Origin: Gammaproteobacteria bacterium
Lineage (GTDB): Bacteria; Pseudomonadota; Gammaproteobacteria; Pseudomonadales; Pseudohongiellaceae
NCBI GenBank assembly: GCA_016764875.1
Contig: JAESQX010000117.1
Span: 1-58,016, forward strand
Direction of reading: 5' to 3'
Length of the DNA stretch: 58,016 bases
Both the position numbers and the translations under genes were made by a program. The notes below the pieces were generated by a model that did not search any database, was not told the origin of the DNA, and saw nothing but the letters and a program-made list of their open reading frames with translations. Of this stretch, positions 1 to 58,016 are shown piece by piece. How positions within the stretch are numbered: position 1 is the stretch's first letter; every line of letters starts with the position of its first letter.

Positions 1-1026
1 GACTTCCTTGGTGCTGGATATAATCCTGGCAAGGTTTGCGCCTGCTGATGCGGCGAGAGCGGCACTTGATGCAATGTGCTGCGCCAAGTCCTGTCGCCGT
101 TGCACTCGTACTTCAATTACCCTCGCGGCCGGCAGTTGCTCGGAAAGCTCGGGGCTTAACCATTGGGCCATATCATCCTGGTTGATATAGGCGGCGAGGG
201 TAAGCAGTAAGGTGCGGTTTTCGGCAATGGGATTTCTATCCAGGGATGTTTGTAATTGCGCGGCTTCAAACAGGGGGCGAAACAGGCTGGTTAAAGGGAT
301 GGCCCTGGTTGATTCGGGTAGGCTATTTACTACTTCAGCCAGCACGTTGTAATGCCTCACCATGCGTTGCTGATCATGACGGGAAACAAAAAACTGCTGT
401 GCCTGGCTACGAACCTGGCTCAGCAGGGCGGGTTCCCATTGGAACGCCACCTGCAGTTGACTGGCTGAAATGCTGATACGTTTAACACTGTCCAGGAGTT
501 CGGTTACATCGTCATAGGACTGGGTTCCAGACAGAAATTGTTTTTCGATCCATGCGGCCAGGTTGCTTACCAAGGCGCCGGGGACACGCAGATATCCTGT
601 TGTCAACGCGACGAGTTCCAGTTCATTGTCGCGGCTGGCAAATTCTGCGCCCAGGTTTAGATAAAGCGGTATAAACTCTCGGACCACAGGTATGGAAAAT
701 TCAGTTTGCAGTGTGCTTTCGTGCAGGAGTATACGGCTATTTATTTCCGTGTCTGTTCCGATTAATTCGCCGGCATAGCGTACCAACAGGTTCAATTCAT
801 CGTGGCTTAAACTGAATTCCTGTAAACCGGGATTGGACAGGTTGGGGGGAGCACTATTCACAAGTAGTTGCTCAATCTGTGATATTTCCGAGGCGTTGAG
901 AGGTTCGCTGAGCGGAACCAGGGGTCCCGATTGAAGGGCAAGCAGCACCACCGCTATAGGCGAACTAAGAGCTAATACCAGTATGGCTTTAAAAGTAATT
1001 ACCAGAATTTTATGTGGACTAGCCAT
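1..1026 (-). CDS. Conserved hypothetical protein with N-terminal signal/TM segment, truncated at the window edge
   Basis: Reverse-strand reading from ATG at 1026 stays open for 342 codons to position 1 (MASPHKILVITFKAILVLALSSPIAVVLLALQSGPLVPLSEPLNASEISQIEQLL...SSTKEV). Absent from the ORF track because it has no stop in the window. Confidence 0.8.
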   Translation of the reverse strand, partial: MASPHKILVITFKAILVLALSSPIAVVLLALQSGPLVPLSEPLNASEISQIEQLLVNSAPPNLSNPGLQEFSLSHDELNLLVRYAGELIGTDTEINSRILLHESTLQTEFSIPVVREFIPLYLNLGAEFASRDNELELVALTTGYLRVPGALVSNLAAWIEKQFLSGTQSYDDVTELLDSVKRISISASQLQVAFQWEPALLSQVRSQAQQFFVSRHDQQRMVRHYNVLAEVVNSLPESTRAIPLTSLFRPLFEAAQLQTSLDRNPIAENRTLLLTLAAYINQDDMAQWLSPELSEQLPAARVIEVRVQRRQDLAQHIASSAALAASAGANLARIISSTKEV

Positions 1027-1250
1027 GGCTTCACTGTATTGGTTAGCCTGTGAACAGGCTAAATAGAAGTCTTCAAGGACAAATTTTACTGGTTATCGGG
1101 GTTTATATCGCTATAAAGTATGACAAATGCCACAAATTTGGGGTGAATTGTTTATTAATCAAAAAGTTGAGGTTAACATTCTCCCTATTCGAAGCGGAAG
1201 CAGATTGATCGTGTCAATCTGTCCTGGATAGTTGATTACATCGGGTTAAG

Positions 1251-1937
1251 GTGATGTCTATGGTTGGTATTCCCAGGTTTTTTGGTAAACAAGGTAATGT
1301 AAATAGCAGGCAACTCAAATTGCTGGCTCTTTTTCTGTCTGTACTGGCGCTGGGCGCCTGTACTTCCCGCGCAGCGATGGAAGCTGAACAGGCCTCGGTT
1401 GAGCAGGAAAGGGTTGCTGTGGAGCAGGAGAAGGCTGCTGTGGCGGCTCAGCAGACACGTCAGCGAGCTGCAAGGGAAGAACGAGAGCGGCAGGCTGCAC
1501 TGGCTGAGCAGCGAAGACAGGAGGCGGAACAGGCACGCCTGGCCGCAATGGCGAAGGCGCGGGCTCAGGCTGAAGCGGAGGCCCAGGTGCGAATTGAGCA
1601 GCAACAACGTCAACGACAGGAAACACAAAGACGTCGAGAGGCTGTGGCCAGAGCTCAGGCAGAGCGAGATGAGAAACTGGCGCAAATCGAGGCATTGGAA
1701 GCCCAGATAGCCGCCATGGGAACAGGTGTTGATACTACCGAGACCAGCAATGCAATATACACCGAGGCGATCCTCGTGGCAGAAGATTTGATCGATGTGT
1801 TGACGGCGGAACAGGCCAAATACGAGAACGTTGATGAAAACGGTAATACCGTTGAACCGCTGGCCAAAGAGCTTATCTCTCAATTGCAGGATCGGAAAGA
1901 GGCGCTGGTACAGGAAGCTCAGGCAGCTGCCCGGTAA
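1251..1937 (+). CDS. Coiled-coil lipoprotein, Ala/Glu/Gln/Arg-rich
   Basis: Lipobox-like LALGAC after a hydrophobic stretch, followed by a long charged heptad-like region. Start could be at an internal ATG. Confidence 0.7.
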   Translation: MMSMVGIPRFFGKQGNVNSRQLKLLALFLSVLALGACTSRAAMEAEQASVEQERVAVEQEKAAVAAQQTRQRAAREERERQAALAEQRRQEAEQARLAAMAKARAQAEAEAQVRIEQQQRQRQETQRRREAVARAQAERDEKLAQIEALEAQIAAMGTGVDTTETSNAIYTEAILVAEDLIDVLTAEQAKYENVDENGNTVEPLAKELISQLQDRKEALVQEAQAAAR

Positions 1938-2196
1938 GTTTCCCGACAGCTTTTGTTAATCAGCTTTTCTCCAGGACAGCCATGTCCTGAACAAACCCAT
2001 AGCTATTCCCGTTGAAATTTCATGCGGATACCCTGATGTTGCGTGGTTTCAGAACCTAGTATGGGCCTTCCTGCATCACTGTTATTTGACCTTCTCAGTA
2101 GGATCCCAGAGCTGCCGGCGCGCTTTGTTTGTGGGGACTGTTATGGTAAAGTGCGCGCCTTTAATTTCTAACAATTCACTGGGGAGATAAAGGTAG

Positions 2197-4335
2197 ATGC
2201 CGGGCATAACGATCATCACAACTACCATCCTGTCGCTGTTCGGACTAGGTATTGCTTTCGTATACATGAAGAAAGTCATGGCAGTACCGCTCGATCTTGG
2301 ATTAGAAGAAGAACAGAGTAAGCGGCTAAGGTTCATTCACGGGGCTATCGAAGATGGCGCCATGGCATTCTTGAAACAGGAATACAAATTCCTCGCTATC
2401 TTTATGCTGTGTTTCGCTGCCATTATCGCAGTGCTAATCGATGATCACCATACCGAAGGTGTGCGCGAAGGCGTTTACACAGCCATAGCCTTTATCTTTG
2501 GCGGCGTTATATCTATTGCGTCCGGCTATATCGGCATGAGGGTGGCGACTCAGGGGAACGCACGTACCACCGTATCCGCTCAAAAGGATATAGCCAGTGC
2601 ATTTGCAGTAGCACTGAATTCCGGTGCTGTGATGGGGTTTGCTCTGGTAGGGTTAGCCACTCTTGGACTGGTAGTAGTCTACGTCGTAATGAAGGCTATA
2701 TTACCGGCGGACTTACCGAATTATGTCTTGATGGAAATTATTGCAGGATTTGGTCTGGGTGGATCCACTATTGCGCTGTTTGCCCGAGTAGGTGGCGGTA
2801 TATTTACCAAAGCCGCTGATGTGGGCGCGGACCTGGTGGGCAAGGTGGAGAAGGGGATTCCTGAAGACGATCCTCGTAATCCGGCCGTTATCGCGGATAA
2901 CGTTGGCGACAATGTTGGTGATGTGGCAGGTATGGGCGCCGATCTTTTTGGCTCCTGTGCTGAAAGTACCTGTGCGGCTATGGTTATCAGTGGCATTGTT
3001 TTTGCCGGCAATCCAGACGCTCTGCTTTACCCGATATTGATTTCTGCTATTGGCATTCCTGTCAGCCTGCTCACCAAGATGCTGGTTAGCGTAAAGACCG
3101 AGGAAGATGTCGCGCCGGCGCTGATGAAGTTACTGATTTACTCCAGCGCTATGATGGCCGTAGTAATGTACTTCGTTACTATTGCCCTGATTCCCGGATC
3201 ATTTGAGCTGAACGGTGAGATCTACAGTAGCCTGGGGGTTTACTTGTGCTTTCTGGTTGGGCTTGTTGCCGGCCTGGCGGTGGGATTATTAACCGGTTAC
3301 TACACGTCGGATGCTTACGCTCCGGTGAGAGAGGTTGCCAAATCCTGTGAGACGGGCGTAGCTACCAATATCATTTATGGTCTGGCGTTGGGGTACAAGA
3401 GTACGTTGCTGCCTTACCTGGCAATTGCTGTAAGTATTTTTGTGTCCTGGGAATTGGCCGGCATGTACGGTGTCGCCATTGCATCATTGGGAATGCTGGG
3501 CACATTGGTTATTGCATTGAGCATTGATGCTTACGGTCCGGTTGCGGATAACGCTGGTGGTATCGCCCAAATGGTCGGACTGGATAAAGAAGTTCGTCGT
3601 CGCACAGATATTCTGGATTCCGCCGGTAATACTACCGCGGCCATCGGCAAGGGTTTCGCCATTGGTGCGGCAATTCTTACATCCCTGGCTCTGTTTGCGG
3701 CATTCATTACAACCGCTTCCAAACTGATGGCGGAAAATGGTGATACCACACCACTGACAATGAGTCTGTTGGATCCTATCGTTTATGTAAGCGTATTTAT
3801 TGGAGCGGTGTTACCGTTCCTGTTTACGGCCATGACCATGAAGTCGGTAGGCAAAGCGGCATTTGACATGATCGAAGAAGTTCGCCGACAGTTCAAAACC
3901 ATTCCTGGCATTATGGAAGGCACTGGTCAGCCGGATTATGCGGAATGCGTGGCTATCTCTACGCGGGCCGCATTGCGGGAGATGATTGCCCCCGGAATAC
4001 TTATTATGGGTACACCACTGATAACCGGTTACCTGTTTGGTGTTGAAGCCGTGGGAGGAATACTGGTGGGCTCTCTGGTTGCCGGTGGTGTGCTTGCCAT
4101 AGCCTCTTCTAACAGTGGTGGTGCCTGGGACAATGCCAAGAAATATATTGAGGCGGGTAATCTCGGCGGTAAAGGATCCGAAGTGCACAAAGCGGCTGTT
4201 GTTGGTGACACGGTTGGTGATCCATTAAAGGACACTTCCGGGCCATCACTTAATATTCTTATCAAGCTGTCAGCTATTCTCAGCCTGGTGTTTGCACCGT
4301 TCTTTGTTCAGTATGGTGGAGTCTTGTTGGGATAA
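2197..4335 (+). CDS. hppA: Membrane-bound ion-translocating pyrophosphatase, probably K+-dependent H+-pumping
   Basis: 712 aa polytopic protein with [46 protein letters not shown] and [22 protein letters not shown] motifs. Confidence 0.97.
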
Positions 4336-4347
4336 GAACCCGGTAAC

Positions 4348-4375
4348 AAAAAGGGGCCGTCAGGCTCCTTTTTTT
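4348..4375 (+). terminator. Intrinsic terminator downstream of hppA
   Basis: AAAGGGGCC-gtca-GGCTCCTTT stem (one G-T pair) followed by a T-run, 13 nt after the hppA stop. Confidence 0.8.
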
Positions 4376-4417
4376 ATAGGTAATTTTAGGCAATCACCGA
4401 TTAATTCCTCTGCGTAA

Positions 4418-4960
4418 TTAGTTCGTGGTGCTTTCAAAATGATATAAAACCCATTCGATATTATGATGTTGTTTTGCTGTCGTGCCGTTGATCCAATGGG
4501 TATTCACGGTGGAGACACACTGGTAGATTCGAAACGCACTGGTGTTTTCGATAATCAGTCGGCGCACAGAGGGGTTCAACGTATAGTTGGAGATCTCAAC
4601 CAGCCGCCAGCTTTCATCCAGGGTATCAACGGCGCACTGGTTAATTGGTATCAGATTGATGTAAGGCATTTCCTGTTCGGCAAACCCGCCGGCAGGAACG
4701 GTTAAATCAATATTCACCAGGGTCGATTCGGCGGTTTCATCCGCGGACAGGAATTCTATTGATCTTAGATGGACAGGAAAATCAGTCTGATTTTCTATCA
4801 CCAGCCTCAGGCCTGATTGCAGATTGTCCTCAGAGCTCCCGCCCCAGGCAGAAGAGTAAAAGGCAAATTTTACCGGGCTGTCGTCGGTTGGCTGGCTATT
4901 TCCAGCAAGAGGCGCAAATATAAGAACGAATGCTAAAATTCGGTGCACTGGAATAAACAC
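4418..4960 (-). CDS. Hypothetical secreted protein
   Basis: 180 aa with N-terminal signal-peptide-like sequence (MFIPVHRILAFVLIFAPLAGNSQ); no family recognised. Confidence 0.6.
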   Translation of the reverse strand: MFIPVHRILAFVLIFAPLAGNSQPTDDSPVKFAFYSSAWGGSSEDNLQSGLRLVIENQTDFPVHLRSIEFLSADETAESTLVNIDLTVPAGGFAEQEMPYINLIPINQCAVDTLDESWRLVEISNYTLNPSVRRLIIENTSAFRIYQCVSTVNTHWINGTTAKQHHNIEWVLYHFESTTN

Positions 4961-5069
4961 TCATCTGAATTACAGGCATGGCAATGGAACACTAACCATA
5001 GACGAATTTCAAGCACTGGCGAAAGGCAATTATTCAGAGGTTCGCGGGCTATTTGGTTTTTCGCAGTGA
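4956..5069 (+). pseudogene. Possible remnant of the C-terminus of an EF-hand protein
   Basis: Frame ending at TGA 5067-5069 reads NTHLNYRHGNGTLTIDEFQALAKGNYSEVRGLFGFSQ*; GNGTLTIDEF matches an EF-hand loop. No credible start codon. Confidence 0.35.
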
Positions 5070-5157
5070 ATCATTGATAATTCATTCCGGGCGATGTCCA
5101 TCAATCGGGCAGCAATACGTAAATAGTTAATCAATTAACATTGTCACAGGAAAAATT

Positions 5158-5979
5158 TTGAGCCAACTTGCTAATATCAAACACATTATTTGTATCGCCT
5201 CCGGTAAAGGGGGGGTGGGCAAATCAACAACCGCAGTGAACCTGGCGTTGGGGTTACAAAAGCTGGGAAAAAAGGTGGGTTTGCTCGATGCGGACATTTA
5301 TGGCCCAAGCCAGCCGTTGATGCTGGGGGTGGGCAGCGGTGTAAGGCCGAAGATCAAGGATCAGAAGTACATGGAGACTATTGTGGCACATGGACTAGAG
5401 AGTAATTCGATGGGGTATCTGGTGGATGAAAAAGCGCCGATGATTTGGCGCGCACCAATGATCATTTCTGCGTTTAACCAGATTTTGACAGATACTCTCT
5501 GGTCTGACCTGGACTACCTGATTGTAGATATGCCTCCGGGCACGGGTGATATCCAGCTCAGCCTGGCCCAGTCAGTTAATGTCACCGGAGCTGTGATTGT
5601 TACCACTCCGCAGGACGTCGCTTTGCTTGATGCCTACAAGGGCATGGAAATGTTTCTTAAGGTGGACGTACCTATTCTTGGCGTGGTGGAAAATATGAGC
5701 ACTCATGTCTGTTCACAGTGCGGGCACGTAGAGGCCATATTTGGCGAAGGTGGAGGGCAACGATTGTCCAGTGATTATGGCGTAGACGTAATTGGTTCCT
5801 TGCCTTTGGATTTGACCATACGGGAGCATTCCGACCAGGGTAATCCTATTGTGGTTTCTGAACCTGACAGCGCCATCGCGGCTTCCTATATGGAGCTTGC
5901 GGAAAATTTAATAGCAAAGGTGGAAGCGCAAAATCAGCAAGCCAGCGTTACACCCAAAATATCCATAACCGAGGACTAG
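5158..5979 (+). CDS. apbC: Mrp/ApbC/NBP35-type Fe-S cluster carrier P-loop ATPase (short form)
   Basis: GKGGVGKSTTAVNLA deviant Walker A, DADIYGPSQP, DMPPGTGD, CSQC motif; TTG start. Confidence 0.93.
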   Translation: MSQLANIKHIICIASGKGGVGKSTTAVNLALGLQKLGKKVGLLDADIYGPSQPLMLGVGSGVRPKIKDQKYMETIVAHGLESNSMGYLVDEKAPMIWRAPMIISAFNQILTDTLWSDLDYLIVDMPPGTGDIQLSLAQSVNVTGAVIVTTPQDVALLDAYKGMEMFLKVDVPILGVVENMSTHVCSQCGHVEAIFGEGGGQRLSSDYGVDVIGSLPLDLTIREHSDQGNPIVVSEPDSAIAASYMELAENLIAKVEAQNQQASVTPKISITED

Positions 5980-6037
5980 ACCAGATAAGCGGGCACGTTC
6001 ATAGCCGGTTAAGAAAAATATAACAAGGAGCAATATT

Positions 6038-7699
6038 TTGGATGCCGTTAATAATTTTTTGTTGTTCCTGGATGGGTTCCTGGGGAGCTCTCCATGGTTT
6101 CCCTATTTCCTCTTATCGGTGGGTATATTTTTTACCGTTTATTTAAAGTTTCCCCAGGTTCGCTATTTTAAACATGCCATAAATGTCGCCAGAGGAAAAT
6201 ATGATACCCCCCAGGCGCTTGGTGATACCTCCCACATCCAGGCCCTGTCCACGGCCTTGTCAGGCACCATTGGTACTGGAAATATCAGCGGTGTTGCCCT
6301 GGCCCTGCATCTGGGGGGGCCTGCCGCATTGTTCTGGATGTGGATGACAGCATTTTTCGGCATGACAACGAAATTTGTGGAAGTGACTATGTCCCACAAG
6401 TACAGAGAAATCACTGATGATGGAAGTGTGGCCGGTGGTCCCATGTATTACATGGAGAAAGGTCTTAATGCCAAATGGCTCGCCATAATATTCGCCATTG
6501 CCACGGTCCTCAGCGCTTTTGGAACGGGTAATCTGCCGCAAATCAATAGCATCGCGGCTGGCATGGAGGCCACATTCTCAATTGAACCGGTGGTGACGGG
6601 AGGGGTGCTGTCCGTATTGCTGGCGCTCGTCATTATTGGTGGCATCAAGCGAATTGCGAGGGTAGCTACAGCCATAGTACCAACCATGGCCGTTATCTAT
6701 CTGGTTGGGGCTATAGCTGTAATTATTCCCAATATGGAGAATATTATTCCTTCTTTCATTGCGATTTTTTCCAATGCCTTTAATGGATCCGCGGCAGCAG
6801 GTGGGTTTCTTGGGGCGAGCTTTGCCTATGCAATGAATTATGGGGTGAACAGAGGCTTATTCTCCAATGAGGCTGGCCAGGGGTCGGCTCCAATAGCACA
6901 TGCTGCCGCCCGCTCTGAAGAGCCTGCCGATGAAGGTATGGTGTCTATCCTCGAGCCGTTCATAGACACGATTGTAATTTGCACACTTACCGGCCTGGTG
7001 ATTCTTTCTTCGGGAGTATGGAAAGAAAAATATGAAAATGACTTTCAGCGCGCAGATATGACTTTTATAGCGGGGCAGTACAGCGATACCAATGAAGCGG
7101 ATGCCAACCAATTGCTGCGCTATCTCAGCGGAGAGGGCGGTAGTGTAGTCCCTTACAGCGGTGATATTGTATTAAGTAACGGTCGGGCACAGAACACCGA
7201 TGTTTTTACGTTGATTAACTCAAGGTCTGTCGCGGAAGATATTGTTTATAGACGTGACGGTAACGAGATTACCTCCACAGTGTCAGTAACCCAGGGTCGG
7301 CTTGATGACGTTGATATCGCCGTAACAGGAAAATCGTTGCTGCATTCGGTCCCCTTAACCACCAAGGCTTTTACCCATGGGCTATTTGGAGATTACGGCC
7401 AGTATATCGTATCAATCGGTTTGCTTTTATTTGCATTTTCCACCGCTATAGCCTGGTCTTACTATGGTAACAGGGCCGTTATTTATCTGTTTGGGCCCGC
7501 CGCAGTGCTGCCCTATCGAATTGTCTATGTTACCAGTTTCTTTTACGCAGCCTTCGCCGACACAACCATAATCTGGAATATTTCCCTGATTACCATCGTA
7601 CTAATGACGGTACCAAATCTAGTGGGGATATTATTGCTCAGCAGGGAAATGAAACAGACAGCGAATGACTACTGGGAACGGATTCAACACAGATCCTAG
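6038..7699 (+). CDS. Alanine/glycine:cation symporter (AGCS) family protein
   Basis: [61 protein letters not shown] start; insertion before the last TM helices. Confidence 0.93.
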
Positions 7700-7843
7700 C
7701 AGCGCAGTGGGAAACTATTTCACTAAAAGGTTCTTCGCTAAAGCAGGCTCAAAGCTTTCATTTACTACGCGCCACATAATTTGCGCTTGTTCGCCTTTTA
7801 CTGCACACCGATGATATTTTTTAGCCGCCTGCCAGGGGGGCCT

Positions 7844-7862
7844 GGGTTGATCAGAACTCCCT
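7844..7862 (-). repeat. Dispersed short motif, copy D (AGGGAGTTCTGATCAACCC)
   Basis: Reverse strand reads CACTAGGGAGTTCTGATCAACCC; the TAG is the stop of the 7861..9549 symporter gene. Confidence 0.4.
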
Positions 7863-9549
7863 AGTGCTCCATAGCTTCTCCAGGAAGTCGTATGGTTTCT
7901 ACAATTTTTTGAACTTCTTCGGGGGGCTCTTTTGAAAATTTGGCCACAAGTAATGCCGCCGACAGGTTGATCAATGTGCCAAGTGCCCCTATTCCTTCCG
8001 GAGATATCCCAAACCACCACCCTGCTGCATTATCTGCCGCCGGATTAATAAATTTGAAATAAATGATGTAGCCAGCAGTAAACGTGAAACCGCAGACCAT
8101 TCCTGCAATGGCACCTTCCTTGTTCATTCGCTTGTTGAAAATTCCTAATACGAGGGCGGGAAAGAATGAGGCTGCGGCCAGGCCGAAAGCAAAAGCTACC
8201 ACCTGGGCAACGTAGCCAGGCGGATTTATCCCATAGTACCCGGCAATTAATACAGCAACAAATATAGCTAACCTAGCGTACAGTAATTCCTGCTTTTCCG
8301 TAATATCAGGCATCAGGCTACGTTTTAACAAATCGTGTGATATGGACGTCGATATCACCAGCAACAAACCGGCAGCAGTGGATAAGGCTGCCGCTAGGGC
8401 TCCTGCAGCCACCAGTGCAATAACCCAGTTTGGGAGCCCAGCGATTTCCGGATTCGCAAGTACTATGATATCGCGGTTCACTGTTAATTCATTTTTTTCA
8501 GGATCTCCCACAAACTGTATTCTGCCGTCGTTGTTCTTATCCTCAAAAGCAATGAGATTGGTTTTTTCCCACTTGCTGAACCATTCTGGCATTTCAGAAT
8601 ATTCCGCATTATTTACGGTGTTAATAAGGTTGGTACGAGCAAAGGCAGCAACGGCCGGAGCAGCGGTGTAAAGGATGGCAATGAAAATCAAGGCATAACC
8701 AGCGGACCTTCGTGCATCCCTGACATTAGGTACAGTGAAGAACCGAATGATCACATGAGGTAAGCCAGCGGTACCGAACATTAATGCGGCGGTAATAAAG
8801 AAAACATCCTGGGTGCTCTTTTGACCTTCGGTATAAACATCAAACCCCAGTTCACGGCTTAGGCCATCCAGGCGATCCAGCAGATAGCCTCCACCAAAAG
8901 CTTCAGTCAGTTCTGATCCAAAACCCAGTTGTGGTACCGGATTGCCGGTCGTCATGATGGAGATAAAAACGGCTGGCACCATGAAAGCGAAAATCAATAC
9001 GCAGTACTGCGCCACCTGAGTGTAGGTGATTCCTTTCATGCCGCCCATTACGGCGTAAAAGAACACGATGGTCATACCTATGACGACACCGAGAGTGATA
9101 TCAACTTCCAGGAAGCGAGAAAATACGATGCCTGCCCCCTGCATCTGACCACAGACGTATACAAAGGAAATAACAATAGCGCAGAAAACGGCAATTAACC
9201 GGGCAGTCTGGGAGTAATACCTGTCACCAATAAAATCCGGGACTGTGAACTTGCCGAATTTACGAAGATAAGGGGCAAGAAGCAAAGCAAGTAATACGTA
9301 ACCTCCAGTCCATCCCATCAGGTAAAAAGTGCCGTCCCGTCCCAGAAAGGAAATCAGGCCAGCCATTGAGATAAAAGAGGCGGCAGACATCCAGTCGGCC
9401 GCCGTAGCCATGCCGTTTGCCAGCGGATGAACGTGCCCACCTGCTATATAAAATTCTTTGGTTGATGAGGCCCGCGACCAGATTGCAATGCCGATATACA
9501 GGCTGAAAGTGACAATAACAAATCCGTAGGTCCATACTTGTACGCTCAT
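7861..9549 (-). CDS. Sodium:solute symporter, VC_2705/ActP-like
   Basis: 562 aa SSS-fold protein (STKEFYIAGGHVHPLANGMATAADWMSAASF...); overlaps the small DUF4212 subunit by 4 nt. Confidence 0.92.
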   Translation of the reverse strand: MSVQVWTYGFVIVTFSLYIGIAIWSRASSTKEFYIAGGHVHPLANGMATAADWMSAASFISMAGLISFLGRDGTFYLMGWTGGYVLLALLLAPYLRKFGKFTVPDFIGDRYYSQTARLIAVFCAIVISFVYVCGQMQGAGIVFSRFLEVDITLGVVIGMTIVFFYAVMGGMKGITYTQVAQYCVLIFAFMVPAVFISIMTTGNPVPQLGFGSELTEAFGGGYLLDRLDGLSRELGFDVYTEGQKSTQDVFFITAALMFGTAGLPHVIIRFFTVPNVRDARRSAGYALIFIAILYTAAPAVAAFARTNLINTVNNAEYSEMPEWFSKWEKTNLIAFEDKNNDGRIQFVGDPEKNELTVNRDIIVLANPEIAGLPNWVIALVAAGALAAALSTAAGLLLVISTSISHDLLKRSLMPDITEKQELLYARLAIFVAVLIAGYYGINPPGYVAQVVAFAFGLAAASFFPALVLGIFNKRMNKEGAIAGMVCGFTFTAGYIIYFKFINPAADNAAGWWFGISPEGIGALGTLINLSAALLVAKFSKEPPEEVQKIVETIRLPGEAMEH

Positions 9550-9833
9550 TCAGAATCTCCGGCGTCGCCGTCTTCCATTGGTTTGGAGTCTTCGTATTTT
9601 GCGTCAAGGTCGTCCATAAGTTTTATATAAACAAACACCAGAATGACAAATACTAATATGGAGCCCTGCTGGGCAATCCAGAAACCGAGCTTGAATCCGC
9701 CAATGCGAATTGTATCAAGCACATCAACCAGAAGGATTCCACAAACAAAGGAAATGAAGAACCAAACCAGAAGAAGGGAAAATACTATTCGTAGATTCCC
9801 TTTCCAATACGATTGGGCATTTTTGTCTGACAT
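9546..9833 (-). CDS. DUF4212 small membrane protein, partner of the sodium:solute symporter
   Basis: 95 aa with two hydrophobic segments (YWKGNLRIVFSLLLVWFFISFVCGILLVDVLDTIRIGGFKLGFWIAQQGSILVFVILVFVY); translationally coupled to the symporter. Confidence 0.9.
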   Translation of the reverse strand: MSDKNAQSYWKGNLRIVFSLLLVWFFISFVCGILLVDVLDTIRIGGFKLGFWIAQQGSILVFVILVFVYIKLMDDLDAKYEDSKPMEDGDAGDSE

Positions 9834-10095
9834 TTGAGACCTCTTTCTTATTGTTCAGAGCGTTGCGTTGCCTGGTTGCACGGATTGCATTGCGCAGTTC
9901 ATATCCGGTACCTGCTTAAACTGGGCTCGATGGTATCACTTAATATTTCAGAGGTATAGCAACCCGCTCGATGCCATGGCCCAGCAACAATTTCCTGGGT
10001 CTCGGCGGTATTCCCGGGCCTGAATTCAAGGCATCAGTGCCATTCCATGGCCCCCGAAAGAGGGGGAATTTCTGCTATGGATCCTGCCAGAGTAG

Positions 10096-10605
10096 CTACT
10101 GATTTTTTTTTAAGTATTCCAACAGACGAGCTTTCAGCTGCTTTGGCGGCTCCGGGTCAGGCCGTGCTATAGCTCTACGGTAGTCCCGGTGGAACTTTCT
10201 TAAAGTCTGCCTTTCCAGGGTTTCATAATCCTGGATTAGTGCGTTGATTCCTGCGTCGCCATCCACCAGAACCAGATCGCAATATTGCTCAATTAGCTGT
10301 CGTGTCTTCGCAGGTTCCCGGTCAGGTTGTAGCAGTTTTTGTATATCCGCTTCGATATCTGCCAGTTCATGGTCACGCATCAGACGGCCTATGTACTGTA
10401 GCTGGCGCCTTTTGGCCCCGTGACTGTTTGGCAAGCGCTTGAATTCCTTAATGGCGGTTCGTAATTTGTTCGACAGCGGTAATTTGCCCAGCTGGGTGTC
10501 GTTAAAAGTGGTGAGCTTGACGCCTATTTCCTGTAACGCAATCATTTCCCTCTTGCGCTGGGTCTTGCTGGGTAGTTCCTGGGACTGCTCTATGTCGGTG
10601 TTCAT
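10096..10605 (-). CDS. darP: DarP/YjgA ribosome-associated protein
   Basis: 169 aa basic protein; YjgA-type LPLSNKLRTAIKEFKRLPNSHGAKRRQLQYIGRLMR. Confidence 0.9.
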   Translation of the reverse strand: MNTDIEQSQELPSKTQRKREMIALQEIGVKLTTFNDTQLGKLPLSNKLRTAIKEFKRLPNSHGAKRRQLQYIGRLMRDHELADIEADIQKLLQPDREPAKTRQLIEQYCDLVLVDGDAGINALIQDYETLERQTLRKFHRDYRRAIARPDPEPPKQLKARLLEYLKKNQ

Positions 10606-10644
10606 TGTTATTTTCTGTCAGGCGAATTTTTAAAGTATGCTGGT

Positions 10645-12003
10645 TTACAGATAGAAAATATTAGCCAGGCCAAGAAACGTAAAAAAACCAACGGAATCGG
10701 TTACTGTTGTTAATGCTACAGTGCCTGCCAGGGCCGGATCAATATTTATTCTTTTCAGAAAAAGGGGCAAGTAGGCTCCAGCAAGGGCGGCGGTAACCAT
10801 GGTTATTACCATGGCAGCGGCGATGATATAACTGAGTAAAATTTCTCTGTAAACGATAAAAACGACTATCGACGTGACAAGCGCCCAGACTAATCCGTTT
10901 AAGATAGCTGAGCCTAACTCCCTGGAAAGCAACCAGCGAGTATTGGACTGGCTGATATGTCCCAGGGCCAGGCTTCGCACCACCAGTGTCAGGGTCTGGC
11001 TTCCCGCCACACCACCCATATTGGCTACTATAGGCATCAGCACAGCCAGGTAGACTACTTTATCGATAGTATCCTGAAACAGGTAAATGACGGCAGACGC
11101 AATTATTGCCGTCATAAGATTTACGCCCAGCCACACTGACCGGCGTCGTGCTGTTTTGACGATTGGTGCAAAAGTGTCATCTTCTTCATCAAGTCCAGCC
11201 ATGCTCATGAGAGAGTGTTCGGTGGTGTCCCTGATCAGGTCAACAATATCGTCGATGGTTATACGGCCGAGGAGTTTGCCTGCTTCGTCGACAACGGGAG
11301 CTGATACCCAGTCATGTTGCTCAAATAGCTGGGCCACATGAGTTGCCTCCATCTCTACCGGGATAGCTTCAATATCGGTCAGCATAACTTCCCTGACGGT
11401 AATGCCGGGATCAGATACCAGTAATTTCCGTAGCGGGAGAATACCTACGAACTCGTCTTTCCGGTTGACCACCAGTATGTTGTCGGTCATTTCAGGGAGA
11501 GTGTCGTGTCTTCTCAAATAGCGCAGAACTGTGTCCAGCGTATGACGTGGCCTGATAGTAATTGTATCGGTATTCATCAGACCACCGGCGGTATCTTCCG
11601 GATAGGAAAGGATGGTCTCTACTCGCTGCCGGTCCTGCGTGTCCATTGCCTGCAAGACTTCTGCCGTTACCTGATTTGGCAAATGTTGCAGAATATCTGC
11701 AAGATCGTCTGCTTCAAGACCTTCAGTCAGGGCAGCGACTTCTTTTGCGTTCAGGTCTTTCAGGATTTCGTTCTGGATGTCCTCATTAAGATACTGCAGC
11801 ACCTCTCCTTCGGCACCACTATCCACCAGTTGCCATAAAATATTTCGGACTTTCGGTGGTGAAGATTCCAGAAGATGAGCAATACCAGCGGCGGGCAAAA
11901 TTTCAAGCATTTGCCTGACGTGGTAGGCAGAGCCACTGTCGAGCGCCTTGTTCAGTTCAAGGAAGTGGTCTTTGTGAAAGGTGTTTTCTTTAACTTGAGA
12001 CAT
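10645..12003 (-). CDS. mgtE: Magnesium transporter MgtE
   Basis: MgtE N domain, two CBS domains and C-terminal TM region (PIVANMGGVAGSQTLTLVVRSLALG). Confidence 0.96.
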   Translation of the reverse strand: MSQVKENTFHKDHFLELNKALDSGSAYHVRQMLEILPAAGIAHLLESSPPKVRNILWQLVDSGAEGEVLQYLNEDIQNEILKDLNAKEVAALTEGLEADDLADILQHLPNQVTAEVLQAMDTQDRQRVETILSYPEDTAGGLMNTDTITIRPRHTLDTVLRYLRRHDTLPEMTDNILVVNRKDEFVGILPLRKLLVSDPGITVREVMLTDIEAIPVEMEATHVAQLFEQHDWVSAPVVDEAGKLLGRITIDDIVDLIRDTTEHSLMSMAGLDEEDDTFAPIVKTARRRSVWLGVNLMTAIIASAVIYLFQDTIDKVVYLAVLMPIVANMGGVAGSQTLTLVVRSLALGHISQSNTRWLLSRELGSAILNGLVWALVTSIVVFIVYREILLSYIIAAAMVITMVTAALAGAYLPLFLKRINIDPALAGTVALTTVTDSVGFFTFLGLANIFYL

Positions 12004-12203
12004 GCCTGCAATACCCTTCTCTTGAGGAAGTCACGCAGGCATGCGTGGAAATTCCAGGGTTGTGATTCTATAATACGTGTGTCGGAATCCTGCACTTCGA
12101 CCGCAGCAGATTCTACGCTAATAACAAGGATTTAGAAACGGAATGTGCCCATCATCAAGAGAAATTAAGCCGTTGGTATCGTTCGGCGCTTTGGGCCAGG
12201 CGC

Positions 12204-12470
12204 TTATTCGTCTTCGTCAAATCGGTTGTTTATCAGTGCGACAATGGCTGTGATAGCTTGTTTCTCGTCCTCACCATCAGCGACTATTTTTAACACGGTG
12301 CCTTTGACTGCAGCCAGCATCATCAGGGACAGGATGCTTTTACCGTCCACCATTTTGTCGCTGCCGATTTCTATTCGGGCACTATAGGTTGAGGTTAACG
12401 CAACCAGCTTGGAAGCAGCCCGGGCATGAAGACCGGCGTTGTTGATTATTTCAGCTGTAATTTCAAGCAT
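12204..12470 (-). CDS. ptsO: HPr-family phosphocarrier NPr (PTS-Ntr)
   Basis: 88 aa with GLHARAASKLVALTS active site and KSILSLMMLAAVKG; located in the rpoN-ptsN-rapZ cluster. Confidence 0.93.
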   Translation of the reverse strand: MLEITAEIINNAGLHARAASKLVALTSTYSARIEIGSDKMVDGKSILSLMMLAAVKGTVLKIVADGEDEKQAITAIVALINNRFDEDE

Positions 12471-12482
12471 TATGGTTCCATT

Positions 12483-13339
12483 TTAATCCGCTAGTTCCCG
12501 GTGCCGAACCTGAACATTATTAATATGTTCCTGAAAAAAATCACCCAGTTTTTCACAAAGGTAAACGGACCGGTGTTGACCGCCGGTACAGCCCAGAGCA
12601 ACTGTTATGTAACTGCGGTTGTTCTCTTCAAAACGTGGCAGCCATCGCTGTAAATAATCTTTGATATCTTCGTACATATGTTGCACTTCCTGCTGAGAAT
12701 CGAGGTAGTTCACAACCTTTTCATCCAAACCTGTAAGTGAACGTAAGCTGGTTTCCCAATAAGGATTAGGCAGGCACCTGACATCGTAAACAATATCGGC
12801 ATCAACCGGCACCCCGTTTTTAAAGCCAAAGGACTGAAACAGCAGAGCCAGGCCGGTGTCTGATTGTTCCACGATGCGGCTTTTGATCATGTCCCTGAGT
12901 CCATGGAGAGACATGGCGCTGGTGTCAATTGACAGGCTGGCCATTAGAGAAATGGCTTCCAGTAACTCTGTTTCCTTATCAATGGCTTCGCGCAAACCAA
13001 CCCTGTCATCGGACAGTGGGTGTTTACGGCGGCTTTCGCTGAACCGTTTTAATAGTGTCTGGCTATTTGCGTCGAGAAAGATAATGTCGGTTTGTATTTT
13101 TTTTGTTTCAGGCCTTCAATAATCTCCGGAACCTTCTGCAAATCAGTGTAAATGTTTCTGGCATCGATACTGACAGCAATGTTTGAGTTGATAGAGGTAT
13201 CTGCCGCCAGTCGATCTGCCAGAGCCGGCAATAGGCTGGCGGGTAGATTATCAATGCAGTAATAACCGCGGTCTTCAAGAATATGAAGTACCGTGCTTTT
13301 TCCGGAGCCGGATCTACCACTAATTATTAATAATTTCAC
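12483..13339 (-). CDS. rapZ: RapZ (RNase adapter/nucleotide-binding protein) interrupted by a frameshift
   Basis: ORF 13049..13339 carries the Walker A N-terminus ([10 protein letters not shown]); ORF 12483..12995 carries the C-terminus ([40 protein letters not shown]). A -1 shift at the A8 run (13097..13104) joins them into 285 aa. Confidence 0.93.
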
Positions 13340-13373
13340 CAGCGGCTACCTATCATTTTTGAACAAACCTTTT

Positions 13374-13829
13374 TTACAGTTGGTAGTTTATAGCCACATC
13401 GTAGAGAGCTTTGCCATTGTGAGTATTTCTAAGGATTTTGCAAAAATTTTCATCATTAAAAAGAGCTGCAAGATGGGCAAGTACCCGGACATGTTCGTCC
13501 GTTTTCTGTTCCGGCACAATAAGCAAGAATAGTAAATCAACCGGGATCGAGTCTACTGCATCAAAATCAACTGGCTGATCGAGAGTGACCAGACAGGCAA
13601 TTATTTCTTTCGATGATGAAACGCGGCAATGGGGAATAGCTATGCCTTTACCCAAACCCGTGCTTCCCAGCCGTTCACGGGCCATCAGGGCTTCAAAAAT
13701 CTGGTTGGATTGCAGATGATTTATATCGGTTGCAATTTTCTCGCTGATTTTTTTAAGTAATCTCTTCTTGCTAATCGTTTCCACATCACAGTAGCAGCGA
13801 TCAGGCGTTAATATGTTTTCCAATTGCAT
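13374..13829 (-). CDS. ptsN: PTS-Ntr EIIA component
   Basis: EIIA fold, GLGKGIAIPHCRVSS active-site His; start chosen at MQLENILTPDRCYC, because the 13946 start would overlap rpoN. Confidence 0.93.
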   Translation of the reverse strand: MQLENILTPDRCYCDVETISKKRLLKKISEKIATDINHLQSNQIFEALMARERLGSTGLGKGIAIPHCRVSSSKEIIACLVTLDQPVDFDAVDSIPVDLLFLLIVPEQKTDEHVRVLAHLAALFNDENFCKILRNTHNGKALYDVAINYQL

Positions 13830-13881
13830 TTGGTTAAATTGTTCCTGTTTATACAAAATAGTTGGGCAGGGGTTACCTGGC

Positions 13882-15387
13882 TTAGCCAACCAGACGTTTC
13901 CGTTCATTTGATGGTGGAATAGAAAGCGATTCCCGATATTTGGCAATCGTTCTTCGAGCGATATTGATGCCCTGTTCTTCGAGCAATTTAGTTATCTTGC
14001 TGTCGCTAAGTGGTTTCGCGGTATTTTCTGCTGCAACAAGTTTTTTTATGATTGCCCGAATAGCGGTGGAGGAGCATTCACCACCACCCTGGGTAGAAAC
14101 GTGGCTGGAGAAAAAATATTTCAGCTCAAAAATACCTCGGGGAGTATGCATGTATTTTTGAGTTGTAACCCTGGAAATTGTTGACTCGTGCATGCCAACC
14201 ATCTCGGCGATATCATGCAAGACCAGAGGTTTCATCGCCTCTTCACCATATTCAAGAAACCCTTTCTGATGTTCAACTATGCTGGTGGCAACCTTCATCA
14301 ATGTTTCATTTCTACTTTGCAGGCTTTTAATAAACCACCTTGCTTCCTGCAGGTTGTCTCGCAGATAATTATTATCATTGCTGTTGTCTGCGCGCTTAAC
14401 CAGGGCCGCATAATTTGCGTTTATGCGGATCTTTGGAGCTATATCCGGATTCAGTTCTACTTTCCATTTCCCGGAAGCAGTCTGTTTGGTAACAATGACA
14501 TCAGGCACTATGTAGGTGGTGGAGGGCGGAGCAATGTCGGCACCGGGGCGGGGATTCAGGCTCTCGATTATTTCAATGGCCTTTTTCAGCTCAGGTTCTT
14601 TCAGTTTTGTGCGGCGCAGTATTTGAGCATAATCACGTGTTCCCAGCAGGTTTATATGCTCAGTAATTACTTTTTTTGCATTGCTGACGGCGATGGCCAG
14701 ATCCGGGTCAGAGAGTTGATTTAACTGAATCAGCAGGCATTCTGCCAAGTTGCGATAACCAACCCCCACCGGGTCAAATTGCTGGATTCGGTGCAATACT
14801 GCCAGAATTTCATCGAGCTCAATCTCCAGTGAAGGATCAAGCCCGGAACATATGAACTCGATATCCACTGTGAGCATGCCGTTGGCATCAATGGCATCAA
14901 CCAGTGCCACGGCAATTAAGTTGTCCTGGTCAGACATAGGGGTCAGATTAAGCTGCCACAGCAAGTGGTCCTGCAGCGTTTCCGAAGCTGAATTTCTGGA
15001 TTCAAAATCAGCGTGGTCGCCCTCGAATGATCCCCCTGAAGGGGAAGAACTTTGATAGACATCATCCCAATTGCTATCAACGGGCAGATCTTCTGGGATT
15101 ACTTCAGGCCATTCAGAATTCTCGTCATTGGCCTCTTTCACATCCGGAATAGCTGATTCTGTATTTTCACTGGAGGGTTGTGATTGCTCATTCGGCTTGG
15201 TTTCTGAATTTTCGTCACTGATGTCATCATTTTCTTCGATCAGCTCAAGCATTGGATTGGATTCCAGTGCCTGGTGTATCTCTTGTTGCAGATCAAGGGT
15301 GGAAAGCTGGAGGAGTCGGATTGCCTGCTGCAGCTGAGGGGTCATGGTCAGTTGCTGACTTAACTTGAGCTGAAGCGATAGTTTCAT
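13882..15387 (-). CDS. rpoN: RNA polymerase sigma-54 factor
   Basis: N-terminal [19 protein letters not shown] and C-terminal RpoN box [10 protein letters not shown]; start at [12 protein letters not shown]. Confidence 0.97.
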
Positions 15388-15575
15388 GATCAATACATCT
15401 TTAATTTAATTCAGTTGAAGCGCGTCCCGGATAAACCAGAGGGGCAGAATAATTCGGGATACTCCCAAGAAAGCGAATAATAGCAATTTTCGTGCCTGTT
15501 ATGCACAGAATTGCATAAAAATATAGCTGGATTGATTTTGGCTTGAGGCCAGCACGGTGACGGGGGTATCTGAAA

Positions 15576-16301
15576 TCAGATTTTAAATTGTTCGCCCAGA
15601 TAGACTTCTCTTACTTTCGGGTTGTTGACGATAGTTTGCCCATCGCCTTCAGCAATTATTTGACCTTCGCTGACTATGTACGCACGCTCACATATATCCA
15701 GGGTTTCCCGGACATTGTGGTCGGTGAGGAGTATGCCTATACCCCGGTCCTTCAGATGACAGATTATCTGCTTGATATCGCTAACCGAAATGGGATCTAC
15801 GCCAGCGAAAGGTTCGTCCAGCAAGATAAATTTTGGTTCGGTGGCAAGGGTTCGCGCAATTTCGGTTCGTCGTCGTTCCCCTCCCGATAAACTCAAACCC
15901 TTATTCTTGCGAATATGGGTAATATGAAATTCTTGCAACAATGCTTCCAGTTTTGCTTTTCGTTCCCTGGCATCAAGATCCTTGCGAGTTTCCAGGATGG
16001 CGAGAATATTGTCTTCCACTGACAGAGTTCTGAAAATTGACGAGTCCTGGGGTAGATAAGACAGACCTTGACGGGCACGTTCATGAATTGGCAGATAGGT
16101 CAGATCATGATCGTTAATCATGACGCTGCCATTATCGGCGCGTATGAGTCCAACAATCATATAAAAACAGGTGGTCTTGCCGGCTCCGTTGGGACCCAAC
16201 AGCCCAACTATCTCGCCATCGCTAACAGTAATAGAAACGTCTCTTACGACTTGACGTCCTTTAAAGCTCTTGGCGAGATTGGAGGCTCGAAGTGCTGTCA
16301 T
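15576..16301 (-). CDS. lptB: LPS export ABC transporter ATP-binding protein
   Basis: [36 protein letters not shown]; start at [13 protein letters not shown]. Confidence 0.96.
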
Positions 16302-16807
16302 CAATTTGCGGTGCGACTTGAAACGCCTTCGCAGGGGCCGGTAGTTTCGGTAAATTGACTGCTGGTAAAATACTTGATTGAGATACAACTCAGCACGTCA
16401 TTCAGGCCCCGGAGCGTTGCTGAACCAATAAATTCCACTACCGGCTCATTACCCTCAACGTAATAATAAATTGCATCACCGTTTCCCTCGATAATAGCTC
16501 CGCTCTCATCAAGTTGCTGGTGGTATCGCGCGGGTGTGCCTGTAACCGTTATTCGGCGAATACTGCTTGAATCCATGTCTCTCTCAAATGTGGCGTTTTC
16601 ACCCGCAATTTGTAAAGTGCCTTGTGTCACTTTTACATTATTTTCAAGAGTAATTATACGCACATTGCCTTCCACACGACTGGTAGAGCGCCCGAGCGAG
16701 CTATAGATAATATCCTGATCCATATCTGAATCCAGACTGGAACCAGTAGCGCTGAACAGCAACACGAATAGTAAAACGGTTAGATGGCTAGTTGCTTTGA
16801 GTCGCAT
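16301..16807 (-). CDS. lptA: LPS transport periplasmic protein LptA
   Basis: Signal peptide plus OstA-like repeats ([31 protein letters not shown]); between lptB and lptC. Confidence 0.92.
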
Positions 16808-17372
16808 ATCTACCTCTTACTTCCCGTTGAAAAACAGCTTCATCGTTGCTGAGATTGATGCTCATCCCGATGGCGGACTGCGTAATATTGTCACTGGTCA
16901 TCGTCACTGGCAGGTCAGTATTCATGGTTTCCCGGGTCGGGTCAACTGAAAGGAATTCTGTTGAGAACAAAGTTTGATTGCCAAACTCATCCATTTGTCG
17001 AACTTCAACGCTGCCAGCCAGATCGATCTGATTAAAGCCAACAGACTCATCACCGGTTGTGGAAACTTTGCCCGATTCGGCGGTAATTTTCCAGTGAGTA
17101 TTACCTGCACGATAAAGCTGAATTAGTGGTTCTTCAAATTCGCTTATCGCATTCTGGTAGCTTACTTGTCTGCGTGCCTGCAGGGTGTAATCAACTTCTC
17201 CCAGGGCATTAAACAGGATCGTATTAATACCTTCTGAGTAGCCATCATAGACAACGGTAGTTGTTACTTCTGCGGGGTCTGGTTCGTCAGTGATTCTATC
17301 AAAAAGATCGATGCTGAAAAAAATCAGGATAGCGACTAGCCCAGGTACAATGACAAATCTGATTCGCTGCAT
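16788..17372 (-). CDS. lptC: LPS export protein LptC
   Basis: N-terminal TM anchor, LptC-like YTLQARRQVSYQNAISEFEEPLIQLY; position in the lpt operon. Confidence 0.9.
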   Translation of the reverse strand: MQRIRFVIVPGLVAILIFFSIDLFDRITDEPDPAEVTTTVVYDGYSEGINTILFNALGEVDYTLQARRQVSYQNAISEFEEPLIQLYRAGNTHWKITAESGKVSTTGDESVGFNQIDLAGSVEVRQMDEFGNQTLFSTEFLSVDPTRETMNTDLPVTMTSDNITQSAIGMSINLSNDEAVFQREVRGRYATQSN

Positions 17373-17412
17373 GCGCTACCTTTGAATAGGTAAAATTCTT
17401 TCTTTGAGGTTG

Positions 17413-17961
17413 CTATTTCCCGTTCCGGCTTGCTTCAATTATTTCTGCGTAGTGTCCCTGCGCCTGTAGCAAGTAATCGCAAATCTCCCTGACCGCTCCG
17501 GCCCCACCGGTTGCCTCTGTTTCCAGAAGGGCCGCGTTTTTTACTTCACGATGGGCATTAGGAACGGTGATGCCCAGGCCGGCCCGGCTAATAACGGCCA
17601 GGTCAGGAAGATCATCACCGGCAAAAGCGATGGCGCTGATATCCAGGTCAAGATTACGCATAATTTCTTCAACTACCGTCAGCTTGTCCTCACGGCCTTT
17701 GTATATAAGATCCAGGCCCAGTTCATCAGCACGTCTGGCCAGGGCTGCCGAGTCACGTCCGGATACAATGCCAACTTTAATCCCGACTCGGCCCAATAGT
17801 TTGATACCGTGACCGTCCAGAGTATTGAATACCTTTATTTCCTCGCCTTGTGCGGAATAATACAGATTTCCGTCGGTTAGAATTCCATCAACGTCGAGCA
17901 ACAAAATCCTGATTGCTTTTGCTCGACGGGTAATTTCCTGTTTGTCGCCATTAAATTTCAT
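17413..17961 (-). CDS. kdsC: KDO-8-phosphate phosphatase
   Basis: HAD motif LLLDVDGILTDGNLYY and GDDLPDLAVISRAG. Confidence 0.95.
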   Translation of the reverse strand: MKFNGDKQEITRRAKAIRILLLDVDGILTDGNLYYSAQGEEIKVFNTLDGHGIKLLGRVGIKVGIVSGRDSAALARRADELGLDLIYKGREDKLTVVEEIMRNLDLDISAIAFAGDDLPDLAVISRAGLGITVPNAHREVKNAALLETEATGGAGAVREICDYLLQAQGHYAEIIEASRNGK

Positions 17962-17993
17962 GGTTTAAATTTCGGGGTATGGTTAACGGATAA

Positions 17994-18968
17994 TCAGACC
18001 ACATTTGCCTGTAATAAATCATGCATTTTGACAATGCCTGAAAGATTATTTTGCGTATCTTTAACTATTAAGGCGTAGATATTGTTGTCTTGCATTAACT
18101 TGGCGGCTTCTACCGCCAGAGCATTCTCACTAATAGATTTGTAATTTTCCGACATAACAGTTTCGATCGCTGTACTTTGAATGATTTTACCGGCATCCAT
18201 GGCTCGCCTTAAGTCGCCGTCTGTGAATACTCCGCATAATTGTCCGTTCTCATCTATAACCGTTGTGAGCCCAAAACCCTTACGCGTCATTTCTAGCAAA
18301 GCGTCACTTAACAAGGTATGAACGGAGGCTTTAGGGATGCTGTTTCCGCTATGCATGATGTCGGCCACTTTAAGGAGCAGGCGACGGCCGAGATTGCCCC
18401 CGGGGTGAGAAAAGGCAAAATCTTCGATGGTAAAACCTTTTGCTTCAAGCAGGGCCATGGCTAAAGCATCACCCAGCACAAGAGCAACAGTAGTACTGGC
18501 CGTTGGAGCTTGTCCCAGGGGGCAGGCTTCTTCGGCCACGGCCGCATCAAGGTTAACATCGGCCGTTAAGGCGATACTGGATTCAGAATTTCCGGTTATG
18601 CTGATTAACGGAATAGCCTTTCTTTTTAGTACCGGCAGAAGGCTGATGAGCTCTTCCGTAGTCCCGGATTTGGATAGTGCTATTACCAGGTCTATTTCCG
18701 TGATCATGCCCAGATCACCGTGGCTGGCTTCAGCCGGGTGCACAAACATGGCGGGAGTTCCGGTGCTTGCAAGGGTGGCCGCAATCTTCCTGGCGATATG
18801 ACCAGATTTGCCCATACCTGTTACAACCACTCGACCTTCGCAGGCGAGAATCAGTGAGCAGGCCTGTTCGAAGTCATCATCGATACGATCCAGTAAGGCG
18901 GCTACCGCCTTATGTTCAATTTCGATGGTTCTTCTTGCGCTCGATATCAGTTTGGAAACTTTAGTCAT
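17994..18968 (-). CDS. kdsD: D-arabinose-5-phosphate isomerase
   Basis: SIS domain (GMGKSGHIARKIAATLASTGTPAMFVHPAEASHGDLGMI) plus two CBS domains. Confidence 0.95.
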   Translation of the reverse strand: MTKVSKLISSARRTIEIEHKAVAALLDRIDDDFEQACSLILACEGRVVVTGMGKSGHIARKIAATLASTGTPAMFVHPAEASHGDLGMITEIDLVIALSKSGTTEELISLLPVLKRKAIPLISITGNSESSIALTADVNLDAAVAEEACPLGQAPTASTTVALVLGDALAMALLEAKGFTIEDFAFSHPGGNLGRRLLLKVADIMHSGNSIPKASVHTLLSDALLEMTRKGFGLTTVIDENGQLCGVFTDGDLRRAMDAGKIIQSTAIETVMSENYKSISENALAVEAAKLMQDNNIYALIVKDTQNNLSGIVKMHDLLQANVV

Positions 18969-18987
18969 GGGTGGGTAATTGGGCGAT

Positions 18988-19941
18988 TTACATTTGAATT
19001 ACTACGAGGGTAAACCAGCCGCAATACATTAGCAGGAATACCGAGCCATATATACGGCCAATCGACCCGTTTGTTTTTATGGCCCTATAGCAAAAGAATG
19101 CCAGAACCAGCGTCATAATTAATACGGTGACGTAATCCCTGGTTAATAATGCCGGGTCTATTGCGGTGGGGGCGAATAACCCGGGAAACGGCAGAACAGC
19201 CAATAGATTTAGAATGTTTGATCCAACAATGTTGCCTATAGCCAGTTCATGATGTCCTTTGAGGGCACAGGTCACTGACGCAGCAACTTCCGGCAAGCTG
19301 GTTCCCAGTGCGATTACAGTGAGACATACAATCGCTGAGGAAACACCCAGTAATTGAGCAATTGAAGTGGCGGCTTCTACAATAGCGTCGGCACTCAAAA
19401 CCAGCAGCACCAGACCGAGAATCATATAAACGGCGGCCCTGGTATTACTAAGGTAAGAGAAGTTTTCTTTGTCAATTTCCGGTAGTGGGGTGGAACCGGT
19501 TAGATTCTTGAAAATTTTGTAACCAAAAAATACGGTAATGGCCATTAGAATCAGGGCATCAATTCTGCCCAGATAAAGATTCAAAAATAATAGCCCGGTG
19601 ACAACTGTTACCAGTAGAAGTGCGGGAATTTCTTTGCGGAACAGGGTCTTGGGTGGTTTAAGCGGACTTATCAGTGCAGCAATACCGAGGGCTACGCCGA
19701 TATTGAAAATATCCGAACCCAATGCATTTCCAATAGCCAGTTCAGGTTCATTTTTGGCTACAGAAGCGGCGGAGGAAAATATTTCCAGTGCAGAAGTACC
19801 GAAGGCAACGATTGTAAGGCCAATCATGAGAGGGGAAACCCCCAGATTTCGTGCCAGAGCGGACGCCCCAAATACAAATTTGTCGGCACCCCATATCAGC
19901 CCAATGAAACCCAAGGCTATAATGACTACATCTAACGTCAT
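18988..19941 (-). CDS. Calcium/sodium antiporter, YrbG family
   Basis: Two Na/Ca-exchanger alpha repeats (AFGTSALEIFSSAASV...GNALGSDIFNIG; ALGTSLPEVAASV...GNIVGSNILNLL). Confidence 0.93.
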   Translation of the reverse strand: MTLDVVIIALGFIGLIWGADKFVFGASALARNLGVSPLMIGLTIVAFGTSALEIFSSAASVAKNEPELAIGNALGSDIFNIGVALGIAALISPLKPPKTLFRKEIPALLLVTVVTGLLFLNLYLGRIDALILMAITVFFGYKIFKNLTGSTPLPEIDKENFSYLSNTRAAVYMILGLVLLVLSADAIVEAATSIAQLLGVSSAIVCLTVIALGTSLPEVAASVTCALKGHHELAIGNIVGSNILNLLAVLPFPGLFAPTAIDPALLTRDYVTVLIMTLVLAFFCYRAIKTNGSIGRIYGSVFLLMYCGWFTLVVIQM

Positions 19942-20102
19942 AACTACCGAACTTTCGCCAAATTGGTAAAGCGACCAATTAGAAGGGGCTTTAGTCTAGT
20001 TTGCAAGTAATAATTTATTGGACACGCTAATTAAGGTAAACTTACATACAATGTACTTGGTTTTATAGAGCATAGGGCGCTTCTTTATTATAGGACATAC
20101 TG

Positions 20103-20132
20103 AAAACCGGGCAGAGTTGCTGCTGGTTTTTT
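20103..20132 (+). terminator. Terminator- or attenuator-like hairpin in the mlaC leader
   Basis: AAAACC-gg-GCAG-agttg-CTGC-t-GGTTTT followed by more T; ends just before the mlaC SD (ctggaggt). Confidence 0.55.
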
Positions 20133-20146
20133 CTGGAGGTAAGCGA

Positions 20147-20752
20147 ATGAATACATTAAAAAATATTGTGTTAATTGGTATTTTGTCATTTTCAATGATG
20201 GCTAGTGCTCAACAGCCACCGCTGACGGCTTTAGCGACAGTTGAAAATGGTGTGCGACTTTTACTTGATACTGTTCAACAATCTCGATCTTTTTTTCTGA
20301 GCGATCCGGATCGGTATTTCGGTGAGGTTGAGCAGGCTCTGGTTACAATGGTTGACTTTGATGCAGTGGCGACTGTGGTTATGTCACGCTATGCGGACGA
20401 GGCAACTGAGGAGCAAACATCAAGGTTCGGCGATATCATTAAATCCACCTTGACGCGATTTTATGGTGCTGCACTTGCCTCTTATGGTGGTCAGGAGTTG
20501 GTGTTCATTCCATCAGATAATCCTCCATCTGACCCTCGTGCTGATACGGTTGTGGGAATGGAACTGCGAGGAGGGGACAATGGATCTTTTAAATTGCAGT
20601 ACCAGATGTTTATTGATGGAAGTGATGAATGGAAGCTTAAAAACCTGAGCCTGGGCGGAATTAACCTGGGTCGTCAGTATTACGCTCAATTCGCAGCAGC
20701 GATGACAAAATTCGACAACGACATTGATCAAGTGCTGGATAACTGGAAATAA
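20147..20752 (+). CDS. mlaC: MlaC/Ttg2D-family phospholipid-binding protein
   Basis: MlaC-like DPDRYFGEVEQALVTMVDFDAVATVVMSRY and FPSDNPPSDPRADT region; signal peptide; ATG after GGAGG. Confidence 0.9.
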   Translation: MNTLKNIVLIGILSFSMMASAQQPPLTALATVENGVRLLLDTVQQSRSFFLSDPDRYFGEVEQALVTMVDFDAVATVVMSRYADEATEEQTSRFGDIIKSTLTRFYGAALASYGGQELVFIPSDNPPSDPRADTVVGMELRGGDNGSFKLQYQMFIDGSDEWKLKNLSLGGINLGRQYYAQFAAAMTKFDNDIDQVLDNWK

Positions 20753-20771
20753 GTGATTCCAAGGTTTTAAT

Positions 20772-21011
20772 TTGAATTCTGAATTGATTAAACAGTTACT
20801 TGATGTCGACCTTCCCCAGTGTGAAATTACCGTCGAGGGCGGTGACGGGAAGTATCTTGTCACCGTTGCAGGGAATGTTTTTGAAGGGTTAAATGCTGTG
20901 AAACGACAGCAGAAGATCTATCAGATCCTCAGCGAACATATCTCCAGTGGAGCCATCCACGCTATTACCATGCGGCTGTTTACAGTCGATGAATTTAATG
21001 CAACCACCTGA
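20772..21011 (+). CDS. ibaG: BolA-family protein IbaG
   Basis: 79 aa BolA-like (VFEGLNAVKRQQKIYQILSEHISSGAIHAITMRLFT); TTG start; directly upstream of murA. Confidence 0.9.
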   Translation: MNSELIKQLLDVDLPQCEITVEGGDGKYLVTVAGNVFEGLNAVKRQQKIYQILSEHISSGAIHAITMRLFTVDEFNATT

Positions 21012-22304
<1,293 letters not shown>

Positions 22305-22333
22305 CATCCATTTCAACAACCAAGAAAAAAATT

Positions 22334-22987
22334 ATGAGCCAATCCAGCCTGGTAATAGCCCTGACCAAGGGGCGAATCCTTGACGAAGTGCTGCCCCTGT
22401 TCGAGCGAGCCGGGATCGTACCCAGTGAAGATATTAACAGCAGCCGTAAGTTGATATTTGCCACTAATCTGGAAAACGTCAAGCTGATGGTAATACGCGG
22501 TACCGATGTGCCTACCTATGTTCAGTTTGGTAGCGCCGATATGGGAGTAGTGGGCAAGGACCTGCTTATGGAATATGGCGGGGAAGAATTTTATGAACCC
22601 CTTGACCTTAAGCTGGCGCAGTGCAGATTGATGACAGCAGCACCTGTAGGGGTTGATTTAAGCAGCGGCGCACAAACCGGCAGTCGGCTGAGAATCGCCA
22701 GCAAATTTGTGAATATAACCAGACGATATTTCGCTGAGCAGGGAAGGCAGATTGAACTCATCAAGCTGAACGGCGCCCTTGAACTGGCACCTTCTATGGG
22801 GCTTGCAGATGCTATTGTGGACATCGTAGACAGCGGTAAAACGCTTAAGGCAAATGGTCTTCAACCTCTGGATCTCATCGCCGAAGTCAGCTCAAGAGTG
22901 ATAGTAAACAAGGCCTCGCTGAAAATTAAGAACAGCGCCATCAGGGAGATTTTAGGTAAATTAAAATCTGCAGTGGATGCAGGTTAA
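22334..22987 (+). CDS. hisG: ATP phosphoribosyltransferase, short form (HisG_S)
   Basis: 217 aa; ALTKGRILDEVLPLFERAG; LNGALELAPSMGLADAIVDIVDSGKTLKANGL; no C-terminal regulatory domain. Confidence 0.96.
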   Translation: MSQSSLVIALTKGRILDEVLPLFERAGIVPSEDINSSRKLIFATNLENVKLMVIRGTDVPTYVQFGSADMGVVGKDLLMEYGGEEFYEPLDLKLAQCRLMTAAPVGVDLSSGAQTGSRLRIASKFVNITRRYFAEQGRQIELIKLNGALELAPSMGLADAIVDIVDSGKTLKANGLQPLDLIAEVSSRVIVNKASLKIKNSAIREILGKLKSAVDAG

Positions 22988-23023
22988 TCCTGGGCGCGGA
23001 TTTAATTACTGAAAGTTACCATT

Positions 23024-24352
23024 ATGAGTAGTGCACCAATATCCATAAAATTTCTTGATGCATCAGATAAAAATTTCCATAGTGATCTTGAAAAAGCCCT
23101 AGCCAGGGATGCCCTGGTCACCAGCGAAGTGAAGAATTTGGTGGCTGGTATCCTGGGGGCGGTTCGCGAGCAGGGCGACGCCGCTGTTGTGGGCTACACC
23201 AATCGATTCGATAATCGTAACGTGAGCGGTATGGAAGAGTTGCTGGTGACCGGTGAGCAATTGGCCCGTGCCCTGGGTGCTATTGATCAGGTGGATGCGC
23301 GGGCGTTACACCATGCAGCGGAAAGAATTCGTGCATATCATGAAAAACAAAAGCAATCTTCCTGGCACTATGAAGAGGCAGATGGATCGGTTTACGGGCA
23401 GAAAATTACTCCCCTGACAAAAGCCGGCATTTATGTTCCCGGTGGTAAAGCCAACTACCCGTCTTCTATGCTGATGCTGGCAATTCCGGCACAAGTGGCG
23501 GGTGTTAAAGAAATAATTGCCACGGTACCTACTCCCTACCAGGAGCAGAATAATGACAGCAATCTGGTTTTTGCAGCGGCGGCCATGTCTGGAGTTAGCA
23601 AGGTATTCACCATTGGTGGCGCCCAGGCGATCGCGGCAATGGCCTATGGTACTGACACTGTTCCGAAGGTGGATAAAATAACCGGGCCGGGTAATATTTA
23701 TGTAACGGAAGCGAAAAAACAGGTATTCGGCGATGTGGGTATCGATATGTTGGCGGGGCCATCTGAGCTGACTATTATCTGTGATGGTGGAACGGATCCT
23801 GACTGGATTGCCATGGATCTCTTTTCACAGGCTGAGCACGATGAGAATGCCCAATCGATTTTGATTACACCTGATCGTCAGTTTATTGAAGCAGTTACTT
23901 CCAGTATCAATAGATTACTTCCGGGGATGGACCGGCAGGACATAATTCGCAGTTCACTTCAGGATCGTGGAATTCTGATCCAGGTGGAGGATCTTCGACA
24001 GGCCGCCCGGATCAGTAATCAAATTGCACCGGAACATCTTGAACTTTCTGTGGCTGATCCTGAGTCACTGGTTGATTCCATTGAGCATGCAGGGGCAATT
24101 TTTCTGGGTCGGAATACCGCGGAGGCGCTGGGGGATTATTGTGCAGGGCCAAGTCACGTGCTTCCTACTTCAGGTACCGCCCGTTTCTTTTCGGCGCTGG
24201 GGGTTTATGATTTTCAGAAACGCAGCTCCATTATTAACTGCTCCCGCGACGGTGCGGATAGAATGGCAGCTACCACTGCCACTCTTGCGCGAAAAGAATC
24301 CCTGCAGGCTCACGCTTTATCTGCTGAGTATCGCCTCAAGCAGAAAGGTTAG
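23024..24352 (+). CDS. hisD: Histidinol dehydrogenase
   Basis: VPGGKANYPSSMLM, GGAQAIAAMAYGT, ITGPGNIYVTEAKKQV, MLAGPSELTI, NQIAPEHLEL. Confidence 0.98.
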   Translation: MSSAPISIKFLDASDKNFHSDLEKALARDALVTSEVKNLVAGILGAVREQGDAAVVGYTNRFDNRNVSGMEELLVTGEQLARALGAIDQVDARALHHAAERIRAYHEKQKQSSWHYEEADGSVYGQKITPLTKAGIYVPGGKANYPSSMLMLAIPAQVAGVKEIIATVPTPYQEQNNDSNLVFAAAAMSGVSKVFTIGGAQAIAAMAYGTDTVPKVDKITGPGNIYVTEAKKQVFGDVGIDMLAGPSELTIICDGGTDPDWIAMDLFSQAEHDENAQSILITPDRQFIEAVTSSINRLLPGMDRQDIIRSSLQDRGILIQVEDLRQAARISNQIAPEHLELSVADPESLVDSIEHAGAIFLGRNTAEALGDYCAGPSHVLPTSGTARFFSALGVYDFQKRSSIINCSRDGADRMAATTATLARKESLQAHALSAEYRLKQKG

Positions 24353-24360
24353 CCAAAGAC

Positions 24361-24376
24361 TAATCAGAGGTTCCCT
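24361..24376 (-). repeat. Dispersed short motif, copy A (AGGGAACCTCTGATTA)
   Basis: Reverse strand reads TAAttcAGGGAACCTCTGATTAGTC, starting 3 nt after the degS stop. Confidence 0.5.
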
Positions 24377-24379
24377 GAA

Positions 24380-25507
24380 TTAAGGAGCGATGACCATCGC
24401 CTGACCGAATCCCAGGATAGTGGGTAAATTTATTCGCTGCCCTTCTCGATAGACTTGCACCATAACCTGATCACCGGGCTGCTTGTTCTGAAACTCCATC
24501 ATTATGGTTTCTTCATCTATAACAGGAGAATTTTCAACCTGGGTGATTACATCACCTGGCAAGATACCCGCCCGCTGGGCAGGACCACCGTTGTCGACGT
24601 TTTCAACCAGCATGCCGCGGATATCCGGAACGCCGAAGAACAGTTCACTCGTTTCCTGGTTTAATACTTCACCGGTGAGCACCCCCAGATAGCCTGGATT
24701 ATTGGCCACTGCCTCGGTGACCAGTTCTTCCATGATTCGCATTGCGGTGCTTACGGGTGTTGCAAAACCGATGCCTTCAAACCGGCCGGACTCCGAAAAA
24801 ATTGATGAGTTAATGCCAATTAAATTTCCATTCCTGTCTATTAGTGCACCGCCACTGTTCCCGGGGTTGATTGCCGCGTCGGTCTGGATCAGATAACCAC
24901 CTGAACCCTCTTTATTGTCGCCCAAGGCGCTGACTATCCCCTGTGAAACAGACTGCCCTATGTTTCTTGGGTAGCCAATGGCAAAAACCAGGTCACCCAC
25001 ATTCAAGGTATCATCATTGCCCACTGGGATAGGGGTCAGGTTGTCCATATTAATGTGAAGAATCGCCAGATCGTTGGCTTCATCATAAGCTACAACCGTG
25101 GCGGGGATGCTGCGCCCATCTTTAAGCGTTACTACGGTATCAAACATATTCAACAGGCTTTCCACCACATGGAGGTTGGTGAGAATAAAGCCTTCAGGGC
25201 TGATAATAACACCGGAGCCGAGGCTGGCTCGTTCGCCCAGGTAAAGGTTGATGCGGTCTGTTGAGGTTTGTTCGAAACTCTCAACGTTAACTGTCGTAGC
25301 GTTAATGCTGACCACGGCCGGTGCTGCTCGATTGATCGCATCGGGAAAGCTTAACTGTTGCGAAGTTTGAGGTGGAGGCGTTACCGGTAGTTCTCGAAAT
25401 TCACTGAGTTGTTGCAGTTGTTGATACTGTAGTAACACAATGGCAATCAATATCCCGGTGAAAACAGGCCAACGCACAAACTGGAGAAATCTTATAATTT
25501 GACCCAT
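24380..25507 (-). CDS. degS: DegS/AlgW-type periplasmic serine protease with PDZ domain
   Basis: N-terminal TM, GSGVIISPEGFILTNLHVV, NDLAILHI, NPGNSGGALID catalytic Ser, PDZ C-terminus. degS versus algW is a naming choice. Confidence 0.94.
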   Translation of the reverse strand: MGQIIRFLQFVRWPVFTGILIAIVLLQYQQLQQLSEFRELPVTPPPQTSQQLSFPDAINRAAPAVVSINATTVNVESFEQTSTDRINLYLGERASLGSGVIISPEGFILTNLHVVESLLNMFDTVVTLKDGRSIPATVVAYDEANDLAILHINMDNLTPIPVGNDDTLNVGDLVFAIGYPRNIGQSVSQGIVSALGDNKEGSGGYLIQTDAAINPGNSGGALIDRNGNLIGINSSIFSESGRFEGIGFATPVSTAMRIMEELVTEAVANNPGYLGVLTGEVLNQETSELFFGVPDIRGMLVENVDNGGPAQRAGILPGDVITQVENSPVIDEETIMMEFQNKQPGDQVMVQVYREGQRINLPTILGFGQAMVIAP

Positions 25508-25614
25508 CTTGTTTCTTCCATTACGTCGTGCGATATTCTGGCCGACGATTGCGTGAAGGCCTTGTCAACCAGCAATCATTTCATTAAATATACAGCGTCA
25601 AAGGAGTTGTTTCT

Positions 25615-26376
25615 ATGCCAGTCGCGCTTAAAAACATTGAATTGGAACTTGAATCTCTGTTGACGCCACATCAATTCAATGATTATTGCCCCAACGGGCT
25701 GCAAGTTGAGGGCTGCGACCAGGTACAAAAGCTGGTTACAGGTGTAACGGCCTGTAAAGCGTTGATAGATGAGGCTATCAAAATCAATGCAGACCTGATT
25801 TTGGTGCATCACGGTTATTTCTGGAGAGGCGAGGAACAATCTATAACGGGTATCAAACGGGCTCGAATTCAGTCGCTTCTGTTACATGACATAAGTCTTA
25901 TGGCTTATCACCTGCCGCTGGATGTTCACCCCACACTTGGCAACAACGCGCAACTGGGGAAGTTGCTGGAATTAGACATTACCGGGGATTTTGCCAACTA
26001 CAACGGACACAACATAGGCATGCTGGGCGAAACAGACAAACCCTATGAAGTCGAAGATTTCGGCAGGTTGCTGGCCAGTCGCTTGCAAAGAGAGCCATTG
26101 ATAATAGCCGGGGGTGATAGAAAAATATCCAGGGTTGCCTGGTGCACCGGTGCGGCACAGAACTATATTGAACAGGCTGTGTCAGCCGGAGTAGATGCCT
26201 ACATTACGGGAGAAATATCTGAATCTACTGTGCATATAGCACGGGAGAGTGGTATACATTTTTTCGCGGCCGGTCATCACGCGACGGAACGATACGGCGT
26301 GCAGGCGCTGGGCAGTTATCTTGCTGACAAGTTCAATCTGGATCACCGGTTCATTGATATTGATAACCCGGTTTAA
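25615..26376 (+). CDS. Nif3-like dinuclear metal center protein (YbgI family)
   Basis: DYCPNGLQVEG, HHGYFWRGEEQSITGIKRARIQSLL, AYITGEISESTVHIARE, AAGHHATERYGV. Confidence 0.94.
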   Translation: MPVALKNIELELESLLTPHQFNDYCPNGLQVEGCDQVQKLVTGVTACKALIDEAIKINADLILVHHGYFWRGEEQSITGIKRARIQSLLLHDISLMAYHLPLDVHPTLGNNAQLGKLLELDITGDFANYNGHNIGMLGETDKPYEVEDFGRLLASRLQREPLIIAGGDRKISRVAWCTGAAQNYIEQAVSAGVDAYITGEISESTVHIARESGIHFFAAGHHATERYGVQALGSYLADKFNLDHRFIDIDNPV

Positions 26377-26402
26377 CCGGGAAGCCAGAGAACCCGAACC
26401 TC

Positions 26403-28310
26403 CTAAATTATACCCTCTTCGCGCATTAACCTGGTCACCTGTTGCAAGCATTCGTCAATACTCAATTGAGATGTATCCAGGGCCAGGTTTGTAAATTCCG
26501 GTTCGTCATAGGGAAAAGACAGTCCTGGTATATCACCGGATTCACTTTCTTCAGCGGCGGCGTATAGTCCGCTGGGATCTCGTTGAATGCACACATCCAT
26601 TGGGGGGTTGAGGTAGATAATCAGGACGTTGTCCTTTCCGATCACACTGAGGGCGTGTTCACGGGAGTCCTTGTTGGGGGCAACAAAGGATGCGCAGCAT
26701 ATTAAACCGGAATCATTCAGAAACTTGGCTACATTGGCACTGCGACGTAAATTTTCGGCGCGGCCTTCCGCATCATGGGGCAAGCCTTTACTGATGCCGA
26801 GCCTCATGGTTTTGCCATCAAGTACTGTGCTGACTCGGCCCATATCAAACAGCTTTCTTTCCAGGCCATTGGCCAGGGTAGACTTCCCTGAACCGGAAAC
26901 GCCGATAAACATGATAGTGGCGGGACGTTGCCCGTATCGAGCGGCTAGCTCTTCCTTGGTTACATGAGCAAAACGGCTATGTCTTTCCGTAGACGGCTCA
27001 CGGGGGATATCCTCGCATTTAATCATGCCTGCGCCGACTGTTACATTTGTCAGGCGGTCAATAATGATGAAGCTGCCGGTGCCTCGATTTATATTGTAAC
27101 TGTCAAAGCAGACAACCTGATCCAGGGTCACCTGGCAAAGACCGATTTCATTTAATTCAAGCCCTGGCGCGGGGTGTTGCTCCATGGTGTTTACGTCGAC
27201 GCGATTTCTTATGGTGCTTACACGGCCACTTACCACTTTCGTATTGAGTTTGAAATCATAGAGTTTTCCAGGCAGTAAAGGCTGCTCGATCATCCACACT
27301 ATGGTGGCGTCGAAATTATCCCTCATGGTGGGCAAATTATCTGAATGGGCAATGATATCGCCGCGGCTGACATCAATCTCGTCTTCCAGGGTCAGCGTGA
27401 TTGCCATGCCTGCATGGGCCAGTTCCAACTCTTCATCGTAGGTAACGATTGACTTTATACGGCTGGATTTGCCAGAGGGAAGAGCGGTAACTTCATCACC
27501 TTTTCGTACCACGCCTGAGGCGAGGGTGCCACAGAATCCACGAAAGTTCAGGTTGGGACGATTTACATATTGCACAGGATAGCGAAGGTCCTTGAAATTC
27601 TTATCTGCCGCAATCTCAATATTTTCCAGGATAAACATGAGAGGGTCGCCTTCATACCAGGGCATAGCTTCGCTTTTGTTTACCACGTTATCGCCCTTCA
27701 GGGCAGACATGGGTAAAAATTGAATATCAGGGATTTCCAGCTTGTTCGCAAATACAAGGTAGTCTTGTCTGATTGTTTTGAAAACTTCTTCAGAGTAGTC
27801 CATCAGATCCATCTTGTTGATGGCAACAATCACATGTTTGATGCCCAGTAACGAAGCGATATAACTGTGCCGCTTGGTTTGAGTTTGCACACCGTTTCTG
27901 GCGTCAATGAGAATTATTGCCAGGTCACAGGTAGAGGCTCCTGTCGCCATATTACGAGTGTATTGTTCATGCCCAGGAGTGTCCGCAATGATAAATTTAC
28001 GTTTGGCGGTTGAAAAATAGCGGTAGGCGACATCGATAGTAATGCCCTGTTCCCTTTCTGCCTGCAGGCCGTCTACCAGCAATGCTAGATCCAGTTCATT
28101 GCCAAGGGTCCCGGACTTTACGCTGTCAGCTTTGATGGCAGCCAACTGGTCTTCATAAATCATTTTGGAGTCATGAAGCAGCCGACCGATCAGGGTACTC
28201 TTCCCGTCGTCCACACTGCCGCAGGTAATAAGCCGAAGCAGCTCTTTACGTTCGTGTTGTGCTAAATAGGCGTTGATGTCTGTGCTGATAAGTTCGGACT
28301 GATGTGACAT
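26403..28310 (-). CDS. cysNC: Bifunctional sulfate adenylyltransferase subunit 1/APS kinase
   Basis: N-terminal GTPase ([32 protein letters not shown]) fused to APS kinase ([35 protein letters not shown]). Confidence 0.97.
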
Positions 28311-28380
28311 GGGGTTACTGGATTTCCTTCATACTGATGTCAGCAACTCTTTATACGGTTACAGACATCCCTGTGATTGA

Positions 28381-29289
28381 CTAAAAATATCCCTTGCGCT
28401 TTTTCTCTTCCATTGACCCGGACGAATCGCTGTCGATCAACCGGCCTTGCCGTTCGGAGCTGGTGGTTAACAACATCTCCTGGATTATCTCAGGCAATGT
28501 TGTGGCGGTAGACTCTACGGCGCCCGTCAGTGGATAACACCCGAGCGTCCGAAATCGAACAGTTTTGATTTCAATCTGTTGATCGTCCTCAATTGGCATG
28601 CGATCGTCATCCACCAGAATGTCTACACCATGGATGTTTACTACAGGCCTGGGTTTGGCAAAATACAGGGGAACAATGTCTATATTGTTTAGGTAGATAT
28701 ACTGCCAGATATCCAGTTCCGTCCAGTTAGATAAAGGAAACACCCGGATGCTTTCACCTTGATTAACCTTGCAGTTGTAGATATTCCATAATTCAGGACG
28801 CTGGTTTTTAGGATCCCAACTATGGTTCTTGTCCCGAAATGAGAAAACCCGCTCTTTGGCCCGGGATTTTTCTTCATCGCGACGGCCACCACCGAATGCA
28901 GCATCAAATTTATATTTGTTCAGGGCCTGTTTAAGTGCCTGGGTTTTCATGACATCTGTATGTTTCTCACTTCCATGAGTAAACGGGCCAATGCCAGCTT
29001 CAACACCTTCGGTGTTTATATGAACAAGCAAATTGAGCCCCAGCTTTTCCATTTGCTGATCCCGGAACTCGATCATTTCCCGGAACTTCCAGGTGGTATC
29101 AACGTGCAGAAGAGGGAAAGGAAGTTTGCCCGGATAAAATGCTTTTAGTGCCAGGTGTAACATGACGGAAGAGTCTTTGCCGACGGAGTAAAGCATAACC
29201 GGCTTATCAAATTCGGCCGCGACTTCCCGCATGATATGAATGCTTTCAGCCTCAAGTTGCTTGAGGTGAGTTAGATTATACTCTGCCAT
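28381..29289 (-). CDS. cysD: Sulfate adenylyltransferase subunit 2
   Basis: [57 protein letters not shown]. Confidence 0.98.
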
Positions 29290-29364
29290 GATAAGACTTT
29301 TTTATCCAAGTTTTTGGTGATAGTAAATGGCTGCAGGAAAAGCGTCAAAAGATTCGAGCTCAAG

Positions 29365-29814
29365 TCAGGTGGGAATATCATCACTGTTTCCGGATTTGGA
29401 TTTTTCCAGACCAAAGTCTTCGGCAAGAGCGCCCTTTTGATCAGACTTTTGTTTTGCCGCATAATCCTTTGGTGGGTTAAACCCGGACTCTTCCTCTGTG
29501 TTATCTTCAAATACAGTGCCAGAGCCAGCCGGCAGTAATTTGTCCGCCACCTCGCCCGTACATAGATCCTGTGCTCCCAGGGCCAGGTGCTGATAAACAT
29601 CCTTGTAGCTTTCGGTCATCTGCTGAACCAGCTCTGCTGTAGTATTGAAATGGTCGCTTACATCATCCTTGTATTGCTCATGCCTTTGTTCCAGAGATTT
29701 AACCTGGTTTTCCAATTCTTTGATACGTGACGGACTGCCATTCAGTCGACTGGAAAATGCAACTCCTGTTACAACACCAAGTGCCAGGCAACCTATTCCG
29801 ATTAACCATAACAT
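29365..29814 (-). CDS. zapG: ZapG/YhcB (DUF1043) family protein
   Basis: N-terminal TM then coiled coil and DHFNTTAELVQQMTESYKDVYQHLALGAQDLC; start at MLWLIGIGCLALG rather than 29862. Confidence 0.88.
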   Translation of the reverse strand: MLWLIGIGCLALGVVTGVAFSSRLNGSPSRIKELENQVKSLEQRHEQYKDDVSDHFNTTAELVQQMTESYKDVYQHLALGAQDLCTGEVADKLLPAGSGTVFEDNTEEESGFNPPKDYAAKQKSDQKGALAEDFGLEKSKSGNSDDIPT

Positions 29815-29971
29815 AGAATTCTGGACCTTTTGACCGTTACCAGATATGGCCAATCCCAACAATTATAAGGGCTGCGAGTATACCTGTTCCGCCAGCGTTT
29901 CGCCGTAAAAAGTTTTATCTTAGAATAAGCGACCCTGGCTTTTCCCCAGGGTATAAAAGGGTTGATTAACC

Positions 29972-31078
29972 ATGACACCAATACAACGATATCAGCAAGA
30001 TGTGGATGCAGGGCTATTATTCCCCGACCCGGCGCAAATGGCGGCGTTGCAATATCTCCATCAATTGCACGGTGAACTCGTTGCAAGGAGTCAAACGGCG
30101 CCTCCTGATATCAGGACCAGAATCAAACACTGGTTTAAAAAGCCAGAGCCTGTTTTTTTGCGTGGTGTGTATTTCTGGGGTGGGGTTGGCCGTGGCAAAA
30201 CCTTGTTAATGGATGTCTTTTACGACAGTTTGCCCGGTGAGGATAAACTTCGTACTCACTTCCATCGGTTTATGCAGAGTGTGCACAGGGAGTTGAATTT
30301 ACTTAAGGGCGAGAAGAACCCGTTAAAGTTAGTTGCCGCAAAAATCGCCGCTAATGCGCAAATAATATGTTTCGACGAGTTCTTTGTCTCAGACATTGGT
30401 GATGCCATGATTCTCGCCGGACTTCTGCAGAGTCTGTTTGAGGAAGGTGTTGTCATGGTTGCAACTTCTAATATTGAGCCGGCTAATCTGTACCATAATG
30501 GTTTGCAAAGAGATCGTTTCCTGCCGGCTATTGAATTACTTGAAACGCGTATGGAAGTGGTTGAGATTGCCGGTGGTGTTGATTATAGATTGCGCACCTT
30601 GAGTCAGGCAGAGCTTTATCACTGCCCGCTGGACAAGGCCGCTGAAGCAATGCTGCTTGAGAATTTTAAATGCCTGGCGCCGGACTTTGCTGAAGCCGTA
30701 CACTCTGCAGAGATCGACATCCTTGGCCGCCCCATCCAAAGTTGCTATTACTGCGATGATGTTATCTGGTTTGATTTCGAACAGTTGTGCGCAGGGCCTA
30801 GAAGCTCCTTTGACTACGTGGAAATTTCCAGAATTTACCACGCGTTGTTAATTGGTGGAATTACACAGCTGGATGACAGTCGTGAAGACCAGGTAAGGCG
30901 TTTCATCAGTCTGGTAGATGAGCTCTACGACCATAATGTTAAACTGATAATTTCAGCGGCGGTTCCATTGCCATCCCTATACGTTGGCACGGCACTGGGA
31001 TTTGAGTTCCAGAGGACTCTAAGTCGATTATTGGAAATGCAGTCTCATGATTACTTATCCAGGCCTCATCGGCCATAA
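29972..31078 (+). CDS. zapE: Cell division ATPase ZapE (AFG1 family)
   Basis: GVYFWGGVGRGKTLLMDVFYDSLP; ICFDEFFVSDIGDAMIL; VATSNIEPANLYHNGLQRDRFLPAI. Confidence 0.97.
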   Translation: MTPIQRYQQDVDAGLLFPDPAQMAALQYLHQLHGELVARSQTAPPDIRTRIKHWFKKPEPVFLRGVYFWGGVGRGKTLLMDVFYDSLPGEDKLRTHFHRFMQSVHRELNLLKGEKNPLKLVAAKIAANAQIICFDEFFVSDIGDAMILAGLLQSLFEEGVVMVATSNIEPANLYHNGLQRDRFLPAIELLETRMEVVEIAGGVDYRLRTLSQAELYHCPLDKAAEAMLLENFKCLAPDFAEAVHSAEIDILGRPIQSCYYCDDVIWFDFEQLCAGPRSSFDYVEISRIYHALLIGGITQLDDSREDQVRRFISLVDELYDHNVKLIISAAVPLPSLYVGTALGFEFQRTLSRLLEMQSHDYLSRPHRP

Positions 31079-31224
31079 AAGGGGGTTTGCAAGGTATTAT
31101 CTCAAGGTGCCGGAATTCGGGCATTGAGGCCTGAGAAATTGCCCGATTACGCTTGAAAATTTGATGGTGCTCCGGTAGTATTCGCGCTCCTTATACCCAC
31201 GCCCTAGAGACCAGGCAGAACAGA

Positions 31225-31653
31225 ATGAAGACATATAGTGCAAAACCGGGGCAAGTTGAGCAAAATTGGCTGTTAATTGATGCGGAAGGATTAACATTGG
31301 GCCGCATGGCTACAGCTATCTCGACTCGTTTGAAAGGAAAGCACAAACCCGAATACACCCCTCACGTTGATACCGGTGACTACATCGTTGTAATCAACGC
31401 AGAGAAAGTGCGGGTAACTGGCAATAAGGCAGCAGGCAAGATTTACTATTCTCATTCGGGTTATCCGGGGGGGCTGAAATCACTGCCTTTTGAAAAGCTA
31501 CAGGAAAAATCTCCGGAGAAAATCATAAAGCTGGCTGTTAAGGGAATGTTGCCCCGAACACCATTGGGCCGGGCGATGTTCAAAAAATTGAAGGTATACG
31601 CGGGCACCGATCATCCTCACGGTGCACAACAACCACAACCTATTAATCTTTAA
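31225..31653 (+). CDS. rplM: 50S ribosomal protein L13
   Basis: 142 aa; [57 protein letters not shown]. Confidence 0.99.
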
Positions 31654-31671
31654 CGAGGTCTGAGACACGTT

Positions 31672-32064
31672 ATGGCAGCAACCCAATATTACGGTACTGG
31701 TCGACGCAAGACTTCGACCGCCAGGGTCTACCTCACGAGTGGAAGTGGCAACATTACGATTAACAAACGATCTCTGGATGGGTTTTTTGGTCGTGAAGTT
31801 GCTCGAATGATCGTGCGCCAACCGCTGGAACTGGTGGAGATGACCGATAAGTTTGATATAAAAGTTTCAGTTAAAGGTGGCGGTAGTTTCGGGCAGGCGG
31901 GAGCAATACGACACGGTATCACCCGGGCGCTGATGGAGTATGATGAAGAACTGCGACCCACTTTGAGAAAGGCCGGGTTTGTTACCAGAGATTCCAGGGC
32001 TGTAGAGCGAAAGAAGGTGGGGTTGCGGAAAGCACGCAAGAAGCCTCAATTTTCCAAGCGTTAA
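31672..32064 (+). CDS. rpsI: 30S ribosomal protein S9
   Basis: 130 aa; [17 protein letters not shown]-terminal [18 protein letters not shown]. Confidence 0.99.
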
Positions 32065-32096
32065 CTTTTTTATTTTTTCAGTTTACTGGATTTCAA

Positions 32097-32130
32097 GCGC
32101 CGAATTCCTCGCCGGAAGAGGCGCTTTTTT
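32097..32130 (+). terminator. Intrinsic terminator of rplM-rpsI
   Basis: GCGCC/GGCGC outer stem with inner TTCC/GGAA and a trailing T6 run. Confidence 0.8.
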
Positions 32131-32363
32131 GTGAATAATCAAAGGTCCCTGGATGGAATTTGACAGGAAACAGACCTTACCAGAGTGGCATTTCCTGCTT
32201 GAAAAAAAGTCCAAAATTAACTACCATTCGTCCGGTTTTGCTTACCTGAAATTGAGCAACCAAATAACCAATTCCACACTTGGGCGTTGATCCAGATTGC
32301 GGCAAGTTCTGACAAGGTAAATGCTGCGAATTAGTCTAATAGCTCTGACAGGAGATTTATACG

Positions 32364-32966
32364 GTGACTGACGACAGTATTAATGCTGGCCGCAGGCGAT
32401 TTTTAGTAGGCTCTACCTCTGCTTTGGGGGCAGTAGGTGTGGTTGGCGCGGCAGTTCCCTTTGTGGGCTCATGGAACCCCAGTGCAAAGGCAAGAGCGGC
32501 CGGTGCGCCGGTACGGATAGATATAAGCCGATTGCAAGAAGGAGAAATCCTCGGGCCTATTCCGGCCTGGCGAGGCAAACCCGTATTCATCGTCAAGCGC
32601 ACGGAGGATGCCCTGGGGGCGTTGTCAACAATGACGGACCGGTTGACAGATCCTGCTTCTGAAAAACCAGAGCAGCCCGTGTATGCGCAAAATGAATACC
32701 GTTCCCTACGGCCCGAGATCCTGGTGCTGGTTGGACTATGTCCCCACCTGTTTTGCTCTCCCACACCTCACATTGAATTACGTGCACAACCCTTTGATGC
32801 GGATTGGAATGGCGGCTTCTTTTGCCCCTGCCACGGTTCCCGCTTTGATCTGGCGGGTCGTGTATACAGTGGCTCACCAGCTTCACGTAATATGCTGGTT
32901 CCTCCCCATTCTTATGAAAGCGATGACATCCTGGTGATCGGTATTGACGAGGAGAGCGCAGCATGA
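32364..32966 (+). CDS. petA: Ubiquinol-cytochrome c reductase Rieske iron-sulfur subunit
   Basis: Tat-like RRRFLVGST N-terminus; Rieske box 1 CPHLFC and box 2 CPCHGS; GTG start. Confidence 0.96.
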   Translation: MTDDSINAGRRRFLVGSTSALGAVGVVGAAVPFVGSWNPSAKARAAGAPVRIDISRLQEGEILGPIPAWRGKPVFIVKRTEDALGALSTMTDRLTDPASEKPEQPVYAQNEYRSLRPEILVLVGLCPHLFCSPTPHIELRAQPFDADWNGGFFCPCHGSRFDLAGRVYSGSPASRNMLVPPHSYESDDILVIGIDEESAA

Positions 32967-35032
32967 GCGAGACCCAAAATACTATGAATGACACACAGGC
33001 CGAATCTGGCAATACATCACAACCGGGGATGTTGGTCTCAGGGTTGATCGGACTTCGGGACTGGATTGATGTCCGCTTACCGATAGTAACCGCCTACGAA
33101 AAGCACCTTGGCAAGTATTACGCGCCAAAGAATTTTAATTTCTGGTATATGTTCGGCATTCTTTCCATGCTGGTGCTGGCCATGCAGCTGATAACCGGTG
33201 TCTGGTTAACAATGAATTATACGGCCAGCGCTGAAAGCGCTTTCGCTTCCGTTGAATACATCATGCGGGACGTGGAATTTGGCTGGTTACTACGCTATCT
33301 ACACTCCACCGGTGCCTCGGCATTTTTCCTCGTTGTGTATCTGCACATGTTCCGTGGCCTTATGTATGGCTCTTATAAAAAACCCAGAGAATTGCTCTGG
33401 GTATTTGGCATGGCGATATATCTGATCCTGATGATGGAAGGTTTTATGGGTTACGTACTGCCCTGGGGCCAGATGTCTTATTGGGGCGCCAACGTAATCG
33501 TGTCCCTGGTTGGTTCAATTCCGGTTATTGGAGAGGATTTGCTAATCTGGGTAAGAGGCGACTTCCTGATTTCCGGAGCCACTCTGAATCGATTCTTTGC
33601 TTTGCACGTGGTGGCATTGCCTATCGTTCTGATCGCCCTTGTTGTTATGCATATTCTGGCATTGCACGAGGTGGGTTCTAATAACCCGGACGGTGTTGAA
33701 ATAAAGAAGAATAAGGGGCCTGATGGAATACCGTTGGATGGTGTGCCCTTTCATCCTTACTACACTATGTATCATGATCTGGCGGCGGTGGTTATTTTCC
33801 TGTTCGTCTTCTGCTTTATCGTATTTTTCGTACCAGAAATGGGAGGATACTTCCTCGAAGTAGCCAATTTCCAGGAAGCAAATCCGCTGAAGACACCAGA
33901 GCATGTCCCCCCGGTCTGGTATTACACGCCGTTCTACTCAATGCTACGTGCTGTCACCTATCCTTTATTTGGCATAGACGCTAAATTCTGGGGGTTTATA
34001 GTCATGTTTGGTGCTATCGCCATACTTTTCGTGTTGCCGTGGCTGGATAAGAGCCCGGTTAAATCAATACGGTACAAGGGATGGTTCAGTCGAGTCGGGC
34101 TACTCATGTTTGTTGTCAGTTTTCTGATACTTGGGGTGCTGGGTACTCAGTCCATCAGCCCGGGGAAAACGCTGCTGGCGCAGATTATGACGCTGGTTTA
34201 TTTTGCTTACTTTTTTGCTATGCCCTGGTACACGCGAAAGGAAAAGACATACCCTGTACCTGAGCGGGTAACCGGGCGCTGGATCAGTTGGAAGCAGCTT
34301 GCGGTAACACTTTTCCTTTTGGCGGCTCTGGTATTTGTGCCATTAAAAGCTGTTGCATCTGAGGCTGGGAGTATCCCGCTGGAGCATGTGGAAATAAGCG
34401 CGGATGACAAGGATTCACTGCAGCGAGGCTGGAAATACTATATGAACTACTGTGTCGCGTGTCATTCGTTGCAGTATGCACGATACGAGCGCACGGCAGA
34501 TGATCTGGGCATACCTCATGATCTGGCATTAGCTAACCTGGCATTTGGTGGTGAATTGATCGGGGAACTGATTGAGAATTCCATGTCACTGGATCATGCC
34601 AACGCCTGGTTTGGTGCAGCGCCACCGGACCTGACTCTAGCTGGAAGGGTGCATTCTCCTGACTGGTTGTATACCTATTTGAAATCATTTTACAACGATG
34701 ACTCCAGGCCGCTGGGTAGCAATAATACTATTTTTGCAAATGTAGGCATGCCTAACGTATTACACGAACTCCAGGGTGACGTGGTATGTGAATTACATGA
34801 GGGTGAGCACGGGGAAGAATCCTGCGAACTACATCATGTTGAGGGAACTGGTAGCTTGAGCGAACAGGAATTTAATCAAGTGGCCACCGATATCGTTGGT
34901 TTCCTTTACTATATTGGTGAGCCAGTCCGGGAACGTCGTAAGGAAATCGGGGTCTGGGTGCTGGTTTTTCTGGCAGTCCTGTACGGTTTTGTTGCAGTTT
35001 TAGGGCGAGAGTTCCAAAAAGATTATCATTGA
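32963..35032 (+). CDS. fbcH: Fused cytochrome b/cytochrome c1
   Basis: 689 aa single ORF: cytochrome b (GFMGYVLPWGQMSYWGA, HILALHEVGSNNPDG) continues into cytochrome c1 with CVACH heme motif and FANVGMPNVLHELQG; C-terminal TM anchor. Confidence 0.95.
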   Translation: MSETQNTMNDTQAESGNTSQPGMLVSGLIGLRDWIDVRLPIVTAYEKHLGKYYAPKNFNFWYMFGILSMLVLAMQLITGVWLTMNYTASAESAFASVEYIMRDVEFGWLLRYLHSTGASAFFLVVYLHMFRGLMYGSYKKPRELLWVFGMAIYLILMMEGFMGYVLPWGQMSYWGANVIVSLVGSIPVIGEDLLIWVRGDFLISGATLNRFFALHVVALPIVLIALVVMHILALHEVGSNNPDGVEIKKNKGPDGIPLDGVPFHPYYTMYHDLAAVVIFLFVFCFIVFFVPEMGGYFLEVANFQEANPLKTPEHVPPVWYYTPFYSMLRAVTYPLFGIDAKFWGFIVMFGAIAILFVLPWLDKSPVKSIRYKGWFSRVGLLMFVVSFLILGVLGTQSISPGKTLLAQIMTLVYFAYFFAMPWYTRKEKTYPVPERVTGRWISWKQLAVTLFLLAALVFVPLKAVASEAGSIPLEHVEISADDKDSLQRGWKYYMNYCVACHSLQYARYERTADDLGIPHDLALANLAFGGELIGELIENSMSLDHANAWFGAAPPDLTLAGRVHSPDWLYTYLKSFYNDDSRPLGSNNTIFANVGMPNVLHELQGDVVCELHEGEHGEESCELHHVEGTGSLSEQEFNQVATDIVGFLYYIGEPVRERRKEIGVWVLVFLAVLYGFVAVLGREFQKDYH

Positions 35033-35063
35033 TAATGAATAAGTCTCAGATTGAGGACAATTT

Positions 35064-35696
35064 ATGGGTGTTGTAGCAAAACGGTCATCTATGACCTTTT
35101 ATTCCGATGGTCGGAGTCATTATAGTCACCGGGTACGCATAGTACTTGCCGAAAAGGGTGTAACCGTCGAGACCATTGATGTCGATCCTGATGATAAACC
35201 GGAAGATCTGGCTACCTTAAATCCCTACAACAGTCTGCCAACCCTGGTTGATCGTGATCTGGTTCTCTATGAACCGAATATCATGATGGAGTACCTGGAT
35301 GAGCGATTTCCACATCCACCACTATTCCCGGTTTACCCTGTGGCCAGGGCTCAAAGTCGATTGTGGATATATAGAATAGAACGTGACTGGTGCAACCTGG
35401 TTGATATTCTGATGGCAAATAAAGGCACCGCCACAACCTTGGACAAGGCGCGCAAGGAACTGCGTGAAAGCCTGGTTTCGATCGCGCCGATTTTTGCAGA
35501 GAAACCATTCTTTATGAGTGATGAATTCACCATTGTTGATTGCTGCGTAGCACCGATTCTCTGGCGTCTCCCAATCATGGGTGTTGAGTTACCTAATAAT
35601 AAAACGGTAAAACCTTTGCTTGAGTATCAGGATCGCTTGTTCGAGCGGGACTCTGTGGTAGCAAGCATGTCCGAGCAGGAACGGGAGATGATCTAG
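35064..35696 (+). CDS. sspA: Stringent starvation protein A (GST-fold)
   Basis: GST-like protein (FYSDGRSHYSHRVRIVLAEKGVTVE; NPYNSLPTLVDRDLVLYEPNIMMEYLDERFPHPPL); upstream of sspB. Confidence 0.95.
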   Translation: MGVVAKRSSMTFYSDGRSHYSHRVRIVLAEKGVTVETIDVDPDDKPEDLATLNPYNSLPTLVDRDLVLYEPNIMMEYLDERFPHPPLFPVYPVARAQSRLWIYRIERDWCNLVDILMANKGTATTLDKARKELRESLVSIAPIFAEKPFFMSDEFTIVDCCVAPILWRLPIMGVELPNNKTVKPLLEYQDRLFERDSVVASMSEQEREMI

Positions 35697-35824
35697 CAGA
35701 CTGTTGAAGAGCAATAGGAGCGCAGTAAAGTCGAGGTAAAGCAGACGGTTACATGGACCAAATGAGTATTTTGAGTCTGTTTCTAACGGAGATTTTGCAA
35801 GCGTAATGGTTTTTCAACAACCTG
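35697..35824 (+). mobile_element. MITE-like element with imperfect terminal inverted repeats
   Basis: Starts CAGACTGTTGAAGAGCAAT and ends ATGGTTTTTCAACAACCTG (14/19 matching as inverted repeats), 128 bp, no ORF; starts right after the sspA stop. Confidence 0.5.
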
Positions 35825-35826
35825 CC

Positions 35827-35845
35827 AGGGAAGCTCTGATTAATC
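35827..35845 (+). repeat. Dispersed short motif, copy B (AGGGAAGCTCTGATTAATC)
   Basis: Same motif family as copies near 7844, 24361 and 46945. Confidence 0.5.
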
Positions 35846-35902
35846 TGCGTTAGTACCTTGCTACAAAAAAGAAGGCTATTCTAATCCGGCAGGTGTGTTT
35901 GC

Positions 35903-36304
35903 ATGACCATGAGTTCAAGTCGCCCGTACCTGATCAGAGCACTGTATGAGTGGATTCTTGATAACGATAGCACGCCCTATATCCTCGTAAACGCCCATGC
36001 TGATGAAGTATCTGTGCCCCAGGAGCACGTCAAGGACGGACAGATAATTCTGAATATATCTCCTACCGCCGTGCAGAATCTAAATATTGAAAATGAGGCC
36101 ATGGATTTCAGCGGTCGGTTCGCCGGTGTCCCGACCCGTGTTCACGTACCCATTGTCGCTGTATTAGGAATTTATGCCAGGGAAAATGGTCAGGGCATGT
36201 TCTTTGAAACTGATGACACGACCCCTGAGCCCCCCAAACCTGAAAAGTCAGGTGACAATCAGATCCCGAAGCTGGGTCGGCCCTCTCTTAGAGTCGTAAA
36301 ATGA
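35903..36304 (+). CDS. sspB: ClpXP protease specificity-enhancing factor SspB
   Basis: SRPYLIRALYEWILDNDSTPYILVNA; NLNIENEAMDFSGRFAGVPTRVHVPIVAVLGIYARENGQGMFF; acidic linker and C-terminal RPSLRVVK. Confidence 0.97.
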   Translation: MTMSSSRPYLIRALYEWILDNDSTPYILVNAHADEVSVPQEHVKDGQIILNISPTAVQNLNIENEAMDFSGRFAGVPTRVHVPIVAVLGIYARENGQGMFFETDDTTPEPPKPEKSGDNQIPKLGRPSLRVVK

Positions 36305-36379
36305 TGGTCATTGGTGTTTGAGGGAAAGCAGAGGAAACTAGCCTGCGACCTTGCACCGGGCAAGAACTCAGGTCTGGCA

Positions 36380-36958
36380 TCAATTGATATATTCAAACAC
36401 CTTTACTACACGAGTTACCCCGGAAATATTACGCACTAACGCAGCCGCACTATCGCCCTGTCGCTGATTTACCATTCCCATTAAATAAACCGAACCGTTC
36501 TCTGTAATCACTCGTATCTGACCCGAAGGAACGGCGTCGTCAGCCAGCAATTGGGCTCGGATCTTGGTGCTGAGCCAGTTATCATTCCTGCGAGACAGAA
36601 AGCCGGTTTTGCCAGAAACCTCCAGCTCATTGTGGATTCTTCTGATTTTGACGCTGGCTTCAGAGGCTATCTGGGTCGCCTGTGCTTTCAGTTGCTGTGA
36701 TTGTACCTGCCCAATAAGAAGCACGATCCCATTATGAGAGACAACATCAAAGCTCGCTTTTTTAAACTCCGGCACCTGTGATTTCATATTGACTATAATC
36801 TTGGTTTCGATTGTCTGGTCTTCTACTCTCGCTCCGGCGGTACGCTTGCCGGGGTCTTCCTGAATGCCCTGTGAACCAGTGGTTTCCACCAGTACTGTGG
36901 TGCAGGATGTAGCGGCCAGTAAAAACAGGGCCATATTAAGGGTTTTTAAGATATTCAT
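36380..36958 (-). CDS. dolP: Two-BON-domain outer-membrane lipoprotein DolP/YraP
   Basis: Lipobox LLAATSC, two BON-type repeats (SHNGIVLLIGQVQ; ENGSVYLMGMVNQRQ). Confidence 0.93.
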   Translation of the reverse strand: MNILKTLNMALFLLAATSCTTVLVETTGSQGIQEDPGKRTAGARVEDQTIETKIIVNMKSQVPEFKKASFDVVSHNGIVLLIGQVQSQQLKAQATQIASEASVKIRRIHNELEVSGKTGFLSRRNDNWLSTKIRAQLLADDAVPSGQIRVITENGSVYLMGMVNQRQGDSAAALVRNISGVTRVVKVFEYIN

Positions 36959-36960
36959 GG

Positions 36961-37566
<606 letters not shown>

Positions 37567-37707
37567 TTAAGACAACTCAATATTGTATCGGCACAAACTC
37601 ATACATATTTTGCTCGCAGAGTAATAATCACCATATTAAACCCCTGTTTTTATAGTGTGGAGGAATTGCACCTTGCTTTGTTAGACAACAGAAAACATGA
37701 TTTTTAT

Positions 37708-38088
37708 TCATGTCTGAAATGCATCGCGTATCCATTGGATATTATGGGAGCCCCTACGGGCACCATTATTAATTCCTATTACATCAAAGCGACAGTTGAA
37801 ATTGTTGTGGCAGGAGTGTGTTAGCAGGTAATGTCGGGCGCAAAGAATGATTTTTCCCTGCTTGACCTTGTCGACGGTTTCTGCCGAAGTGCCATACGCG
37901 CTACTGCTGCGAAACCTTACCTCGACAAATATAAGGAACTCGTGATCACAGGCTATCAGGTCGATTTCTCCGAATCTACACTGATAATTGCGCTCTTTGA
38001 GCCTGATACCTCTGGCTGTCAGAAACTTGGCTGCAAGGCTCTCCTTTTCATTGCCCAGTTGGCGACTGTCAGATTGGTATGACTTCAT
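37708..38088 (-). CDS. yraN: YraN family (UPF0102) protein
   Basis: LGNEKESLAAKFLTARGIRLKERNYQCRFGEIDLIACDHEFLIFVEVRFRSSSAYG. Confidence 0.95.
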   Translation of the reverse strand: MKSYQSDSRQLGNEKESLAAKFLTARGIRLKERNYQCRFGEIDLIACDHEFLIFVEVRFRSSSAYGTSAETVDKVKQGKIILCARHYLLTHSCHNNFNCRFDVIGINNGARRGSHNIQWIRDAFQT

Positions 38089-38144
38089 GGCCTCTTCCTT
38101 GAGGGGATTGTCTGGGAGTAAAAGTATTTCTGTTCTGAGAGGCC

Positions 38145-40034
38145 CTACGGATCAACTAACGTATTGCCATCTTCAAGTAAAACCGCCAGACCATCGACGA
38201 ACATGGCGCTGAGTGGGATTCGCTTGAAGCGGCCAAAATCAGACATGGACAGTATCCCGGTGGCACCATGAAATGAAGAGATCTCGCTATTGGTAAATTG
38301 TGTCAGGCGTGGATAAAGTCGAAAACTGTCTATCCCCAGGGCACGCAGTCGTTGCAGTGGTCCCTGGGCCGGTCGTAGTGTTTCTGTAACTTGCTGTTTG
38401 AGGGGGTCATCCTGGTTCAACACCCATGGGGTATCAGGGAAAACTATACCGTTTAAATCCTGGTTGCCAATCTGATTCGTGGCACCGTCATTAATGGCTG
38501 GCAATGCATATACAGGGATATCGCCTGCAAAATAAAAGGCGAGGGTGGGTTTGATTTGACGACCTTGTCTCGGATTAGCCATGAGAAAGATAAAGTCGAT
38601 ATCAGCCCGACGCCGTGGAATAAACTCAACCTCATTTCTGGGCAATAAATCTATAATCCGCTGAGCCCTGGCTTCACTGGCATTAATCGCCAGAAGTTGT
38701 TTAATGAGATCAGCATATTCAGTATCACTGGAAAAACTGGCGCTGGACACCAGCTCTCCTCCCAGTCCTCGCCAATGCCGGGCAAAAACCTGTTGCAGTT
38801 GCTGATAGTCTGGATGCTCGGGGGCAACGATGGCGGCGTTACGGTGTCCGGCACCCCAGGCAAGGTTTGCAGCGTGCTCAATTTCATCTCCCGGAGCCAG
38901 GCCAAACTGGAAAAACTTTGTCGAGTTTCTGGACTGTAGGTCAGTATAGTTTAATGCCAGTGTAGGGATAGGCAACTCAGGCATAGAATTCAATTGCTGT
39001 ACCAGTTCCTTATTCAGTGGTCCGATAATTAAATCTGCTCCGGATTCAACAGCGGTGTCATAGATGCCACTGATCAGGGTTAAACCACTGGTATCAAAAA
39101 CGCTGATATGCGGGACTTGTGTGTCTGCGCCCAGGGCCTGGTAGTAGGCACTGAGAAAACCTTCCTGCACCGCTTTGCCTGCCTGATCCTGCAGGGGTAA
39201 TAACAAGGCAATATGAGTGGGCCTTTGCGCCCAAACCTGCTCAAGTTTCACCAGGTTATCCGGCACCAGTGTCGCGGCACTATGTCGTGCCCAGATACTA
39301 CGCCACCGATTGATTGCCTCTAATTGATCGGTGATGCTGTATTGCTTTGAACGTATTAGTCGCGTTAGTTCTACCCAGCCCCTGACCTCATAGGAATCCG
39401 CGCTGCTGGCCATCATCATCAGCTCGTGATCAGTTAATTGCTCCAGGATTTGCCAGATCTGATCGTGCGTAGATTGTGATTGATTGGGGAACTGTGAGGA
39501 ATTAAAAAGAATTAATTGCAGTGCTGCTTCAGGGGATTGGTTGGTGGCAATGTAGGCCTGTGCTCTTAGCTGAAAAACACGTTGCTGGATTTCACTGCTT
39601 TGTTGTGCAAGATCATCAATCAGAGCACCGCTCAGCCAGCGAATGGCTGATTGCGGATCATCCCGATCCAGAGATAGTTCAGAACGGATTATTGCCAATC
39701 GAATTTGCAGGTTATTATTAAGTGAATTTGCCCTGGAAAGCTGCTCGATTAACTCATTCGCTTTCCCTGTCTGCCGCTCAAGCAACATCAGTTCAAGTGC
39801 TTCAACCAGGTAAACGCTGGATTGGGGTTGCGAGCTGTTGTTGGCCAGGTTAATCAACCCTTCAATAGAGTCAAATGTCGGCGGTATTTCAGCTTGTGAC
39901 GACCTGACCTCAGGGTCTGGAATAGTGCTACATGCACTAATGATCAGAACCAGTAAAATCAAAATCGTGGCCGGTCTTAATGGCTGCATTATAGATTTCA
40001 TACCAGATAACAAGTAGGGAGAGGAGGGCGTCAC
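38145..40034 (-). CDS. lpoA: Penicillin-binding protein activator LpoA
   Basis: Lipobox LIISAC; C-terminal periplasmic-binding-like domain (IALLLPLQDQAGKAVQEGFLSAYYQ; FIFLMANPRQGRQIKPTLAFYFAGDIPVYA). Start could be an internal Met. Confidence 0.92.
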   Translation of the reverse strand: MTPSSPYLLSGMKSIMQPLRPATILILLVLIISACSTIPDPEVRSSQAEIPPTFDSIEGLINLANNSSQPQSSVYLVEALELMLLERQTGKANELIEQLSRANSLNNNLQIRLAIIRSELSLDRDDPQSAIRWLSGALIDDLAQQSSEIQQRVFQLRAQAYIATNQSPEAALQLILFNSSQFPNQSQSTHDQIWQILEQLTDHELMMMASSADSYEVRGWVELTRLIRSKQYSITDQLEAINRWRSIWARHSAATLVPDNLVKLEQVWAQRPTHIALLLPLQDQAGKAVQEGFLSAYYQALGADTQVPHISVFDTSGLTLISGIYDTAVESGADLIIGPLNKELVQQLNSMPELPIPTLALNYTDLQSRNSTKFFQFGLAPGDEIEHAANLAWGAGHRNAAIVAPEHPDYQQLQQVFARHWRGLGGELVSSASFSSDTEYADLIKQLLAINASEARAQRIIDLLPRNEVEFIPRRRADIDFIFLMANPRQGRQIKPTLAFYFAGDIPVYALPAINDGATNQIGNQDLNGIVFPDTPWVLNQDDPLKQQVTETLRPAQGPLQRLRALGIDSFRLYPRLTQFTNSEISSFHGATGILSMSDFGRFKRIPLSAMFVDGLAVLLEDGNTLVDP

Positions 40035-40199
40035 CTGCCGCCAGAATTGCCTTTAAGACTAATACAGTTACCCCTGTTGGGCAATTAATTGGGCTTTATC
40101 GTTTAGCGAAATATTGAACAACAAATATATTCAGACCTGACGTCTTAAGGGATAATAGTTTGTGCAGTCACCAGGAAAATAAAAAAGTGAGTTTAGCCA

Positions 40200-41078
40200 A
40201 TGACACAAACAAAGCCCGTTGATGCCGGGTTGTATGTAGTTGCCACACCGATCGGGAATTTGAATGATATGACGGCCCGTGCAATCGCTGTTTTACAAGG
40301 GGTGGATTTAATCGCGGCTGAAGATACCAGGCACAGTGCTCGTTTGCTGGATAGTTTTGGTATAAAAACCCGGATGGTTTCTTTTCATGATTTCAGTAGT
40401 TCAAAACGTTTGCAGGCGCTGGTGGATAAACTTGAAATGGGACAATCCATTGCGCTGATTTCAGATGCCGGAACGCCGGCCATTTCTGATCCGGGTTATG
40501 AATTGGTTCGACTGGTCCGGCAACGGAAGATTCCTGTAATTCCCATCCCTGGTGCCAGCGCCGCGTTGGCCGCATTAAGCGTAGCCGGTCTGCCAAGTGA
40601 TCGATTTGTATTCGAGGGATTTCTACCTGCCAGATCGGGGGCGAGGAAAAACCGCCTGCAGGCACTTGCCAGTGAGTGTGGCAGCATAATCCTGTTTGAG
40701 TCTCCCCACAGAATAATTGCCTGCCTGGAAGATATCGTCAGTGTAATGGGGCCGCAGAGGCCGCTTTATATAGGCCGGGAGTTAACCAAAAAATTTGAGA
40801 CTTCTCGATTGGACACTGTTCAGAACTGCCTTCAATGGATCAGGGATGATAGTCATCAGCAAAAGGGAGAGTTTTCCCTGGTTCTTGCTGGACGCTCAAA
40901 AGAAGACCAGGCGGTTGAAAAGATGGGTCAGGGAATGAGAGTGCTTAATATTCTGCTGACTGAAATGTCTGTCAAAAAAGCGGTAAAACTGGCCGCTCAA
41001 ATTAGTGGTGCAGCAAAAAACAGCCTGTACGAGGCGGCTCTGAAAAAACAGGCGCAAGATTCGCAATCCGATCAATAA
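40200..41078 (+). CDS. rsmI: 16S rRNA (cytidine1402-2'-O)-methyltransferase
   Basis: LYVVATPIGNLNDMTARAIAVL; AEDTRHSARLLDSFGI; ISDAGTPAISDPGYELVR. Confidence 0.97.
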   Translation: MTQTKPVDAGLYVVATPIGNLNDMTARAIAVLQGVDLIAAEDTRHSARLLDSFGIKTRMVSFHDFSSSKRLQALVDKLEMGQSIALISDAGTPAISDPGYELVRLVRQRKIPVIPIPGASAALAALSVAGLPSDRFVFEGFLPARSGARKNRLQALASECGSIILFESPHRIIACLEDIVSVMGPQRPLYIGRELTKKFETSRLDTVQNCLQWIRDDSHQQKGEFSLVLAGRSKEDQAVEKMGQGMRVLNILLTEMSVKKAVKLAAQISGAAKNSLYEAALKKQAQDSQSDQ

Positions 41079-41157
41079 AGCTTGATGTTACACCCTTGTT
41101 GACAGACTGAATGGGCTGTTTGCTTGTGCCGGTGTTTGAACTCCGGTACCCTCGCGA

Positions 41158-41527
41158 GTGAGTCAGCTGGACAGTTGCTGCCTGTTACCTTTTAAAGGTG
41201 ATGGATGGAGGAAAGTCCGGGCTCCGCAGAGCAAGGTGCCAGGTAACGCCTGGGGGGTGTGAACCCACGGAAAGTGCAGCAGAAAATATACCGCCGGTCA
41301 TTTCTCACGAAATGGCAGGTAAGGGTGAAATGGTGCGGTAAGAGCGCACCGCGCGACTGGTAACAGTTCGTGGCATGGTAAACCCCACCTGGAGCAAGGC
41401 CAAATAGGAATCCTACGGTGTGGCTCGCACTGGATTCGGGTAGGCTGCTAGAGGTTTGTGGTGACGCAAACTATAGATGAATAACTGTCCACGACAGAAC
41501 CCGGCTTATAGGCTGGCTCAACTTTTT
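41158..41527 (+). ncRNA. rnpB: RNase P RNA, class A
   Basis: GGAGGAAAGTCCGGGCTCC, gcctggggggtgtgaacccacggaaagtgcagcagaaaatataccgcc, GACAGAACCCGGCTTATAGGCTGGCTC; P1 pairing GAGTCAGC (41160-41167) with GCTGGCTC (41512-41519). Confidence 0.96.
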
Positions 41528-41763
41528 CTTTAACCCAGGCTGTTTTTAGCCAGTTCGCCTGGGTCGAATGTGATCTGCATCACATTATTACCCCGTCATT
41601 ATCGTGGCCTCAACCTTGAGGCCATAACCCTTGGTTTTGCGGCACACCGCCGGATTCATGAATTTCAGCCCTTATCGCTGGATAATTATCCATGGGTTAC
41701 TGACATTCGGTACATCATCGACCAGACAGCATCATTTCTTGAGAATCTTTATCGAAATAGTAC

Positions 41764-41792
41764 TTGCACTAATACAGAGCTAAACTTATAGT
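41764..41792 (+). promoter_or_regulatory. Sigma-70 promoter for mraZ/dcw cluster
   Basis: TTGCAC (41764-41769), 17 bp spacer, TATAGT (41787-41792), just upstream of the GTGGG array. Confidence 0.7.
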
Positions 41793-41800
41793 GTTGCCAA

Positions 41801-41865
41801 GTGGGAAAAAGTGGGAAATATTGTTCATTTGTGGGATTGCAGTGGGCGATAATGGGATAAGTGGC
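41801..41865 (+). promoter_or_regulatory. MraZ-binding box array (GTGGG direct repeats)
   Basis: GTGGG at 41801, 41811, 41831 and 41842, plus near-boxes ATGGG 41852 and GTGGC 41861, all in about 10 bp register. Confidence 0.85.
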
Positions 41866-41901
41866 TTCCCATTTTTTTTCAGAATACTATGGGGAATAGC
41901 C

Positions 41902-42357
41902 GTGTTTCGTGGTGTTAACACCATCAACCTTGATGCTAAAGGGCGTATGGCGATGCCTGCCCGGTATCGAGATCAATTGCTGAGTCACTGTGCCGGCCAT
42001 CTGGTGGCTACCATTGATACCAGTTCCCGCTGCCTGTTGTTGTACCCGATTCATGAATGGGAAGAGATACAGCGCAAAATCGAATCTCTGCCAAGTTTAA
42101 ATCCCGTCTCCCGAAGAATTCAAAGATTATTGATAGGCCATGCTACTGACCTTGAACTGGATAGTAATGGCCGAATTCTTCTTCCGCAAACATTAAGGGA
42201 ATACGCGGCCCTGGAAAAGCACATTGCGCTTATCGGCCAGGGTAAGAAACTGGAAATATGGGATCAGCTTGGCTGGATAGAACACCGTGATCAGTTATTG
42301 GTTGAGTCAGATTCCGACGGAGAAATGCCTGAAGATTTGAGATCCCTGTCATTGTAA
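41902..42357 (+). CDS. mraZ: Transcriptional regulator MraZ
   Basis: GTG start giving (M)FRGVNTINLDAKGRMAMPARYRDQLL; SRRIQRLLIGHATDLELDSNGRILLPQ. The 41791 start in the track reads through the operator. Confidence 0.96.
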   Translation: MFRGVNTINLDAKGRMAMPARYRDQLLSHCAGHLVATIDTSSRCLLLYPIHEWEEIQRKIESLPSLNPVSRRIQRLLIGHATDLELDSNGRILLPQTLREYAALEKHIALIGQGKKLEIWDQLGWIEHRDQLLVESDSDGEMPEDLRSLSL

Positions 42358-42372
42358 AAACCGAGATTCGCC

Positions 42373-43308
42373 ATGTCGAATAGCCGTGTCCACGAAACAG
42401 TTTTATTGCAGCAGTCAGTGGATGCTCTGGCGGTGGAAAGTGACGGAATCTATATTGATTGTACTTTCGGGGGAGGCGGTCATTCTCGCCTCATTCTCTC
42501 ATCTCTGGGGCCCCATGGCAGGTTATTTGCAATGGACCAGGATCCCGAAGCTATTAGCATAGCCAGGGAAATGGCGGCGGGCGACTCGAGAATTGTGGTG
42601 GAGCACGGCAATTTTTCAGGCCTGGAGCAAATGGCACACAAATACGGAATATTCGGTGACGTCAGTGGTGTGTTATTTGACCTTGGGGTTTCCTCTCCGC
42701 AACTGGATGTAGCATCTCGCGGATTCAGTTTCATGCGGGATGGGCCGCTGGATATGCGTATGGATCCCGGTTCAGGTCAAAGTGCAGCCGACTGGATAAG
42801 CACTGCCGCAGAAGCGAAAATTGCCGATGTATTAAAGCATTACGGGGAAGAGAAATTTGCCCGGCGCATGGCCCGTGCCATCGTTAAAGCCAGGCTGGTA
42901 GAACCAATAACCACCACAGGTCAGTTAGCAGAAATTGTAAAGCAGGCTAATCCTGCCTGGGAAAGAGGCAAGCATCCTGCTACCAGAGCTTTCCAGGCAA
43001 TTCGAATATTTATTAACGATGAACTGTCGGCATTGAGTAGTGGTCTGGATCAGTCCCTGGAGATTTTGCGTGTTGGTGGGCGTCTGGCCGTAATTAGTTT
43101 TCATTCCCTGGAAGACAAAATAGTTAAGAAATTCATATCTTTGCAGACTAAGGGGGATAACTTTCCAAGAGCTGTGCCGGTACGGCAAAGCGACTTGAAC
43201 CCGAGGTTGAAAAGCGTGGGGAAACTGATACGGGTAACTGACGCTGAAATCAGGCAAAACCCGCGATCGAGAAGTGCGATTTTGAGGATAGCCGAGAAAA
43301 TCGCTTGA
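42373..43308 (+). CDS. rsmH: 16S rRNA (cytosine1402-N4)-methyltransferase
   Basis: YIDCTFGGGGHSRLIL; GVLFDLGVSSPQLD; ISFHSLEDKIVKKF. Confidence 0.98.
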   Translation: MSNSRVHETVLLQQSVDALAVESDGIYIDCTFGGGGHSRLILSSLGPHGRLFAMDQDPEAISIAREMAAGDSRIVVEHGNFSGLEQMAHKYGIFGDVSGVLFDLGVSSPQLDVASRGFSFMRDGPLDMRMDPGSGQSAADWISTAAEAKIADVLKHYGEEKFARRMARAIVKARLVEPITTTGQLAEIVKQANPAWERGKHPATRAFQAIRIFINDELSALSSGLDQSLEILRVGGRLAVISFHSLEDKIVKKFISLQTKGDNFPRAVPVRQSDLNPRLKSVGKLIRVTDAEIRQNPRSRSAILRIAEKIA

Positions 43309-43318
43309 TTTTCGGGCT

Positions 43319-43681
43319 GTGGAAAAAATGAAAAAAAACACCCGTAATAAAAGATCAGCCAGCGCTGCCAGGGCCCAGCCAGTATCGCCCTTGGCTTGGA
43401 TTGGTTTGACCCGAGTGTCTTCTTTAAATCTGCTGCTGTTGATACTGGTATTTCTTGGCTCAGGACTTTCGGTGGTTTTCATGACTTACCAGAATCGGTT
43501 TCTGTTCAATGAATTACAGCAAATGCGTAATCAGGCCAATGAGCTGGAAGTTCAGTGGGGGCAGCTACTAATTGAGCAAAGCACCTTTGGCCTGGAGGGC
43601 AGGATTGAGCGGAAGGCTACGCAGCAGTTGCAACTGCGGGTGCCTGAGGTGGATCGGATTATTATGGTGAAAAATGACTAG
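43319..43681 (+). CDS. ftsL: Cell division protein FtsL
   Basis: Small bitopic protein with coiled coil between rsmH and ftsI; ATG at 43328 is an alternative start. Confidence 0.92.
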   Translation: MEKMKKNTRNKRSASAARAQPVSPLAWIGLTRVSSLNLLLLILVFLGSGLSVVFMTYQNRFLFNELQQMRNQANELEVQWGQLLIEQSTFGLEGRIERKATQQLQLRVPEVDRIIMVKND

Positions 43682-45401
43682 ATCACAATACAAACAACCC
43701 GCCGGCGCCTGGCGACTTAATTTAGTGTACCTGGTCTTGTTCGGTTGCATTGTCGCAATCGGCTGGAGGGTTGGCTTCCTGCATATTGTTGAACGAGATT
43801 TTCTGCAGGGACAGGGTGATGCCCGTACCATAAGAATCGAACCAATAATCGCCAACCGGGGCATCATTACCGACCGTAACGGTGAACCGTTAGCGGTAAG
43901 CACTCCAGTTAAAGCTATCGTGATAAACCCAAAAGAGATTATCGGCGATCCAGATGCTATTCAGGTTCTGGCGGACAATCTGCAGCTGAATGCCCAGGTG
44001 CTGGCTAACAGAGTGTCTGCCAATGCCCACCGGGAGTTCCTCTATGCCAAACGGAGGCTGCCACCGGCGAAAGCTGACGAAATTCTGGCGCTGGGTATCG
44101 CTGGAGTCTCCGCGCAACAGGAATATCAGCGTTATTACCCACAGGGAGAAGTCGCCGCCCACTTGCTTGGTTTCAGTAACGTGGATGATGTCGGCCAGGA
44201 AGGTCTGGAGCTCGCCTATGACGACTGGTTACGCGGGGAGCCAGGCAAGAGGCGGGTAATGAAAGATCGTCGCGGTAATATTATCGAAGAGCTTACTATT
44301 CTGAAGACAGCCCAGCCCGGGAAAAATCTTAAATTAAGTATCGACTTTCGAATTCAAAACCTGGCTTATAGAGAATTGAAGTCAGAATTTATAGCTCGTC
44401 GCGCCGCTTCGGCTACGGCGGTGGTGTTGGATGTAACCAGCGGTGAAGTGCTGGCCATGGTTAATCAGCCGTCCTACAACCCCAATAACAAGTCGAACCT
44501 GACTGATTTCAGTGTGCTTCGTAATCGCGCCATTACCGATATTTTTGAACCTGGCTCTACCATCAAGGCGTTCACTATCGCGGCTGCGTTGGAGAGCGGG
44601 CTGTACCAGAGTACTACCGAGGTTGAAACCCGGGGCTGGATGATGGTTGGTGGGCATGAAGTTAAGGACAGTGTGAATTACGGTGTATTAACTGTTGAAA
44701 AAATTATTACCAAGTCAAGTAATGTGGGTGCCACAAAAATTGCTCTGCGGCTGGGGCCCGAACCGATTCGCGAGGTATTGGCCGCCGTTGGTTTTGGAGA
44801 AGTAACCGGAAGCGGATTCCCTGGTGAGAGGGGCGGATTTTTACCTCCGATACGTTCAGGGTGGAGCTCTATTGAAACAGCTACCCTGTCTTTTGGGTAT
44901 GGCCTGTCGTCGTCAGCATTGCAGCTGGCTCAGGCATACTCGGTGCTGGCCAGTGGGGGAATTAGAAAGCCCCTGACGCTGTTAAAGCTTGATGCATCTG
45001 ACATTGAGGAACTCCCGTCTCACAGAGCAATCAGCCAGGAGGTCGCCGACCAGGTAATGGCCATGCTGGAGACCGTGGTTGATCCCAAAAAAGGGGGCAC
45101 CGCCGTTGAAGCCAATGTGCCGTTTTACCGGGTTGCCGGTAAGACCGGTACAGCAAGGGTCGTGGGTAAAAACGGCTACGAAGAGGATGTGCACAATTCA
45201 CTGTTCGTAGGAGTGGCTCCGGCGAGCAAACCAAAAATAGTTGTGGTAGTGGTTATTAATGAACCCAAGGGGGATGAGCATTATGGTGGTCAAGTGGCAG
45301 CACCGGTTTTTTCAAGAATCGTTTCCGGCGCCATGCGCATATTAAATGTGCCACCTGACAAATTGGCAGATGCTGAACTACTCAGTTCTGGCTCACCATA
45401 A
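43674..45401 (+). CDS. ftsI: Peptidoglycan transpeptidase FtsI (PBP3)
   Basis: FEPGSTIKAF (SxxK), KSSNVG (SxN), AGKTGTARV (KTG). Confidence 0.98.
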   Translation: MTRSQYKQPAGAWRLNLVYLVLFGCIVAIGWRVGFLHIVERDFLQGQGDARTIRIEPIIANRGIITDRNGEPLAVSTPVKAIVINPKEIIGDPDAIQVLADNLQLNAQVLANRVSANAHREFLYAKRRLPPAKADEILALGIAGVSAQQEYQRYYPQGEVAAHLLGFSNVDDVGQEGLELAYDDWLRGEPGKRRVMKDRRGNIIEELTILKTAQPGKNLKLSIDFRIQNLAYRELKSEFIARRAASATAVVLDVTSGEVLAMVNQPSYNPNNKSNLTDFSVLRNRAITDIFEPGSTIKAFTIAAALESGLYQSTTEVETRGWMMVGGHEVKDSVNYGVLTVEKIITKSSNVGATKIALRLGPEPIREVLAAVGFGEVTGSGFPGERGGFLPPIRSGWSSIETATLSFGYGLSSSALQLAQAYSVLASGGIRKPLTLLKLDASDIEELPSHRAISQEVADQVMAMLETVVDPKKGGTAVEANVPFYRVAGKTGTARVVGKNGYEEDVHNSLFVGVAPASKPKIVVVVVINEPKGDEHYGGQVAAPVFSRIVSGAMRILNVPPDKLADAELLSSGSP

Positions 45402-45410
45402 TAAATAAAC

Positions 45411-46946
45411 ATGAATACAGCAGAAGAAATATTGAATAGTGCGTCACTGGTTCATTTAATCACCGCCCTGGTTGAGTTTCCTGCCCCCGTGCCTGCTGAG
45501 CTCAATATTCAGGTCACTGGTGTGAAAATGGATAGCCGCCTTTTACAAAAAGGTGATTTGTTTTTAGCCTGTTTTGGACAGCATCATGACGCCCGTGACT
45601 ACATCGATCAGGCTGTTGAGAATGGTGTTGCCGCCGTGTTGGCAGAGTCCGGGGGCACCTGGCAAGGGATTTCCGTACATAAAGGCGTTGCAGTGATCGC
45701 TGTGGATAATCTGTCTGCAAAAATAAGCGAGATTGCCAGTCGTTTTTATAACGATCCCAGTGCCAGCCTCAAGGTTTTTGGTATTACCGGCACTAACGGG
45801 AAAACCAGTTGCAGCCAGTTCATTGCTCAGGCGCTTGTGGCAAGTGGCAATAACTGTGGCGTTATAGGCACGCTTGGATATGGGCCCTATAACGATTTGA
45901 AAGAAACAACGCACACCACGCCGGACGCTGTTTTTTCACAGATGGCACTGGCGCAAATGTGTAAAGAGGAGATGGATTCGGTAGTTATGGAGGTGTCCTC
46001 CATTGGGTTGCATCAGAACCGGGTTCGGGCAGTAAAGTTTGATACAGCCATATTTACCAATCTAACCCGTGACCATCTTGACTACCATGAAAATATGGGA
46101 AGTTACGTGGAAAATAAGCGTAAGCTTTTCGAGACCGAGGGGCTACGTTCGGCTGTCATTAATCTTGATGACAGGTATGCACTAACAATGCTGGATGGTA
46201 TCCCTCGAAATGTTGAAATACATACCTATAGCATTAAAAACCCTGCAGCTACCGTCTATTCTCGCAACCTGGTTCTTGATCGTCACGGTTTCAGTGCCGA
46301 GATATGCACACCCTATGGCAATGGCACGGTTAAATGCCAGCTGTTTGGATTCTTTAATATCAGCAATGTGTTAGCGACCATAACAACCCTGATCAGTTTT
46401 TTTGCGCGTTATGGAACCGTAGATATAGATAGGATATTCAAATATATTTCCTGTTTGAAGCCGGTAAACGGACGTATGGAGATAGTAGGCCATACAGAAG
46501 AGGTTACCGCTATCGTTGATTATGCCCATACTCCAGATGGATTAAAGTGTGCGCTGACGGCGGTAAAAGATCATTTTCAGGGCAATATCTGGTGTGTATT
46601 CGGCTGTGGTGGCAATCGCGACCGGGGCAAACGCCCTTTAATGGGGGAAATTGCAAATATCTATGCAAGCCATCTGATTATCGCTGATGACAACCCGAGG
46701 AATGAAAGTGGAGAGGAAATTATCAGGCATATTTTGAGTGGCATTGAAGATAGCTCAAAAGTTGAAGTTATCCGCGATCGAGCACAGGCAATTGACCTGG
46801 CGATTACAAGTGCCAGCCCGGGAGATGTCGTTCTGGTGGCCGGTAAGGGTCATGAAACCTATCAGGACATTGGTGGAAATAGAACTATTTTTAGTGACGC
46901 GAACCAGGTCAGATTGGCATTGCAGAAGCGCCTGGAAAAATCGTAG
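45411..46946 (+). CDS. murE: UDP-MurNAc-L-Ala-D-Glu meso-DAP ligase
   Basis: GITGTNGKTSCSQFIAQ; DNPRNE DAP-specificity motif; GKGHETYQ. Confidence 0.98.
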   Translation: MNTAEEILNSASLVHLITALVEFPAPVPAELNIQVTGVKMDSRLLQKGDLFLACFGQHHDARDYIDQAVENGVAAVLAESGGTWQGISVHKGVAVIAVDNLSAKISEIASRFYNDPSASLKVFGITGTNGKTSCSQFIAQALVASGNNCGVIGTLGYGPYNDLKETTHTTPDAVFSQMALAQMCKEEMDSVVMEVSSIGLHQNRVRAVKFDTAIFTNLTRDHLDYHENMGSYVENKRKLFETEGLRSAVINLDDRYALTMLDGIPRNVEIHTYSIKNPAATVYSRNLVLDRHGFSAEICTPYGNGTVKCQLFGFFNISNVLATITTLISFFARYGTVDIDRIFKYISCLKPVNGRMEIVGHTEEVTAIVDYAHTPDGLKCALTAVKDHFQGNIWCVFGCGGNRDRGKRPLMGEIANIYASHLIIADDNPRNESGEEIIRHILSGIEDSSKVEVIRDRAQAIDLAITSASPGDVVLVAGKGHETYQDIGGNRTIFSDANQVRLALQKRLEKS

Positions 46947-46964
46947 GGAACCCCTGAATAATCA
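46945..46964 (+). repeat. Dispersed short motif, copy C (AGGGAACCCCTGAATAATCA)
   Basis: Overlaps the murE stop (TAGGGAACCCCTGAATAATCAGG); contains hairpin CCTGA-ataa-TCAGG. Confidence 0.5.
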
Positions 46965-47010
46965 GGCAAAAATCCCCCGGGGAGAATGGGTAGCAAACTT
47001 GATTGGATCG

Positions 47011-48351
47011 ATGCAATTAGCAACAGTCGCTGAGCAGTTAAAGGGTGAGTTGCATGGCCCGGATAGCCGCTTTAATTCTGTCGTAATTGATACCAGATCG
47101 ATGTGTTCAGGTGATTTATATATTGCTATACAGGGGCAGAATTTTGACGGTAATGATTTCGTAAAAGAGGCCTCTGGTAATGGTGCAAGTGGCGCTATCG
47201 TGCACAACCTGGTTGATGTGGCATTGCCCCAGCTGCTGGTCAAGGACACCACAGTGTCGCTGGGGAAATTGGCGCAAATAAATCGGCGTAGGTCAGCAGC
47301 TACTATAGCTGGAATTACCGGAAGCCAGGGAAAGACAACCGTAAAAGAGATGGTTGGACAGATTTTGACTTTGGCAGGCGATACCCTGGTCACCCGGGGA
47401 AATTTGAATAATGCGATTGGTGTTCCACTTACTCTTTTAGAAATTGAAGCGCGGCATAACTTTGGTGTAATTGAAATGGGTGCAAACCACGCAGATGAAA
47501 TTGCCTATAGCGCCGCGCTGGTGGAGCCGGACATCGCCGTAATTACTAATGCTGCGCCGGCACACCTTGAAGGGTTTGGTTCTCTGGAAGGCGTGGCTCG
47601 AGCGAAAGGTGAGATTATTGATTCGCTGGGATCCGGTGGCATTATGGTTCTAAATGCGGACGATCGTTTTTTCGAAATGTGGAAACACCGGGCCCGAGAG
47701 AAAAAAACAGTCAGTTTTTCGGTGCAGAGTCAGGATACAGATTACTACGCAACTGAAGTAAACAGGCTTGAATCCGGGGGCGTTACCTTTGAGCTCAACG
47801 TGTCGGGAGAAAGCAAGCAGGTGAGCCTGTCTTTGCTGGGTAAGCACAACGTCAGCAATGCTGTCGCAGCTACAGCCGTGGCGATGGAAGCCGGAGCCAG
47901 TTTCGATCAGGTGGTCGAAGGGCTGGCAAATATTGCATCGGTCAAGGGAAGGCTTTTCCCTTTCCTGGGATTTAACCACGGTAGTGTTATCGATGACAGT
48001 TACAACGCTAGCCCGGGCTCATTTCGTGCTGCCATAGATGTTCTTGCCGAGTATCGAGGCCGCAGGATTCTACTGATGGGCGACATGGCTGAACTGGGGA
48101 GTGATACCGACGCAGCACATAAAGCACTGGGGGAATATGCCCGTGAATCCGGTATTGAAGAATTGTGGACCGTGGGTGATTGTAGCGAAGTCAGCGCGAA
48201 ATCTTTCGGGGCTGGTGCAACTCATTTTGGCAGCAGGGCTGAAATGATTAAAAAGTGCAAAGAAGTTATGGGCCCGGATGTAGCGTTGTTGATAAAAGGC
48301 TCCCGGGATGCCGCTATGAATGAAGTCGTCGAGTCCCTCATAGACCTCTGA
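47011..48351 (+). CDS. murF: UDP-MurNAc-tripeptide:D-Ala-D-Ala ligase
   Basis: [31 protein letters not shown]; start at [14 protein letters not shown] because the 46738 start overlaps murE by 209 nt. Confidence 0.96.
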
Positions 48352-48379
48352 CAGATTAGAGGGAACAAAAGGTCATATA

Positions 48380-49462
48380 ATGCTTGTTTGGTTATCAGAA
48401 TATTTAATACAGATTGATAGTAGTTTTGCTGTCATTCAATACATTACGGTAAGAGCCATATTCAGCATACTTACAGCTATGGCTGTGTCCTTGATAATTG
48501 GTCCCACAATGATTCGGCGATTGAACTATCACCAGATTGGCCAGGTAGTCAGGGATGATGGCCCTGAAACCCATTTTAGCAAGGCTGGCACACCCACCAT
48601 GGGCGGGGCTCTTATCCTCGTTAGTATCGCACTCAGTACTTTAATATGGTCAGATTTGCGTAACCACTATGTATGGATTGTACTGCTGGTAACTCTGTCC
48701 TTTGGGGCGGTTGGCTGGGTTGATGATTATAGAAAAGTACTGCTCAATAATAGTAAGGGCCTGCCTGCTCGCTGGAAATATTTCTGGCAATCACTTATTG
48801 GAGTGGTTGCGGCCGTGTGGTTGTATTACTCGGCGCTGAGCCCGGTTGAGGTGAGTTATATTGTTCCATTCTTCAAGGATGTTGCGCTGAATCTTGGCAT
48901 CTTCTACATAGTCATAAGTTATTTTGTCATCGTTGGATTCAGTAATGCTGTTAACTTGACTGACGGGCTCGACGGCCTGGCAATTCTGCCAACCGTGCTT
49001 GTTGGCGGGGCGCTGGGGGTTATCGCTTATTTATCCGGCAACACCGTATTTTCTGACTATTTGAACATTCCCTACATTGCCGGCGCTGGTGAAATAATTG
49101 TCTTTTCAGGGTCGATTGTTGGAGCGGGGCTGGGCTTTCTCTGGTTTAACACCTATCCGGCTCAGATATTCATGGGAGACGTGGGCGCGTTGGCGCTGGG
49201 TGCCGCTCTTGGTGCGATGGCGATAATATCACGGCATGAAATTGTGCTGCTTATTATGGGGGGCATATTCGTAATGGAGACCGCCTCGGTAATTCTACAA
49301 GTGGGCTCTTTCAAGTTAACAGGTAAACGATTATTTCGTATGGCACCTATTCACCATCATTTCGAACTAAAGGGGTGGCCAGAGCCGAGGGTAATTGTCC
49401 GGTTCTGGATCATCACAGTCATGCTGGTGTTATTTGGCCTGGCTACGTTAAAACTTCGCTAG
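48380..49462 (+). CDS. mraY: Phospho-MurNAc-pentapeptide transferase
   Basis: [56 protein letters not shown]. Confidence 0.99.
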
Positions 49463-49479
49463 GGGTTGCTTGGTAAAAG

Positions 49480-50859
49480 TTGGAAAACGAATCGAAGGTT
49501 GAAGCTACAAAGGTGATAGTAGGGCTGGGTAAGACAGGCTTGTCATGTGCCAGGTATCTTAATTCTCAGGGAGAGAGGTTCAAGGTAGTGGATAGTCGTG
49601 AAAATCCTCCGTGCCTGGATAAGTTTGTGTGCGAATTTCCAGATATTGAATGCGAGCTGGGTGAGTTTTCAACATCCACTTTCGTTAATGCCAGTGAGCT
49701 GATCGTTAGTCCGGGTGTTAGTTTAAATATTGATGTGATTATCAAAGCCAGGGAGTCAGGTGTCCCTGTAACCGGTGATATCGATATTTTTAGCAAGGTG
49801 GCAGGTGCTCCGATAGTGGCTGTTACGGGTTCAAATGGTAAAAGTACGGTGGTGAGTTTGCTGGCTGAAATTTTTAGTAAAGCCGGAATCGATTGTGGAT
49901 TGGGAGGCAATCTGGATGGTGAAAACGCTATGCCTGCTCTGGATCTGCTAAGTGAGCCAATTAAGGATCTTTATATTCTGGAATTATCCAGTTTTCAGCT
50001 TGAAACAACCCGCTGTCTTAATGCGGAAGTGGCCGTCATTCTTAATGTCAGTGAAGATCATATGGATCGATATGATGGTCTCGAATCATACCTCAGTGCT
50101 AAACAAAGAATATTTCGAGGGAGCAGGAAAATCATTATCAACAAAGACAGTCAATACAGTAAACCACCAGGAGAGTGCGAGGCTCAGATCTGGGAGTTTG
50201 GAATAGAGGATTCTGAGATACGTGGTTTTCGACTACTAAGAAACGAAGACGAAGAAATTCTGGCGTATAACCTGGAAAAAATAATCAGCGTTAATGATTT
50301 AAAGATATTTGGTCGGCATAACATCTCCAATGTGCTGGCAGCGATGACAATAGCAAAAGCCATGGATGTGGACATGGAGGTGATCAGGGAAGTCGTGCAG
50401 CAGTTTGCTGGATTACCACATCGGTGTCAGTGGGTTGCACAGATCGATGGCGTGAATTTTTATAATGATTCAAAGGGAACTAACGTGGGTGCGACGGTTG
50501 CCGCTATTGAGGGGCTGGGTCAAAGACTTAGCGGGCATATCATATTGATAGCCGGTGGGGTTGGAAAAGGAGCCGACTTTTCTCCCTTGCGAGCAGTGCT
50601 AAACAGGTGGGCCAAAGAAGTGATTCTGATTGGTCGGGATGCAAAGGAAATCGCTGCCGTGCTTGATAGTGAGATGCGAACCTATTTTGCAAAGGACATG
50701 CTCGATGCCGTGAACACGGCGTTGGTAAAGGCAGGCCCTGGTGATGCGGTACTGCTTTCCCCTGCCAGCGCGAGCTTTGATATGTTCAGGAACTTCGAAC
50801 ATCGTGGCCAGGTTTTTACCGATACAGTAAGGAGCTTGCAATGCCAGCAAAAGCACTGA
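49480..50859 (+). CDS. murD: UDP-MurNAc-L-Ala:D-Glu ligase
   Basis: AVTGSNGKSTVVSLLAEIF; NVSEDHMDRYD; FYNDSKGTNVGATVAAIEG; TTG start. Confidence 0.97.
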   Translation: MENESKVEATKVIVGLGKTGLSCARYLNSQGERFKVVDSRENPPCLDKFVCEFPDIECELGEFSTSTFVNASELIVSPGVSLNIDVIIKARESGVPVTGDIDIFSKVAGAPIVAVTGSNGKSTVVSLLAEIFSKAGIDCGLGGNLDGENAMPALDLLSEPIKDLYILELSSFQLETTRCLNAEVAVILNVSEDHMDRYDGLESYLSAKQRIFRGSRKIIINKDSQYSKPPGECEAQIWEFGIEDSEIRGFRLLRNEDEEILAYNLEKIISVNDLKIFGRHNISNVLAAMTIAKAMDVDMEVIREVVQQFAGLPHRCQWVAQIDGVNFYNDSKGTNVGATVAAIEGLGQRLSGHIILIAGGVGKGADFSPLRAVLNRWAKEVILIGRDAKEIAAVLDSEMRTYFAKDMLDAVNTALVKAGPGDAVLLSPASASFDMFRNFEHRGQVFTDTVRSLQCQQKH

Positions 50860-52019
50860 AGGCATCTGGCGCTGTCCGTAGCCCTGCCAGTAAAAATTTA
50901 GCATTGCCGGTTAATGGGCTATTACTGATTACCATATTATTGCTGTCCATTGGCTTGATGATGATGACTTCAGCTTCGATTGAAATCTCAAGCAGTCTGT
51001 ACTCGGATCCGCTTTTTCATCTAAAACGGCAAGCTGTTTTTATGGTTCTCGGAATTGGGGCTATCCTGATTACAATTAGCATTCCCACTCGGATCTGGTA
51101 TTCATACAGTTTTGTGCTGTTGATACTGTCCTATGCTTTGCTGGTAGCAGTATTGATTCCAGGGATTGGTAAAGAAGTTAATGGCAGTTTGCGCTGGATT
51201 GACCTGGGTTTCTTCAATCTGCAACCCTCGGAGTTGGCTAAAGTATTTCTGGTGTTGTATCTGGCGACATTCCTTGAGCGACATCACAATGAGGTGCAGG
51301 AAAAATGGTCAGGGTTCATTAAGCCCTTACTTGTGGTGGGCGTAGCGGTAGCATTGCTGAAGTTCGAACCAGACCATGGAACCATGGTGATACTCATGGT
51401 TACCGCTTTCAGCATGATCTTTCTGGCTGGTGCCAAACTTCACAGATTTATATTTATATTCATCATCTGTATTTGCGGCCTGGTCGCCCTGGCACTGACA
51501 AACCCTTACGTGCTGGACAGAGCACTGTCGTTTTTAAATCCTTTTGATGAAAAATATATCTTCGGAAGCGGCTATCAACTTGCACAGTCACTGATCGCAT
51601 TTGGACGTGGTGAATTGTTTGGTGTGGGGTTGGGAAACAGCATTCAAAAACTATATTTTCTGCCGGAAGCCCATACTGATTTTGTGTTGGCAATCCTGGC
51701 CGAAGAGTTGGGGCTGGCAGGTGTCGCGGTGGTGATCGGCCTGTTTTGCCTTCTGGTATGTAAAGGGCTTTCTATTGGGAAAACCGCCCAGCGAAAAGGT
51801 CGGCTTTTTTCTGCCTATCTGGCTTACGGAATTTCCATAATTTTTGCCAGCCAGATTCTGTTTAATGTGGGAGTGAATACGGGTTTACTACCGACCAAAG
51901 GACTGACCTTGCCTTTTCTTTCCTACGGAGGATCGAGCTTGTTGGTCAGCTGCTTCATGGTGGGGATGTTGATTAGGATTCAATATGAGGATGAACAAGT
52001 CAAGGTGCCAGGACGTTAA
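50841..52019 (+). CDS. ftsW: Peptidoglycan glycosyltransferase FtsW
   Basis: GSLRWIDLGFFNLQPSELAK; GRGELFGVGLGNSIQKLYFLPEAHTDFVLAILAEELG; LPFLSYGGSSLL. Confidence 0.98.
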   Translation: MPAKALKASGAVRSPASKNLALPVNGLLLITILLLSIGLMMMTSASIEISSSLYSDPLFHLKRQAVFMVLGIGAILITISIPTRIWYSYSFVLLILSYALLVAVLIPGIGKEVNGSLRWIDLGFFNLQPSELAKVFLVLYLATFLERHHNEVQEKWSGFIKPLLVVGVAVALLKFEPDHGTMVILMVTAFSMIFLAGAKLHRFIFIFIICICGLVALALTNPYVLDRALSFLNPFDEKYIFGSGYQLAQSLIAFGRGELFGVGLGNSIQKLYFLPEAHTDFVLAILAEELGLAGVAVVIGLFCLLVCKGLSIGKTAQRKGRLFSAYLAYGISIIFASQILFNVGVNTGLLPTKGLTLPFLSYGGSSLLVSCFMVGMLIRIQYEDEQVKVPGR

Positions 52020-52034
52020 AAACGGTGCCGGATA

Positions 52035-53135
52035 ATGTCAAATAATGAGAGAAAAATATTGATTATGGCGGGTGGAACCGGCGGTCACATTTTTCCTGCA
52101 CTGTCCATAGCGGAGAAGTTGCAACACAGTGGAGCGAAAGTGGAATGGCTGGGTGCTATAGGTGGTCTTGAGACTCGTATTGTTGGCGAGACCGATATCC
52201 CTTTACATGTAATTTCAGTTAAGGGCTTGAGGGGGAAAGGTCTTCTTCCTCTGGTATTAGCTCCATTCATGATTATCAAGGCAGTAGCGCAGGCGCTGGG
52301 TGTTATGAGGAAAGTGAAACCTGATTGTGTGCTGGGGATGGGAGGTTTCGTTACAGGCCCAGGCGGTGTGGCAGCGGTACTTTCTGGACGGAAGTTGTTA
52401 ATACATGAACAAAATGCTGTGCCTGGTGTTACCAACAAGATGTTATCTGTTGTCGCCCGGAAAGTGCTGGTGGCATTCCCAGGGGCATTCAAGGCGAAAG
52501 AAAAGGTGGAATTCACTGGCAACCCAGTCAGGCAGAGTATCATTTTGGCAACTGAAGCAAGGCGTGACCGAGCGAGTTCAAACGTGATTATGCATATCCT
52601 GGTTCTTGGTGGTAGTCAGGGTGCGGTAGCTATTAACGAAGTTATCCCGCCGATGTTAGCTTTGTGGAAAAACCAGAACGTGCCACATGTCATTCATCAA
52701 ACCGGCAGACTGAATCTGGACGACACCTTAGCGCTTTACCGCACTCATTCTATGGATCCAGGGGAGCAGTTAAAGGTAACTGGTTTCATAGATGACATGG
52801 CAGAAGCATTTGCATGGGCTGATGTGGTGATATGTCGCTCGGGTGCCAGTACGGTTTGTGAACTTGCAGTGGCCGGATTACCCGCGATTCTGGTGCCCTA
52901 TCCTTATCATAAAGATAACCAGCAAACTAAAAATGCTCAGTGGTTAAGCGACGCTGATGCTGCAATATTGATTCAGCAAGTGGATCTTTCCCCGGAACTG
53001 TTGATGGAAAATCTGGCCAAGCTCGATGAAGACAGATCCAGGTTGACGGCCATGTCCAATGTCGCCCGGGCTCTGGGCACTCCGGATGCCAGTACCAAAA
53101 TTGCAAACAGGGTTCTGGAGGCAGCTAATGGCTGA
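52035..53135 (+). CDS. murG: UDP-GlcNAc:MurNAc-pentapeptide transferase (lipid II synthase)
   Basis: [71 protein letters not shown]. Confidence 0.98.
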
Positions 53136-54588
53136 ATTCGGGGGGAAATATCAAGTTCCGGAAATGCGACGAATCAAGACGATTCATTTTGTCGGGATCG
53201 GTGGCGCTGGTATGTGTGGCATCGCCGAAGTATTGCTGAATCAGGGATACCGAATTACCGGATCTGACATCAAGCCGTCGGCCAATACCAACAGGCTGAA
53301 ATCGTTGGGCGCACAAATATTTATTGGCCATGATGAAACCAATGTAGAGAGCGCCGATGTGGTGGTGTATTCAAGCGCCGTTAATGAGGAAAATGTGGAA
53401 ATGCTGGCGGCTGTTGCTCTCGCGAAACCAATTATCGCCAGAGCGGAAATGCTGTCAGAGTTGATGCGCTATCGTCACGGAATAGCCATTGCGGGAACCC
53501 ACGGAAAAACCACTACCACCAGTTTGTTGGCATCAATTTTTGCGGCCGAAAACCTGGATCCGACCTACGTTATAGGAGGGTTGCTCAATAGTTCTGGAAC
53601 CAATGCAAAGCTTGGTGAAAGCCGTTACCTGGTGGCAGAAGCCGATGAAAGTGATGCCTCGTTTCTACACCTTCAGCCTATGGTGGCAGTGGTTACCAAT
53701 ATTGATGAAGATCATATGGAGACTTACGAAGGGGATTTCGAAAAACTCAAAAATTATTTCATCGACTTTCTTCACAATTTGCCGTTTTACGGGTTGGCGG
53801 TACTTTGCATAGATGACCCTGTAGTAGCCGAAGTACTGCCGCGGGTATCACGCCCGATTCTGACTTACGGCTTTTCCGAACAAGCGGATTTTCAAATTTC
53901 AAACCTGCAACAACAGCAACGGGTTACTACATTTGAAGTGGCCAGACCAGACGGGAAAGCGACACTCGAATTCCAATTGAATTTGCCGGGTCGCCACTAT
54001 GCCCTCAATGCTACCGCCGCCGTTGTTGTAGCTACGGACGAAGGAATATCAGACCAGGCAATACAAGAGGGCATCAATAATTTTTCTGGCGTTGGCAGGC
54101 GCTTTGAAATGTTGGGTGAGTTTCCAGTACGTGGCGGGGTGGTGACGTTGATTGATGACTATGGGCATCATCCGAGAGAGGTGGCCGCTACTGTTGCTGC
54201 AATCCGGGGAGGTTGGCCTGACAGCCGTCTGGTGATGGTTTATCAACCCCATCGGTATAGCCGTACCAGGGATTTATACGAAGATTTTGTAGAGGTTCTA
54301 TCGGATATTGACGTGTTGCTTTTGCTGGAAGTTTATCCGGCTGGCGAAAGCAGAATTGCGGGTGCCGATTCCAAAAGTCTGTGTCGCAGCATTCGGCTCC
54401 GGGGCAAGGTTGATCCCGTTTATGTGAAGGCTCAGGAGGATTTATCCAGCCTGCTGGGAGGCCTGTTAAAAGACGGAGATATCCTGCTGACTCAGGGGGC
54501 GGGAAGTGTGGGAGCTGTAGCGAAGCAACTTGCCGAGCAGGGTTTTATTGATCAGCTCGCTGGAGATGAAAAGGCTGATGAAGAATAA
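53128..54588 (+). CDS. murC: UDP-MurNAc:L-Ala ligase
   Basis: [59 protein letters not shown]; start at [17 protein letters not shown] overlaps murG by 8 nt. Confidence 0.98.
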
Positions 54589-54606
54589 GGAATTGCAAAA
54601 CCAGAT

Positions 54607-55548
54607 ATGAACAAGATTGATAAAAATCAACTCATCGAAGAGGCCGGCCGGGTTGCCGTGCTGATGGGTGGGACATCTGCCGAACGAGAGATATCTTTGC
54701 TCAGTGGTGCCGCCGTACTGGGCGGTCTGGAGAGTGCGGGCCTGAATGTTATCGGGATCGATGCGGGAAACGATTTGATTGATCAGTTGCAGGTCGTAAG
54801 ACCTGACCGCGTCTTCAATATGTTACATGGCCGGGGTGGTGAAGACGGTGCTGTACAGGGATTGTTGAATTCCTTGCAGATCCCCTTTACCGGTAGTGAC
54901 ATTCTGGGTTCGGCGCTTTCCATGGATAAACTCAAGAGTAAGCTGATTTGGAAACAACTGGGTCTTGAGACGCCTGATTTTCAAGTGCTGCATGCTGACA
55001 GCGACTGGCCCGGCGTAATGGACCAGCTGGGAGTGGCGGTGGTTAAGCCGGTTAATGAAGGTTCAAGCATCGGAATGTCCATAGCAAGAACCGCCGCACA
55101 GCTCAAAGAAGCATTTTATACAGCGCAGGAATTTGATTTCCTGGTTCTGGCGGAACAGCACATTGAAGGCGAAGAGTATTCATTGTCGATTCTGCAACAA
55201 ATAGTCTTGCCGGCTATTCAGTTGAAAACGGATCGGGAATTTTATGATTTTGACGCCAAATACTGTGCGTCCAATACAGAGTATATCTGTCCTGTCGACT
55301 TATCAGTGGAGCCATTGGATAAATTGAATTCATTGTCGATGTCAGCCTTTAATTGTCTTGGTTGTGAAGGCTGGGGAAGGGTTGATGTCATGCGTAACAC
55401 CGAGGGTGAATTTTTATTGCTAGAGGTTAATACCGTTCCGGGCATGACTGACCACAGCCTGGTTCCCATGGCGGCGAAGCAGGCAGGAATAAGTTATGAG
55501 GACCTGTTATTGCAGATATTGTTCGCAAAAGGGTCCCGCGGGAAATAA
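54607..55548 (+). CDS. ddlB: D-alanine--D-alanine ligase
   Basis: VLMGGTSAEREISLLSG; KPVNEGSSIGMS; LLEVNTVPGMTDHSLVP. Confidence 0.98.
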   Translation: MNKIDKNQLIEEAGRVAVLMGGTSAEREISLLSGAAVLGGLESAGLNVIGIDAGNDLIDQLQVVRPDRVFNMLHGRGGEDGAVQGLLNSLQIPFTGSDILGSALSMDKLKSKLIWKQLGLETPDFQVLHADSDWPGVMDQLGVAVVKPVNEGSSIGMSIARTAAQLKEAFYTAQEFDFLVLAEQHIEGEEYSLSILQQIVLPAIQLKTDREFYDFDAKYCASNTEYICPVDLSVEPLDKLNSLSMSAFNCLGCEGWGRVDVMRNTEGEFLLLEVNTVPGMTDHSLVPMAAKQAGISYEDLLLQILFAKGSRGK

Positions 55549-55552
55549 TTTG

Positions 55553-56380
55553 ATGACAAGGCATTACGCTAAAACCGGTAAAGTTTCGGGTAAATCCCGG
55601 GGAACTCGTTCCCGAAATTGGCCACGTGCCGGGAGCGACCAACCACTGAAACCGGTTACTTTCACCTGGCGGTTCTGGACGGTGTTGCTGACGTCGGGAA
55701 TTTTGCTGACCTTTGTCAGTCTGCGCAATATGGACACTATTTCCTGGCATCTCAATCGACCAATTCATACCTTGCAGGTTGACTCTGCCCTGCAACACGT
55801 CACTGAAAGTGAAGTTAAGACGTTGCTTGCCGTTTATATGGGTGAGGGCTTTTTTGAGATAGATGTTTCCAGCGTAAGAGAACGGCTGGAGACACACCCC
55901 TGGATTGCCCGAGCGGAGGTCAAGCGAATCTGGCCCGACAATCTGGCACTGAGCATAACCGAGGAAGTCGCCATAGCTCGATGGGGGCAAACCAGGTTGC
56001 TCAATCAATATGCCGATGTGTTCGCCCCGGCCCAGATAGGCACTATGGCTTCATTGCCTCTTTTATCCGGGCCTCAGGGCAGTCAAACAAAAATGATGGA
56101 GCAATACCAGATACTTAACCAGCTATTGTTTCCCGCCGGTTTACGCCTTGAACAGTTGAACTTGAGCGAAAGAATGAGTTGGGAACTGGTTATAGAAGGT
56201 GGTCTGAAGATCGTGGTTGGAAAGGTCGACGTCCGGGAAAAAATAAAAAGGCTGATAGATATTTATGATACTCAGATTCGAAACGATATAGCTGTAATTG
56301 AAACCATTGATTTGCGATACAGCAATGGGTTTTCAGTGAAGAAAAAGCAGCAGGATATAACTGGAGTTGCGACAAGATGA
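55553..56380 (+). CDS. ftsQ: Cell division protein FtsQ
   Basis: POTRA-type region (HTLQVDSALQHVTESEVKTLLAVYMGEGFFEIDVSSVRERLETHPWIARAEVKRIWPDNLALSITEEVAIARW); start at MTRHYAKTG. Confidence 0.95.
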   Translation: MTRHYAKTGKVSGKSRGTRSRNWPRAGSDQPLKPVTFTWRFWTVLLTSGILLTFVSLRNMDTISWHLNRPIHTLQVDSALQHVTESEVKTLLAVYMGEGFFEIDVSSVRERLETHPWIARAEVKRIWPDNLALSITEEVAIARWGQTRLLNQYADVFAPAQIGTMASLPLLSGPQGSQTKMMEQYQILNQLLFPAGLRLEQLNLSERMSWELVIEGGLKIVVGKVDVREKIKRLIDIYDTQIRNDIAVIETIDLRYSNGFSVKKKQQDITGVATR

Positions 56381-56443
56381 TTGCGAAGTTCATCAGCCAG
56401 GGCCTGGGGTCTACCCAGGGTCTCCAATTCGGAGCCCCGGATT

Positions 56444-57679
56444 ATGATTGATACATCCGATGAAAATATCATTGTCGGGCTGGATATTGGAACCTCCAAG
56501 GTGGTAGCCATCGTTGGTGATATTAATCCGGACGGCAGCCTTGATATTGTCGGTATCGGCAGTCATCGCTCCAGAGGTTTGAAGAAAGGAACCGTTGTCA
56601 ATATTGAAGCTACCGTGGAATCCATCAAGCGCGCCGTTGAAGAAGCTGAATTGATGGCGGGCTGCCAGATTGAATCCGTCTATGCAGGTATTGCCGGTAG
56701 TCACATACGCAGTATGAACTCCCATGGAATTGTTGCCATTCGTGACGGCGAAGTCATGCGGGCGGATATCGCTAGAGTAATTGATGCCGCGCAGGCGGTG
56801 GCTATTCCAGCGGATCAGAAGGTTCTGCACATTTTACCCCAGGAATACATCATTGATTCCCAGGAAGGGGTAAAGGAACCGCTGGGTATGTCGGGTGTCA
56901 GGTTGGAAGCCAAGGTGCACTTGATAACCTGTGCCATCAACGCGGTGCAGAATATTGAAAAGTGCATCAAGCGTTGCGGGCTGGAAACCGAAGAAATAAT
57001 ACTTGAACAGCTGGCCTCAAGTTACTCGGTGCTAACGGAAGATGAAAAAGAACTGGGTGTCTGTCTGGTGGATATTGGGGGTGGCACCACCGACATAGCT
57101 ATTTTCACCGAGGGAGCCATTCGCCATACCGGTGTGATTCCCATAGCTGGAGACCAGGTAACTAACGATATAGCTATGGCCCTGCGAACACCGACGGAAA
57201 ATGCCGAAGATATCAAGATCAAATATGCCTGCGCACTTACGCAGCTTGCCAGTGTGGAGGATGCCATCAAGGTCCCCAGCGTTGGGGACAGACCACCACG
57301 AGAACTGTCACGGCAGGCACTTGCGGAAGTTGTTGAGCCGCGTTATGCCGAGCTTTTTACGCTGGTACAACATGAACTGGAAAGAAGCGGATTCAGCAGT
57401 TTACTTGCGGCAGGTATTGTACTGACCGGCGGCACCAGCAAGATGGAGGGTGCAGTGGATCTTGCTGAAGAAATATTTCATGCACCGGTTCGCATAGGTG
57501 CTCCTCATAATGTTAAGGGATTAGCCGATATCGTTAAGAACCCGATCTATTCTACTGGTGTGGGTTTGTTGTTCTATGGGCTTAAACAGCATCAGGAACG
57601 AGGGGGTCTTAACCCTAAAAAAGAACCACAGGTTCAATTGGTCGAAAGGGTAAAGAGCTGGTTTCAGGGCAATTTCTAA
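56444..57679 (+). CDS. ftsA: Cell division protein FtsA
   Basis: IVGLDIGTSKVVAIVGDI; LVDIGGGTTDIAIFTEG; GIVLTGGTSKMEG; start at MIDTSDENI. Confidence 0.98.
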   Translation: MIDTSDENIIVGLDIGTSKVVAIVGDINPDGSLDIVGIGSHRSRGLKKGTVVNIEATVESIKRAVEEAELMAGCQIESVYAGIAGSHIRSMNSHGIVAIRDGEVMRADIARVIDAAQAVAIPADQKVLHILPQEYIIDSQEGVKEPLGMSGVRLEAKVHLITCAINAVQNIEKCIKRCGLETEEIILEQLASSYSVLTEDEKELGVCLVDIGGGTTDIAIFTEGAIRHTGVIPIAGDQVTNDIAMALRTPTENAEDIKIKYACALTQLASVEDAIKVPSVGDRPPRELSRQALAEVVEPRYAELFTLVQHELERSGFSSLLAAGIVLTGGTSKMEGAVDLAEEIFHAPVRIGAPHNVKGLADIVKNPIYSTGVGLLFYGLKQHQERGGLNPKKEPQVQLVERVKSWFQGNF

Positions 57680-57803
57680 TTGGGTTTTAAATTGGCCGAA
57701 GGATTTATTTGTTTTTGATTTAGCGCAGTCAGCCAGTAAGTGTTTGGGCAAACACGGTAGTTATCTGGCGACCTGCAGGGCTTACTAAGAAGAGGGCTAT
57801 ACT

Positions 57804-58016
57804 ATGTTTGAACTGGTCGAGAATGTACCCCAAAGTGCAGTAATCAAAGTAATCGGTGTTGGCGGCGGTGGCGGCAATGCTGTTAAGCATATGATTACCA
57901 ACGAAGTGGAAGGAGTCGACTTCGTCTGCGCCAATACTGACGCGCAGGCCTTAAATAATATAAAGGTCAAAACTGTATTGCAATTGGGTTCTAACATCAC
58001 CAAGGGGCTTGGTGCC
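57804..58016 (+). CDS. ftsZ: Cell division protein FtsZ, truncated at the window edge
   Basis: [71 protein letters not shown]; open to the last base, hence absent from the ORF track. Confidence 0.98.

Follow-up and report, generated by a model that had tools for sequence, protein, structure and literature searches.

Loss of one A from a homopolymer run, and not programmed frameshifting, as the probable origin of a broken rapZ reading frame in a draft genome of the Pseudohongiellaceae

The rapZ gene encoded on the minus strand at positions 13339..12483 of the window (the whole stretch of DNA analysed here, a contig of 58,016 bases) is broken in two at a run of eight A residues, A8, at 13097..13104. 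The break is very probably a lineage-private event in which an A9 run lost one A, be it in the cells or only in the consensus sequence, and not a programmed frameshift, where "private" is to be understood at genus distance, the nearest RapZ being only ~75% identical. The rapZ frameshift is a real feature of the sequence and an ordinary homopolymer indel. The source genome is a 2.75-Mb draft in 248 contigs (92.5% complete), and the nearest RapZ relatives of the window are encoded by metagenome genomes of Pseudomonadales and Gammaproteobacteria.

The gene is part of a cluster which, in the order of transcription, comprises rpoN, ptsN, rapZ, npr and mgtE, with the following features:

rpoN (sigma-54): 13882..15393, minus strand; intact, with two in-frame A_AAA_AAA heptamers and the frame kept
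ptsN (EIIA-Ntr): 13374..13829, minus strand; intact, upstream of rapZ
rapZ 5' part, frame 0: 13049..13339, minus strand; 96 aa; roughly half of the N-terminal domain, Walker A motif (GRSGSGKS) included
A8 run: 13097..13104, minus strand; site of frame loss, with an in-frame A_AAA_AAA heptamer inside
rapZ 3' part, -1 frame: 12483..13103, minus strand; remaining N-terminal domain and entire C-terminal (RNA/GlcN6P-binding) domain
npr (HPr-like phosphocarrier): 12204..12470, minus strand; intact, downstream of rapZ
mgtE: 10645..12003, minus strand; intact, closing the conserved cluster

The rpoN-ptsN-rapZ-npr order matches that of Escherichia coli, with the exception of hpf, which in E. coli is located between rpoN and ptsN; the corresponding gap in the window (13829..13882) spans ~50 bases without hpf. 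The solved E. coli RapZ (YhbJ, RNase adapter protein; PDB 5o5o) matches both rapZ halves by sequence and shares their gene context, and it differs in that the rapZ reading frame in the window is broken.

The minus-strand codons at the break read gaa ggc ctg aaa caA AAA AAA tac aaa ccg, in a frame 0 which ends with TAA after 96 aa, a reading made in an earlier note on this DNA and confirmed by the sequence and the ORF list; the ORF starts with GTG at 13339. Beyond the run, the -1 frame is open and encodes RapZ domains as far as 12483. The 96-aa product matches positions 1-86 of the Pfam RapZ-like_N profile (PF03668), while the -1 frame matches positions 80-155 of the same profile and positions 3-120 of the RapZ C-terminal profile (PF22740). 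Both family domains are thereby present; in place of a single ORF of ~284 aa, there is a TAA after 96 aa with the rest in the -1 frame. The two halves are collinear and carry no lesion beyond the A run, consistent with the claim of the earlier note that the codons on both sides remain RapZ-like. A second rapZ copy was sought in the genome of the window, and none was found.

In the closest relatives, the corresponding site reads L-(K/Q)-x-x-x-(L/I)-x-x-(E/D)-I-I-F-L-D-A in a single frame. Adding one A to the run, so as to give A9, restores exactly the family-wide length and places I (ATA) at the conserved hydrophobic L/I position, which locates the frame loss in the A run itself; the alignment to relatives thus bears out the earlier placement of the split in the A8 run, as well as the prediction that one added A would yield an uninterrupted RapZ. 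Two other placements were rejected. A lesion further downstream, suggested by a superficial likeness of the frame-0 residues YKPTLSF to the xxEIIFL of the relatives, was ruled out by residue-by-residue alignment, and an insertion of two bases into an ancestral A6 run was ruled out as it would leave the protein one residue short of nearly all homologues.

The comparison with relatives covered 29 homologues of the same family and, from public genomes, 79 complete ones, a total of 108 records from sets that partly overlap through shared contigs. The shift was present in 0 of the 29 and 0 of the 79, all of which are uninterrupted, and no run of seven or more A residues occurs at the site among the 108 records. 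The earlier note had held that an uninterrupted frame and the absence of a slippery run in relatives would argue for a simple mutation, and this is the outcome that the comparison gave. In an order-wide sample, the RapZ N domain was detected in 273 of 295 genomes, and only the genome of the window carries it split inside one contig. One further genome (G173) appeared to harbor a split rapZ, the two pieces of which lie on two contigs and represent a contig break, and another (G125) has an in-frame TGA in rapZ.

A survey of frame changes was performed by comparing sampled stretches amounting to 594 kb of the genome of the window (window included) with 1.2 Mb of a complete genome of the same family. 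It matched 194 conserved reference proteins and returned five candidate frame changes, of which rapZ is the only credible one: one of the others overlaps RNase P RNA, and the remaining three look, by inspection, like spurious ORFs. RNase P class A RNA (RF00010, 330.6 bits) is located at 41159..41524 of the window. A single credible frameshift among 194 proteins indicates that the assembly is not generally frameshift-prone, and an error-prone assembly was ruled out as a general explanation on this basis. The rapZ A8 is also the only run to reach a length of eight within 193 kb of conserved coding sequence, in which A6 occurs 60 times and A7 13 times, and the lesion sits at the spot most liable to mutation and undercall alike. 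Elsewhere in the window, an A9 run is present on the minus strand at 10103..10111, near the 3' end of a 169-aa ORF (10096..10605) whose frame stays open.

Codon constraint is intact in both parts of the gene. Relative to L032, the 5' and 3' halves show 72% and 76% amino acid identity, with differences at the three codon positions of 0.33/0.09/0.53 and 0.21/0.12/0.60, respectively; both exceed ptsN and npr in conservation, and neither the relaxed constraint nor the extra lesions of a pseudogene were found. Such constraint implies that the lesion is recent or is not in the cells. Taken together with the status of rapZ as the only credible frameshift and of its A8 as the only run of such length, it makes a private and very recent contraction by one A the likeliest event.

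Whether this contraction is an artefact or a mutation in the cells is a matter of about equal odds. Of the three explanations that competed in the earlier note, an undercall and a fresh mutation both stand, while recoding, for which the relatives provide no conservation, is not supported. The first of these, according to which rapZ is intact in the organism, with A9, and one A was dropped in the draft consensus, is given just short of an even chance. It is favored by the fragmentation of the draft, by the undiminished constraint on both halves and by the position of the site at the longest A run in the sampled conserved coding DNA; moreover, Antonov et al. (2013) regard sequencing error, rather than genuine indels, as the main source of one class of singleton frameshifts (PMC3711429). 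Against it stands the finding of only one credible frameshift in 194 conserved proteins, in contrast to G375, where rpoN alone is in four frame pieces; the rapZ of that genome (L242), which is in two pieces and was considered as a second frameshift, was set aside, its assembly probably being noisy.

A genuine and recent inactivation of rapZ through the loss of one A, as an early step towards the kind of rapZ loss found elsewhere in the family and possibly subject to accidental partial rescue by slippage, is held to be somewhat below even odds. The family background lends it credence. A RapZ N-domain match was obtained for 124 of 137 genomes of the same taxonomic family, and in 12 family genomes rapZ is a remnant or absent within an otherwise intact cluster:

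rapZ-losing loci: L238, L240, L241, L248 to L252, L254 and L256 to L258, in genomes G343, G351, G356, G358, G404, G353, G396, G402, G398, G354, G352 and G407

Among these, 31 codons of rapZ are left in G351; the remnant in G356 is 78 codons long and has a stop and an altered P-loop, and the copies in G343 and G353 have decayed and contain stops. In G396, G398, G402, G404, G354 and G358, ptsN is closely followed by npr and rapZ is gone, and in G352 and G407, ptsN is followed by mgtE, both rapZ and npr being gone. In a tree built on rpoN, ptsN and mgtE, the losers are spread over two or more distinct parts of the family, and the differing remnants, coupled with rapZ-bearing neighbours, require three or more separate losses. 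Such repeated decay or excision from a cluster that is kept indicates that RapZ is dispensable in the family, which makes a fresh knockout credible. In keeping with a genuine inactivation, the genome of the window lacks a second copy, and an E. coli rapZ nonsense mutant has been recovered under phage selection with raised glmS expression and altered LPS (PMC8546717). Against it, neither half is further decayed, and the genome of the window occupies its own deep branch outside the rapZ-losing groups, so that nesting of its lineage in a rapZ-losing clade was ruled out by the tree. A further observation from the Pseudomonadales concerns genus g34 of family f27, in which 0 of the 10 listed genomes, ~99-100% complete, have a RapZ N-domain match, an apparently genus-wide absence.

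The preferred explanation, a loss of one A, may be envisaged as follows. In the cells, replication slippage would have deleted one A from the A9 run of an otherwise normal and recently selected rapZ; in the consensus, the same outcome would arise from an undercall or from a mixed A8/A9 population. If A8 is present in the cells, translation would mostly stop after 96 aa, producing a fragment which would keep Walker A but would have neither the remainder of the N-terminal domain nor the C-terminal GlcN6P/RNA-binding domain nor the tetramer interface. The C-terminal domain of RapZ binds RNA and GlcN6P, and oligomerization is needed for activity (PMC7073468); if these properties carry over to the organism of the window, RapZ function would be largely lost. 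A small leak of full-length RapZ may nevertheless arise through slippage of RNA polymerase or of the ribosome on the A run. The lesion, its site, its absence from every relative examined, the codon constraint that is kept and the missing stimulators are direct observations; we infer the recency of the lesion, the loss of function and the leak alike.

The closest precedent is provided by the homonucleotide-tract indels of Rockah-Shmuel (2013), in which indels in 8A tracts were frequent and some full-length protein was still made through slippage of the polymerase or of the ribosome (PMC3812077). As in rapZ, the gene was intact apart from a one-base indel in an 8A tract, and full-length protein could partly be made from it; that system is a laboratory library with bypass, whereas rapZ is from a natural draft genome and its bypass is inferred. 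An A8 run in a human gene, as cited by Baranov et al. (PMC1088944), yields about a tenth full-length product. Together, these precedents lead to the expectation of a low level of full-length RapZ without any programme.

That the A8 run constitutes a slippage-dependent or phase-variable switch, which would supply the 96-aa fragment with its P-loop together with a little full-length RapZ and thereby tune the control of envelope precursors in this lineage, is considered highly improbable. Very little credence is given to a programmed event on A8, whether -1 frameshifting or transcriptional slippage, from which the 96-aa fragment and full-length RapZ would both result. An A_AAA_AAA heptamer is indeed present in the correct frame, this sequence is a known shift site in E. 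coli and a frequent one in IS elements (PMC4066793), and the downstream half of rapZ is strongly constrained. However, the heptamer carries no independent weight, since it arises automatically when CAA AAA AAA ATA (A9) drops one A, and it also occurs in intact genes of the same genome: among conserved ORFs, in-frame A_AAA_AAA was recorded six times, two records being the rapZ site counted in both halves and four being copies in conserved genes whose frame is intact, the adjoining rpoN having two. The likeness to dnaX (A_AAA_AAG) which the earlier note had drawn is confined to the in-frame, A-rich heptamer; rapZ lacks a stimulatory hairpin, a proven SD at the right spacing and conservation, and a shift would yield a longer product rather than a shorter one. 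The note had also pointed to an SD-like gaagg. This sequence is there, but the SD-like stimulators of Sharma et al. (2014) are others, namely GAGG, GGAG, AGGA, GGNGG and AGGKG at 6-17 nt upstream (PMC4066793); none of these motifs was found at that distance from the run, the only match, GGAG, ending 20 nt upstream. Downstream folding, modelled for nested (pseudoknot-free) structures, gave z-scores of -0.60, -0.13 and -0.81, no more fold than in shuffled sequences, in agreement with the observation in the note that no strong hairpin follows. The site is conserved in none of the 108 homologue records, and conserved recoding in rapZ was rejected, at genus distance, on the absence of the shift across the homologues and the family and order samples. 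There is likewise no rationale for a 96-aa product. Programmed transcriptional slippage as in Thermus dnaX (A9) and Shigella mxiE (Baranov 2005, PMC1088944) resembles the present case in a run near the slippage-prone length and in the possible restoration of the frame in some mRNAs, and differs in that the rapZ run is unconserved and is A8, not A9. A phase-variable contingency locus, in which A8/A9 switching would turn RapZ off and on, for example under phage pressure, finds some encouragement in the long A tract in rapZ, as E. coli becomes phage-resistant and its envelope is altered when rapZ is lost (PMC8546717), but is most unlikely: the tract is missing from all relatives examined, and eight or nine A residues make a short tract by the standards of contingency loci, no longer than chance would produce in this genome given the A6 and A7 counts above.

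The slippery heptamer of rapZ illustrates that such a motif is, by itself, weak evidence of recoding. Within this Pseudomonadales family, rapZ emerges as a gene that has been dispensed with repeatedly while the nitrogen-PTS cluster around it is conserved, and the rapZ-losing genomes allow amino-sugar control to be compared in nature between lineages that have RapZ and lineages that lack it.
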